A DNA stretch of 64,000 nt from Erythrobasidium yunnanense (taxonomy: Eukaryota > Basidiomycota > Cystobasidiomycetes > Erythrobasidiales > Erythrobasidiaceae): positions 1,370,318 to 1,434,317 of the forward strand of contig BCJC01000002.1 in the NCBI GenBank assembly GCA_001600175.1, in the 5' to 3' direction. Positions 1 to 64,000 of this stretch are shown here, one piece after another. Below the pieces are notes generated by a model. The model was not told the DNA's origin. It ran no database searches and saw nothing but the letters and a program-made list of their open reading frames with translations. Within the stretch, counting starts at the first letter, position 1. Each line of letters opens with the position of its first letter. A program made the position numbers and the translations under genes.

Positions 1-146
1 CACGGATAGCGAGGGAAGAAGGCTTCTCTACCCTCTTTCGAGGAGTCTTGCCGAGGATAATGTGGATCAGTATAGGCGGAGCTATCTTCTTGGGAGTCTA
101 CGAGCGAGCGAAGCAGACACTTGTTCTCAAGAATGTGCTCGCATAG
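1..146 (+). CDS. PET8: Mitochondrial S-adenosylmethionine carrier, C-terminal end (partial)
   Basis: Only the last 47 codons are in the window (frame starting at base 3, stop TAG 144-146); the gene begins upstream of the window. The residues are typical of the last repeat of an SLC25 mitochondrial carrier: an [13 protein letters not shown] block followed by [15 protein letters not shown], then a short charged tail. The GxxPRxMWISxGGAIFLGxYE pattern is what I know from the yeast Pet8 / human SLC25A26 S-adenosylmethionine carriers, which import SAM into the matrix for methylation and lipoate/biotin synthesis. Assignment to the carrier superfamily is firm; assignment to the SAM carrier rests on this short stretch. 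It faces the TRK gene tail to tail, with 159 bases between the stops. Confidence 0.72.
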
Positions 147-305
147 ACATAATCAAGAATTCGATGCTCCCTTGCCTGTATTACCTAACCGAGCATGAAC
201 CTAGATATGCAATAGATGTGTACACCAACCAGAAAGATAGAGAGCAGCAGTATACAAATACCAAGATGAGAACGTCTAGAAAGTGCGTACAGAATAGCTA
301 CATGA

Positions 306-3300
306 TTATGAGGTTTTCCCAAGAGCAGTCTTGCTCGTCCCTTCCGATGATGTCTCATGACTGCTGATGCGATTCATGGGATACTCTTCAGCGCTTGAGG
401 ACGTGGCTGACCCCGGTAGATCCGAGAGGGATGGTGCTGCTGAGTATACAGTCGCTAAAAAGCCATTGAGGCCAGTAGCTGGAGGCTTTGGCGTAGGCGG
501 GTTCTGAGCGAAAGAGATAGAAGGTGAAGAAGCGCTATCTTTGCGTTTGTGAGACCGCTGAGCGCTGGAAGTATTACTTGACATCTTTCGCGGACGAGAA
601 GAGCCTTCCATGGGTTCTCTAGACTGGAACTTCCTGATCTTGCCTCCGCTTCCAGCTGTCTCCTGCCGCTGAGGATGAGATCCTGTCTGTGCTTGAGCTG
701 CATTGTCGGATGAGGGCATGGATACAGACATCGTTCTCCTGCGTCCCGGTACATCGCTTGGTGCACCATGCAGAGCTTCAAGATCGCTTGGTAGCAGAAT
801 AGATCGACTATGTATGGGGAAATATCAGCACAAATACGCCTGCGATAAGCGTAAAGCTAGCACGCACTCAATAGCCACGGGCAACCCGCGATGGCGTCCT
901 CGGATCATGACAGCGCAAAGGATGAGCTTGGAAAGCCTTCTGAAGTCGCCGCAAAGAGAATAATTTGCCTTCATCCGAAAGGATCAGCTATGCTCCCGGA
1001 GAGAACGGATGTTATCACGAACAGTAGGTGTGCCTAGCGACAAGCCGACAGTTCCGTATGCCGATACCAGCTCAAACAGAATGGTGAAGACATTGAAGTA
1101 GGCATCGGTGTCGCGGTCGTCGATGTTGTGCCTTTCCACTATGCAGACTGTGGAAAGAGACACGCTGATGTGAGCCATGTCTTACGTGTTGATCCAAGTG
1201 AAGTGCCTTACTAGCCCAAAGAGCAAATGCGAGCCACCAGATATCGAAAGCCAGCTGTTTGCGAGCGTGGTGAGCTAGAGAAGCATGACATGCCGATCAG
1301 AGGGAGATGATACTTCGCAAGAACAAGTATTACATACCAAAGTAGCTTCCAGCTTTATGATCCCGCTCAAAGTCAGCCTCGATGTCGGAGTCCGTGTCGT
1401 CTTCCGTGAATACACCCCTGTACTTCCCAATCAGCATGCTACCCTCAGAAAGATCCAACCTCCTGAACTTACATTGATCGTTCCTCGTAGACGTTGGTGC
1501 TTCGTACAGACATGGCGATAGGATAGACAGCGATATACCTGCGAAGTATTGTCAGCAGGTATACTGGAGTAATGCGAATTTAGATACTCACATCATCACC
1601 ACATACAGCACTTTGAGTGCCGGGGCTGTTTCCGCGAGAGGAACGATAGCAAACCCGGCCGCACGCACTGCGAATGCTTGGAAGAGGCCGTCTATAATCC
1701 TCACACCAGCGGGCAGGGCTTCGATGACTGGTGTTCCGATGTCCAGAACCAAGAAACCGACAAGATCGGTCAGGTTCAGAACTACAAGCATGAATACTAA
1801 GATCCAAGTTTGGTGAGAGGGGAAAAGATAGATGAAGCAGCGTCGAGGGTGATCTAAGAGGAATTGGAGTGTCTCATTGAAGCGGCTCTTCTTGGGAGTC
1901 ACTTTGCTCATTGTCCAGATGACAAAGCGGAGGAAGACGGGAAGAGCTGTGTTTCCAGCCAGGATCAGGAAGCCTACAGTCAAGACCCAGCCATAAGTCC
2001 GCTGGAAGGGGACCATGGACTCGTCCAGAAGTGAAGTGCCGGTGTTGGTGTATGCCGAGATGACGTTGAAGGCGGCATACCATCCTCCATGGTTATTTGC
2101 TGTACCCTGGTCTGGCGTAAAGAGCCAGCGATAGTTGTATTGAAAGATAGGGGCAAAGATGACGATGGGTATGAGCTGGACTAGCATCCAATACAGGCCG
2201 ACAATCTTAAGGAGAGCGGAAAGTGCCTGCGTCGAAAGGGTCAGTAGAGTCCTTTTGCTTGCCTGATAGTACCTAGCTGGCCCACCCGATATTCGACACC
2301 TCCCAACTCATCTCTCTGGGCGGATGTCAAGCTATAGAAACGAGAATTACGGCCAACGACAGCATCGAAGCTGATGTAGCTGACGGCTTTCGTAGGTCCA
2401 GCTGCGAAATTCGACAGACCGCCCTGCGAGTGCACACTCTGCAAAGTAGTCGTACGTGTGAATTCTAGATTATTGCTGTTGTTGGGCCCCGTAGTATTGC
2501 CCCTGGAAGCCAGTCTATCTCGTGCTGCGCTAGCAACGATCTTGACAGGATTTGGGAAGCCTCCAAATCCAGATGTCATGGCAGTGTTTCTGGTGATGGT
2601 GCGGGGCATGTTGTCGCTGTTGAAAGTCCTCGTAGGCTCGAGACTGACTCCAACGCGTCGAGACAGGGCTGTAACGGCGACTTCGTTAGCCAGTCTGTAT
2701 CGCGAAAACAGCCGTTATGCTGCTCACTTGGTTCAAGAGGGATACCTGTACGTCTTCTCATGGTATCTGGTCCTCCCATACTACCTATATGAGGCAGAGC
2801 AGTCGAGTGTGCAGCGTTTCTAGTAATAGTAGGCTCTCTGATCTCGATAGTCTGCGTTCGAGGGAAGTGTTTGACGTTCTTGACAGGAGGAGCAGAGTCG
2901 GCAGTGCCACCTCTTGGTGGGTCCATTGTGCGAACGCGCTTGAATGACTTGTCTGTAAGACGTGTAGCATCGATCGCTGGCTCGCTTGCTCTCCTGAACT
3001 TTCTTCGAGATGCTTGTTGCTGAGCAACATCTTCGTCTTCCTCGTTATCTGAGCTCTGCGAGCTTGTTTCTGCCTCCTCTTCGACGTCCCCATTCGACAG
3101 CTGAGTTCGGTGGGCCGATCGCGCACCGAGAGCATCCCCTACTGTAGCTGGCAGACTGACCCGTCGAGCACGAGGTGAGGCCTGCTCCACGATCTGAATT
3201 CTGTTGTTTGCCCTTGGACTGGAAGGAGGAGTTACTGTTCTAACGGGAAAATTGGGCTCCTGCGGGGTCATTTCTTGTGGACTATCTGACCGCGTCACTG

Positions 3301-4537
3301 TGGTGCCCAGCATGTTTCCATCGTTACTAGACATGTCTTGTGGCTGAGACTGTGCTGCCGTGTCAAGCGATCTTCGCGCCTCTCCTTGCGGACCATCATC
3401 CGACAGGAACCCTCCCACATTCATTTGGTTGACCCTGACTGGCGTATCTATCCTTCTGATCATATCCACGCGCAACTTATCTCGCTTGCGTTTCTTCGCC
3501 GGTTTCTCAGCCGGAGCAGACGGTATCAGAGTAGGTGATCCAGACCTCCATCCGTTTCTGGTATTTCTAGCAGGTCCAGCAGTAGTCTCAGTCTTGTCCT
3601 CGCGATCCTGCGCATGCTTCTTCTCGTTACTGAAACCATGCATGATGTTGTGGTAGAAGCGGGCTTGTCTTTCCTTCTCCTCGGCTTCCTCTACATCTCG
3701 TACACGCTTGCGGGCTCGTGGATCCGTCTTGACCATCACCTCGAAGCGCTTCTTGAAGAATTGTCTTCGCATTGCAATCGTGATCAGGCTCACAAAGGAC
3801 TGTTTATTAAGACAAATATGAGCCTCGGCCGCAGCTTCATATGCTAATGTTGCTTGAGAACACTTACCGTACTGCCTATGCACATGAGGAAGAACGCGAT
3901 GCCTTGCTGCCTGCGATTGATGGTCTCCATAAGAAGAGGATTGAGGCCTGTCATACAGATCCGCATCAGTCTTCCGACAATCTGAGCGAGTTGCTAGCAT
4001 TGGTCTTCAACATACCGCACACAGTCATTGAGGAAACAGATAGTGTCAAGATCTGCATTACGGAGATTGGTTGCATTAGCCAGTATTGCGCAACCTTCAC
4101 CGAGGCAGTAGTCGCTCACATCGACAAAGTCGTGATCTCCAGTATCTATCGCCCACATGATACCTGCGAAGATGAGCGGGGTGAAGGTAAAGACGATGAG
4201 GTGAACTCTGTTCGTTCGCATGGCATCAGTTTCGCCAGCTTCTTCGAGCATACGATTGCCATGTACCTATAGAAGTTTAGATGGCCTGCACAGAGCGATG
4301 CGAACGTATCAGACACTGCATTTGCAAGGAGACGGGGTCAAGCGGTACGCCCTTACTTCCGACCCAAGCGAGCGAGGCTTTCCAGACTTCGAGCATCTTT
4401 CGTGTCATTGATTCTTTGTAGCTTGGAGGCTGCGACGCTGCTTCATCGGTCCCATGGCTGTCATTGCCGCTTTCGTTGCTCGTTGATTGCTGCAGCTGCT
4501 GGCTTGTCTCTGCGTCCATGCCGTCTGCATGGTTCAT
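306..4537 (-). CDS. TRK1: TRK-family high-affinity potassium transporter
   Basis: Plasma-membrane K+ uptake protein of the fungal TRK/HKT family, about 1,150 residues, reconstructed over roughly 14 exons. The N-terminal part gives NFYRVHL, TPLIFAGIMWA and VSSMTVCGL (first pore region), then FLMCIGS and MRRQFFKKRFE. A long hydrophilic cytosolic loop rich in Ser, Arg and Asp follows (about 4000-2650). The second half carries SYISFDAVVGRNS, DELGGVEYR, LYPIAMSVRSTNVYEERS, EDDTDSDIE, FDIWWLAFALWA, VSAYGTVGLSLG and CAVMIRGRHRGLPVAID, all hallmarks of fungal Trk proteins. The C-terminal 150 residues are Ser-rich and disordered. The start ATG at 4537 is the first Met of an open exon with no better upstream choice. 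A gene-sized hydrophilic loop between membrane blocks is normal for fungal Trk. Exact ends of some small exons remain uncertain; the family call does not. Confidence 0.93.
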
Positions 4538-4982
4538 ACCCTACAAGCTCAAGAGCTGTAGTACTTGTCGTATCGCTTCTCGTTTCACCCTTCGTTCTTG
4601 CGCAGATTTTGGCGTCGAGTAGAACAGCGGTGCGATTTGTCCGAATCTGTCGTAATATGCGATTTTCCGACTTTCGAATTCAAGTCGCAAGGATCAAGAC
4701 GTAAAGTAAGAAGAGAAACCAGGATCACCGAGTTGGCAGCTGCCCAAACTGCCTCCCCTGACTTTGGGCTGTTCCGCCAAGTGCAATGACACCCCTTTGA
4801 CCTTGATGAAGGGATACGGGAAGCAGTCATACGAGACGAGAAGAGATAAGCAGCAGAGCATTGCATGTTTACATCTACTACGACAACACCATCACTCCAA
4901 CTTAACCCTTTTCCTTTTCCCGATTCTTCATGCACGATGCTTAGTGAAAGAGCTGCTTGACTGATGCAGCGGGAGACAACCT
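4538..4982. other. Spacer between TRK and the next upstream gene
   Basis: This 445-base stretch lies upstream of the TRK start and downstream of the stop of the 4983-6603 gene, both on the minus strand, so it should hold the TRK promoter and the terminator of its neighbour. Open frames here are short and do not resemble known proteins. I see no RNA gene or repeat in it. Confidence 0.6.
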
Positions 4983-6603
4983 TCAATCCATACCTTCTTC
5001 TCCTTCGTCCTGTGCCTCTTCTTCATCGTCCTGCACTCCCTTCTGGAATCCAAACTGGACGGGATCTCTCCAATCCAAGTATTTCCTCAATTTCTTCGTC
5101 TTCTCACTCTCACAGAGCATATTCTCAATTTCCTGAATGTTCAAATGCGGGTTCTTGCTCTGGAACCAAGTCTCTATTCCATTCGACTCTCCATCCATTT
5201 TATGGCCTTCGTTCTGCTCGATTATACCCGGTGCGAAGTTCAGCACGAACCCACCTTCCATCATGGGCTTCTTGTTCTTCTTAGTGATTGTGTTGAGACC
5301 TTTTAAGATTAGCACGACGTGCTTTGAGCGCACGCGCATAGGCCAATCCAGCTGGAGATATTTGATAGACTTGATAGCGCATAGATCTTTCAAGATTGAC
5401 GAGTCGTCTATCTCAAGGTATGGAAGAATGAGTTTGGTGAGTGGTTTCGATTTGTTCATGTTTAACAAGTAGGCTTTCAATTGCGAGATGCGGAATGTCG
5501 GATGGATCTTGCCAGTCTTGTAGACATAGTCAGAGGGAGAGACTTCCCACTGCATGTCCAGTTCTTGTAGAGAGTATAGCTTCATAAGAAGCGGGAGGTA
5601 CATTGCGGGATGAATAGCTGAAGAAGGAGAAGTGTCTCCTACGTAGATATGGAGACGGCGAAGAGATCCTCCTAACCACTTGCCTATAGCTTGTAAGGTC
5701 TCGGTAGAGGGATGGAAGAGCGTAGAAGAAGTTTTGCCCTTTTGGTGACTGAGCTCGACGTTGAGATGTGTGATTTCGGATGGAGGCTTGGAAGCGAAGA
5801 AAAGATCAAGCTCATCTGCGCTCGCGAAAGAAGCAATGCCTTGGTCAATTTGTACGAGATGCACCGAAGGTATGTCTGCTTTGTCACTGTCTGTTTTCTT
5901 GTTTTTCTTGCTCGATTTGGCTTTCTTCGAGTTGGATGAAGAAGATGAAGATTTGGTCTGAGTCGATGACTTGGAGGAAGATGATGATGATGAAGAAGAA
6001 GCTGTACTTTTGACCTTCTTTGGTTTCTGTGAGGCTAGTTGCTTGGCTTCTTCAGCCAGCTCCTCATCATCCAGAGGTTTTCCCCAAAAATCAGTCTGTC
6101 TAAGCTTTGTTCCAGTTTTGGCCTTGTTCTTCTTTACTTGTGAGGGAGGAAGGTAGTCATCGTCGGAGTCCGCGTTGTTTACCTGTAGCATCATAGAAGT
6201 TGGGTCAGCCAGGGTCCGTGCGGGCACTCTGAGGTTGAAAGAGCTTAACTTGAAGCGCTACGATCTGGAAATACGTATCTTCTGCATTGTTATCGAACTC
6301 CGATAGCTTGATTGTGTTATCGAGGTCAAACTGCGAAAGGTCAGGAGCTGATGTAAAACCTCTAATCAGTCTCCTGTCAGTACAGTCGCGTTAGAAATCC
6401 AATTGACAGATGTAGTCCAGACGGATATCATCGACTCTTGCGTTCAAATGGTCGGACAGAGCTGCCTTGATTCCGCGGATCTGCAAACAGAACATGAACG
6501 CGTTGATCCAGCCAGATTGAGCGAGGTAAAGTACAGTCGCATATTTCTTGAGTGTCAGCGTCCATTCGTTGTCAGCGTCTTTGAGCCTGACAATGACCTC
6601 CAT
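4983..6603 (-). CDS. Unknown protein: ubiquitin-like start, Ser/Lys linker, LRR-like C-terminus
   Basis: I do not recognise this protein. The first exon starts with MEVIVRLKDADNEW; after a small intron it continues TIRGIKAALSDHLNARVDDI, which looks like the beta-hairpin and helix of a ubiquitin-like fold. A second intron near 6370-6420 has an uncertain acceptor. After NTIKLSEFDNNAEDTYFQI a third intron (about 6190-6265) joins VNNADSDDDYLPPSQ, so the apparent Met at 6227 lies inside that intron. Then comes a low-complexity stretch of Ser and Lys repeats (about 5880-6010). The last 290 residues contain repeated LxxLxL-type segments (SLRRLHIYV, LQELDMQW, LTKLILPYLEI, IKYLQLDW) like irregular leucine-rich repeats, ending in an acidic tail rich in Asp and Glu. 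Probably a nuclear or cytosolic scaffold; no enzymatic motif is visible. Its 5' end is 281 bases from the divergent lactate dehydrogenase. Confidence 0.6.
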
Positions 6604-6884
6604 GGTCCTGGCCAGAGGTCATTCGCAGAGGGAGAAAGGACAAGGTGCATGATGGAGTTCAGCTTCAGCTCAAATCTCAGATGTATAACAATTGATCCAA
6701 AGCAAAGACGATCCTGAAGACTCTTCTAACTCTCTGATAGAGACTGACTTTCAGGAAACCTTTACCTGGTCTCTCCGCCGGCTGTCGGCGTACCATTCTC
6801 CCGCGGATCTCATTGGACACTATCGCTTGAAGAACCTGACTGCTGCCTCCTTCTATCTTATAACATATTGACATACATTCCATC

Positions 6885-9126
6885 ATGGCCACATCTTCCA
6901 GCGCAGCCGGCGTCGCATTGAAGCCAGAACAAGTTGCGAAACACAGCACAAAGAACGATTGCTGGGTCATCATCCATGGCAAGCTTGGCCGCATTGCTGT
7001 TGTATATGCCTCTAACGAGTGTTTACAGGCAAAGCATATGATGTTACGGGTCCGTCTGATATATGCTATCCATAAGCGAGCCGAGCTGACTTCCGAGATA
7101 CAGAATTCATGCCTGAAGCACGTTACCTACTCCCTTCCTACTCGTTCGCACATACATCTAACATAGTTTTATAGCATCCCGGCGGTCCATCCATCATTCT
7201 GAAATATGCAGGTGAGACAAAGAAGTCACGCGGCGGCCCCGACATGGCGCAGGCTGACATTGTACAATTACAGGCAGAGATGCTACAGCAGCATTCGACC
7301 CTGTGCACCCACCGTGCGACACCTCTCTTAGCATAACGCGAGAGGAAAGCAGCTAATTATGCAATCTAGCGGCACCCTCGAGCAGTACCTACCGAAAGAC
7401 AAGCATAAAGGCACTGTAGACATGAAGGGCGTAAAGACGGAAGAAGCAGAGCTCTCGGAAGCGGATAAGGAGCGACAAGGTCGCTTGACCAACAAACCAC
7501 CTCTTAGCGAGTGCCTGTCATTGCACGATTTCGAGACTGTCGCGAAAGAGACCGTAAGTAATCTCAAGCGTTCGATCAGCCTACCCAACTGATCAGTATG
7601 TATATGTAATTCACAGATGACCCAAGCGGCCTGGGCGTACTACTCTTCAGGAGCAGACGATGAAGTCACTATGCGCGAGAACCACGTCGCATACCAAAGA
7701 CTCTGGTTTAGGCCTCGTATCTTGCGCGACGTCACGGATGTCGACTTCTCCACGACCGTACGTTGAGAACCACGAGTAAATATAAGCCTGAGCTCAACCT
7801 GAGAATCCGTTGTTCTCGCAGATGCTCGGCACCAAAGTCTCTATCCCCATCTATATCACCGCGACAGCTCTCGGCAAGCTTGGTCATCCAGACGGGGAGA
7901 AGAACCTTACATGGGCAGCTGCAAAACACGATGTCATCCAGATGATTCCCACGCTCGCATCCTGTTCTTTCGACGAGATCCGGGAGGCTGCTGTCGATTC
8001 GCAGACACAGTGGATGCAGCTTTATGTCAATAAGGATAGGGAGATCACGAAGAAGATCGTACAGAAGGCAGAAGCTGTGGGCATCAAAGGGCTCTTCATC
8101 AGTACGCCGCACGTCCGAAGCGAATTCTCGTGAGCTAATGAATGTATGCCGTTTCCAGCCGTCGATGCTCCCCAACTTGGCCGAAGAGAAAAAGACATGC
8201 GAATGAAGTTCGCCGACCAGGGTTCTGAAGTACAACAAGGCGACGGCAGTGTTGATCGTTCTCAAGGAGCAGCGAGAGCAATCTCTTCATTCATTGACCC
8301 TGCCCTGTCATGGAAGGATATGGAGTGGTTCAAGTCTATCACGAAGATGCCGCTCATCCTAAAGGGTGTACAATGCTGGGAGGATGCGGTAAAAGCTGCA
8401 GAAATGGGCTTGCAAGGCGTTGTCCTTTCGAACCACGGGTGCGCACCTATCTCCCCGCGTTCCAAATTAGTGAGCTGGTGAGCTGACTGGTCTTAACAGC
8501 GGTCGCCAACTGGACTTTGCGAGATCCGGCATCGAGGTGCTCGTCGAAGTAGTCGATGCTCTGAAAGAACGCAATCTCTGGTCCGACAAGTTCGAAGTCT
8601 ACATCGACGGAGGTGTACGCCGTGCAGGGGACGTATTGAAGGCTATCGCTCTAGGCGCAAAAGGAGTAGGTATCGGAAGACCTTTCTTATATGCTTATTC
8701 GGCATACGGAACGGAGGGTGTCAATAGAGCTATCCAGCTGGTGAGTAGTCATCCGCTGTTTTAAGGGAGCGTGGAAAGAAGGTTGGCTGACTGTCTGGTC
8801 TGAAAACAGCTTAAGGACGAAATGGAGATGAATATGCGCTTGATTGGTGCACCCAGCATCGCAGACTTGACACCAGACATGGTCGTACGTGTTACTTTAT
8901 GCTTTGACGGGCTTGATGTCTGACACTACATGCTTCTTCAGGACGCATCCGCCATTAAGTACCGCAACATCGGCATGACCGAGTAAGACTATCTTCCACG
9001 CATTCCGAGGGTGAAATAAGCTTATGTCATCTTTCTTGTGTGTGCAGGGACAAGCTCTTCTTCCAAAACTACGAGAGTCTACGCGCACGCGAGTTTTCCA
9101 GACCTCAGCCGCGCAGCAAACTTTAG
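6885..9126 (+). CDS. CYB2: L-lactate dehydrogenase (cytochrome), flavocytochrome b2 type
   Basis: Thirteen exons sum to 1,527 bases, 508 residues, in frame. Residues 10-80 form a cytochrome b5 haem domain (KHSTKNDCWVIIHGKAYDVT, FMPEHPGGPSIILKYAGRDA) with both haem histidines. The rest is the FMN-binding alpha-hydroxyacid oxidase barrel: IPIYITATALGKLGHP, TVDAPQLGRREKDMR, LSNHGGRQLDFA (catalytic His/Arg region), YIDGGVRRAGDVLKA and GVGIGRPFLYA. The family oxidises L-lactate to pyruvate and passes electrons to cytochrome c. Two splices (6979-7028 and 7118-7174) need GC donors, and exon 3 is only 14 bases; both are dictated by the conserved b5 sequence. The predicted N-terminus (MATSSSAAGVALKPEQ) goes straight into the b5 domain, with no visible mitochondrial presequence, unlike yeast Cyb2. 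Another 2-hydroxyacid as substrate is possible. Confidence 0.93.
6979..7028 (+). other. GC-AG intron 1 of the lactate dehydrogenase gene
   Basis: The donor reads G|GCAAGC and the acceptor TTTACAG|GC. Joining them gives IHGKAYDVT, the conserved cytochrome b5 motif. No GT donor nearby restores this frame. Length 50 bases. Confidence 0.75.
7118..7174 (+). other. GC-AG intron 3 of the lactate dehydrogenase gene
   Basis: The donor reads GAA|GCACGT and the acceptor TTTATAG|CAT. The join gives MPEHPGGPS, containing the haem-ligand HPGG motif. The nearest GT (7122) is in the wrong phase. Weaker donor match than intron 1, but the total exon length is divisible by three only with this site. Confidence 0.65.
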
Positions 9127-9686
9127 CCGCTGTGTATATGGCTCTCGTGTTTGGGCTTCAGCTTATGTAGGATAGAAGCTATGATTTGGGTAGGGGTACA
9201 GTGGTTTATGGAGCTTCGCTGTCTGTCGAATATATCGCGCTGCACCCTATCACTAGGCGATCGGTACATCTTACGGGTAGCGAAGCATACGTAGCAGCTT
9301 GAAGCTCCATAAAGAACAAATTGCTTTGTTGCATGGCGGCTTCGCATCGCGTCCCTCTCCACTACCAGCAACGATGAAGATTTCGCTGCTGAAATCGAGC
9401 AATTGGCGTTTCCACGATTTGGTCACAGAACCGCAGCAGCAAGATAACTGAAAGGATACCTGACAGAACCCTACTGCTGGCTCGGCCATGTGACGTCTGC
9501 GACATTCTGCCCCGCACAACTCGGCTGAGCGCAATAATAGTATCAGCGTCGTTGCGCCGTGTCTTCAGTCCTCTTCTTGGCACTCGACAATCTGCCTTGA
9601 TAGTTCCCGTCTTCTCCCTCTCGCTCGCCCATCCTTCCAAGTCATCGAGCTCGAAACACTTACACATTTTATTGTCTGACGCGGCC
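9127..9686. other. Spacer, promoter of the SnoaL-like gene
   Basis: This 560-base spacer separates two plus-strand genes. A frame open from 9552 runs into the next gene but begins with TTG, so it is probably leader rather than coding. Antisense frames here have no family resemblance. No RNA gene or repeat seen. Confidence 0.55.
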
Positions 9687-10401
9687 ATGTCCAATAAGCT
9701 CACTGTGCAGCTGGTCAAGCAGATCTTTGCGGGTCTCGGAGCTGGAAAGCCTGCCGAGTTCTTCAAGTACGTAGCGGACGACGTCAAGTGGGTAAGAAGT
9801 GCACTTTTTCTTCAAGGCTAGTCTGGTGTCTTCTTTGGTTCTTATTGATGATTACGCGCCCTCAGACCGTCACAAACCCAAAAGCCGAATATGCATCCCA
9901 TCCGCTTGCGGGGTATTACGAGAGTGTCGACGCCTTCAAGGAAGCCACATTCACGCCGCTCGGAGCCAAGTTAAACGTACGTCGCTGCGTAACACCTTTG
10001 CTTGCTGGTACACGAAGAATCAGCTGAGGGGGACGTGTTTTCTGCGCTATAGGAACAACTCTGCTTGAAGATGATTCACGAGCCAATCGTTGCGGACTCG
10101 ATGGGTGTCGTTGAGCTGCAGTCCGGTAAGAGTCGCTTCTGCAGCTTCCACATCTATCAGCTTGCAGCCTACTGAGACGGTCTTCCCTCCAAAGTCACTT
10201 CTGACGGCTCTGTACCCACTGGAAAGAATGGTGTCAAGTGCGCTGAGGGCATGTGTTCTTCTGGAATCAGACTGATCTTCTGCGCAAAGATTCGATAACA
10301 GATATACTTGGATCTTCGAGTGGGACGCAAAGAAGGAGAAGATCGTGCGCGTCAGGGCATACCTAGATTCGGCGATGGTCAAGGCGGTCATGGAAGATTG
10401 A
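9687..10401 (+). CDS. SnoaL/NTF2-fold protein of unknown substrate
   Basis: Five exons sum to 462 bases, 153 residues. The sequence has the shape of the small alpha+beta NTF2/SnoaL family: an N-terminal helix (LVKQIFAGLGAGKPAEFFKY), VADDVKW, HPLAGYYESVDAFKEA, SMGVVELQSDG, then the final strands NRYTWIFEW and KIVRVRAYLDSAMVKAV. This fold covers polyketide cyclases, ketosteroid isomerase-like enzymes and many proteins of unknown function in fungi, so no reaction can be named. Intron 3 ends at CTACTGAG and intron 4 uses GTGCGC; both are needed to recover SKVTSDG and GVKFDNRYTWIF in frame. The ATG at 9687 is the first in-frame ATG. It lies between lactate dehydrogenase and RAD23, all on the plus strand, with no obvious functional link. 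Confidence 0.8.
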
Positions 10402-10671
10402 AGAACATTCCTTGTATGTCTAAGGCATAGACTAGTCTGGAATATGTATGATTTAGGTTAGCGCATGTTGTTCTGTGCAGGTCTGGGCGGATCCATCGTT
10501 TGGCGGAAGCTTCACCGTATCAGCACGTCGGTTGTACGTCTTGCGCTTGACAAAGCATACGTCCCAGACTCTAGAAAGAAGCGGTCAGTCACAGCGTGGC
10601 GGCCTTGCAACACGTCGAGCCAGGTCCAGGGTACCGGTCTGCTTTGCACCATCATCAATATCCAGCAAACG

Positions 10672-12287
10672 ATGAAGATCCAGTTCAAGACTTTGCAGCA
10701 GAAGGTGTTTACGCTCGAAGCTGAGCCCGCAGAGACGGTAGGTCGACCTCGGATGAATGGTTTGACAGCTGTGACGCGGCCATGCTGAATCTGATTATGG
10801 ACCTGCATAGGTTGGCGACCTCAAAAAGAAGATCCAAGAATCACAGAGCTTCGCTGTAGACACTCAGAAACTCATCTTCTCAGGTGAATAACCCGTCCAT
10901 CTGGCGTCGCCAAATCTGCGAAACAACCGCCTCGACGTTTTATGGCTGGCTGATTCTTCGCTTATGCGATTCCAGGCAAGATCCTGGCTGATGACAAGAC
11001 GGTCGAGAGCCTCAACTTCAAGGAGGGAAAGGACTTTATGGTCGTAATGGTCAGCAAGGTACGGTCGGACGCTGAAAGCACTCTAAGAATCAGGATAGCT
11101 CAACCTTGTCATTCGATACAGCCTAAAGCTACTCCTGCTGCTAGCTCGTCGACCGCCGCGCCTGCTGCTCCTGCAGCCGCCCCTGCACCAGCTGCCAACA
11201 CGCCAGCTGCACCCGCTACATCTACGGAATCTGCTCCAGCCCCTTCAGCAGCACCAGAAACTCCTGCTACTTCGACGCCATCAACTGAAGCTACTCCCGC
11301 CGCGCCTGCAGCTGCTTCCAACCCAACCGATGGCTCGTTCGTCTCTGGTTCTGCTCTGGAAGGCGTCATCACCGAGATGTGCAATATGGGCTTCCCGAGG
11401 GATCAAGTGCAACAAGCGCTCAGAGCCGCCTATAATAATCCAGACAGAGCCGTCGAATACTTGATGACCGTAAGAAACGACATATGGTTACACTTCCATA
11501 CGACAGCTGACGACTGGTTGATACGCAGGGCATTCCTGCACATCTGGCTACTCAGGGACCACCGCAAGGAAGCGCTCAATCGCCTGCTGCCGGTGCACGC
11601 TCGCAACCGCCTGCTACGCCTGCTCCGGCAGCTGGAGCAGGAACTACTCAGCCCGCTGCTCCTGCTCAGCAACCTAGAAATCTATTCCAAGCCGCTGCTC
11701 AGGCAGCTCAGAACCCAGCTGCTGGAACGCCCACACCCGCTGGCCGAGGAGCTGCTGGAGCAGGAGCAGGAGCAGGAGCTGGAGCCGGAGGAGATAGCAA
11801 TGAGCTCGATGCATTACGCAATAACCCTCTAGTCGGAGAATTGAGACAGCTCGTCCAGCAAAATCCAGCTCTCTTACAGCCTTTCCTTCAGCAACTAGCA
11901 GCTACCAACCCTCAACTATTCGAGCTTATCAACCGAAACTCTCAGCAATTCATGGAATACCTCACTGAAGGGTCAGGTGTGGATCTAGGTGCTCTAGGAG
12001 ATGATGACATGGAGGGTGAAGAGGGCGCGGGTGCTGGAGGAAACGTCGTGCAAGTCTCAGCGGCAGAGAGAGATGCTATACAACGTCTGGAAGCAATGGG
12101 CTTCGATAGACAGATGGTTTTGCAAGCGTTCATCGCATGTGATAGGAACGAAGAGCTAGCGTACGTGCTTTTTGCTTGCGTATGTTCGAATAACGAGCTA
12201 ACCTGGTCGATCTCTCGCAGTGCTAACTTCCTTCTAGAAAACCAATTCGACTTCATGGAGGATCAGCAAGGACAAGGCGGTCAGTAG
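10672..12287 (+). CDS. RAD23: RAD23-type UBL-UBA proteasome shuttle
   Basis: Six exons, 422 residues. Domains in order: an N-terminal ubiquitin-like domain (MKIQFKTLQQKVFTLEAEP, VGDLKKKIQE, QKLIFSGKILADDKTVESL), an Ala/Pro/Thr-rich linker, UBA1 (ITEMCNMGFPRDQVQQAL, NPDRAVEYLMTGIP), a second Ala/Pro/Gly-rich linker with an alternating Gly-Ala run, the XPC-binding STI1-like domain (LRQLVQQNPALLQPFLQQLA, NPQLFELINRNSQQFMEYL), and a C-terminal UBA2 (ERDAIQRLEAMGFDRQMVLQAF, ENQFDF). This is the complete RAD23 layout. The family delivers ubiquitinated proteins to the proteasome and stabilises the XPC/Rad4 damage-recognition protein. The start ATG at 10672 opens the UBL domain directly. It converges with the NECAP gene, 211 bases between stops. 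Confidence 0.97.
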
Positions 12288-12498
12288 ATCTAATAATGCG
12301 TCGTTCAATGTAGCGAGATTAGCAGAGTTGACGGCGGAATGGAGTTGAAAAACGTATAGACCTCTATCGTTCGTGAACGCTACTAAGGCCTTTGCCCCCC
12401 TTTTTGCATCTCGGAAATCTACTAAGGCTGATGAAAACAACACAACTGCGAATATGCACCTGAGAGACCAGGATAGTAATGACAAGGTAGTACACCCT

Positions 12499-13445
12499 CT
12501 ATCGCTTTCTACCAGCTGGAGGAGGAGGAGCCAAGAGAGGTATAGCACCTCCCGGAGCCTCATTACGCGCGCCGCTCTTCTTCGTAGGGCCGCCAACACC
12601 ACCTCCTATCTTAACACTAATAGTCTCGCCTGCTTTGAGCGAGAAATCGCGTTTCGGTCCTAAGTGAGGAGAGCTCGCTGCTGATGAAGCTGAATCTGAG
12701 TCTGACGATGGATCAAGCTTCGGGACTCGTTGACGCCTGAAAGAAGCATTCAGTGAAACAAGCCATTGATATTCAGGTAAGAGTAACCCACTTCTGCCAA
12801 TCTTGCAAAGCGACTTGGAAATCGAAGGCTTCGCTCCGTTCCTGGAAGCCCATGCCCAGGTATGCATGCTTTCCAGAATTGATATCGACCACTTTCAAGA
12901 CGAAGTACCGCGAAGAATCGAGTACTGGCTCGACGGCTTTCCCAGACTTGTCTACCGGACATTGCGCAAACAACTCGCCTGTCGAAGGGAGATTAGCTTG
13001 CTTACGAATGAGTGCGTTTGTGTAGACATGCCTGTACTGCTATCCTCAAGCTGCACGGTGATCTTGCTTGACGTCCCTTTCGTTTGTTCGATGATCCGGC
13101 AACGACCTGTAAAGCGGTCTTCAGCGCTCTCCAAGACTCAGAATGTTCGTAATCAGTACCTTTCCATAAGAAAGCCTCCATGTCGCCCTAGCGAGGCATA
13201 CGGTCAGCCCAATCTACGCGCATCCCACGGCGAGCCAAGCACAAGCACACCCATTCGCCAGCTTTGTAGCCAGCAGTCGCAGTACGCGGCGGCAGCTTGT
13301 AGACGAAACATTCTCGCGCAACGAACAGCGCAGACTCGTACTCTTCCTCAACTGGAACCGCGGCGCTGCTGGTCGCTGTCGATGGTACACTCATTGAAGT
13401 AGAACTGCTGCTGCTGCCTAGGACATCTCCAAACAGGTCGTCCAT
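12499..13445 (-). CDS. NECAP-type adaptin-ear-binding endocytic protein
   Basis: Five exons sum to 723 bases, 240 residues. After a Ser-rich start ([10 protein letters not shown]) comes the NECAP PH-like fold: [99 protein letters not shown]. The C-terminal tail carries [16 protein letters not shown] and Pro-rich sequence, as in NECAPs. NECAPs bind AP-2/AP-1 and regulate clathrin-coated vesicle formation. The intron 13031-12979 must use a GC donor to give the conserved STGELFAQ junction; a GT alternative inside it would insert MSTQTHSF instead. The last intron is read as GTGGGT...CAG, which removes a Trp; a few residues there are uncertain. Confidence 0.9.
12979..13031 (-). other. GC-AG intron in the NECAP gene
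   Basis: On the minus strand the donor reads ACAG|GCATGT and the acceptor TTCGACAG|GC, 53 bases, with a CTAAT-like branch site. The splice produces the family-typical SGELFAQ sequence. Confidence 0.65.
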
Positions 13446-13746
13446 TGTTCTTAATGTCGTGCAGGATCGTATCGAGCCTCAATTCTCTGAAGAAAGTCGG
13501 CTTCCGGGAAAGCAAGTCGGTTTTTGGACCAAGGCAGCATATAATTCAAGATAGGGAAGAGGGTGTTGCTTTCTACTTTACAACACACAACATTACTGAC
13601 GGATTTGGGACAACTAGCATAAGTGCGCTAACAGTTCTTTTATATCAGGTCCACTGACTAGCAGACTAGACCGGTATGACCTCTGCATACGGCGCACCAG
13701 CTCATAGCTAATGCCCGTGTTGGCTTGACCGTGTCGCAGCCTGCCG
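13446..13746. other. Spacer between NECAP promoter and FAD monooxygenase tail
   Basis: About 300 bases between the NECAP start and the stop of the downstream-placed monooxygenase, both on the minus strand. No open frame with family resemblance, RNA gene or repeat seen. Confidence 0.5.
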
Positions 13747-15030
13747 TCATACCCTCTCCGCCAGAGGCATAAGATGCAGTTCCAGCTCGGTATAGACGGG
13801 CAGAGGGAAATCATCGGGAGCAGGAGACTGGGACAAAAGTCTCTTCTTGAGCCAGGGACTCGACTGTACCGATGAGGCTCCGCGAGCGATGCCGCTGATG
13901 GCAAAAGTGAGCAGCCAGCGATGCCATGCCGACCTTGGATGCAGTAGGAGGTGAGCGTAAGGATTGAAGTTCATCGACTCCTCCACAAATGGTCGATAGA
14001 CGTCTTCGTACGCTTGCAGTGCCTTCCGAGGATGTTCTCCTTCCACTAGTTTGCTGAGCTCTCCGCCAAGAACGTAGGCGCCCGTCAGCGCGAATGACGA
14101 ACCTCTGCCTGAGATCTGGATTGGCGCATATACTGCATCTCCCAGAAAAGCAATCCTGCCTCGAGACCACTGAGGGACTTTGATTCGCTTCAGACCCTGC
14201 ACGTGGAAGTCTGGAGCTTTGACTACTGCGTCCAGTATCCTGTCTGCCTGCCATCCCACACCTGCGAAATGCTGTCGTACTATCTCCTTCTTGATCTGCC
14301 TGTCTCCTCTCAGGGCAGTCTCCCAAGCTTCTTTGGCAGTACCTTTTGCAGGTATACAGGTGATGCAGACTCGCATCGTGCCATACGGATCAGGTCTGAT
14401 GGACAGTACTCTTGCGCCCAAGCCGATGTAGATCTTCCAAAATTCATCATCGTTTTCTAGCCTTGGAATCGTGCCATAAACTGCATACATCCCGCTGTCC
14501 GTGATGGCGAGCTCGTCTGCAGCGAAGACCTGCTTCCTGATTCTAGACCACTGGCCATCCGCTGCGACTAGGAGGTCGAACGAAGGAGTTTCTCCGTTGC
14601 TCAACTCGACCTTCACGGCAGTTTCGCTGTCCTCCAAGACTTTCTCGACTGTAGTTTCGAAACGATAGTCTACATTCGGTAGTTCCTTAGTGGATCTGTA
14701 CAGGATAGCTGCTAGATCACCGCGAAGGATCTCAAATTCGGTAGTGAGAGATGGGGAGAATTTGTCTGATGAGACAGGGAACTCCGCGATGGTCTTGCCG
14801 TGGGTATCGACTATCCTAGTACCCTTCTCCGTCGTGTTGTGTTGTTGTATCTCGTCTAGGAGACCCATTCTCTCGACTACTTTGACCGCACTCCCTCGGA
14901 TATCAACATTCTGGCCATGAGAGAACAGGGCAGAGCTCTTCTCCACTACTGTGACCCGAGCACCAGTCTTGGCGAGATACCAGGCTATCGTAGGTCCAGC
15001 TATACCGGCTCCACTGATGAGCACGCGCAT
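13747..15030 (-). CDS. FAD-dependent aromatic-type monooxygenase, tandem copy A
   Basis: A single uninterrupted exon of 427 residues. It opens with a Rossmann FAD-binding fingerprint (MRVLISGAGIAGPTIAWYL, then VTVVEKS), has LLVAADGQWSRIRKQ and FLGDAVYAPIQISGRGSSFA, the DG and GD motifs that complete the FAD/NAD(P)H site in the PHBH/salicylate-hydroxylase family, and ends in a helical C-terminal region. Such enzymes hydroxylate or epoxidise small aromatic or polyketide substrates, or inactivate drugs; the substrate cannot be read. The ATG at 15030 was chosen because it begins the FAD fingerprint; the open frame extends further upstream through 15204 but overlaps the TATA-like block at 15167-15178. 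Lack of introns contrasts with nearly all neighbours. Adjacent copy B (15695-16981) is closely similar along its length, so the pair arose by tandem duplication. Confidence 0.9.
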   Translation of the reverse strand: MRVLISGAGIAGPTIAWYLAKTGARVTVVEKSSALFSHGQNVDIRGSAVKVVERMGLLDEIQQHNTTEKGTRIVDTHGKTIAEFPVSSDKFSPSLTTEFEILRGDLAAILYRSTKELPNVDYRFETTVEKVLEDSETAVKVELSNGETPSFDLLVAADGQWSRIRKQVFAADELAITDSGMYAVYGTIPRLENDDEFWKIYIGLGARVLSIRPDPYGTMRVCITCIPAKGTAKEAWETALRGDRQIKKEIVRQHFAGVGWQADRILDAVVKAPDFHVQGLKRIKVPQWSRGRIAFLGDAVYAPIQISGRGSSFALTGAYVLGGELSKLVEGEHPRKALQAYEDVYRPFVEESMNFNPYAHLLLHPRSAWHRWLLTFAISGIARGASSVQSSPWLKKRLLSQSPAPDDFPLPVYTELELHLMPLAERV

Positions 15031-15694
15031 GAAGGTGGACGATCGGAACCTGTTAGATGGTAGCGAGGAGAAGGTAGGTATGCCAGATCTCACTGCGAAC
15101 GAAAGGATATGGGTGCGGGATCGCAGCTCGCGCGACATCGAATTGGCCGGGAGCTTGCGGCTGCTCCCTATATATAGGCGGGACCAAATTGTGCAGTCCG
15201 ACACGCTATCGTTTTGGATGGCAGGATTTCATGTTCGTCAGTCAGTCAGTGTTTACGCCTATCTGTCTAGCTCCTTCGAGGCTAGAGGGCGGTTCATGGA
15301 CACGCTGTTCGAAGGTCTCGATGTCGCAGCTAATGAGCAGCGGGCTGAAGCATTCTTTTAGGAAGTTGTGTGCAATAAAGATCATTGTTCGACGTCCCAG
15401 GATCCGTGAGAATGCCTTCCACTGACGAAGGCGTCGAGGCTTGAATCGCTTGGAAGGTAAGAGGTGATACAGCAAGCAAGAGTGGGTGTTCCTTGTACTG
15501 TCACTCCAAATGCGTTACTCATTCATTGCAGTACTACTGATGATTACTATGTCCGTCTGACACAACGCTCTATCTGCCGGACTCTCTAAATACTGCTTCG
15601 TGGGATACCCCTGTCGTCTCTCCATAATACGATCCATCCTTATAGGATAACACTACCTGAGTGAAGACTCTACCGAATGCTTGTACGCATGCGG
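15031..15694. other. Spacer between the two FAD monooxygenases
   Basis: 664 bases. Proximal to copy A it contains the TATA-like promoter block (15167-15183). Between 15205 and 15694 I see only short unconvincing open frames and a small GTCA repeat near 15238; no gene, RNA or mobile element. Confidence 0.55.
15166..15185 (-). promoter_or_regulatory. TATA-like palindrome with CCCGCC block upstream of monooxygenase A
   Basis: Plus-strand bases 15167-15178 read CCTATATATAGG, a perfect palindrome, running into GGCGGGA. On the gene strand this is TCCCGCC immediately before a TATA sequence, about 137 bases before the ATG at 15030. The same TAGGCGGGA arrangement precedes copy B, so the block is conserved between the duplicates. 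A role as core promoter is inference. Confidence 0.5.
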
Positions 15695-16981
15695 TCATGA
15701 CTTTGTGGGCAGTGCTGCTAAGTGCGGTTCCAGCTTAGGATAAGTAGGTAGAAGAAAGTCGTCTGGTATCTCTTCAAGCTTCGGCGTAAATTTAGCGCTA
15801 AGCCACGGATTGCTTTGCACCAGTCTTGCTATGCTGGCGATACCGCCGATGATGGTGGTGAGCAGCCAACGATGCCAGCGAGAGTAAGGATGGAAGATGC
15901 CAGGAGCGAAGGGAACGATCCATTGTTGCTCTTCTACAAACTTGCGGTAAGCATCTTCGTACCTTTGGAATGCTTTGCGGGGATGTTCTCCTTCTTGTAA
16001 TTTGCTTAGTTCTCCACCTAGCACATACCCTCCTGTCAATGCTAGAGAAGTGCCCATCCCCGTCAAGGGAGTCGGTGCGTAACCTGCATCTCCCAGGACG
16101 ACTACCCTGCCGTGGGACCATTTAGAGAGCTTGATCTGCTTGATCGCTTGAAAGTAGAAGTCGGGAGCGGTTGAGATCGACTCTAGAATCCTCTCTGCTT
16201 GCCATCCTGCACCTTTGAAATGGCTTCGCACCAGATCTTCCTTCATTTTCCTGTCTCCTCTCGACGCAGCTTGCCAAGCTGCTTTCTCGGCATCATCGAT
16301 CGGCATGCATGTAATGCAAGCCCTCATCGACCCGTACGGATCAGGCCTGATGGAGAGGAGCCTCTTGCCTAAGGCGGGGTAGATAGTCCAGAAATCGTCA
16401 TCGTCTGCAACGCGGGGAAGGGTCCAATAGATCGCATACATATTGGCATCGACGATAGTGAGGGTCTCCTGTGGGAATGTCTGCTTCCTGATCTTGGACC
16501 ACTGGCCGTCCGCAGCTACGAGCACGTCGAACGATGCCGTGTCTCCGTTGCTCAGCTTGACCTTGACAGCCTCCTCGCTGTTCTCCAAGACACTCTCGAC
16601 AGTGGTGTCAAAGACGTAGTCGACGCCCTTCAGGTCTTTCGTGGCTCTGTACAGTATAGCCGATAGATCGCCTCGAAGAATCTCGAATTCGGATGTGAGG
16701 GAGGGTGTGAGTTCGTCTTTGACGAGAGGGAAGTTTGCCAAGTGCTTGCCGTTGGTATCTACTAGCTTGGTCCCCTTCTCTGTCGTGTTGTGTTTGCGTA
16801 CTTCTCCCATCAGACCCATTCTCTCGATGACCTTGAGCGCTGTCCCTGTTATGTCGACATTCTGACCGTGTGGGAAGAGTGCAGCGCTCTTCTCTACTAC
16901 CGTCACTCGAGCGCCAGCTTTGGCGAGGTGCCAGGCAAGGGCAGGCCCTGCGATGCCAGCTCCGCTGATCAGGACGCGCAT
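15695..16981 (-). CDS. FAD-dependent aromatic-type monooxygenase, tandem copy B
   Basis: Intronless, 428 residues, starting MRVLISGAGIAGPALAWHLA at ATG 16981. Motifs match copy A block for block: VTVVEKSAALFPHGQNVDI, LVAADGQWSKIRKQ, RLLSIRPDPYGSMRACITC, VVLGDAGYAPTPLTGMG, GGYVLGGELSKLQEGEHPRK. FAD binding and NAD(P)H-dependent hydroxylation are known for the family; the substrate is not predictable. Differences from copy A cluster in the substrate-facing middle and in the last 80 residues (copy B ends LEPHLAALPTKS), suggesting divergence after duplication rather than identical roles. No signal peptide or transmembrane anchor is visible, so a soluble cytosolic enzyme is likely. Confidence 0.92.
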   Translation of the reverse strand: MRVLISGAGIAGPALAWHLAKAGARVTVVEKSAALFPHGQNVDITGTALKVIERMGLMGEVRKHNTTEKGTKLVDTNGKHLANFPLVKDELTPSLTSEFEILRGDLSAILYRATKDLKGVDYVFDTTVESVLENSEEAVKVKLSNGDTASFDVLVAADGQWSKIRKQTFPQETLTIVDANMYAIYWTLPRVADDDDFWTIYPALGKRLLSIRPDPYGSMRACITCMPIDDAEKAAWQAASRGDRKMKEDLVRSHFKGAGWQAERILESISTAPDFYFQAIKQIKLSKWSHGRVVVLGDAGYAPTPLTGMGTSLALTGGYVLGGELSKLQEGEHPRKAFQRYEDAYRKFVEEQQWIVPFAPGIFHPYSRWHRWLLTTIIGGIASIARLVQSNPWLSAKFTPKLEEIPDDFLLPTYPKLEPHLAALPTKS

Positions 16982-17378
16982 CTTGAGGTAAGATCAGAGG
17001 TCAAGATGAGTATGCGATGTTGTGACAGAGCAGAGGAGAGAAGAGGAGCCGAACAGAAGCGATAGCGATGCACGCGAAGTCCTCTAAATTTAGGCGGGAG
17101 ATAGAGGACGGATATAGTCAGGAGCAGAGTCGGTGCGTAGGCAGTATCACGTTGCATGCATGGGTTGGTCAGTCTATCTACGATGTGATTATCCTCTCGT
17201 CGTTGTTAGTCTTTCGTAGGCGGTCGTTCCTGCGAAAAAGGGTGTCCCTGTAGCTCTAGCTCTGACTTTGCCTTGATCATTGATGATTCTGGTCGGCTGA
17301 GTGTATTGATATCACCATCAACTAGCCAGTAGGAAGTGCTTCTGGTCCTGCTGCTGCTACATCTTGCGCGCCGTTTCC
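16982..17378. other. Divergent promoter region: monooxygenase B and PI 4-kinase
   Basis: 397 bases between two divergent start codons. It contains the TAGGCGGGA/TATA-like block at 17084-17099 upstream of monooxygenase B. Nothing else recognisable; no ORF with family resemblance. Confidence 0.55.
17084..17099 (-). promoter_or_regulatory. AT-rich palindrome with CCCGCC block upstream of monooxygenase B
   Basis: Plus-strand 17084-17093 read CTAAATTTAG, followed by GCGGGA; on the gene strand TCCCGCC precedes an AT-rich palindrome about 103 bases before the ATG. It mirrors the block upstream of copy A in order and spacing, with the TATATA core replaced by AAATTT. Confidence 0.45.
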
Positions 17379-20038
17379 ATGCCAAAAGGATACGAAGCTC
17401 TGCCAACCCATGGTGAACTGGACGAAAACGATGATGACCATGACCAGCAGCTCAGCTATTCTGTAGCGACTCTGCCTATTCCTTCAACGTCTTCGCACAG
17501 CTATGCTGCTGCATCTGGGAGCCAAGCTGGACCACGGCGTCCCAAGGTGTCGCATCGCCGGACGAGATCTGCTACCATTCTTGCGAAGATAGATATAGCC
17601 AATCTGGACGACAAGCTCAAGCGATGGGTCAACACGCTCAATCGCAAGTTTGCAAAGGGTAAAGGTGCGTCACGGTGCCGCAAGCAAGAGCGTAGAACAC
17701 GCGCTGATCCTGCAATCCAGGCAGACCTTCGAGAGATCTGAGCAAGCCTTACGAGATACTCGCCAGCGCATTCGGACCCGTGGAACCAGCAAGCAACGAG
17801 AAGCGTATAGGGCCCCTAAAGACGCTCGACCACGAAGCTCCAATCAGCCGAGACGCTGTTGATAGTATCGTCGAGCAAGTTAAAGCAGCAATCAGACTAG
17901 GCGTACATCCACGCTTGAACAAAGCTGGAAGTTCAGGTAGTTATATGGCCAAATCGCCAGACGGAAAGACGCGAGCCATCTTCAAGCCAAAGGTAATTAC
18001 TGGCATAGATGTATATGATGCCTGCTTACACATATCTCTCAGAACGAGGAACCGTACGGATCCCTCAACCCGAAGTGGTCAAAGTGGCTAGTAAGTTCGC
18101 GTACATGCGGGAGTATGGCATGTGCTCACGGATACATGTGTGCTTCCAGCACAAGCACCTTCTCTCCCCATTCTTTGGCTTCGGGCGAGCCTGTCTCGTC
18201 CCTCAACATAGTTATCTTAGTGAAGTTGGAGCTTCTCTCTTGTCCGACAGGCTCGAGCTCTACATTGTACCCAATACTTCACTCGTCTCACTTTCCTCTC
18301 CCGCCTTCTACTACGACTGGCTCGACCGGCGCGCATACAAGCACAAGAAACGGCCTTTACCAGATAAGATAGGTAGCTTCCAGCTGTTTTTGGATGGTTT
18401 CAAAGATGCGAGCGAGTTTCTGAGACAGCATCCTTGGCCGGGCAGAGCTGCTAGAGATACGCTAGACCTGAGTGGGGATTCGAGCAGGGAGAGGCGGAAG
18501 AAGAGAAGGAACTGGACAAGGAAATGTAGATTGTTGTGTGGAACAGCTGGCGTCGACGATGATGAGAGCGAGGACGAAGACGATCTGGACGGGGAAGAGG
18601 AATACACCGACGATGCGGAGGCGAATGGTAAAGTATCACCGCCTTTTCAGTGGACGGAGGAGTTCATGAGTGACTTCCGACTCGAGCTGGTGCGTATTTA
18701 ATCTATGCTATCTATCGACGTGATCAAGGCTAAAGTCTTCTGCAGGAAAAGCTCGTTATCCTGGATGTTTTGATGCGAAACACAGACCGAGGTCTAGACA
18801 ACTTTATGATCAAAGTCTGTCATGGAACATGTCGAAGCCGGCGACCTTCCTCAGCAGCGAATCTGCGGAAGGAAGTTTCCGACGATAAGGCTTTGCGAAA
18901 TCAGCAGCCCCGGCCGCAAGCGTCTCTGACAGTTGACAACTTCGATCTTGCCCAAGAACTTCCCTGGCCGGACCGCCCTCACGTCCACATAGCTGCAATC
19001 GACAACTCGCTCAGTTTCCCTATCCATCATCCGAATAGCTGGCGAAGTTATTGCTACGGCTGGCTCTTCTTACCTTCTTCTCTCATTGGACAACCGTTCT
19101 CTCAAAGTACACGCGATCACTTCCTTCCGCTATTGACGAACCCTCAATGGTGGTCCCAGACAGTCTTCGAGCTACGTCAACTGTTCTCGCAGGACGAGGA
19201 CTTCAGCGAAAAGATGTTCAGAAGACAAATTTCGGTCTTGAAAGGACAAGCATGGAATATCGTGATGTCGCTCAGAGATAGCGAGGCTGGACCTCTGGAA
19301 CTCTGCAGGAGAAATCCTTGCGTCATACACGATGACGAGGAAGCAGTCGCCGATGATGCATTCACCAAAGACATGCTACAAGCAGCTCTGGAGCCCAGGC
19401 AGGCTCGACGCGATATAGAAGATACCGACGCTACGCCTTATCGCCCTTCGATGGCTCGTAACCTTACGATGGGTGGTGAACGACCCTCAACACCCCAGAA
19501 GAATACTCGACCAGATACCAACAGACATTCTTCAGAGTTTGGCTCTGCAAAGAGACCCACCTCGCGGACTAGAGGCTTATCTGCTCTGAACGGCGTCCAT
19601 ATGTCGCCTCGACCAATCCCGGTGGCCAAACATGTAGATCTGACGCGAGCGACGTTTGGAAGTGCTACGGGAGTATCTATGATGGAGCACATGGAGCGGA
19701 TACAGAAGCAGGAAGAGGATGTCGCTCGGCTATTGGAGGATTCGCTGCCTGACCGAGACGATGATCCCGAAGAGGAGGGGCTATTGAATGGCGGTCTGCT
19801 AGGTAGCACAAGAGGGAAGAGTAGAAGCTATCGGCAAGGCTTAAGTCTGGACTTGGAGAGGGGCCCTGCGACATCACGTCTAAGAAGCGGAAGCATCGAT
19901 GAGACGGCTAGTAGGAGACCAAGCTTTACTGATGCTGCAGCAAGGACTTCAAGCAATGATGGAACAGTCCCTACCAAGATTGTCATTGTTGAACGGATAG
20001 AGGAGGTTGACGCCAGGCCATTCTTCGCGAAGTGGTGA
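17379..20038 (+). CDS. LSB6: Phosphatidylinositol 4-kinase type II
   Basis: Five exons sum to 2,439 bases, 812 residues. The kinase core includes GSSGSYMAKSPDGKTRAIFK (glycine-rich loop and ATP-binding Lys), PKNEEPYGSLNPKWSKWL (the family signature), GFGRACLVPQHSYLSEVGAS, LSSPAFYYDWLDRR, EKLVILDVLMRNTDRGLDNF (catalytic DRGxDN) and, further on, HVHIAAIDNSLSFPIHHP (metal-binding D). The Cys-rich palmitoylation stretch typical of animal enzymes is not obvious. Type II PI4-kinases make PI4P on endosomes, Golgi and vacuole membranes. An acidic insertion (about 18540-18625) and a long disordered C-terminus extend it beyond yeast Lsb6. The start is ATG 17379; the frame is open slightly upstream only with a TTG. 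SNU23 follows 127 bases downstream on the same strand. Confidence 0.95.
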
Positions 20039-20165
20039 TAGCATGTAAGGTCTCGCCAGTACTCTATATAGCGTAGCGCGAACGTGATGCCATAGAAGAT
20101 CATGTGGTGGGACAATGTCATTCCGGCTTTACTGGACCGCACCTCTTGTTCTTGTGTCGATTGCT

Positions 20166-20983
20166 ATGAGCGCCAAAGCTACGGGGGCGTATGGCGGCGC
20201 AACCGTAAGCATCTCTGGCCTCACTGCAGCCTTGCAACTTCTGACTTGACATCGCAGACAACCACCGGCTCTGAGCGCAAACAGTGGAATAAGGAAGAAT
20301 ATGCTCAGAAAGCGAGGGAGAAGGACGCCGAGTATGCAGAACGCGCCAGAGAGCGAGAAGAAGCTTTAAAGACAGGTGCGCCAAAGCTGCCTCGAAATTT
20401 AGTGATTCTGACGGCTTGGTTCTCAGGCAAGAAAGTACGCCGGAAAGAAGTGCTGCCTAAAGCTACGAAGCTGCTTGAAGCAAGAGATGAGCCTCTAGAA
20501 CTCGATAAGAACCTTAACAAGACTATCATCATCGCCAGCGGCCGACCTGGGTTCAGCTGCGAGACTTGCAAGAGAACCTTGAAGGATAGCGCTTCCTATC
20601 TGGATCATGTCAATGGCCGTTACCGTGAGGCTGACACTAGCTATATATTGGTCTGTAGGACGTATGACTGATGCTTCGAATCTTTTCGGATAGATCTGAG
20701 GAAGCTGGGCCAAACAACGAAAGTACAGCGGTCGACGCTTCAGCAAGTACAAGCGAGGATACAAGAACTGCGCGAGATATCAGCAAAGAAGATGGATGCG
20801 AAGAAGTACGATTTTGAACAGCGACTGAAGGAGCTCAAGGAGTTCGACGAAGAGCAGAAGCAATCGAAGCGGGAACAGAAGCGTGCAGATAAAGAAGCAG
20901 CTGAAGAGCTGCGCAAGAAGCAAGAGCAAGAATCTGTGGACCCCGAAATGGCTGCCATGATGGGCTTCTCGGCTTTCAACTGA
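20166..20983 (+). CDS. SNU23: U4/U6.U5 tri-snRNP zinc-finger protein SNU23/ZMAT2
   Basis: Four exons sum to 645 bases, 214 residues. Conserved elements: RKQWNKEEYAQKAREKDAEY near the N-terminus, KKVRRKEVLPKATKLLEAR, LDKNLNKTIII, the U1-type C2H2 finger GFSCETCKRTLKDSASYLDH followed by VNGRYHLRKLGQTTKVQRST, a charged coiled-coil and the terminal DPEMAAMMGFSAFN. This is the ZMAT2/Snu23 pattern; the protein joins the pre-B spliceosome and helps position the 5' splice site. Intron 2 (20376-20426) has no stop in frame and could look like coding sequence, but removing it gives the conserved ALKTGKKVRRKEV. Intron 3 uses the donor GTGAGG at 20625. The ATG at 20166 is preferred over an out-of-family ATG at about 20103. 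Confidence 0.93.
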
Positions 20984-21634
20984 AGAAGCTACCTTCCGTC
21001 GATTCTGGCTCAGCAATTTGTCGTTGTACACATACTCTCCTATACAACCGCAACTCATGGATTAATATCATGCGCAGAGATTGCTGACCTTCTTTTCTGC
21101 AAGAGCTGACAAACCGCAATCACCACGACCTCAAGGGTAGTCTCGACAGCGGCTGCGGCGCTGACCATGTATGACCGTATAGCACCAGGATTAGATACGA
21201 GTGCACGCTGCCGTGGGGGGTGATGGGTGCACTCGGGTATGAGCAGATCGAGGCAGGTCTTCCGGACCGTCATTCGCAGTATTGGTCGGACTGGGCGAAT
21301 CAACGAACTTCACCTTGAGGAAGCGCAGCAGTATGAGATAGCTTTTGATACTTCTATATCTTGCTGCCTTGGTGTCTCCAATCTATAAATTACCCTTGCA
21401 ACCCTAGAGGTTATCCTGACCGCGCGGTTAAAAGGGGCCATTTTGCACAAATCCAGTCCGAGTGCAATCGCCAGCTTCTTAGCTTTTGCTTCTGCAACTT
21501 GCTGCTCTACAAGTCCCACAAAGTCACTCATCTCTGCGTCCTGCTGCTGTCCGTGAAGTCCTTCAAGACTTTGCCCTCCCTACCCTACCGGTTCCCCCTA
21601 AGTGCCCATAAAGAGCGTCAAACTCCTAGCAAAA
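20984..21634. other. Spacer upstream of the ZIP transporter
   Basis: 651 bases between two plus-strand genes. Open frames on both strands are short and unlike known families. I looked for a zinc-responsive palindrome and did not find a convincing one. No RNA gene or repeat seen. Confidence 0.5.
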
Positions 21635-23018
21635 ATGGCAGACGAGGTCAACTGCGGCTCAGGCAACAGTTACAATGGCTCTACGGGCCTCAGAATCGGA
21701 GGTGTCTTCATCATTCTCGCCGTACGTCAACTTCGAGGAAAAAGCCTCGCCGAATTCGACTCTGTCGACTGACGTTTCGCATTTCAGACCTCTCTTATTG
21801 GCACTCTCTTCCCTATAGTGTCCAAAAGAGTGCCTAAACTGGCCGTCCCAACCCTTGTCTTCAACTTTACAAAATACTTCGGTAAGTTGGTTGGTGCTGC
21901 TTTTGGGATCGCGTTGCTTACTCATGCTCATTTTGACAGGTGCTGGAGTGTAAGCTTAGTCTGACTGCCCCGGAAAGTCGAAACTAAGATCTACTTCTAC
22001 CGGCAGAATCATCGCAACAGCCTTTATCCATCTTCTCGATCCCGCTATAGAAGAGCTCGGGAGCCCTTGCTTGACAGGAACATGGACAGTCTACCCCTGG
22101 GCTATCGCAATAGCCATGATCTCCGTCTTCGGCATATTCATACTCGAGCTCATCGCCTATCGAGTTGGTGTCCAGCTGATGGATCGAGTCGGAATCGACG
22201 TTCATGATACACACGGTCCCGGTGTCGCACATGGACCAGAAGCACCTCATAACCATCCTCAGCACACCCACCACAGACACGGTGACGAGCAGAGGATACC
22301 AAGTGACGAAGAAGCAGCATTTGCATCCGAGAAGAGGGATAAAAATGGAGTGGTAGTCTCGGACGATGCAGCGTCAGACTCTACTGCTGCTTCGCTGCAC
22401 CAAGCTGCAGCCCAGATCATCGGTGTCGCCATTCTGGAATTTGGTGTCGTTGTGCACTCGGTCATCATTGGACTCACCCTTGCAGTGACAGACGAGTTTG
22501 ACACGCTCTTTGTCGTCATCATCTTCCACCAAATGTGAGTGGAAACGCCTACTTCTACCATCCCCCCGTTTCTGACTCTCCCTCGCTGGGTATGTTCAGG
22601 TTCGAGGGTCTAGGTCTTGGAACACGGCTTGCGTTCCTACCTCTTCCCAAACGCTTGAACTTTGTACCTTTCCTCGCTGGAATCGTCTATGCTTTCATGA
22701 CACCTCTTGGTATGGCCATCGGTCTGGGTGTCCGCACAACGTATAACCCCGATGGCAAGACAGCAAGCATTGTCACTGGTATACTCGATGCTACGTCAGC
22801 TGGTATTCTGCTGTACACCGGTCTGGTAAGCGAGAACACTGCTAACTGGGAGAGACTGAACGTGTTGACCGTCCATATCGATTCAGGTCGAGCTCCTTGC
22901 ACATGAGTTCATCTTCGACGAGAAGATGAGGAACGCACCTCTGAAAGTGGTCCTCGGCTCGGTCTTGACGGTCATGCTAGGCGCCGGAATAATGGCTCTC
23001 TTGGGACGATGGGCGTAG
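21635..23018 (+). CDS. ZIP-family zinc/iron transporter
   Basis: Six exons sum to 1,077 bases, 358 residues. N-terminal GLRIGGVFIILATSLIGTLFP is TM1; VPTLVFNFTKYFGAGVIIAT and AFIHLLDPAIEELGSPC are TM2-3. A cytosolic loop with a His-rich stretch (HNHPQHTHHRHGDE) follows. TM4 has the metal-site pattern LEFGVVVHSVIIGLTLAV (HSVIIG), TM5 contains FHQMFEGLGLG, and three more segments end at MLGAGIMALLGRWA. This is the ZIP1/ZRT layout, plasma-membrane or vacuolar uptake of Zn2+ (or Fe2+) into the cytosol. Exon 3 (21940-21949) is only 10 bases long and supplies the GAGV residues of the conserved FGAGVIIAT motif. Confidence 0.95.
21940..21949 (+). other. 10-base micro-exon in the ZIP gene
   Basis: Flanked by ...TTTTGACAG and GTAAGC..., it reads GTGCTGGAGT and completes the Gly and Val codons split with the neighbouring exons. 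The spliced product FGAGVIIATAF matches the strongly conserved ZIP motif, and the whole CDS is divisible by three only with it. Confidence 0.8.
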
Positions 23019-23247
23019 TGCTTTATTATCACGGATCTCACAGCGAAGTCCTAAAGCAGGGGATAGATCAAATCATACTTAGGCTTCGGCCGCATTATCG
23101 GCAATCTGCCTGTGTACATTACGAATAGACGATAATCTGCGTTTCTAGGAATATAGAGCCATCTACGGTACTGATCGATTGCAAACGATGTATAGTTCGA
23201 AGATAGAGAACCCCAATTGCGTCTTGTCTAGCTGCTGACGACTACGT
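23019..23247. terminator. Convergent 3' spacer, ZIP and IleRS
   Basis: Tail-to-tail spacer of 229 bases that must hold both 3' ends. No clear polyadenylation signal stands out and no gene is seen. Confidence 0.35.
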
Positions 23248-26200
23248 CTACTTGCCGGCTTCTAGAAGAACGAGATTAAACTTGCTACCGCCTACTTCGT
23301 GCTCCTCTGGATCTTGGAAATAGACAGGTCTCGAAGTGTCTCTCTGTCGATCATCCTGAGGCACGCGCTTCATGACTCTGCTAAAGACATCCGCCTTGTC
23401 GGCAAGGACACCTCCGAGAAGCTGTTGACCCTCTTCATCTTGGAAAGCAAGATAGATTTCCATGTCATCTGTCGCTTGGCATCCTGCTCGTTTCCTGCTT
23501 CTCTGGATTCGGTTAACAACCTCTCGTGCAAATGCTTCTTTGACGAAATCGGGTCTGACTTTGATGTCCATCAACAGCACGACATCGTTGTCGGTATCGC
23601 TTGAGTACTGAGCGGCGTCCACTTCATCACTGGACTCCACCGCCGCAGGTAGCTCCACGAAGCGTGCAGTGGTGAGATCGCCTGCAACTAGCTCGATGCC
23701 GTCGACCGTGATCTTGCCAGTAGAAAGGTACTCCTTTACCTGCTCAGAAGTGACTGAGGGCAGTGCTTTCTTCACTCTAGGCATGTCTTTGCGGAGCTTC
23801 CGTCCCAAGACTGGCCAGTCAGCATCCACCTTCCACTTCACACCGCATGCCTGTTCGTCATTGGAGACCTTGATGCTGCGAATGTTGAGCTCCTCTTCGA
23901 TGTATCTGCTCAGAAGCTGAATATCATCGAGATATTCTTGCTCAGGGTGATAGATGACAATCTCTTTGAGGGGGGTCTGGACGGGCACTAGTTAGCGAAG
24001 TTACAGATCTTGCTGAAAAATTATGGACTCACCTTAACAGGAATGTTGTGCCTGTCTCGCAATACACGGCCGAGGACGATGACTGCCTGCATACGCTTGA
24101 CTTGTCTCTCAACGACAGGATCGTAGTATTCTTGCTTGGGTTGCGGGAAAGGAAGGAAGTGAACGGAGCGGAGATCGCTTCCCATATCCAGATGAGAGTG
24201 ATCTTCGGGGAAGAAGGTTTTAAGGGTTTGATAGATGTTTTCGGTAAAGAAGGGAGTGAAGGAAGTGAGTGTTCGGCAGAGAGTGAGGAGTGTCCCAAAC
24301 AAGCTGTTGAGGGCGTGTTGGGTGTCTTCTGGCCCACTTTCTCCCTTGAGCCGCCGTCTATTGATTCGGATGTACCAGTTTGTAAGCTCGTCGATAAGGT
24401 CCAACAAGCGCGGAACCACGGTATACAAGCGATAGACTATGAAGTGACAATTAGCGTTGAGGTCCGCGTCCCTACTATTGAACGACCTACCTTCCATCTC
24501 GCTTTGTACCAACTGAATGAGACTTTGGCACTTAGCGAGAATCCATCTATCCATGATGTTCGAAGATCTGGACTGATGTGGCTCGTACTTGAAGTCGATA
24601 CCAGTCTCCTTCTTGAGCAAGGCGACTTGACCGAGGAAGAAGCGGAAGGAGTTGAGCCATGGTGCAAGCACTCGCGAAATGACTTCGCGGACACCGGCTT
24701 CTCTGAAGCGGAGATTGTCACCACGTACGACTGGCGAGTTGATGAGGAAGAGTCGTAAGGCATCTGCACCGTACTTGTCCATGATGAGGTTGGGATCGGG
24801 ATAGTTCTTCTTGCTCTTTGACATCTTTTGGCCATCTCTGCACGTACTTTGTCAGTCAATGCCTCAATTAGGCGATCGTGTCAACGTACTCTGCCAAGAT
24901 GAGACCGCATACAATCAAGTTCTGCCAAGGTGCTTTGTCGAAGAGATGCGTCGCAAGCACAAGCAAAGTATAGAACCATCCTCTCGTTTGGTCGATAGCT
25001 TCAGAGATGAAGTCGGCAGGGAAGCTTGCATCGAACTTCTCCTTGTTCTCGAAAGGATAGTGGACTTGCGCATAAGGCATGCTACCTGACTCAAACCAGC
25101 AGTCGAAGACCTCCTCCACACGTCTCAGAACACCCTTTCCTTGTTGCGAAGGGATGGTTATGTGATCGATCTTGTCTCTATGCAAATCCGTCAAGCCGGT
25201 GACGCCAGAAAGACGTTCCAGCTCTTCCACTGATCCGATGGCAACCGTCTCTTCGTAGTCATCGCTGACCCAGATAGGAAGTGGTGTACCCCAGTATCTG
25301 TTTCGCGAGATGTTCCAATCTCTGGCGTTTGCTAGCCAGCCTTGGAAGCGGTGGTCTCCAACACTTTGCGGGACCCATCGTGTGGCTTTGTTGTTTGCGA
25401 TGAGCTTGTCAACCACAGGCTGAACCTTGACGAACCAGACGGGAATGGCTTTATAGATGAGGGGTGTTCCGGATCTCCAGCAGAAGGGGTAAGAGTGCAT
25501 GATGCTGTCTTGCTTAACAAGCTTGCCTTGTGCTTTGAGCAACTTCATGATATCCTTGTCTGCGGCCTTAACGTGCTGACCCTGGAAGTCGGGCACTTCC
25601 GATGTGAACAAGCCTGTCTCGTCGACTGGGCAAGGTGGCATCTCGTCTGCACGGATGATGCCATTCGCGATGGCGATACGGTGATCGTCGTCTCCGAAAG
25701 CTGGTGCTTGATGGACAATACCAGTACCAGATTCAGATGTTACGTAGGTATCGTTCAAGATCTTGAAAGCACGGTCGCCAAACTGTCGTATTGCAGTCGG
25801 TATGCGGGTTCAAAGGCCGAACGGGATTACTACTCACCTTTTCCACGAAGTAAGGGAAGAGCGGCTCGTAGCGCCAGCCAAGCATATCTTTCCCGAGCAC
25901 TTGCCCTAGCTTCTTGTATTTAGCAGTCTTGATCTTGGGATAAAGAGTAGTCAAGAGTTTTTCGTTGATGTAGTAGATATTGCTGGTCGCTTCATCCTGA
26001 ATCTTGAGGTAGGTAAAGTCGGGATGTACACAGAGAGCAAGGTTGGAAGGCAGGGTCCAGGGTGTGGTCGTCCATGCCAGAACAGATGCTTCCGGCTCGT
26101 GGATGAGTTTAAAGGCAACAGTGACTGTACTAGATGATGAGTGGGTGTCATACCGCAGCATCAGGCATGCTTGGCTTACCAGCAGGGTCGGAAACCTCCT

Positions 26201-27258
26201 TATACGCAGAACCAGCTTCAAAGTTGGACAGAGGCGTCGTGCATCCAGTGGAGTAAGGCATGACTCGCAGCCCACGGTACACTTGCTTCTTCTCCCAGAG
26301 CTGCTTGAACACCCACCACACGGACTCCATAAAGGAAGTGTTGAGGGTTTTACTGTGACCTTGGATCAGCGTGTGCAAAAACTATGCAGGATATTTGACT
26401 TACTAGTCGTTGTCGAAGTCGATCCATCTTCCCATTCTTTCGACAGTCGCTCTCCATTCCGAAGAGTATCTCATGACGATAGCGCGACATTCGGCGTTGT
26501 AGGCATCGATACCCATCTTCATCACGTCGTCTTTAGAAGTGATGCCGAGCTTCTTGTCAATTTCGTGCTCGACCTGCAGGCGTTTGATATTTAGCATTTT
26601 CCCTCGAGTTGCTCTAGACCAGTAGCGCACCGGAAGACCACTGAGAACAGACGATAGGTGATCAGTTTCAAGTGCATAGACCGCTGGAAGGAGAACTTAC
26701 TGGGTATCCCAGCCAAAGCGTCGCTCGACATGGTAGCCATTCGAATGCGCGAAACGGGTGACGATGTCCTATAGTAGAGTGTATGTTCAAAGACGTGTAG
26801 CAACCACCTGGAAATCGCCAGCCTACCTTGACGGTGCCCATAAGCAAGTGTCCCTAAATTTGAGGAACGGCAAACAGACTGTCAGAAACCTGCAAGATAG
26901 CATACGCATAGCTTGCGAACTTACATAATGAGGCAGACCGGTCGCGAAAGGCTATTGAGATGGGAGAGCAGCATTAATTTATGCGAGTCAGAATCAGGCC
27001 AAATCTTGGGATTTTCTGGACATCTTCGCGCAAGCTTACGGGACCATCGTAGAACGAGAATGCCTTTCTGTTCTCCTTGGTGCTCTGTCGTATCGTCTCC
27101 TGGAAAGCGTCGAGTTCTTTCCAAAGCGCCAGGACCTTCAATTCTTCTGTAGCAAACTGGAACTGGGAAGTGATGTCGTGCTGTCCAAGGGGAGCGCCGA
27201 CGTCGTTCGTACTATCCAGCGTCGTTTTGGGCACCAACGTAGCATCGGGTGCCGCCAT
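23248..27258 (-). CDS. ILS1: Cytoplasmic isoleucyl-tRNA synthetase
   Basis: Class I aminoacyl-tRNA synthetase charging tRNA-Ile, around 1,080 residues over about ten exons. N-terminal FYDGP, then PFATGLPHY and GHLLMGTVK: the HIGH-type motif HYGH is split by an intron (26924-26854). Next RRFGWDTGLP-like sequence, the CP1 editing domain ([34 protein letters not shown]), [30 protein letters not shown], the KMSKS loop as [15 protein letters not shown] right after an intron, [16 protein letters not shown], and the anticodon-binding helices ([13 protein letters not shown]). The C-terminal domain is that of the eukaryotic cytosolic enzyme. There is no mitochondrial presequence before [15 protein letters not shown]. 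The start is 192 bases from the divergent membrane-protein gene at 27451. Confidence 0.96.
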
Positions 27259-27450
27259 GGTTTGCGAAGGTAGTGATGCTGAGGCAAGCCCAACCTTTGT
27301 CCGGCCTATCCTGCAGGCAAGCCGACGTAGCGAGTCATCGTGGACGCATGCCTTTCAAGCCTACCGCCACGACTTGAAACCTCTATTGTGTCTGCTGTCT
27401 TGATCCTGGTCTCCACTGACCATCCCAGGTCTGCGACCGCTCTCGAAACC

Positions 27451-28083
27451 ATGTCTGGACAGCTTACGCTCGTTATATTCACACTACTCCTCACTCCCTC
27501 GCACGTCCTGGCTCTGGTAGTCAGAGGCACACTTGCTATCCGCCAGGCGGATCAATCAACAACCTCTACCGATACACCCACCATAACAAGTGCCGCTTCT
27601 AGTGAAGCTGCTGAGACCTTCACATCGTCTTCCGAAGAGAGCAGCCATACAAGCAAAACACGCAAAGCCCCGAAGAGCGGTGCTTCAACAGCCTCATCGT
27701 CTTCGGCCGCTGAAGAGACCGGCAAGGGTATCCTGAAGAACAAGTATCTCGATAAAGAGTACGGTCCAGCGGGCCTCAAAGGCGTGTGGATTGCTGTGAT
27801 ATGTCTTGGAGTAGCCCTGCTCTTTATGACTATGTGTGTATCTGCTTGGTGTCTCAGGAGAAGATACAAAGCCAAACAAGCGAAAGAAGCTGAAGCAAAG
27901 CAACTCGAAGATGACATGAAGCAGAAGCAACAGCTTGAAGAAGTACAAGCACAAGAAGCAGACCAAGAGCAGGATGAGTTTGACGACGATGATCCAGACA
28001 GGGGCAAGGGCGGCGATGCTTGTCTTGATGACAGGCAGACGACGTTATCATATGAGGAGCGAAGGCCTTACGGAGTAGTGTAG
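27451..28083 (+). CDS. Unknown signal-peptide, single-span membrane protein 1
   Basis: Intronless, 210 residues; not recognised. The first 24 residues (MSGQLTLVIFTLLLTPSHVL) look like a signal peptide. Then comes a Ser/Thr-rich, probably O-glycosylated ectodomain of about 90 residues, a single membrane span (GVWIAVICLGVALLFMTMCV, followed by the basic RRRYKAKQAK stop-transfer), and a charged Gln/Glu/Asp-rich cytoplasmic tail with coiled-coil character ending in YEERRPYGVV. The layout resembles fungal stress-sensor or Mid2/Wsc-like type I proteins in general architecture only; no Cys-rich WSC domain is present. The frame is open upstream to 27340 but only from a GTG, so ATG 27451 is used. It is the first of three similar-looking tandem genes. 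Confidence 0.72.
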   Translation: MSGQLTLVIFTLLLTPSHVLALVVRGTLAIRQADQSTTSTDTPTITSAASSEAAETFTSSSEESSHTSKTRKAPKSGASTASSSSAAEETGKGILKNKYLDKEYGPAGLKGVWIAVICLGVALLFMTMCVSAWCLRRRYKAKQAKEAEAKQLEDDMKQKQQLEEVQAQEADQEQDEFDDDDPDRGKGGDACLDDRQTTLSYEERRPYGVV

Positions 28084-28250
28084 GGATAATATGTGAAGAC
28101 TGGCGCGCACGCCAAGTCAAGGCCCGATCCGCAGACATCGAAAAACACAGCTTTGCCTTGAAGAATTTTCGCGTTAGACAAGTCCAGTATCTAGTAGCTT
28201 GCTGCGTCTGCTGTTGTTATAAGGTCAACACCGTCGCTAGACTTGAGAGG

Positions 28251-28581
28251 ATGGCCCAGCCTGCGGTCTGGCTTCTGGCGTATTGCCTGCTGACGTGGAC
28301 CGCTCTCGCACGTCCATATCATTACTGCTGCGCGGACGGCACACGACGTCGGTATCGTGATGATTGTGAAGACATTCCATCTCTTGAGCAGTATGTGGGG
28401 GATATCAAGGGCTACTACGTATGTTCGGCCTGCTTTCAAATGGCCTGTCCTTGCACTAACGTTGGGTCGCCTTCAGGTCTTGATTATCGTGCTCGTCCTT
28501 ATCATTATCCTGATATCGATTGCCTGGTTCTACTTCGTGTGGGCACAGCGGAGACGGCAGAGGCTGCTCATGAGGAAATAA
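28251..28581 (+). CDS. Unknown small Cys-containing single-span membrane protein 2
   Basis: Two exons (28251-28418 and 28477-28581), 90 residues; not recognised. MAQPAVWLLAYCLLTWTALA is a signal peptide. A short ectodomain of about 37 residues starts RPYHYCCADGTRRRYRDDCE and has three Cys. A strongly hydrophobic span of Val, Leu and Ile follows, ending in WFYFVWAQRRRQRLLMRK, a basic cytoplasmic stop. The splice GTATGT...CTTCAG joins ectodomain to span; without it the frame would turn into an unrelated hydrophilic tail. Spans and signal are clear; function is unknown. It sits between two other single-span proteins in the same orientation. Confidence 0.65.
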
Positions 28582-28912
28582 TGGGGAGAGAGTCAACCAA
28601 ATAGTCGCCATGTATTGGTTGAGGATACAAGTTGCCTTCAGTAAATGGGCAATCGATTGTGAGCATAAGTCCGAGAACCGGCAGTCGAACAGCCGGACGA
28701 TCAGAGTGTAGGTATAAATGAAAACGGAAGGTCTGCCAATCTTCATGTGAGGTTTTCGTACGACTTGCTGCGACTGTCTATCCGCATTTGTTTGCCGTTC
28801 CGACCTTTGATAGAGACTGCATTGGATACAAGCCGGCATAGCCATGATCTAGCAGCTTAACTTGAGGTGGTTTGCTATCGACAGTAAGCGAGCTTATGAA
28901 GCCAAAGTACAG

Positions 28913-29601
28913 ATGATACTGCAAGCCCGGAGCTGCATATGCTTCCACAAGGCCATTCTATGGATCCTCGTCCTGGCGACAAGGTTCAGAGCACTGACAG
29001 CGCAGCCTCTCCAGCTCACCGCGAGAGCTACCGAGGATGATAGCGACAGTACGAAAGATGACGCCAAGAAAGAGGACGGCCAATCTTGGAGCAAGTATAC
29101 GAAATACAAGATCCTCGGAGTCCCTTTGTACATCTGGCTTTTGATGGTGACTGCTGCTTTGTAAGCCTCTTACATCTTGCAAGAGGATATAGTGGCTGAA
29201 GCTTCCAGTCCAGAATATGCGGTGGTGTAGGCATCTTTTTGTGGAAGAAGACAAAGCGGGAAGAGGCAGAGGAACGAGCGATGGCATGGGAAGCGAGAGA
29301 GTGGAGGAGAGAAGAGACAGAGAGACAGAAGAGAGGAATACCTCCTGATCCGGAGGAAGAGCTCGAAGAAGCGAACAGGATGAAAGAGGCTTGGCAGGCT
29401 ACACCTCCGAAAGCCAAACCGCCCAAGCGGGAGGAGAAGCAGAAAGAGGTAGATACAGAGGAGGATGACGAAGAAGGAGATGAAGAGGAAACAGAGTATG
29501 GGTATGAGGAAGATGAGCGCGGCCAGCAGAGACAGTGGGAGAATGCAGAACGGCAACACTATCACCAGGAAGCGTTCGACGCTCGGAGTCAGTATCGATG
29601 A
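28913..29601 (+). CDS. Unknown signal-peptide, single-span membrane protein 3
   Basis: Two exons (28913-29160 and 29214-29601) sum to 636 bases, 211 residues; not recognised. The N-terminus (MILQARSCICFHKAILWILV) is a plausible signal or signal anchor, followed by a short Asp/Lys-rich ectodomain, a membrane span YIWLLMVTAALICGGVGIFL, and a long highly charged cytoplasmic tail, first basic/acidic helical (KKTKREEAEERAMAWEAREW), then Pro/Lys and very acidic (EEDDEEGDEEE). The intron sits inside the membrane span; the acceptor TCCAG|AATATGC keeps the span intact. The upstream frame is open only from TTG, so ATG 28913 is used. Converges with ISA1. Confidence 0.66.
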
Positions 29602-29745
29602 TGTGTGATTTGTACATGACGATGCATGGTCTACGGAAAGCCGGTCGGGTACTGCCTAGAAGGGTATGATTGCTTTGCCAATTGGCATTACCTGTAAGCA
29701 CGCCAATCAGTCTTCTCTCCGCGATTCTCCCAATGTATATACTAC

Positions 29746-30472
29746 TCACACCATGAAGGATATACCACACCCACACTCCTCCTTGATATTCGGGTTCTTG
29801 AAGACGAACTTTGCCGATATCTTGTCTTCCTGCCAGTCCATCTCGCTTCCCACTATACTGAACAGTGCTTTCGAGTCTATCAGGACTCTCACACCATCTT
29901 GCTCCACTATTTCATCGAACCTTCCCGGTTTATCGACGTATTCGAGGTGGTATGACATTCCTGCACATCCTTTGTTGCGGACTCCGACACGTATAAGCTT
30001 TGGAGTAGGAGAATCGAGTAAGCCAGTAAGCTGCGATACTGCAGTCGGCGTCTGCAGCGGTCGAAAGAACAGTCAGCGAGATCTTCACACATAAAGAGCA
30101 TCGACATACGAGGGATATAGCTGCCTTTTGCGCTTTAAATGCTCGTTTAGGTGCTTTGTTGTCCTTCACAGCTACCGCTGGAGCAGGCTTTACGCCCATT
30201 CCCGGCGCAAGTATCGGCGTCACAGGGCTGCTATTGCTGCTCGAACTCGACGACGTTGACGGGGAGGCCGCTGATATCTGGCTGCCATTACTACGGCTTG
30301 TGCTTGCGTATCTTGTATTGATATTTGCTGCTGAAATTCCACGCAATCTCGCTGAAGCTTTCGCTGACTGAAGCAGCGGCGTGCCACAACGACAGCGGGC
30401 AATCGTTGCGGTCGATGGGCCTGCAGCTGCAACTGCTGTAGCTATACTCGATGTGTATGCTGCTCGAAACAT
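29746..30472 (-). CDS. ISA1: Mitochondrial iron-sulfur assembly protein ISA1
   Basis: Two exons. The N-terminal 110 residues are basic, Ser/Ala-rich and lack acidic residues near the start (MFRAAYTSSIATAVAAAG, RYASTSRSNGS), a mitochondrial targeting sequence with low-complexity Ser. The A-type carrier domain follows: LIRVGVRNKGCAGMSYHLEY with the first Cys, VEQDGVRVLIDSKALFSIVG, SEMDWQEDKISAKFVFKNPN and ECGCG with the paired Cys near the C-terminus. ISCA1/Isa1 proteins pass [4Fe-4S] clusters to mitochondrial enzymes together with Isa2 and Iba57. Sequence around GCAGMSY and the NPNI-x-CGCG ending fits Isa1 rather than Isa2. The intron is at AISL|TPTAVSQL. The protein ends CGCGISFMV. Confidence 0.92.
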
Positions 30473-30626
30473 GGTGCGAATATTGGCGGAAAGGTAAGAG
30501 CGCAATGACAACTGCAAGATTGGTCGGGCGCTTCAGGGTCATACCGTAGAAAACACCAAATCGCGTTGAAGCCGCTCGTAACCAGGCATAACCTTCTAAC
30601 AATACACTCTTATCCCAATAAATGGA

Positions 30627-32022
30627 TCAGTAGAGCCCTGCGAACATCCCGATGATACCCGCCAAAATGCCTGCCGACACGTTACTCCAATCTATCACTT
30701 TGCGAACAGCACCACCTGTGCCGGGTGCACCTGTAGGAGCTGATCCACCGAAGACTGTGTTCGGAGTAAAAGCGGGATTCGACATTGTGAGCAGCTGAAC
30801 GGATAGCGTCGGACGGCCAAGGTCATCAACAGTCGTGACTGTGCTCGAGGTGACTGCGAGGGACGCTTCAGTATCGCTTCACCGCTTCCAAGCACATCTT
30901 CACTTACCAATGACAGAAGGTACAGTTGTGCCGCCTCGTCCTGCTCCGGGCGAGGTATTGCCGTCGCCTGGCGGGACTACAGGAGTAGTGGTGGTCGTTC
31001 TACCACGATCGTTTCCACCAGGAGGATTCATAGCAGCGCACTGCCCCTCTGAGATCTTGGCTCCTGTAGATAACTGGACGCATCGGCTTGGTCTTGCACA
31101 CCATCCAGACAGAGCTGTAGGCGATATTAGCTTTAGCTGTGCACCATAGATAGGATCGCTTACCGTCTAGATACTGCGTAAACGATTCTGCCGAGTTGAC
31201 GTTTCCGCCAAACAAGGTAGTACGAAGGGCGCCGCTTCTAGAGCAGCCCGTACAAGCGCGTGCTGCGTTGTATAGATTTGACTGGCATGGGCTTAGTCCG
31301 TTGATCGTGGTAAGCATGTAATTGCAGGCTTCCTGTGTTCACGCGATCGAGTCAGGTGGTTATCGTTCATACATTCCGCAAAGGGAATAGCTCACCAAGC
31401 AGGTTCTTGTCTGAGGAGCATCTCCGCTTCCAATGCACAACGTTGGCTTTCCATCAGGGCTCTCCGGCACGGCGCCCGCTCGACAATCATTCACCAAGCT
31501 CCAAAAGGGATTGGGTCTAGTATCGCCGTCGCCAGGCAAACACCAGCAATCTCTTCCTGAGGGACTCTTGCGTGGTTGGAAGCCCCAACCGCCTACATCG
31601 TTGTTGCAAGGCGGGCAATCGCTAGGTGTATCGTCTCTGCCCTCGCCGCCTGCTGGTGGAGAAGGTGTCGGAGACGTTCCTGGAGTAGTCGTTGGTGTTG
31701 TAGTAGTCTCTCTTTCCTGACCACCCCCTCCGTCTGAAGGCGTGGTAGTGGGCGAGCCGCCTCCCTGAGGCGTGGTCTGCAAAAGCGAGCGCCATCAGGC
31801 GGTGTAAGCGCAGGGTGATAGATCAATACATACGGTCGTCTCTGAGTTGCTGCCTTGCTCGACGCTGGTTGTCCCTTCACCGGAAGAATCTTGTCTAGCC
31901 TGAAGGAGTGGGCCAGCTAGCGCGTCTGTTGTGAAAGTCTTCTCAGCTACCGCACTAGGAGCTCGAGCGTAGTACTCACTGCCAGCCAGGACCAGTACGA
32001 AGAAGCTTGTCGCGCACCTCAT
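30627..32022 (-). CDS. Unknown secreted Cys/Pro-rich protein, probably GPI-anchored
   Basis: Not recognised. About six exons. The start MRCATSFFVLVLAG joins, over a likely intron (GTGAGT...ACAG), to NALAGPLLQARQ, making a typical signal peptide; read without the splice it has a less convincing insert. A Thr/Pro/Gly-rich stretch follows (TTTPTTTPGTSPTPSPPAGG), then a Cys-rich body with CPPCNNDVGGW, RDCWCLPGDGD, LVNDCRAG, LCIGSGDAPQTRTC, CQSNLYNAARACTGCSRSG and SGWCARPSRCVQL, then another Pro/Thr linker. The end, DWSNVSAGILAGIIGMFAGL, is a small-residue site followed by a hydrophobic tail, as in GPI signals. Probably a cell-wall or surface protein. Exon borders in the second half are approximate. 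Confidence 0.6.
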
Positions 32023-32451
32023 ACTTGCACGTGATTGTATAAAAGGCGAATTGTGTCTTGCAGAACCAAGAAGCAGCCTTCGTTCTACTCTTTATGCCAT
32101 TTTCCTTGCCTTCTAGGCTATGCTCCTGCTTCGCGTTTCCCTGCAGATTTGTCACGCCCCTCTCTTCAGGTTCGCTTTGGCTGTCCAAGTCTTGGCAGGG
32201 AGAGTCCGCCTATTTCGAGGGGATGTCGAACATGATCAGGTTCTAGAACATCTTGGAGCGTCATGCAGGTGCGACAGGTGATTTAACCGTACTGCCTGTG
32301 CTGTGACTTCAGGTGCAGGGCCTGAATCAACACGGTCCACCGTCGCATTCTGCGATCTTTCCTGTGCACAGGAAGATAGTTTCGCCTTGCAATAGCGTCG
32401 GAACGACAAACAAGCCAGCCAATGCGGCAGCTCTCGCTATGCTTGAGCCTG
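32023..32451. other. Spacer upstream of the secreted Cys-rich gene
   Basis: 429 bases between two minus-strand genes. Open frames here show no family resemblance. No RNA gene or repeat seen. Confidence 0.5.
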
Positions 32452-33554
32452 CTAACCCTCAAATTGGGTCACAAGGAGGTAGACGACCAGACCGAGGACC
32501 AGCAGGATTGTCTTCGCCGATATACCAGTGAGAAAGACTTCCAATGCGATAGCCATAGACGTCGTAAAGCCCGTTCTGACGATCTTCGTCCCATCGTTTG
32601 GAGAGGACGCCCTTACGAACGGCAGAGTGATGACGAGGTATACGTGAGAAGCATATGAAGGAAGGCCCTTAGGGCATGCGTAGTGATAGACTAGCAGCAT
32701 AGGCATTCCTGCACTCGCTACCCACGTCTGTATCCTTTCGCCTTGTCCTACATGCGGATGGAAGTCCGTCGTGAGGAGCATATCGTTCAAGAAGAACAAT
32801 CCAATCAATGCAAACCATCTATAAAGCCTCCATCCCGCTAAGAAAACTACGCAGAGGAAAGCGAGCGTGATCTGGATGGAGGATTTATGCTCGCCTTGCC
32901 AGATGATCTTCCTCAATCCTGGCGTGTCGGAGAGGACTAGTGCTAAGGAGGATATCAAAGCTATTGTAGCTTTCCTATCGAATGTGAAATAGTAGGAATA
33001 GAGAGCTGCTATAGAGCCAATGATTCCAGCTCGCAGGCAATGCTGGGGGTATATCGACACGAGTGCCCAGAAAAAGCGCCAGCTCGTGACTGAGCGGATG
33101 AACACCCAAGAGATCTTGACATCGCGGTTCGAGCAGACGAGTGCCAGTAATGCATTTAGGAGGAAGCCGAGGGATACAAGGACGATATTCCAGCCGGTGA
33201 AGATACGTGTAGGATGCTCGCGGATTATGGCATACATGCCATACGTCGAGAATAGGATATAAAGCACTCGAAGCGATATTTGGACCTTGAAATCTTGCAA
33301 GAGCAGGTCGATTTTCTGCTGAAACGCGCTACGCGGAGGAGGGTCATTGGTTTCATTCGCTGTAGATGATTGTGATTCTTCTTCTTTTTTGCTCGCTGAC
33401 TTGGTGTCCGGCTTTGCGTTTTCTGATGTATTTTCTGAAGGTGCATGACCGGTCTAATGAGTACCTCAGCATTGGCTGGAGCGCTATGAGACTATGATAG
33501 TGTACCCACGCTACCGTTGACCGTTTCCTTTGCTTTCGCAGATTTGCGCGTCAT
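32452..33554 (-). CDS. Unknown multi-pass membrane protein
   Basis: Two exons; start ATG 33554 (MTRKSAKAKETVNGS), a short intron with donor GTGGGT and acceptor CTCATTAG, then a hydrophilic Ser/Lys/Glu segment leading into QQKIDLLLQDFKVQISLRVL. From there most of the roughly 310 residues are hydrophobic, with about seven to eight membrane spans, for example NIVLVSLGFLLNALLALVC, IIGSIAALYSYYFTF, ALISSLALVLS, ITLAFLCVVFLAGW, and a final ILLVLGLVVYLLVTQ. Loops carry HPHVGQGERIQ and YHYACPKGLPS. I do not recognise the family. An ER or Golgi membrane location is a guess from composition. A frame restricted to 33300 would begin with TTG and omit the amino end. Confidence 0.7.
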
Positions 33555-33709
33555 GGTGTTGGAGGAGCATGTATCGTCACGAAGAAGCAAGCAATGCAAG
33601 TCGCCCGCGTATCCTAAATCGTTTCTGTATTTTGCAACTATACATTGCTTTGTTCTACGTTCATTTCCTCTAATTCTGCTACATCTATTCGAGATTGTCC
33701 CTTGTGAAT

Positions 33710-35044
33710 CTATGCTTTACCAGCAGCCTTTAGAGCAGCTTGCTTAGCTTTTGATCCTGCGTTTGTTATCGCATCGAGAGCAGATTTGTATGCCGGCTTC
33801 TCGTCCGCGAAGAAGACGTAGCCGAAGGTCGTGGAAGGGTCGTTGAAGCGCTTGTTCTTGTCAATCTCTGCAATCTTGGCCATGTCGTCTGTAGAGAGCT
33901 CGATGATGTCCTGTTATGTGGCACGTTAGTCGGAGGCGGGATAAAATAAGCATTGAGGGAGGACGCACCTTGTTCTCCTCGATTCTTCCCCGATTGGTAG
34001 ACTTGGGTATCACCGAGGTGTTTCTTGTAGCACCCCAGCTCAGAAGGATCTGGTTGGGTGTCTTGCCGTGGACTACGGAGCGAAAGTCAGCCGTGATCAG
34101 GTAGGAAGAAATTAAACAAACGTACCCTTAGCGATCTCCTGGATGACAGGGTCATCACGGAGAAGTTGACCACCTCCGTAGATAGGGTTCTGATTTCCGA
34201 ACGGGCTGTATGCCGTAACTTCTATACCCTGACTTTGGAGCCATTCCACATAAGGCGTCTGCTGGAGGTATGGGTGCAATTCGAGTTGGATGACATCCGG
34301 CTTATGTTTTGCAGCCTGTAGAAGTTCCTCCACTTCTGATTTTGTAAAGTTTGAAATACCGATATTCTTGACTTTTCCTTGGTCGAGCGCTTTTTCCATC
34401 TCCGCCCATGTCTGGGCAAGAGTAGTCTCGGTGTCTCGGACGGCGACACCACCAACTTTAGGAATCATCTCACCGCCGGGCTGGAAAGCTGATGGCCAGT
34501 GCATGAGGTACAAGTCCAGATAGGACACGCCCAAATCGGAGATGGTCTTGTCGAGCGCTTTGTGCACATAGTCGGGATGCTGGCTGTTGTTCCAGAGCTT
34601 GGAAGTGATCCAGAGCTTCTCGCGATCGACGCCTGAACGTCTAATGCCTTCGCCTACTTCCTTCTCGTTACTGGAATGAACGCGTTAGGAACGTCCATGG
34701 ACGATTTGAGCCAGGCTCACCCGTAAATGGCAGCAGCATCGATATGAGTGTATCCGAGCTTTAGAGCCGTCTCTACGCCCTGCAAAAACTCACTGTCAGC
34801 GGAGACTTCTTCCCTGGTTTTCGTGGTGTTCTGACCTGCTCGACTTCGCCGGCCTTAGCTTGCCTCCGCTGCTGTATTAGCTTAGTATATCACCAGAGTT
34901 ATCAACGAAACGAACCAGGTGCCGTAGCCCAAAGCCTGTTACAAGCTGGTCAGCCAGGTCAAGGGTAAGAAAGTCTCCCAATCTACTTACGGGCAGCTGT
35001 TTTGCTGGGTTTGCGCTGTTTGCGAGACGGAGTAACTTGACCAT
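33710..35044 (-). CDS. Aldo-keto reductase
   Basis: About seven exons, near 310 residues, NADPH-dependent AKR family. Start MVKLLRLANSANPAKQLP at ATG 35044, then ALGYGTW and, after small exons, GVETALKLGYTHIDAAAIYG with catalytic Asp and Tyr, KLWITSKLWNN with catalytic Lys, and YLDLYLMHWPSAF with catalytic His. The cofactor-binding end shows VIPKSTNRGRIEEN, the usual pyrophosphate/ribose-binding segment. The tetrad D-Y-K-H is complete, so it should be active on carbonyl substrates such as aldehydes or xylose-type sugars; the substrate is not predictable. The C-terminus (KSALDAITNAGSKAKQAALK) is helical and slightly longer than usual. Very short exons near 34,840-34,960 (ALGYGTW, RRQAKAGEVEQ) make that part of the model less certain. 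Confidence 0.92.
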
Positions 35045-35539
35045 AGTGAATGTATATGTATAGTGGTTGAGTGGATTGAAGGAAGAAACAAGTCAGAAGG
35101 AAAGAACGGAAAGAGAAAGAGAAAACGCGGCACGTCATGAGCGCTGACAGCCGGCGGGGTTGGCCACTCCCTCTCAGGCACAAAGAACCAAGGTTAAGTA
35201 CTCTGAGTCGAGGATATGTACACTTACAAAGGATACACTGTACAACGACAACTTAATTGATATCTGGGCTGCCTCCGCCAACCCTTCTAGAGCGAATTCG
35301 AGGCTTCCCATGCGACGATCTTCATCCAGTCTCGCAGCTCAGCCGCTAGCACCTTTTCTAGGCGAAGTTTATGCTGTGTATATGGCACGGTGTGTTGGGC
35401 TGTATGACAGGAATTGCTATCGTGCCGACGGCAGTGCCTGCAAGCTTGTAACTCGTCTACTTTGGCTGTGCTGAGACCGTCGTTTCCAAGAGTCCTTGTA
35501 CTGGTCTTGACTTAATGCTATCTACGGTCCCTAATTTGG
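35045..35539. other. Spacer upstream of the aldo-keto reductase
   Basis: 495 bases between two minus-strand genes. A plus-strand frame at 35160-35474 has no family resemblance. No RNA gene or repeat recognised. Confidence 0.5.
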
Positions 35540-36054
35540 TTATTGAGCCCGCAAGAAATTCGACGCCTAGGATTGGAGAAAGTAAGATTCGTTCGCAAGC
35601 GAGCTCCATAGAACGCCTGCTCACCCTGATAGCCTCTCTATTCTTCTTTCTCAGGTCATCCTTCGTGATTGTGATCTTCTCTCCCTTCCTGGTCACGGAC
35701 GCCTGAAAGCCCTTCTTCTGCCCTTGTCCCGCTGCTTTCGAGTCCAATAGATCCCACAGCCACTGCGGATACTCTTCATCTGGTAGGGCGATAGGATCCG
35801 GCTTGTCTTTGAGGTAGTTCAAGCCTTTTAAAGGCGTCCCTGCTGGGACTGAGGATTCTTGTCTCGGGGCTGATGGACTGGCTATGGGAGTTGGATTGAC
35901 GAGGGAAGAGGTTGCTTTGGTGTTTGCAGATGCGTCTGCGAACTACTCTATCAGAACCTGTATAATTTTAGCGCGAAAACGGCCATTGCAATTTACATCT
36001 TCTGATGATTCTGCTTGGCGAGGAGGCAGCAGCGGCCAGGCGGGAGCGCAGCAT
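35540..36054 (-). CDS. MRPL37: Mitochondrial large ribosomal subunit protein mL54
   Basis: Three exons (58, 311 and 27 bases) sum to 396, 131 residues. The start MLRSRLAAAASSPSRIIRRY is a classic arginine-rich mitochondrial presequence. The conserved core is LKGLNYLKDKPDPIALPDEE, then YPQWLWDLLDSK, TITKDDLRKKNREAIR and the tiny last exon ASNFLRAQ, equivalent to the family's NFL ending. mL54 is a peripheral protein of the mitochondrial 54S/39S subunit. Without the last splice the frame would run on into an unrelated tail; the 9-codon terminal exon was chosen because it restores the NFLR motif and an immediate stop. Its ATG is only 127 bases from the divergent MRI1 start. Confidence 0.9.
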
Positions 36055-36181
36055 GGTATCGAGATGTATGATATCTTTAAGTCGCAGATGAACGTGGGCC
36101 TGATACTTGGTTGAAATGTTTGTAACACTTTGGACCGAAAGCAACCGTTACAAAGGTCTCTCTGGTTCAAGACGATTCAAG
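36055..36181. promoter_or_regulatory. Short bidirectional promoter, mL54 / MRI1
   Basis: 127 bases between two divergent start codons. It must carry both promoters and both leaders. No named element was recognised. Confidence 0.5.
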
Positions 36182-37634
36182 ATGAGTTCGCTGTGTGCTC
36201 TGCGCCTTCCTGAAGGTTCCCCATCCCTCTATTCCAGCAGATCCATCGACATTATAGATTGCTTACAGCTTCCTCACACCGTACAATGGCACCGGATAGC
36301 ATCGACCTCTGCTGCCTTCGAAGCCATAAAATCAATGAAGATCCGCGGCGCTCCTGCTATAGCATCCCTTGCTGCTGTCTCCATCGCGTGCGAACTCATG
36401 AACATCCTGGATGACAGTTCAGAAGATCAAGCTGTCCTGAAATCTGATGATGCCCTCCAAACATGGTTGACAGACCGCTCGGAATACCTACTCAGCAGCA
36501 GACCTACTGCTGTCAACCTCAGAGAAGCAATGCATAGGCTGCAAGCTATCGCAGCTGAGCGGAAAGAACAAGGGGACGATGTCCGCCAGAAAGCTACAAA
36601 GATTATAGAGGCCGCAGAGCTTGTGTGGACAGAAGATGTAGCGAGGAATGTAACGATTGGAGATAATGGAGCGTCGTGGCTGCTCAATCGCCTGGAGAAG
36701 GAGGGAGCTATCAGCGAAGGCGAAAGCATCAACGTCCTCACTGTATGCAATACCGGCTCCCTAGCGACATCCGTAAGCTATACCCATTCGTAATACTGAT
36801 GACATATATGCTAACGCTGGTTTCAAGGGCTACGGGACAGCCCTAGGTGTCATCTCTTCCCTGCACAAGATGGGCCGTCTAGCACACGCCTTCTATGCAC
36901 AAACTGGCCCTTACCAACAAGGTGCCCGTTTGACCTCTCTCGAACTCCAATCTCAGAACATCCCCTCCACCATGGTCTGCGACGCAATGATGGCCTCCCT
37001 ACTTTCCGGCAACTCAAGCGGGCGGAACATCCATGCTTTCATCCTAGGCGCCGACCGTATCGCCGCGAATGGCGATACAGCGAACAAGATCTCGTCATAC
37101 CAAATAGCCCTGCTCGCGAGGCATGTCCCTCCGCCCAAGGGCAAACAGAGAGCTCGCGTACTGGTATGCGCGCCAGTAGCCACGTTCGATCTGGATATGG
37201 ATTCCGGAGAACATATCGTCATTGAGGAAAGACCACAGTGGGAAGCTTGTACTGTGCGAGGCAAGATATACCATCATTCACCACAAGCGAAATCAGCAAC
37301 GAGCGAGGTGACGCAACTTAGCGCGAAACAGGCGGATGGGCATGCTCATGTCACGTCAAATGGTCAGGAACAACAGCAACAACAAGATGTAGTGACTGTC
37401 CTAGTCACGCCTGAAGGCACACAAGCTTGGAATCCTGCATTCGACGTGACGCCCGCGTACCTTATTGATGGAGTAGCATGCGAGCTTGGAGCCGCAGAGA
37501 AGGGAGAGAACCAGAGCTTTGATCTGAGAACGTACGTAAAGGAGAATGGGCCGCCGAAACCTTCTGCGAAAGAGTGGAAAGACGCTGAGAGCGCTGGAGG
37601 GGCTAATGGCGTGGTGGACGAGTCGAAGCATTGA
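36182..37634 (+). CDS. MRI1: Methylthioribose-1-phosphate isomerase
   Basis: Two exons (591 and 807 bases), 465 residues. It converts 5-methylthioribose-1-phosphate to methylthioribulose-1-phosphate in the methionine salvage pathway. Family landmarks: MKIRGAPAIASLAAVSIA, LTVCNTGSLATS-GYGTAL with the catalytic Cys at the exon junction, TGPYQQGARLTSLEL, MVCDAMMASLL, ILGADRIAANGDTANKISSY with the catalytic Asp, and NPAFDVTPAYLIDGVACELG. The protein is longer than the yeast enzyme mainly because of a hydrophilic insertion between HHSPQ and the beta-strand VVTVLVTPEGTQAWN that includes a run of Gln, and a disordered C-terminus. Substrate-binding residues appear intact, so it should be active. Cytosolic; no targeting peptide. 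Confidence 0.95.
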
Positions 37635-37951
37635 GATGGTAGATCTTGACGTTCTAGCAAACCTTAGATGCGAAGAAGTTGGCCATGTAGCTGTTCTTGT
37701 TGTATCTCCAACTGCCGAAGCAACTCGGTATGCCACGAAAATCACCGTGAGCCTTGCGGCAGCGCGCCTTGAGCATGCGTATGACAAGAAGACTGCATAA
37801 AAACCCTTCATTGTCACTTTCTGAATCTGCATTGAACGAGGAACCCGCAGCCTATCCTTCGCGGCGGGCATATCGCAAGTCACTTGGTGCTGTTAGTTGT
37901 TGCCTGATCCATACATGAGAAGACACCTCCTTCAATACCTCAAGCTCAAGC
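37635..37951. other. Spacer upstream of PIG-A
   Basis: 317 bases between MRI1 and GPI3, both plus strand. No open frame with family resemblance, RNA gene or repeat. Confidence 0.5.
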
Positions 37952-39782
37952 ATGGCCGGAGAAGAGGCATCGAGGCCACGGCCTCTTAATATCGCGTAAG
38001 GCTGTCGTAGATTCGTGACGCCTGGGCGTATAGCTGATACTGTATGCTCAAGCATGGTTACAGACTTCTTCTTCCCTAAAGTCGGCGGAGTCGAAAGCCA
38101 TATCTACATGCTCAGCCAAGCCCTGATCAGCAGAGGGCACAAGGTAGGCAAGCTCGCGTAGTACAAGTAAGTCTATACTGACGATAGATCTCAGGTAGTA
38201 CTGATCACACACCGCTATGCTCCGGATCGCGTAGGTGTGCGCTACATGACCTCAGGTCTGAAAGCCTACTATGTCCCAATCCACACTATCCCACCTCATT
38301 CAGCACACGCTACCTTACCTCAGTTCTTCGCTCTCATGCCTCTTCTCCGCTCCATCCTTATCCGCGAAAAGATCGATATCATCCACGGTCATGGAAGTCT
38401 AAGCAGCATGGCGTGTGAAGCTATCATCTCGGGAGCCACGATGGGCATAAGAGGTGTCCTTACGGATCATAGTCTGTTTGGGTTGGGAGGCAAGGGAGAG
38501 ATGTGGGGAAACAAGATGCTAAGAGCTGTCCTGGCGGATATTGGAGCTGTCATATGCGTCAGTCATACTGGGTGAGCGGCCTTTGCTTTGCTAGTAGTCG
38601 CATACACTGAGTGTACTTCTAACAGTAAAGAGAACATAGTGCTGCGAGCAGCTGTCGATCCTAGGCTAGTCTACGTTCTCCCGAATGCCCTCGTAGCGTC
38701 AAGCTTCTTACCAGATCCTGCGAAAGCCGGCGATGCAAGCCAACAGAGTCTGTGGTGCAACCCGATCGCATACTATTTGCTTGCTGATGGGCCTTCCAGT
38801 CAACATCGTCTGTATAAGCCGACTGGTATACCGCAAAGGTATCGATCTCCTCATCGAAGCGCTGCCTATCATCTGCGCGAGACATCCGGACATCAAGTTC
38901 ATTATAGGTAGGCTGTCCTTTCACAGTAGCCGACATCGCTCATGATTCTCGGTCGACAGGCGGGGACGGTCCAAAGATCATCGAGCTCGAGCAGATGAGG
39001 GAAAAGCACCAAGCTATCCTGGCAGATCGCGTACAACTTCTTGGATCTATCAAGCATGAAGACGTTAGAGACGTAAGCTGCCTGCAGTGCTCATGCGAAG
39101 AGAGCTTCTTCTGACTACCGTTCGCAGGTACTGGTCCGAGGTCACATCTTCCTCAATTCATCGTTGACAGAAGCTTTCGGCATCGGGCTACTGGAAGCTG
39201 CGTGCTGCGGCCTCTTCGTGGCATCTACGCGAGTAGGAGGCGTTCCAGAGATCCTACCAGACGGCTTGATTGCCTTTGCCGAGCCAGAAACACAGGGTGC
39301 GCGACTAGTACTGAGCTGAAGATTTGTCAGAGCTGATCAGCTCCCTTTCAGACCTGGTGCGAGCTCTAGACATCGGCATCCAGCGTATAAAAAGCGGAAA
39401 GCATGATCCTATGGAAGTACATCGCCAAGTCAGGCAGATGTACAGCTGGTCCGATATAGCAGAGCGAACAGAGGCAGTATACGAGGCCGTACTAGCTGCC
39501 GAACATACAAGTACGATAGAACGGATGCAGAAGTGAGTATCCGCTCAATCAGACAGTTGGCCGTTCAGACTAATTCTCTTGCATAGGTACTACGGCTGCG
39601 GCCTCTACTTCGGAAAGATACTCTGCATCGTCATTGCTGTTCAGCTCATGTTTCTTTGGCTACTTGAAAAGCTGTATCCAGAAAGCGAAATCGACGAGGC
39701 TCCGCACGTCAAGCTCAAAGCTGAGCATTATGAGCCTGCCTCAGCTCCTCCATCCGAACGAGAGCAATATGTCGATCGGTAG
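37952..39782 (+). CDS. GPI3: PIG-A/GPI3 phosphatidylinositol N-acetylglucosaminyltransferase subunit
   Basis: Nine exons sum to 1,401 bases, 466 residues. Catalytic subunit of the ER complex that starts GPI-anchor synthesis by moving GlcNAc from UDP-GlcNAc to PI. Exon 1 begins [15 protein letters not shown] and, after a 57-base intron, continues [20 protein letters not shown]. Further: [111 protein letters not shown] (the GT4 E-x7-E region), [14 protein letters not shown] and a C-terminal membrane anchor near [21 protein letters not shown] tempting start at ATG 38054 would lose the conserved first strand. The intron 39297-39351 is preferred over a 25-base alternative because it restores ETQDLVRAL. 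Confidence 0.95.
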
Positions 39783-39837
39783 ATATACTTGGTGTTGTAG
39801 TCTAGCATTTCATTCTTCGCTCTCCTCCTATCAATCT

Positions 39838-40406
39838 ATGACGAAGAAGACGCATGTCAGCGCTCTAGGAGATGTCCTCTTTGCACAAATCAACGCTATC
39901 CAGAATAAGACGCTCACGGATGAAGCCATCGAAGGTTTGCTCTTGCTGTGCGGTGACGGCATGCTGCTTGCGGCTCTCGACCTGATAGACAGCAACGAAG
40001 GTATATGGCAACCGCATCCTTATAAAAGTAGCATCTGAACGTCGACGCGCAGTCTCCAAGATTCAACTACCTTCCGGTCGACTCGCTTTCCAGGTACCCG
40101 TGCATTCAGCATGCTCTTCCAAAACGATCTGACGACTTTCTCAGTGCTCTGGTACACTGAGTACCTACTCCGTCACTCTGGAACCTCTCTTCTGCCCATG
40201 CCCAGCTTTCGCTCAGCAAGTTCTTTACCTGCGGGCTCAAGTGGTTGTGAGCTTTGTATACGCCCTTCAAGTAACGTTTCCAACATTACTATTAGTGCAA
40301 GCATCTCCTTGCATGCCTCATAGCGAGACGGCTGGACCGCTTCGTGGCTCGTAACGGTAGCCTCGAGCTTCTGGCATCTCTGGCAAATGCGCCCACAGCG
40401 CCCTGA
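39838..40406 (+). CDS. SWS1: Small SWIM zinc-finger protein (ZSWIM7/SWS1-like)
   Basis: Four exons sum to 417 bases, 138 residues. Start MTKKTHVSALGDVLFAQINA. The core is a SWIM finger: FCPCPAFAQQVL ... VVCKHLLACLIARRL, giving CxC...CxH, with the CKH on exon 4. Upstream VSKIQLPSGRLAFQ and YSVTLE form the beta-strands expected before the finger. Size and layout match ZSWIM7/Sws1, a partner of Rad51 paralogues in the Shu complex that promotes homologous recombination; this identity is inferred from the finger and length. The terminal LDRFVARNGSLELLASLANA is a helix typical of the family. Its ATG lies 55 bases after the PIG-A stop on the same strand, unusually close for this region. Confidence 0.82.
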
Positions 40407-40561
40407 AAGCACATTCAGAACGTGCACCTCCTTCTATTCTACTTCGTCAAGTACAACACAGTCTTCAATGACTTCTCTACCTATGCAAGACGACTTCTAT
40501 ACTTGCGAGATGCAGAACTACGAATGTTACAACAACCGATAGATGCTACGAATGTTCTGGC

Positions 40562-43500
40562 TTAGGGTGACCAATACACTTGAGAGGGCACTACTACGCC
40601 ATCGATGCGGACGAGGATGAGTTGGCGTGGGGTAAGAGGATCGATGGTATCGTCTATGGGTTCTAGACATTCAATGACTTCGGAGCATTTGGATGGAGAC
40701 TGGCCTGGAGTCGGTACATCACCGCTAGAGAAGAGACATTAAGTCAGTCAGGTTCCGTAGTGCGGGACTAAAGGATGAAAACTTACAACCAGACCGTCCA
40801 TTCAGGCGTGAGACCTTCACCATATACGGCTGCAAAGAAGTGAGTCAGCATACTTCGACGTATGCGCATGAACGACACTCACTGATGGTACGGGGAGATA
40901 GAGATGGAACGGGTCGGCGGACTTGCGGAGGTTGGGAGACAACATAGCTTCGGATGATGGGAAGGTTTGTGAGAGGAACAGCTGGTATAGGCGTGAGGAA
41001 ACAGCCAGGTGCACCAGTAGCACGGCACTTGAGAGGGATCAGACCGCCAAAACAGATTGGAGGTATATAGAAGGTATGACGTTGGAGTTCTGTCAACAAA
41101 GAACAAAGCATATCAGACTGTGTTTGCGTGAAATCGGCAGGGAGAGACTTACCAGTACTGGCGATGGTCCAGATGCCTGCCTCTCCCGCATCCTGCGTCC
41201 AGAGACCGCCTGCGGTGGGAGCGTCTTGAAACTCCAATGCGACGGCACTATTGAATGAGGAGCCACGTTTGCGGCCCTTCAGAGGACCCTGAATCGGCGA
41301 TGCGGTGACTGCTGAGAGTCTTCGCGCTTTCTTGACCTTTCCGCCATCGTTCGTGGCAGGAGAAGCGTCGACCGAGAGCGAATCTGTTCTCTCCCTGCTC
41401 ATTTCCTCATTTCTGGCTGCGACTACTCCTGCTTGACCGGCTCTCATCACGTCGAATGGATCTCCAAGCTCACGGTCTGGCGTCTGTAGCCTGACATTGG
41501 GTGGCTCAAGCTCGGGATTGCAAGCTAGACGCGGACCCTCTGCTTTTCGGACACCGACATTCTCGCCAAGGCAGGAGAGATATGAGCCGCTTCCAACGAA
41601 GCCTGTAGTAGGATCGAGGGGTTCTTTGTAAGCCGTAGTCGGATCCGGGATAACTTCGAGAGCTATTCTGTGAAGTCTAAAAACATGTGTCAGCACCCTG
41701 CTTGAAGTTCTGACATTCGCTACTTACTGAGATACAGCATCTCCAAGCTTTTCGCCAGGTCCAGAAGGTACATCGTAGAGCGGTTTGAGCACTGAAGCCT
41801 CTGTCGCACCTCCACCTACAGCGAGGTTGCCTTTCTCGACTTTGCGAATAATCATAATAGGAGACACGACGGCCGTGTTGAGGCATTGAAGGACGACTGG
41901 CTGGTTGTAGTGAATGGGCATCGGAGCTCCGTTGCTGGGTAGAGGAAGCGCATTGAGAGGTGGGTGAGGATATCCGACTTGCGGCGGAGGTTGTGGTTCT
42001 GTAGACGCGTCCGTTGCACTATGCTGAGGGTCTACTGCGTAAATTACGAAGCTGTCCCAAGAGCTTGTCCGGGCTGACGAGTAGTATGTCAGTTGACAAG
42101 TTTTACCCGACTATGAAGTAGTAGCTCACCAGCAAAGCAGCTGCTAGCTTCGTCCGTGAAAGGCTTGTTCTCCTGCCCAGTCATCGATTGCCAATCCCAA
42201 GCAGGGAAGCTCGCTGCAGCAGACGAGACACACAAGAAACGTGTGCTAACGGTTTCTGATTACGCACATATCGTTCAGCCCCCCTTCCTATAAGAAGCGA
42301 ATAACAATTTACGGGACCGCAGCCTGTTGAACAGGGCTATCGTGCCTCCGTGACATACGTTGTCTGCATAGCGATGTCTGAGTGGTGTCCATCACGAACG
42401 GCAGTGGATAAAACTTACGACTGCCCTTCTTAGAGACTTGTGCCTTCTTACTCGGCTTGCTAATGACTTTGATGGGTCTACTGCTGAATGTTCCGATAGT
42501 ACGATCGATAGCTGGACCTACTCCTGGCGAGACGATGGTGACTGAAGCCGTTACAGCGTTCCTATACTTGTCTTCCTTCATCTCTTTAGCATCGGGGATG
42601 TACAGCTGCTTGCCCACAGCTCTTCCGGCGATAGCGAAATCGTCTGCAGATGCGACTTTCCCAGCTATTTTGCCTGCATATGTGGTCCACTCCATAGCAG
42701 GATCACAGGATGCCTTCTGATCACAATCCATTTCTACGTGGACGGTAGGTGGAAGCAGCTGGACGGCTGGGTTCGCTGTCGAGCTTTGCGGAGCAGACTC
42801 TGCTGTGTATGCGTCTGGGAGATGCGTCCACCAGCTGCATCCGAGTATGTATGCGGAAGGCGGAGGAACGAGGAAGCGGCGCTCAGAACCTGCGGGGAGA
42901 TATTCAGCTCAGGCGCTCACACTACACAGAAGTTCTGGTGTAATGCTCACCGTAGGACTTCTGCCCAACCGAAGTGGACATGATCACGACAGTCCTTTCT
43001 CCAAGAATCATACGGTTAGAAGCTTCTAGATATTCCGTTATGTATGGTCTGCAGAAGTACCAAGTCAGCATGATCGAATAGCCACGCACTATAGACATAC
43101 TTGAGTAGCGCATGCGTATCCGCTTCGGACTCTGGCTTTGGCGGATTGCGCGTCCAGTTCTGCAGGATACTGCTCTGGCTTGATGCGTTGACTGAACTTT
43201 GACTAGCCCTACGTGATCTCTGCCCATCTCGTATACTGACGCTTCCAAAATTCGGGAGGTACGAATCCTCCTGCGAGAGCAAGGGATTGTTTTGAACGTC
43301 TGCCGAGATTGGGCTTCGTTGCAGGGTGTACCCTGTCGTGGGACGCTGTGGAGTCGTCTGGCCAGAAATACCCAGACCTTGCGATGAGCGAGCTGGCTGC
43401 AGGATTCCGAAGGGCATGCTTCCGTCTAAGGGAGAGATGTAGTCGCCTTGTTGTGTATGGCCTGAGGCCTCGCTGTATGGGGATGCTGAAAAGGGTGAAG

Positions 43501-44761
43501 GAGCTCTTGAATCGGCTCCTGAGCTGGTTCCACTTGGCGAGACACCTCCTGGCGATAGCGAATTGAAGTCTTGAAAGTGTCGACTGAATAAGAGCTTGCT
43601 GTCGTCAAGAGCACTGTCAGGGTGCAGAGTGTCCCGATATGAATCAAATTGGTTTAGCGAGGCTGCTGTGTCTGCTGTATATTGGGTTGAAGGGGCAGCT
43701 GAAAAGACAAGGGAGGGTTGTTGATGGGTACCAGCAGAGCCAGTCGACATAGTCGATCCAGTAGACATGGTAGATTGAGACGCATCCCATCCTGTACCCA
43801 AGGTGCTATCATCGGTGTATAGAGACAAGGCGGGACGCCCTCGAGGTGGACTGGAAGAGACGTACGAGGACTGATAGCTCTGATTACCGCTGTATGAGGA
43901 GGAAGCGACAGAGCTGACCGAGTCTCGGTGACTGTGGTGCGGACGATGGACGGAAAGCTGATTGTTGTTGGAAATGGACAGGTCGCCAGCAGAAGCGCTG
44001 CGCTGGATAGAGGGATATTGGCTTGCACTGGTATTACTGCCTTGCAGATGCTCCGAGCGATGGTGCTGGTGCCTGTATGCATTCATGTCCACGTTTGATC
44101 TCTCTTTCCGAAGACCTGGCGGACTCCTCATACTTTGGTCCAATGCCATGATTGAAGAAGAGATACTGCTGGATCCAGCGTTGTATTGGCTGGAATTTGA
44201 CGCCGCGGTATGTGAGATGAACGGTGCGGTGGTGTAGGCTGAAGATTGGCTAACTGAAGGTGGAGGGATATATGTTCGTCCAGTACTAGGTCTTCGAGAT
44301 GGATCAGGCGCAGAAGGCGACCTGTGTCGGGCATCGGATGTATGCTGCTGAGGGTATGCTTGAAAGGCCGAAGTCTGTCCATGCAGCCCGACCAGCGCGG
44401 GAGCTTGAGCTTGAGGCGAAGGATTGAAAGCAGAGTTCCACGTCCATGAAGGAAGGGTATCTGAGCCTGGCTGCTGTTGAATAACGATGTGATCCACCGG
44501 TTTGCTTGCGCCAGACGGCATGGTAGAGAGGGATGGGGTGGAGGAGAAAGACGGGGCACCCGCTGCTAGCGATGCTAGTGGTATACCAGACGAGTTCGGA
44601 GTAGTCTTCGGCCCTGTGTGCTCTGACGCAGCCTGTAAGAGCGAGTCCATGGCGCTCCCTCCAAATCCCTCGATGTTGAATGTATCCGCATTCATCCCAT
44701 CATCATCCTTTGAGAGCTGGAAGCTTGGCGGTGAAGGCCAGTCTTGCGTAAGCAGATCCAT
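40562..44761 (-). CDS. CSL (CBF1/Su(H)/Lag-1) family transcription factor
   Basis: Around 1,100 residues. An N-terminal region of more than 450 residues is Ser/Gln/Pro-rich and disordered (44761-43200). The DNA-binding part follows: LGERTVVIMSTSVGQKSYG, SERRFLVPPPSAYILGCSWW (the CSL Rel-like N-terminal domain), GTFSSRPIKVISKPSKK, then SHNVCHGGTIALFNRLRS, the beta-trefoil with NQPVVLQCLNTAVVSPIMII and RKVEKGNLAVGGGATEAS, PGEKLGDAVSQLHRIALEVI, and a C-terminal Ig-like strand set ending LILVRIDGVVVPSQVYWSP. CSL proteins bind GTG(G/A)GAA-type sites; fungi have them without Notch. ATG 44761 is used because the open frame above it begins only with GTG and an in-frame stop lies just upstream; an extra 5' exon cannot be excluded. 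Exon edges between 41,000 and 42,350 are approximate. Confidence 0.92.
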
Positions 44762-46054
44762 CACAGGCACTGGTTGTGTGGTTGTCCAGATTGCAGCGTG
44801 ATCATCCACGGGCTATCTCGTTCGCCGCTGCTTGATATCTTCGCAGTAGTCGTGTATATTGATGAATGATTGAAGTCTGACTTGGAAAACCCGACAAAGG
44901 ATGTTGCAAGGTCTTTGTCCCAGATGCTGCAGAGGTCGCTGTGACTTTGGGTCTTTCACGAGCCAAACGAGCAGCGCTTCTTGACGGATATCGACACAAG
45001 CTACGAGTAGGTTTCCTGCTGAGATGTCGTCTGTAGGCCCCAGATGAATTGGCCGTGAGAAAGCCGATCACGAGCTGAGTGACAGGCAGACCTAAATGCT
45101 GTGCAAAAAGGACGTGAGAAAGGTAGGGAAAAGCAGGGAGAGTAGTTGGACGAGAGCAGAGAGATATCTTGAAGTTACGGCGTCCTTGGATGCTGTCAAA
45201 GTCAATATCAATCATCAGCCCTTCGAGTTGTCGCAAATCTGGCCTCGCCTCAAACTCGCCAAGGCTCTCTTTGCCGACTTACAAAATCTGGTTTATCCGG
45301 ATCAGAACAGACAAATCTGATGTCTGAAACCTCTGATGATGATGACTGATGACTGATGGATGTGAGACTGCGGTATCGCGAAAGCTTTGGCGACGTGAAG
45401 ATCCTGCTGCCGCGAAAACGTCCACGCTCGTTCAATGCCGATGGGATCAAGACAAGCTGCCTATCTCACGATGCGGGTTTTATTGGTCTGTCTCAGAGCG
45501 TATCCAGCGGGGTCTGCAGCCCATACAGTCCACAAACACTGCGGTCCTCATCCATCGGCAAGGTCGTTTGGCCTTTCCCTATCAATGTGCGCAAGCAAGA
45601 CCTCCGAAACACGTCGCTCGCCCTCCGTTCTGAGCTGAGAATTATGGAATATCGGATGTCCGACGTTGTTGTGCGAGATTGGCAGAGTGGCTCTTCTCAC
45701 GCTGCCTCGCTGCTCATCCCTTCGGATTTTACGACAAACTCAGTGTGAATAGTCTTTGTCGAGGCCTATCGGCATTAAGCGTCTGCTGTGGGTACTCCAA
45801 ACTCAAGGTCAAGGGAGCTACCGCTCGCCTCTTGCAGCTCAAGGAACGGGAGCGCCCGCGATTGCGCTTCCGATCTGACGGTCTGAGAACAATGCTTCTC
45901 GGCACCTAGGTCCGTTGCTAGTATTTCAGGGCACTAAATCAGTAGTGGGCGCAAATCATTTCCTGACCTCGTCCGAAATGAAGATTTCCAATGCGAATGC
46001 TACTGGTCTGTTTTTGCGGGGGAGCGTATGATACAAGTTCATGATGGCATATCT
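44762..46054. other. Largest spacer in the window, stop-poor on the plus strand
   Basis: 1,293 bases between two minus-strand genes. Between 45349 and about 45633 all three plus-strand frames are open, the longest being a 130-codon ATG frame at 45356-45748 (MDVRLRYRESFGDVKILLPR...). None resembles a known family and no splice pattern suggests a gene, so I do not call one. A tRNA A-box-like TTGGCAGAGTGG at 45679 lacks a B box. The part next to 44761 should hold the CSL promoter. Confidence 0.5.
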
Positions 46055-47064
46055 CTACAGTTCTCCTCTATCATCTAGCTCAAGCGCGCTTTCCAGCTTA
46101 GCTTCAACCTGTTCCCAGACTTCGTTCTCAGGCCAATGTCCGGTAATCTGCAATCGAATAGCGCAGTATTAGCATATCAGTCACTACCTTCCGCTCATAC
46201 AGGATATCGAAGTAGATGGCTAAAGGAATAACAGCACTCACCTCCAGTATATTTCCCTGAAATCTGAACTTCTCGATAAGTTTCGCAGATTTATCTTCAA
46301 ATCGTTTCCAGTTGATCTTAGCATCCCTCTTATCGATGTCTGTACTGATTCTCTTGATGGCTTCTTCGCTTTCTAAGTCGATGAATATGTATAGAAGAAT
46401 CGGGCAGATCTGCCATACTTTCCGTCAGTATGGCTCAGGCGTAAAAGTTGGGAGAAGGCAATACTTCTTTCTGAAACCTCTCTGCTATATCCAACGATGA
46501 TGGATAGCCTTCTATGACGATTCGTGCTTTCTTACCATCCGAAGCTTTCGAGACGATATCTGACAGCTTCGACTTCAGGTCATCACCGGCTGCCGGACCC
46601 ATCAGCAAGCACCGACTGACTGAACAATTGATCGTACCTTTGACTTCCTGCAGGTCGAATCGCTTGATTATCTTCTGTATTTGAGTAGACTTGCCGGCTT
46701 TCGGACCGCCTGATACATCACCATCAGCATTGGGCAAGGCATAGCTTGATTTCAGTATGCGGCTACCAATGATGCAGATAACGCCCAGTTGGTCTTTCGT
46801 AAATGACATTTTGGGAGCATCATTCTTCTGCCCTTCAGCGAACAGAGGGGTTTTCGTGGTATGATATGCGAATAGAGCTGCCGCAGATACAGCAAGGAAG
46901 GATGCAAGAAGAGGTGTCGTGGAAGACCGATCTTTAGGGATAGCTTTGAGGAGACTTGATGACGATCGTGGTACAGATGCAGGAGCAGTAAGAGGCTTTC
47001 GCAGGCATATAGGAGGTCTTTGAGCCGCTCTGAGTAAGGTATGGGATCCCTTGAACGTGTTCAT
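46055..47064 (-). CDS. Mitochondrial membrane-anchored NMP-kinase-like protein, divergent
   Basis: About five exons, near 260 residues. The start MNTFKGSHTLLRAAQRPPIC is a basic presequence, followed by a short membrane segment (LLASFLAVSAAALFAYHTT). The kinase-like domain begins LGVICIIG-GPKAGKSTQIQ, a clear P-loop. The NMP-binding motif reads VKAGDDLKSKLSD in place of the usual SAGDLLR, and RIVIEGYPSSLD in place of the usual DGFPR, so two normally invariant Arg are absent. The lid-like part is IKRISTDIDKRDAKINWKRF. It ends LESALELDDRGEL. It belongs to the adenylate/UMP-CMP kinase fold, but the Arg losses suggest altered specificity or lost activity. The frame is open upstream only from TTG. 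Intermembrane or inner-membrane location is inferred from the N-terminus. Confidence 0.78.
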
Positions 47065-47338
47065 GGTCAGTTCGGTGACACTATCAGTAGGTAGTAGCCG
47101 GAAAGGGGACAAACGACAATCGCGACGACTCAAATAGATCAGACTGCTTTGATTACCTTACGGATTACTAACTGTGTAATGTATTGCTACATGTCGCGCA
47201 TTTGCTCCTTGTACCTTCTCTAAGCCCCTTTGTTCCTTATCGAGCCTGAGCCCGGCTATCTTTCTTGCGCCTTTCCCTCTTTCCTTCGCTCCAACAACTT
47301 CCCTCCCTCAACGCTCAATACTAACCCTTATATACATC

Positions 47339-49308
47339 ATGAAGGTGTCTGGCATTGTCACCTTTACCGCCTTTACGCTCGTCTCAGTCGTCGTCGCCTC
47401 GCCTTTGGCTGCGGTAGGCCACGCCAGCGATGACCTCCGTCCAATCTACACACCTCCCAATGTCTTTGGAGATGGCAGCGACATGTCTGCGATGGGCCAC
47501 GATGATGGTATCCACTCCCACATCATCAAGGACAGCTACATCGTCGTCCTCAAGTCCGGCAAGTCGCACCATCTGCCCCTCCACCTGGATGGCCTCAAAG
47601 ACTGGATCAGCGACAAGACGAGTCAGCTCACGAAGCGTGGCTTATTCAGTGATGTAGTAGATGAGATCGGACACCACTTCTCCGTTGGCGACTTCACCGG
47701 ATATGGAGGCAAGTTCAGCGAGGACACCTTGAACTGGATCAGGCGCCATCCAGCTGTAGACTTTGTCGAGAGAGACTCGGTCGTCAAAGCTATGGACATC
47801 GAACGAGGTGCACCGTGGGGTCTTGCTCGTATCTCGCACCGTCCTGCCCTCCGGCTAGGAACACTGTGAGTCACGCCACCCCACACCAATCGGGCATCAA
47901 GTCGCTAATATGACGCGATTACCACAGCGGCAAGTACGAGTACGCACACAAGGGTGGTGAAGGTGTAGATGTCTACGTTATCGATACGTGAGTGCGACCG
48001 AAACTTGGGTCACGAGAGTCTGTGCTTATCACCGGCTCTTATCGCTTTGCAGCGGCGTAAACATCAAGCACGTCGAGCTGGAAGGACGCGCAACATGGGG
48101 CAAGACTATGCCCAAAGATGAAGATGTCGACGCAAACGGCCACGGATCCCACGTAGCCGGAACAATCGCATCCGCCAGATACGGTGTCGCGAAGGATGCA
48201 AACATCATTGCTGTCAAGGTACTCGGATCATCTGGGTCAGGCTCCATGCTTGATGTAGTAGGAGGTGTCGCGTGGGCCGCTCAGCAAGCATCGTCCAAGC
48301 TGCAAAGCGAGTCTGCCAAGAACGGTACCCACAAGGGATCAGTCGCCGTGAGTCCTATACTACTACTCAACTTCGTCGTTCATACCCGTGCTTATAAGCA
48401 TGCTTGCCGCAGAACATGTCGCTTGGAGGTGGAAAGTCTCAGGCTTTGGATCTCGCCGTCAACAACGCAGTCAAGAAGGGTCTTCACTTTGCAGTCGCAG
48501 CCGGTAACGACAACCGTGATGCATGTGCTTACAGGTCAGACTACTTTGCTGCCATCATATACGGAACAAAGCTGACTCATCCTACGCTTCAGCCCTGCCG
48601 CCGCCGAGAACGCCATTACAGTCGGAGCTTCTACCATCGCCGACAAGCGAGCCTACTTCTCCAACTGGGGCAAGTGTGTCGATCTCTTTGCACCAGGTCT
48701 CAACATCCTCTCGATCTGGAACACCGGTGATCATTCCGTCAACACAATCTCCGGAACATCCATGGCTTCTCCCCACATTGCCGGTCTCACTGCCTACTAC
48801 CTCTCCCTATACCCATCTGGCGAGTTCGCGCCTACCGTAGAGGACTACGAGGCTGCTGGTGTGCCATACCCAGCTGCAAACGAGGAGCAGTGGAACGGTA
48901 GATCCCTCTTCCAGATCGGATCGCAATTCGTGTTCGGAAAGAAGCCTCGAATTACTGGTGGACACAAGCCTCTTGACCCTAAGGTGCTCAAGAACGCCAT
49001 GCTCCGACTGTCCACCAAGAATGCCCTCGATGTGAGTTGCCTCGACTGGATTGGTAAGTCTGCTATACATTATGCTGATACCCTTATGATCACAGGACAT
49101 CTCATCTGATACACCCAACCTCCTCGCCTTCAACAACTTCACCGCATCAAGCACCAAGGCTATTGTTGATGATGAGCCTGAAGAGATTTTCCACGCTCAG
49201 CCTATCTATGAGAAGGGTCAGGACATGGTCAATAACGCCGTCGAGGAACTCGAGGAGATGATCGAGGAGATTCTCGAGGGTGCCGAGGAGCAGTGGTTTT
49301 CCAAGTAG
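47339..49308 (+). CDS. PRB1: Subtilisin-like vacuolar serine protease (proteinase B type)
   Basis: Six exons sum to 1,656 bases, 551 residues. [20 protein letters not shown] is the signal peptide. An inhibitor I9-type propeptide follows ([47 protein letters not shown]). The S8A catalytic domain has the Asp in DVYVIDTGVNIKH (split by an intron within the Thr codon), His in [12 protein letters not shown], Asn in [16 protein letters not shown] and Ser in [17 protein letters not shown]. The triad is complete. Fungal homologues (Prb1, cerevisin, oryzin-like) activate vacuolar zymogens or act as secreted proteases; the long C-terminal extension rich in Glu fits the vacuolar group. The acidic tail, ending [18 protein letters not shown], is removed in yeast Prb1 processing. 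Divergent from the kinase-like gene across 274 bases. Confidence 0.95.
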
Positions 49309-49794
49309 ATGCATTCAAGAATTACTCACACGCGCAATCTGCAGTCTTGTATGCACCTCGTCGGGAGTCAGTAGCTTTTCCTTCTCCATCGTTCCTCTTC
49401 CGCTTTTCTTCGAGTTCATCATGCTCTAGCTAGTCTTTCTCCACCACCATCTCCAGTCAAGAAACACATAACTATAAGGTACCTGTATCTCTGCATATCC
49501 TTTCCTGTTAGTCCTCCATGCTCTTTACGGCAAGTAGCTATCTCCGCCGTCGATTCGTGTATGTGCAGCACCTGCAGCGTCTTCTCCTTTGTAACAAGCA
49601 AATCATATTCATGACCGTCTCCATCAGGGTCTGGCTGACATGTATGCTTGCAGCTTGTAGTCCAGCTTAGCAGACCCGCTTCCGCCTGACAATGCAATGC
49701 ATTTTGTTATATTTGCGACGTCAAGCGACACGCTTTGTACAGCTTATCTATAGCTATTGATCTCAACAATCACAAAAGCAATATTGCACACTGC
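49309..49794. other. Convergent 3' spacer, protease and flippase
   Basis: 486 bases between two converging stops. Only short frames without family resemblance; no RNA gene or repeat recognised. Confidence 0.5.
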
Positions 49795-52700
49795 TCAACC
49801 CTTCGCTTTCGGTACCGTCGTGTCATAACTCCGAATGATACGCTCTTGACTTTCTTCAGTCTGAGAGAACGCAAATCCTCTACTCCGCCGCGTCCGTTGC
49901 AAGGCTCTGATCTTCTTGATAGCTTGCGAGAACTGCGTCTTGCGGGGCCGGTAGTCGGGTAGATTGAGTCTGTTTGGCAAGAAGAAGTTCGCTGTTGTCA
50001 GCGAAAATATCGTGATCGTAAAATGATGACCGTACTTTTGGATTTCTTGCACAATGTGGTAAGGTTCTGGATGCGCGAAACGCTTGTACGACTTCCAAGC
50101 GAGATCTCGGCATAGACAAAAGACAGGGAGGACGAGGATGGTGAACCAGAAGAGACCGTTGCCCCACAGGCGAGGAACAATATTCTGATATTCGGTCGAG
50201 ACTGTTCATGGTGATGAGGCAAATTAGTAAGGGACATTGTTGAAGGGGGTTGAAATGGAGCATACCGCCAGCAAGAGGTGCAATGAGTTGATAGAGAGGC
50301 AGGAAGACCATGGCGAAGACGAAAGACCCGGGAATAGCGGCCACCGTATATTTCGTCCATAGACTGGGCCGACACGATATCAGCACGGCATGTTTGCCCA
50401 AACATTCAGAATCAACGTACTCGGATATGAGAGCAGCTTTGAGCAAGACAGTGACGAGAGTAGCCACATAGACTGTGGTTCCCCATACCCATTGACCGGC
50501 GACCCAGCCTTGGGGAAGCAGCATCTCGTCTTTTTGGATACCGAGAGATGCAAAGAAGATGATCTGTGGCGCAAATATTTCAGCTCAAGCCCGTGGTAGG
50601 CCAAACTAAGCTTACACAACAGTGGAACAGGGCATTGCCTATCCACTGCCAGAATACACGGACGTTGAACTGTTTTAGGAGACAAGAGATCAGCTTTGTG
50701 TGGTATGTTGGCTAAAATGCAGCCTACAAATGCATTGCGCTGCCCAAACTGATACTGCTCCGGGTACCGATCTAGCATTCTTGCGGAAACAAACTGCAGA
50801 TGGACATCAGCAAAGCCGAATTGGGGCAAAGATTAGGTTATCACCTGATCGAAGACCCCTAGCACTACGGGCGGCAGGACCGTGAAAATAACCTAGAGAA
50901 GACGCGTCAGTAACGTGACTTGAGCGAAGTCATTGCCAAGTCTCACGTTGTAGAAAGTGAGTGTCCATGATTCGAATAGCACCTGGCCAGAGAAGGAATT
51001 GAAAAATGCAAACTGCGAAAGGATCAGCTAGAACTAACTTTCTTCAAGTACTTAAGCCTACCCAAGTACTGTAGAGAACCGAATGTCAGCATAATCTCGG
51101 GTAGTTAAGAAATACGACATACTTGAGTAGATATAGTACAATGTTCTTGTAGAATCTGCATGCGAGACCGATTAGCCAGGGTTTATGAGAGGAGCTGCGA
51201 GACGTACGAGTAGAGAATGAGCTTGCTGAGGCGCTGATACGACCAGGTACCGTGCACAAGCAGGAGTTTCGTCAAAAAGCGGAATTGACTGATAGCGACA
51301 TCTGCAGATCTTGCGGCCTGTAGACCTTCCACTCCAGAAATACCGATACCAACGTGTGCAGCTTGAATCATGGAAACATCGTTTGCACCGTCTCCTATTG
51401 CTAGGAGAATGGACTTCATGTTCTTCTTGACTAGCTTAACCACGAGAGCTTTTTGCAGAGGCGATACTCGGCCTGACGAGCAATGTCAGAACATAGGTGA
51501 GTCGATGCGTGGAAAGGCAACCCACAGCAGACTACCGCTTTACACATGATAGCAAGCTCCAGAAACAGAGGCGAAAGGTCCTTCTCCAGCGCGTAGGTCA
51601 AGCTTTTACCGTCTGTATGCATAACAGGTCAGTCTACGGAAGAACGGTCAACAAGCGTGCAGCCTACCGATAATGAGAGCCAGTTCCTCGAGGTCTCCCG
51701 TATTCCGTTGCGCCTTTATGGCACTCAGCTTTTTGGTGAGGTATTCTTTCGTGTCATGAGCGGACTCCTCATTAACAATGACCTGTTTACAGATCAGCAC
51801 AAATACCCTCTCTACCAGGCAAGAACGACTAACGAGACTCATTGACTCCGAGATCAGTCGACAAGACAACCCGATGTTTATGGCTGTCTCCTGCCTGTCG
51901 CCCGTAAGAACCCAGACTTTGATACCAGCTTGTTGGAGGGTATATATAGCTTCCGGCACACCGTCTTGCAGCTTATCTTCGATGGCGGTTGCGCCAAGCA
52001 AGAACAGATTTCGCTCAATGAGCTCTGCAGCTTTGTCCAGTTCGTCCTGTCGACCATTGATAGTAGCTGCAGCTTTATTGTATATCGCTGCCCATTTCTG
52101 ATACTCGTCCTCGGGGATCTCTCGCATAGCGATAGCAAGCGTTCTTAGTCCTTCCGTAGCGTACTCTTCGAGATGAGCCAGGGTGACATCGATGTAAGGG
52201 TTGTTTTCGCCCAGTCTTTCCAAGATGACAGTGTCGGCACCTTTGCAGTATATTTTGATCTTCCCATCTGGTCCGCGAACGATTGCGCTCATTCGTTTTC
52301 GCGTCGAGTTGAACTCGCAGATATTCAGCACCTCGAACTCTTGCTCTTTGCCTTCGATGTTTACTATGATTGTAGTGGGTTTGCGGGTCTGTACACATCT
52401 CAGCGTCAGTGCATCGAGTCAGCAGACACAGACCAAGAGATACTGACAGTAAAGCGATAATCCAGCATCTCGGCTCCTTGCACGAGAGCAGCCTCATCCG
52501 GGCTAGATGCCTGATAGACGATCTTGTCGCCCTTCTGTTCCGGAATGACCGTATGGCAGGTGGATAGGAGCGTCAAGAACTCCCTGATAGTGCTGCCCAC
52601 TTCCGGATTCACGGTGTTGAGCTTAAGTTCCGTGAACTCGAGCACTTCGCCTTTTCGTGCATCATCTACTGAATCTGCATACTTCTGGCCGGCTATTGTG

Positions 52701-54836
52701 CATTCTCGGAAAATCATGACATTTTGCGTGAGGGTCTGTGCATACGACATAAGCCAGGGAAGCAAATATGGACATAGTACGCACTCCGGTCTTATCGCTG
52801 AAGATGTACTCTATCTGTCCGAGTTCCTCAACCAAGCTTGATGTTCTGCATAAGGCCGGCGTATCCGTTGGCGCATGATACATGTCCAGATCCGAATTGA
52901 TGAGGATAGCTTGCTGGAATTTGACGACTTCCATAGTGACGATGAGCGATATCGGAATCAAGTTGTTGTACAGAATAATGAAGGTAAGGATGTCTTCGAT
53001 GAAATTCTTGACTTTGCTGCCTTGTGCTTCGACATCGATATACCACATGTTCTTCGCGTATACATACTGCATATTTGGTGAGCTCAGCTTTCTCTCTGGG
53101 TACTTGAACAGCTCACTGTGCGGATCATAGCGCCAACAGATGATCCGATCGAAAGCGCCAGAAGAATGCCGAATAAAAAGAGGATCTGCGTATTGACCAT
53201 CTTTTCGACAGCTGTCCGCTTTATAGGTGTCGCACTACGATCCAATCAGCTACCTTTCCCATTGATCGCAGGTTTGGACTACGCACGTTGCATTCCGCAT
53301 AAGTTTCGTCTCATGCCCTGAAAAGACGACCAAGCCGTACATCCAGGCAGTATTCCGCAATTGAGCTCCTCTGAGTAGCATCTGTGATGGGTCCAGCGGT
53401 ATATCTTTGCCATTCATGACAAGCGTTCCTTCATACGTATATAGCGAGTTGTTCGGTTGTTCCGATCTCAGATACCCATTTAACCGCGCTGCCTGTTCTG
53501 GGCTCGTCAAATTCGCAGTCGCCGGATTTCCTTGCTTGATCTTCAAGTTTGTTTCTCCATCCAAGTTTGACGTCTCGATGTAGCATAGTGCTTCGGGCTC
53601 CGAACTGCTCAGCAGTATCAAATCCGCAGGGAAGAAGTCGTTGCTTTCCAGTCGCACAATGTCGCCAACTTTGATGTTTCGCCAAGGCTTATCGACAAAT
53701 TGATCGCCTTGAAGCACTTTCGCTTTCCTTGCATTCAGCTCGCGGTCCGATTGATGTCGCTTTAGATCTTCTTGGATCTCTTTGAAGGCTGCCACAAGAA
53801 GCACGAGACTCAAAGGAAGGACGGTAGTATATCGATTTGTAGGTGACACGCCAGGGATTTGCATAATGGCGGCCGTGAAGAGGAAGAACACGTTGGCGTA
53901 TTTCGAGAATTGCTCTGTTACGGCGCGCATCTCATGAGCACGGTATCTTTATCGCAGAACAGGTGTTTATATCTCACCTGCCAAGAACTTGGGTACGAAG
54001 GTAATGAGGTTGTACTTCCCCGTCGAGACGTAGTTGTTCATGAACTTGAACTGGGCGTTCATGGGCTGATCATTGATGTATATCGTCCTCTCTCCAGTGA
54101 GATCCTTCGGTCCCCCCAACCCAACTGCGTTCAAAACGCTATCCCAGACTTTCGCGCTTGAATCCTTGAGTTTCCCACTGGCTCTCGACGCCGCGCGTAT
54201 CGCATTACTGTTATTGCGTTCTTTGATCTGTTCTTCATCGTCTTCGTCTAGGAAGCCTTGCGAACCAGTCATGGACTTTATGGGCATTCTCGAGGTAGAT
54301 GCAGATGCCCCGCCAGGAAGACCAGCTTCGTGCAAATCATCAAATATGTTCTGGCTGGCGTTGCCGTTGTATGATAGTCGATTGACATGTATGCCTTCAT
54401 CATACAGTTTGGGAGAATGAGCCGTCTTGGACGTGTCTTCGAAAAGGTCATCCGCGTCGCTATTTGAACGAAGACGTTAATAGAGGTCACTTTGCGTTGT
54501 AGAAGGTGTCGCGCACTCGTCGTAAACATCGTAGCGGTTGTACGAGCTGCCTGGCCCAGCGTTTCTTTGGACTTCAGTAGCTGTCCCCAGCGGATTCGCG
54601 CTCTGCCCTCCCGAGTAATCATCAAAGATCAGGCTGTCGGTATATCCTCCTGCTGCTGTCGTTCCACCATCGTTTCTGCTCGTTCTCGCTGCTCCTGCGG
54701 TTCCGGCGCCTGGATTGTCGCTGAAAGGGTCGGCGTAGTGATGCGGCTGTCTCGATGAGCTCGTCGTTGCTGCTACGCGAGACGTGGGTTGAAGACCAAA
54801 TTCATCGTCAGACTCGTCCCCGATAGAATAGCTCAT
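49795..54836 (-). CDS. DRS2: P4-type ATPase, DRS2-class aminophospholipid flippase
   Basis: Roughly 1,350 residues over many exons. The N-terminal tail is Ser/Gly/Asp-rich ([20 protein letters not shown]). Flippase features: [33 protein letters not shown] (actuator DGET), [18 protein letters not shown] with the P4-specific [20 protein letters not shown] (phosphorylated Asp; an intron separates Gly from Thr), [15 protein letters not shown] and [13 protein letters not shown] (nucleotide domain), [18 protein letters not shown] and [20 protein letters not shown]. Ten membrane spans can be placed. The C-terminus has [19 protein letters not shown] and [12 protein letters not shown], matching the Drs2 autoinhibitory/regulatory tail, which argues for Drs2 rather than Dnf. 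Drs2 moves phosphatidylserine to the cytosolic leaflet of trans-Golgi membranes. ATG 54836 was chosen over an in-frame ATG at 54929, because the shorter start gives the usual acidic beginning; either is possible. Confidence 0.95.
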
Positions 54837-55058
54837 GGCGCGCCAAGCAGCGAAAGGGCAATCAGTCGCTTTGAGAGGGATGTTTTTGAGATTCTCTGGC
54901 TCTACATCGGCTAATGATACACTGTACATTCGGCTATCGTACAAGAAGAGCTTCAGATATATTAGAAGATCTGGCCTTGGGTATACTGGTACAAAGACGA
55001 CTGCAAATGACTGAGAACGAATGATGTATAGGAAATGCCATAAGCTTTGGATGATGCT

Positions 55059-55941
55059 CTAGCGCGTCTGTACTGCCGCTTGAGGTGGAGGCTCGATCTG
55101 TCGATAGGAAAGCGTGAGTACTGCTTTATTAGGTCGCATAGCAGGAGCGCTTACCAAAGGCGCCTGCGGCTTATTCCCTTCCGCAAACATGCGCTGCATG
55201 AGCACACCAACACCTTCAATGACTCCAAGCAGAACTCCGCAAGCGATTCCTGACGAGATTATCATTTGAGGACCACCTCGCGCTGCCAAACTTCCGCCTG
55301 TCAAGAAGCCAGAGATGATTGCATTCCAAGGATCTTCTTTTTGTCGGTCTGCGCGTATGATGTAAGCAATTATAGTCTTCTCAGGTCCAAAGATTCGTGG
55401 AGCGTACATCCTTTCACGGCACAGTCGAACGTCCTGTTGAAGTATGTCAGCATCTCCCTGTATATAGATAAGAAGATAGACATACGAGAACATGCCTCCC
55501 CAGACACCAAACTAGATCATGCGTCAGCTAATTTTCCTACAAGATGCAAGTAGATGTCGAAGCATACGTTTCCACCCAGCACAGGCGCTCTTGCTTTCAC
55601 AGCTGATATAGCTCCAATCCATTTGTCGCCCTAATTCGTAGTCACACTCAGGCTCAGTTCTTTCGAGCTTTTCCAGCTGAAAGGTGTCGACACACTCTAG
55701 GCGAGTTTCTTGCTCCTTTGATGGAATGCCATATCGTGCCTCCTACGGCTCCCATTGCGAAAGCGCCGCCGCTGTTTTGACCATATTAGCTAATGAATTG
55801 CCAGCTTTTTTGGTCGTCGTTTCGCCGTACAAATCTTGGAGGATGACCCATGGACAGGGATCTCGCGATTGGCTGGGAACAGTATTAGTATCATTGTGGT
55901 ATGCAGAATCCTGGAGGGGTATCGCACTCGTGTCGTGACAT
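55059..55941 (-). CDS. TIM17: TIM23-complex inner membrane translocase subunit TIM17
   Basis: About seven exons, near 160 residues. The first exon is only 14 bases past the ATG (MSRHD), spliced with donor GTGCGA to [18 protein letters not shown], then [60 protein letters not shown] and [20 protein letters not shown]. This is the full Tim17 pattern, including the conserved DPCPW start and Cys residues that form the family disulphide. Tim17 lines the TIM23 channel that imports presequence proteins. A final intron at PQAPL|IEPPPQ is likely; leaving it in would add a 20-residue stretch without breaking the frame. Assigning the start at 55941 rather than an upstream in-frame codon depends on that first splice, which the family start strongly supports. 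Confidence 0.94.
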
Positions 55942-56421
55942 GTTGGTGTAGAAAAGCAAGTGCTCGCTACTTTACGCCGATTCATGGAGAATGTAAAGAG
56001 GGTAGATTGCATACAGAAAGGCCAGCAATGCAACACAACATACATCAATCTACAGCATCACATCACACGGGGCTCAATGTGGATCGTTGTCAAATGCTGG
56101 AAAGGCGAGGCGAGATATGTTGTGTGATGGCCAGATTCTTCACAATGAATGCAGCACATACAAGCATGCAGCCTCAGATCATGGCGAACCATGTCATCTA
56201 CTCTGCGTGGAACTAAGTGAGGGCCTCGAAGCCTTCTAGAGCATTCATGACCCATTCTTCAACCGGTTGCAACCGCTGGGCATCCGCTGAAAGCTTGAAT
56301 CATCTGCAAATCTGCAATGATATTCCTTAACTCTGCTCTCCTTCATCTCAATCCTACTCTGCTCTCGTTCATCTCAATCCTCCGGATCTGATAGTGGATC
56401 TGGCTGACAATTCAGCAGATC
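55942..56421. other. Divergent spacer, TIM17 and PHD protein A
   Basis: 480 bases between divergent starts. Contains an imperfect 26-base direct repeat (56331-56382) close to the PHD gene. Open frames here have no family resemblance. Confidence 0.5.
56331..56382. repeat. Imperfect 26-base tandem duplication
   Basis: Two adjoining units begin CTCTGCTCTC and contain TTCATCTCAATCC, offset by 26 bases, with a C/G difference after the first ten bases. It lies 40 bases upstream of the ATG at 56422, probably in the leader or promoter. Confidence 0.7.
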
Positions 56422-57545
56422 ATGCCTGGAAACTTAGCTTTCCTAGGCCCTGGTGTATACTGGCAACAGACATCCCAGACTTCTCCTCGTCAGAAACATA
56501 CGCCGCAGACGGAATCGGAACTAGAACCATGGATAAGATTAGCAAGTGGCACCCTATCCACCCATTGCAGTAGTTATGCAGGAGCGCAACTATACATCAA
56601 GTACATCGACACCCCTGTCTGTCCTTGCGGTATGGTGTTCCACTTCAAGCTCGATTCCGCGGGATCATCAGCTTGTAGAAAGGCGCTCAAAGCCCACATG
56701 TCAAAACATGAGGGTGTGCACTTTTGGGATCTCTCGGCGTCGAAATCCTCACAAGGTCAGCACATACGCTATCTCAATCAACGATACCCCGGTGCGGCTA
56801 TAATACCGTTCGAACGATGGGCTGTACCGCTCACCTACAGAGGAGTAAGCCCTTTCCGGCCTGACAGCAGCCCTACGGCGTTCTGACCGATGTCCATCTC
56901 ACTAGCCGGACAACGTAGCTCAGCCCAAAGCCTTCTTCTTTCGTCACAATGTCATCCTCCCAACTCCTCCGGCATCGATCATGGGCTCTACTATTTCATC
57001 GCCAACACCTGGCTCCCCCCTCTCCTCCCTGAGCGATGCAAGCAGCGAGCACAACCTCGATTCGGAAGAAGACGAGGACGATGAGTGGTTTCAGAATACT
57101 CTGGTTTTGGGCAAGCGAAAGAGATCCAATTCTTGGGAGGACGAGATCTTCTGTGTCTGCAAGCGACCCAACGACGGTAGACGCTATCTAGCGTGTGATT
57201 GCTGCGATTTATGGTGAGTACTCTCATTGGCCGACAACGATGCATCACTGACTCCAACGTCGGAACAGGTTTCACCCATCGTGTCTTGGTATCCCGGAGA
57301 ACGGCATCGATCGCCTTGACGCATGGTACTGTCCGGCATGTCAATTTACCGACGCTGCGGAGGGTTATGAGCTAGCCACACAAGCAGATCCACGACAGAC
57401 AGGAGCAATTCCGCATGTCGCGTCGTTGCGCAGTCCAAATAATGGCTCACGGCGGGGAGTGGATGTAAGAGTCGACCCCATGGTAGTACCAGGACAACAC
57501 GAGATCTCGGAAGTCCCAGTATACGAGATCTCGGACGATGAATGA
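56422..57545 (+). CDS. Unknown PHD-finger protein, tandem copy A
   Basis: Three exons sum to 1,008 bases, 335 residues. C-terminal half: a PHD finger, FCVCKRPNDGRRYLACDCCD then LWFHPSCLGIP and AWYCPACQ, with all C4HC3 ligands, a fold that reads histone H3 tails. N-terminal half: an unfamiliar module, FLGPGVYW ... LYIKYIDTPVCPCGMVFHFK then ACRKALKAHMSKHEGVHFWD and RYPGAAIIPFERW, with a CPC pair and an H-x3-H pair that could bind zinc like a degenerate C2H2 finger. Between them lies a Ser/Pro/Asp/Glu-rich linker with a basic KRKR segment, a possible nuclear signal. A chromatin or transcription role is inferred from PHD plus Cys/His module. Copy B (57940-59125) has the same exon plan and both modules. 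I know no family that joins these modules. Confidence 0.8.
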
Positions 57546-57939
57546 CAGAGCTTCGCGGTCCTCCCGTGGCAGAAGGTTGGCTATCGGACAGGCGCGGTAG
57601 CAAACAGAAATGAAGGTCGGCGTGGGCTAGTAGAAGTGCGGAAGACACTGAGCAATCGCTACTGGGTAAGAGATAGGAATGATCGTCGTTGTGCTACGTT
57701 CAAGCAAGCCCTACTTCGCGTCAAATATGATAATCGTTTCTTGTATTCCTGCCAAACGCCTGCAAGCTGTAGCATCCCGAAATGCTTCAGCAAATGTGTT
57801 ATCCCCAAGCAATCCTTCTCTGCATGCTCAACTCGTCCAAGACGCTCATGAGACGGCATCAGCTGGACCGTTGGTTTCTCGATGCCTGTCTGACCACTTC
57901 TAGGACACTCTTGAAGCTCAAACAGCTCAGAGACGCATC
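57546..57939. other. Spacer between the two PHD genes
   Basis: 394 bases. It does not obviously repeat the sequence upstream of copy A, and no open frame has family resemblance. Confidence 0.5.
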
Positions 57940-59125
57940 ATGGACTCTTTGCATCTCCTCCCATCTCTGCTGCTACTCCTCCTTGATCAAATTGCATGTC
58001 TCCCGAACCATGAGCAAAGCAGCGTCACGCGAGGCCTCAGTTTCCTGGGACCTGGCAGATACTGGGAGCAGTCGCCGACTACCTCTCCTCGATCTCGACA
58101 AAGTCGGTATGTCCCTCGAAGAGAACAGGACTTGGAGCTCTGGATAAGAAGAGCAACCGGAACCTTGTCTTCTAATGCAACCTCCTACATCGGCGCCCTT
58201 CTATACATCAAATACACGGATACGAATGTATGTCCTTGTGGAATGGTGTTCCATTACAATGCCGATGGTGCTGGCAAAGCAGCTTGCAAAAAAGCTCTAA
58301 AGGCCCATCTGCAAACGCATGAAGGCGTGCATTTCTGGGATCTGGCTGCTACTTGTTCGAGCGAAGGAAGACACTTCAAGTACCTGTAGCAACGCTACCC
58401 GGGAGCTGCCATTATACCTTTCGAGAAGTGGACAATACCAGGTGTCTACGGCGGAGTGAGGCTTAATTTCTCCGATGGTCTCGTGAGCTCAGACATATGA
58501 TTCCTTTAGCCTATCAATGTGATGCAGATGAAAGCCTTCTTCTTCGATCCATTTATCCTGCCCTCGACACCTCCGCCCTCAGCCAGGCCGTCTGCCGTAC
58601 CTTTACCAGCGAACACTTCCTCGCTCTCCCCGCTGCCTGATTCAGTCGACGAAGGAGAACACGATGATAAGAGCGAGGAAGATAACTTCAGGGTCGACAG
58701 TCTGCTATCGCCAAGCAGGAAAGCCACACCTGCCGCAGGAAAGCTTTTCTGCATTTGCATGAGGCCGGACGATGCGAACGTTCATCTACAGTGTGAATGC
58801 TGCGCGAGTCGGTGAGGTCGATCCACCACGAGGCCGTCAGCTCCGAGCGCTGATTGAGCGTCTTTTCATCAGGTTTCACCCGGCATGTGTCGCTATCTCG
58901 GAAGGAGAGCTAAAGGCTATCTCCTCTTTCTATTGTCCGACTTGTGAAGTAGCAGACGACGATGCTCGTGCTGGTTTGGCCAGTGGAGCAAGAATCCAAA
59001 CGGGCCCTGAAGTTCCGAGATCGATTCTGCAAGATCCTCCCAGATCTAAGGGCCACTTTCATACACCCAAGAGAGTAGATCCAATGGACCTAAAGTCTGT
59101 GTACGAGCTTTCGGAGCATGAGTGA
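57940..59125 (+). pseudogene. PHD-finger protein, tandem copy B, interrupted by one in-frame TAG
   Basis: Same architecture and intron positions as copy A. Three exons sum to 1,071 bases in one frame, but TAG at 58387-58389 falls where copy A has Asn in RYLNQRYPGAA; the residues either side (HFKYL and QRYPGAAIIPFEKW) are conserved. The N-terminal module keeps FLGPGRYW, YIKYTDTNVCPCGMVFHY and LKAHLQTHEGVHFWD. Beyond the stop the frame remains open and conserved: KAFFF, an acidic linker, and a PHD finger FCICMRPDDANVHLQCECCA, FHPACVAISE, FYCPTCE with all eight ligands, ending SVYELSEHE. Splicing around the TAG as a GT-AG intron does not keep the frame. It is either a recent pseudogene, a truncated 149-residue protein, or read through. 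ATG 57940 adds a hydrophobic leader (MDSLHLLPSLLLLLLDQIAC) absent from copy A. Confidence 0.7.
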
Positions 59126-59345
59126 TAAGCAGACCTCTCGCCAAGCCAGTGCAGGATAGATCGAGGGTGCGGGATGCCTGCTGCTGCCTGACGCGATAAC
59201 AGCGCAGGTTCTGCTAGATCGTGACTATTCAGCTGTCACACGACTTCCAGATTTATAGTCAAATGTCAATTCGTTGTTCCTGGCTCCGAGACAACTGGAG
59301 AGCAAGGCATCTTCTCTTGATTCTTGCGCATTCGAGTACCGGTTC

Positions 59346-62300
59346 ATGATGAGCGACGACTTTCCATCGCTGTACACGCCCTCTGCTGCAGCTGGGCCAT
59401 CCACTGGCAGCGGTACCGCAACAGCTGGCGGGAGCAGCGCAGCCCAGGCACTTGAGCAGCTTCACGAGCAAACGGAGGCGAGCAGCAGCGCAAATGGCCA
59501 ACAAAATGGTCGGAAACAGGGCCAACAACAGCTTGACTTTGCGAGCGAATCTGCCTTCCCGAGTTTAGGTGCTCCAAGCTCTGCGAATGGAAAGGCGGCC
59601 GCTGGAGGATGGGGAGGAGCTGCGCGAAGCAGAGCAGCACACGCTTCATCGTCGCAACAACAGCAACAGCAGGTAACTCCGGCTCTGTACACGGAAACCC
59701 TCGTCCTTCCCAGCTCGAGCATAAACCTGAGCGCTGTATCAGCTGGATCTGGAGCTCAAAGAGGCGCCAGCATCAATGATGCAACTACTCTGGGTGGTGT
59801 ACTGACCTACCTTACGGGCAAATACCCTACGGTCAAAGTAGAAGCAAGCAGCTCGGCCGCCAAGCAGACTACGACTTTCCTCTTCAAAGCCACTAGACAG
59901 CAAGATGTAGAGCGAGTCAAGCATGAACTACGTACTCGCATCGTCAGAAAGGTGGGCTGAGCGTATTCTTAGGCTTATCGAATCGAAGCTGACGGAATGC
60001 GACCCAGATCAACGAGACCATTCAGGTTCCTTCGAGTACTCGGGCTTTCATCATTGGCTCAAAAGGTATGCTTTCGCTTCTCCTGGGTGCTAAGATTTAC
60101 TGAAAGTATGTCTCAGGAAAAACTCTCAAGTCCATCATCGACGAGACCGGCGTCAATATCCAAATTCCGCGAGACCAAGTTGCAGCTCCTGCAGACGACG
60201 GCGAGCCCGCATATGAAGGAGACGAGCCTGAAGATCCTCCTGTGTCCATCAGCCTGTTCGGCGATGCAGGCTCAATCGCTCATGCAAAGCAGCGCATTCT
60301 TGCGATAGTGAACGAGCGAACTTCGCGCCTCTCCACCAAGGTATCGACCATCTCGACCGAGTTCTACCATCTCTTATCAGCAAAAGTCGCCCGCAACGAG
60401 ATCGTCCCGGAAAACGATGCGAACGATGTGACTATCTCCATTCCTCCAGTATGGAAGTTCCGCTCAGGTGCAGGCAGAGGCGCTTCGGCAAGTGCTGGAG
60501 ATGATGTAGACGAGCAGAAGGAGGGTCGAGACACATCCATTACTGTCTCAGGAGACAGAGATGCTGTTAACAGAGCAGTAGAGGCTTTGACACAGGCCGC
60601 CGACGAGCTCAAGCGCACGACTCAGACACTTTCTGTTACGCTAAGCAAGAGACAGCACCGCTTCATCCTTCCTCCTGCATCAGACGAGATTTTGCGAGCC
60701 ACCTCCTGCTCTGTCGAAGTACCTCCTTCATCCAGCTCAAGCGACCAGATTACCATCCGAGGATCGTCAACTCAGATTGTAGAGGCTCTCCAGATGGTTA
60801 TGCAAAAAGCGAACGCTGCTTCGGTAGATGTCGTAGATCTCGGTTCCGTACACGGCATCAACACCCCCTCCACATATGCAAAGCAATGCGCTAGATACCT
60901 TCTCAGCAAGGCCAAGCTCCGCAAGATCGCAGATGAAGAGAGCGTCCAGATCTACATTCCCAGACCCGCAGACGAGCACACCACCCTCGACATTGTTGCT
61001 ACACAAGGCCCAAGAGGTCCAGCTGCGGCCGTTTCTGCTGCGCGAGGCAAAGTCTTGGAGGTTCTCAAGACTCTTCCTCCGAATGTCTTCGATACGGTAG
61101 AGATCGACCAGCTGCTTCATCGTTTCTTGATTGGCAGAAAAGGAGCAAAGATCCAGACTTTCGAAGAGAAGAACAAAGTACAGGTAGTCTTCCCTCCTGC
61201 TGCTGTGGGCGAAGGTGAAGACAAGCAAATTGCCCTCGTCTACGTTGGCTCCGACCCTTCTTCCGCACCCAAAACACTCTCCGAAGTGAAGGAGGAGATC
61301 TTGAAATTGGCCAAAGAGGCTGCGGATATCTCGACTTCCACCTTGACGATTCCTGCAAAGCTTCACCGCTTCATTATCGGACCAAGCGGCACGACTCTCA
61401 ACGCCCTCATCGGAACAGGCGACGAACGTATTGTCAATGTCAAGTTCGGATCTTCAGCTGCTCCTGGAGCCAAAGGTACAGATAATAAGAACGAAGACGA
61501 AGTAGTTGTCAGAGGTCCAAGCGATGAGGTCAAGAAGGTCGTCAAAGAAATCGAAAGAATTGCCGAAGAAGCCAAGAACGACGAAATCGTCAACAGCTAC
61601 GTATGTCTGCTAGCTGATCATGCCTTGCGGAACTATACTGACGCAAGATATGTCTCAGACCGCCGAATTCGACATTGAACAACGCTTTGTTTCGCATATC
61701 GTCGGCAAAGGTGGTGCCGGTGTTCAAAAGCTTCGCGAAGAGTTGGGTGTTCGCATAGACTTTGGCGACAATGCACCAGCTGCGCCAGCCGCAGGCGCCG
61801 ACAGCACAAGCAAGGCCAAGAAGAGCTCCTCGACTAAGAAAGACGCTGTCAAAGCTCACGTCAAGATCCAAGGAAGGAAGGAAAACGTCGAAGAGGCTAA
61901 GAAGCGGATCTTAAAACAGACAGATCAGCTGGTAAGCTGCGTTTCCACTATTGCCAATTTTCTTTGCGCTGAACTGCGTCCTCTGAAAGGCTGACGAGAC
62001 CAACCTGAGCGTACCTCTCTTAGCTGGACTTGAGCGAGGTGCTCTTATCGGTAAACAAGGGTCATACGTTCAACGTCTCGAAACAAAGTACGATGTCCGC
62101 ATCAACTTCCCTCGTGCGAATGGCGAAGATGGCGAAAGAGACGATGTCATTACCATCCGAGGAGGAAAGAAGGGAGCTGAGGGCGCAAAGAAAGAATTGG
62201 TGGAGCTTATGGAGTACGAGAAGGAACACAGCCAAGTCACAACCATCCAAGCTCCAGGTCGAGCCCTAGCACGGATTCTTGGAAGACAAGGCGCTGCCAT

Positions 62301-63816
62301 TCGCGAATTGCAAGATGAGACAAAGGCGGAGATCGATGTTAGCAAGAGCGATCCAAATAACCCTGGTGCAACTGCTACCATCACGATCAAAGGAACAAAG
62401 CAGGCCATCGCTTCTGCCAAGAAAGCTATCTCTGCTATTGTCTCAGAGATTCAGGATGAGAGTACTTTCGAAGTGCATGTCGAGAGGTCATTGCACAACA
62501 CCTTAATCGGTAAAGGCGGTCAAAACAGTAAGTCGTGTCACGAACCTCCTTCAATCGTTTACTTACACAATTATCTCAGTCCGAGACCTTGTTACGAAGT
62601 GTGGAGGTCCCGCTGACTCGAAAGCTGCCGGTGCCCTTGTGCGCTTCCCCCGAGCAGGCGAAGACAGCACCGACACAGTCGTTGTACGAGGTCCAAGTGC
62701 ACTAGCCACCAAGATTAAGCAGGAGCTCGAGAAGCAAGCGGCAAGCCTACGCGACCGAGTCGCATACGGCATTGTCGTGCCACAATCTGCTCATGCAAGA
62801 ATCATCGGAAGAGGTGGTGCAGGTGTCAATGAGCTGCAGAGGAAACACGATGTCAAGGTCGTCTTCCCTGGGCGGTCAGAAGCCAAAAACAAGAATGACC
62901 TTGTCAACAAGGATGACCTTGGCGAGCACGCAGACTCCGACCTCATCCAGATACACGGGTCGCAGTCTGCTGTCGAGGCGGCAGCGGAGGAGATCAAGGT
63001 TAGTAATACTATTATGTTTCTCGTCGTGATTTGCTTACGGTGGACTGCAATAGAGCAAAGCTGCTTCGGCGCCTTCAGGCAACAATGGACCAAGGCAGCC
63101 GCGTGCGCAGAATCAGCAAACAGATGCCATCGTAAAGACGGTCTCTGTCCCTGCAAGTCTGCATACGAGGATAGCGCAAGGCGGCAAGTTCTTTAGGACC
63201 CTGCCGAATGGCATCCGCATAGATCACGGCGACATCAAGCCTCCTTCTAGCAACAACCGTGCTGGTGGAGCACAGCCAAACGGAGCTGGCAAAGCTGCTC
63301 GAATCGACGAAGAGGAGGACGAGTCAGAGTTCCACTGGGAAGTAACGCCGCTGAGCGATGAGCAAGATAATGGCGAAGAGATTCCATGGAACATCAAGGG
63401 CAGCGATCAAGCGAAAGTAGATAGAGTGGAAAGCATGATCCAGTCTGCTTTGGAAAGATCGAAGGCAGAAACGCATCGCGGTGTCCTGACCGTGCCGCAG
63501 ACGCTGATACCGAGAAGTACGTAGCCCGAGGCGCCATTATCGGCTTTGCTCTGACTTCCTTCATTTTCCAGTCGTCGGACGCCAAGGCTCTGGTCTCGAC
63601 AAGCTCCGTTCGTACGGAGTCTCAGCAGAAGTTGAGGGCCGGCAAGGTGCAAATCAAGGTAAGCCAAGACATGCTCATCGAGAGCAATTCCGCTGATCTC
63701 AATATCCTGCAACGCCAGTCATCTTCATCGGAAGCCCTGACAACCTCGAAAAGGCCCGAGAAGCCGTGATAGAGCTGAGCCAGAATCAGCGAGGGGACCG
63801 TAGGGAGAGGCAGTAG
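59346..63816 (+). CDS. SCP160: Multi-KH-domain RNA-binding protein, vigilin/SCP160
   Basis: Roughly 1,330 residues over about ten exons. After a Ser/Gln-rich N-terminus (with a short Gln run) come many KH domains, recognised by GxxG loops: AFIIGSK-GKTLK (split by an intron), RFLIGRKGAKIQ, RFIIGPSGTTLN, SHIVGKGGAGVQ, GALIGKQGSYVQ, ARILGRQGAAIR, NTLIGKGGQNIR, ARIIGRGGAGVN and a last IVGRQGSGLD, plus degenerate ones such as RFILPPASDEIL. That is at least nine intact motifs of the 14-15 usual in vigilin, consistent with several divergent repeats. Vigilin/Scp160 associates with polysomes and ER-bound ribosomes and affects translation and ploidy. The ATG 59346 gives MMSDDFPSLY; the upstream frame is open only from TTG. 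The stop is TAG 63814-63816. Confidence 0.94.
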
Positions 63817-64000
63817 CTTTAGATGTCCTCGCCTACCGATACCTGCTGCCTTCCATCCGAGTACTGAGGACCTTCCATCGTTATTAAGCTGCAATGCCAA
63901 ATGACGTCCCGTGCACAAAGGATCAAGCGAATTGCAAAACCTTTGCTGACGCAAAGCCTGAATTGCGGGCTAATTGACTGATTACGTGTGTGCATTATGC
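63817..64000. terminator. Downstream region of SCP160
   Basis: Last 184 bases, presumably the 3' end of SCP160. No gene is recognisable before the window edge. Confidence 0.4.

Follow-up and report, generated by a model that had tools for sequence, protein, structure and literature searches.

The window, by which we mean the whole stretch of 64,000 nucleotides analysed (C2:1370318-1434317; the genome comprises 20.9 Mb in 10 contigs), carries a real and mildly unusual gene pair, in which an intact PHD finger protein with an uncatalogued, probably GRF-derived module (copy A) is followed by a decaying duplicate (copy B). The reading we favour, at a probability of about 0.5, is that copy A is an adaptor combining an H3K4me3-type PHD finger with the GRF-derived module, and that copy B is an old duplicate that was broken later. 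Judged from its sequence, copy A would be a chromatin adaptor of 335 residues, probably nuclear, whose C-terminal PHD finger would dock on H3K4me3 and whose module would contact nucleic acid or a protein partner, so that the protein would connect chromatin marked by H3K4me3 with DNA or with a partner in repair or transcription. As a tandem duplicate, copy B would have been constrained as coding sequence through most of its history, until it acquired a premature stop. If this is true, a GRF-type repair ribbon was re-used next to a histone reader with half of its zinc site replaced, which would offer a compact case for studying how a zinc ribbon persists once two of its ligands are gone, and a fungal candidate for a connection of H3K4me3 with DNA repair or transcription.

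The pair (56422-59125, plus strand) is flanked by a Tim17/22-type frame (minus strand, 55062-55511) and by a KH-domain, vigilin-like gene (plus strand). The two genes lie head to tail and have the common three-exon plan reported in the first-pass annotation, the two introns of each copy interrupting the protein at matching positions and with matching phases. The motifs CPCGMVFH, ALKAHxxxH and RYPGAAIIPF, also listed there, are present in both copies. The three-exon copy A gene (56422-57545), as modelled and translated, is intact, with a stop-free frame and GT-AG introns. Cys and His residues of its exon-1 module are C67, C69, H74, C85, H92, H96, H100 and H114. The C-terminal tails end in VYEISDDE (copy A) and VYELSEHE (copy B), which resemble a SUMO-interacting motif. 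Elsewhere in the window (15698-16993, minus strand), a FAD-dependent monooxygenase-like gene was found (PF01494, E 2e-23).

Table 1. Coordinates of the gene pair and of the compared loci. Positions of copies A and B are those of the window.
Feature	Position	Strand	Content	Basis
Copy A exon 1	56422..56844	+	Start, FLGPGxYW stretch, entire N-terminal Cys/His module	Translation, gene model
Copy A intron 1	56845..56905	+	61 nt, phase 0	Gene model
Copy A exon 2	56906..57213	+	Linker (proline/serine-rich, acidic), basic stretch GKRKRS, first half of PHD finger	Gene model, PF00628
Copy A intron 2	57214..57268	+	55 nt, phase 2; interrupts the W244 codon	Gene model
Copy A exon 3	57269..57545	+	Second half of PHD finger, C-terminal tail with VYEISDDE end, stop	Gene model
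Copy B exon 1	57940..58455	+	Start uncertain: first in-frame ATG at 57940, likeness to copy A from ~58024-58036	
Copy B in-frame TAG	58387..58389	+	In exon 1, one codon ahead of QRYPGAAIIPF	
Copy B intron 1	58456..58509	+	54 nt, phase 0	Gene model
Copy B exon 2	58510..58811	+	Linker, first half of PHD finger	Gene model
Copy B intron 2	58812..58872	+	61 nt, phase 2; split codon is Arg, as compared with Trp in copy A	
Copy B exon 3	58873..59125	+	Second half of PHD finger, tail with VYELSEHE end, stop	Gene model
L023	1507-1656 (C2:2033748-2033894)		Lacks the CxC motif, stop ahead of it; matches copy B module at ~22-23 bits	
L024	1408-2842 (C1, ~387 kb)	-	AlkB-like 2OG-Fe(II) dioxygenase with divergent GRF-type C-terminal tail; intron inside the ribbon	
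L025	C8:661564-661689		GRF zinc finger, 41.7 bits, over curated cut-off; near a glycine/arginine-rich frame	

Copies A and B encode an identical amino acid at 150 of the 324 codons compared. Over these codons pN (0.369) is well below pS (0.753; Fisher p 8e-25), which indicates coding constraint well beyond chance; these values, like all pN and pS figures given here, are averages across both lineages, with synonymous sites near saturation. The duplication is old, and both copies evolved as coding sequence. The best-conserved region is the N-terminal module, with 73 of 108 residues identical (pN 0.224, pS 0.847), as compared with 16/34 in the first stretch, 26/78 in the linker, 20/48 in the PHD finger and 16/58 in the C-terminal tail. 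All eight Cys/His columns of the module are unchanged, at 64% identity. The tail is under little constraint, not clearly different from neutral (p 0.07).

Exon 1 of copy B is interrupted by an in-frame TAG, which was overlooked in the first-pass annotation. This stop weakens the proposal made there, of a family expanded by tandem duplication: the tandem pair is real, and its second member is a disrupted duplicate, not an intact gene, as read from the assembly sequence, in which an error at the TAG codon is possible. Downstream of the TAG, the frame is stop-free to its end across two further exons, and pN (0.425) is again lower than pS (0.718; p 4e-10). In simulations of neutral drift at 0.3 substitutions per site, 216 codons remained stop-free in only 0.15% of 2000 runs. 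Retention of the copy B frame while the synonymous sites became saturated makes it probable that copy B broke late, after long coding constraint. It would offer a natural comparison for copy A, being an old duplicate minus the cage Trp and the frame. Six-frame searches of the same genome with the two modules, in which only the best candidates of the first pass were scored, returned copies A and B alone in one run and, in a second, these two with two weak matches (L023 and L024, see below) and no further clear copy.

Copy B might still yield a protein, either a shortened module that terminates at the TAG or a product of read-through or of splicing around the stop; in line with this, its frame beyond the stop is open and keeps all eight PHD zinc ligands. 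Eleven GT-AG intervals of 45-110 nt span the stop, and four of them (51-102 nt) keep the frame. Splicing around the stop was nevertheless rejected, since the donors of these four are GTGCAT or GTTCGA, whereas the real introns here begin with GTRAG, and since their removal would cut conserved residues out of the protein. Moreover, copy B has no Met at the start position of copy A, an ATG at 57940 would give a leader absent from copy A, and W244 is replaced by Arg. A protein product of copy B is therefore quite improbable. A hydrophobic, leucine-rich stretch is encoded by the upstream frame of copy B at 57940-58020; it has no counterpart in copy A and is probably untranslated.

The break in copy B and the weakly constrained tail would also fit a locus in which both genes are decaying, copy A being non-functional too and the whole a relic. 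We regard this as highly improbable, as copy A is free of stops, has GT-AG introns, and retains all PHD ligands and the cage-type aromatics, and as the module is strongly constrained when averaged over both lineages.

The N-terminal module had been described as unrecognised, and in catalogue searches it remains so. With the whole module exon of copy A as the query, searches of Pfam, NCBIfam and PDB sequences up to E 10 found nothing; in this range the HMMER filters discard most matches above E ~0.1. A 64-residue trim of the module gave a single chance-level match in Pfam (HTH_HVO_0163_N, E 0.12). The GRF profile PF06839 matched neither the whole exon (E up to 10) nor the trimmed module, and PF23549 (Zn_ribbon_GRF_2) was absent from the genome-wide matches. 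Pattern searches gave 2 matches in viral contigs and 26 in prokaryotic contigs, none of which was confirmed as a relative of the module. Two structure predictions were of low confidence (pLDDT 61.0 and 37.5) and placed strands only near residues 70-76 and 99-103; fold searches with the first model returned no clear relative among the matches listed. In the literature, no protein combining GRF and PHD domains was described in the titles and abstract openings covered, taken partly from the top of longer lists, and the only paper found to mention a GRF zinc finger together with a PHD finger was a Brassica QTL study.

A relative was suggested by the genome itself. The copy B module as a query matched locus L024 at E 0.078. 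Immediately upstream of L024 is a match to 2OG-FeII_Oxy_2 (PF13532, E 2.9e-16), and L024 reads in this context as the C-terminal tail of an AlkB-like dioxygenase; the tail has a GRF-like pattern, C-x-C...FWxC...C. When its two exon parts were joined, the tail matched PF06839 at E 0.02 and 15.4 bits, below the cut-off of 25.9; its main exon alone had no Pfam match, and a search of PDB sequences gave four weak matches, none of them a GRF entry. In a reverse search at E up to 10, the L024 tail (a query with one wrong residue) listed, besides the two exons of L024, only copy B (E 0.0024) and copy A (E 0.017).

Copies A and B align with L024 over 54 gap-free columns with scores of 75 and 79, respectively, which were reached by none of 5000 shuffles. 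In this alignment, with the exon junction read from the DNA, the C-x-C-G and FW elements are equally spaced, PxCxCG being present in copy A and FW in both copies. A profile of the two modules scored 24.0-24.3 bits against L024 (best domain 23.7-24.0), as compared with a maximum of 12.5 bits against 20,000 shuffles of L024 and with best domains of 13.3-16.5 bits in six synthetic genomes of 20.9 Mb, which were generated by a Markov chain derived from the window and are less noisy than a real genome. The matches to L024 are not enriched in the columns conserved between A and B (12/36, as compared with 5/18 elsewhere; p 0.46).

Comparison by hhalign gave p 5e-7 for the A+B profile with L024. With a GRF set that was small and in part guessed, the values were p 0.19 for A+B, 0.0037 for A+B+L024 and 0.00076 for L024 alone. 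Thus, the GRF link of the module runs through L024. A clear GRF zinc finger is present in the same genome at L025, a locus that, from its context, presumably encodes topoisomerase III. The score of L024 with the L025 finger was reached by 17 of 5000 shuffles, and those of the copy A and copy B modules by 12 and 770 of 3000 shuffles, respectively; neither copy matched a further locus, L026, in the pairwise test. In PMC9369019, the Top3 proteins of Basidiomycota and of several further fungal phyla are reported to carry zf-GRF, and those of the 26 Ascomycota examined are reported to lack it. The L025 locus would therefore fit a fungus outside the Ascomycota, probably a basidiomycete.

As the module resembles the GRF-like ribbon of an AlkB-like protein, it is more probably a diverged representative of an established class of zinc ribbons, and we consider GRF ancestry of the module somewhat more probable than not. 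The 'new zinc-binding fold' of the first-pass annotation is not borne out by the match in the module's own genome. With the GRF zinc ribbon (PF06839; APE2, NEIL3 and fungal Top3) the module would share C-x-C-G and the FW ahead of the third-ligand position. It differs in being N-terminal and fused to a PHD finger rather than to an enzyme, and in having additional conserved residues H74, C85, H92, H96 and H100.

The strength of this link is limited by a second match, L023. The copy B module matched L023 at E 0.0026, and L023 as a query returned copy B (E 0.005) and not copy A. Its score with the A+B profile was 22.3 bits, and with copy B alone it scored higher than L024 (23.2 and 22.4 bits, respectively); yet the matched part of L023 has no Cys at all. 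In pairwise alignment with copy A, L023 scored 64, which was reached by none of 3000 shuffles, and it did not match L024 (score reached by 1617 of 5000 shuffles). Residues matched by L023 are found in B only at 7 positions, in A only at 1 and in both at 9, as compared with 5, 1 and 12, respectively, for L024. The L023 match is probably due to chance; a distant but real relative of the module is possible. Since a Cys-free sequence scores close to L024, noise in the real genome exceeds that in the decoys, such scores can arise without a shared zinc site, and the GRF link is likely but not proven.

The residues C67 and C69 align with the first two GRF ligands (the C-x-C of L024; C-x-C is also present in L025). 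At the third GRF Cys both copies have Leu; at the fourth, copy A has Ile and copy B Phe, with a conserved His (H114) adjoining, one column off. As only two of the GRF cysteines are left, any metal site would have to draw on other conserved Cys and His residues, and H74, C85, H92, H96, H100 and H114 could be candidate ligands completing it.

The loss of two ligand positions, together with the almost equal score of the Cys-free L023 and the low confidence of both structure models, would be consistent with a small fold in which Cys and His bind no metal and the likeness to L024 is due to chance. However, the invariance of eight Cys/His columns at the divergence given above and the spacing of PxCxCG in copy A and of FW in both copies as in L024 make such a fold unlikely.

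A zinc-binding domain of another origin, for instance an elongated C2H2-like one with C67, C69, H92 and H96 as ligands, would constitute a new domain family. It would account for the failure of the whole exon to match any catalogued domain and for the conservation of all of its Cys and His between the copies. In addition, the segment LKAHMSKHE resembles the pattern with which the helix of a C2H2 finger ends (L-x2-H-x3-H), and the first, low-confidence model predicts two strands followed by a helix (83-93) at that site. Unlike a C2H2 finger (PF00096), however, the module has C-x-C spacing and a long loop before the helix. The list of 28 C2H2 matches in the genome (E up to 0.001) does not include it, PF00096 matched neither exon nor trim, and the likeness to L024 points to GRF. 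Such a domain is thus somewhat unlikely. It is rather doubtful, too, that the module forms a zinc-binding family of its own, in which C67, C69 and conserved His make up an uncatalogued set of ligands, and that its fusion with an H3K4me3 reader created a lineage-specific chromatin protein.

The GRF-derived module of the favoured reading would be joined to a PHD finger whose identity is clear. As in the first-pass annotation, the C-terminal domain of copy A is a PHD finger, with a PF00628 score of 37.7 bits (cut-off 24) and all eight zinc ligands of the Cys4-His-Cys3 set. A search of PDB sequences gave 93 matches at E ≤0.01, and among the best 60 of the 93 three Spp1 chains came first (6j2p, E 2e-14, to 9.3e-13), followed by BPTF and PHF2. 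F223, Y235 and W244 of copy A align with Tyr, Met and Trp of Spp1. In PMC5828529, Spp1 W45A is described as a PHD-finger mutant. By our reading of the alignment, W244 would correspond to Spp1 W45. The positions named here are taken as those of the aromatic cage of Spp1. The Trp ahead of F-H that is typical of H3K4me3 readers is present in copy A and is Arg in copy B, as judged from the same alignment.

The copy A finger most resembles the Spp1-type H3K4me3 readers, sharing with the Spp1/CFP1 PHD the eight ligands, the C-x-C-K-R-P start and the CDxxW-FH centre in addition to the best PDB matches. In contrast to Spp1/CFP1, a COMPASS subunit, the finger of copy A is C-terminal, and the protein encoded by exons 2-3 has no match to CpG_bind_C (PF12269) at E up to 10. 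The PHD finger nearest to that of copy A elsewhere in the genome is at C3:82800-82943 (L013; E 1.2e-9 with the copy A query), and the next frame downstream of it has a weak PF12269 match (E 7.6e-4, under the cut-off). A PHD finger followed by CpG_bind_C is the Spp1/CFP1 layout, and this locus is the probable canonical Spp1/CFP1 gene. As a separate Spp1-like gene is present, copy A was rejected as the COMPASS subunit Spp1. Genome-wide, the family search gave at least 16 PHD matches. Two of the PHD matches, at C4:1665712-1666378 (L001, L018 and L019), are ~530 bases apart on one strand and possibly belong to a double-PHD protein.
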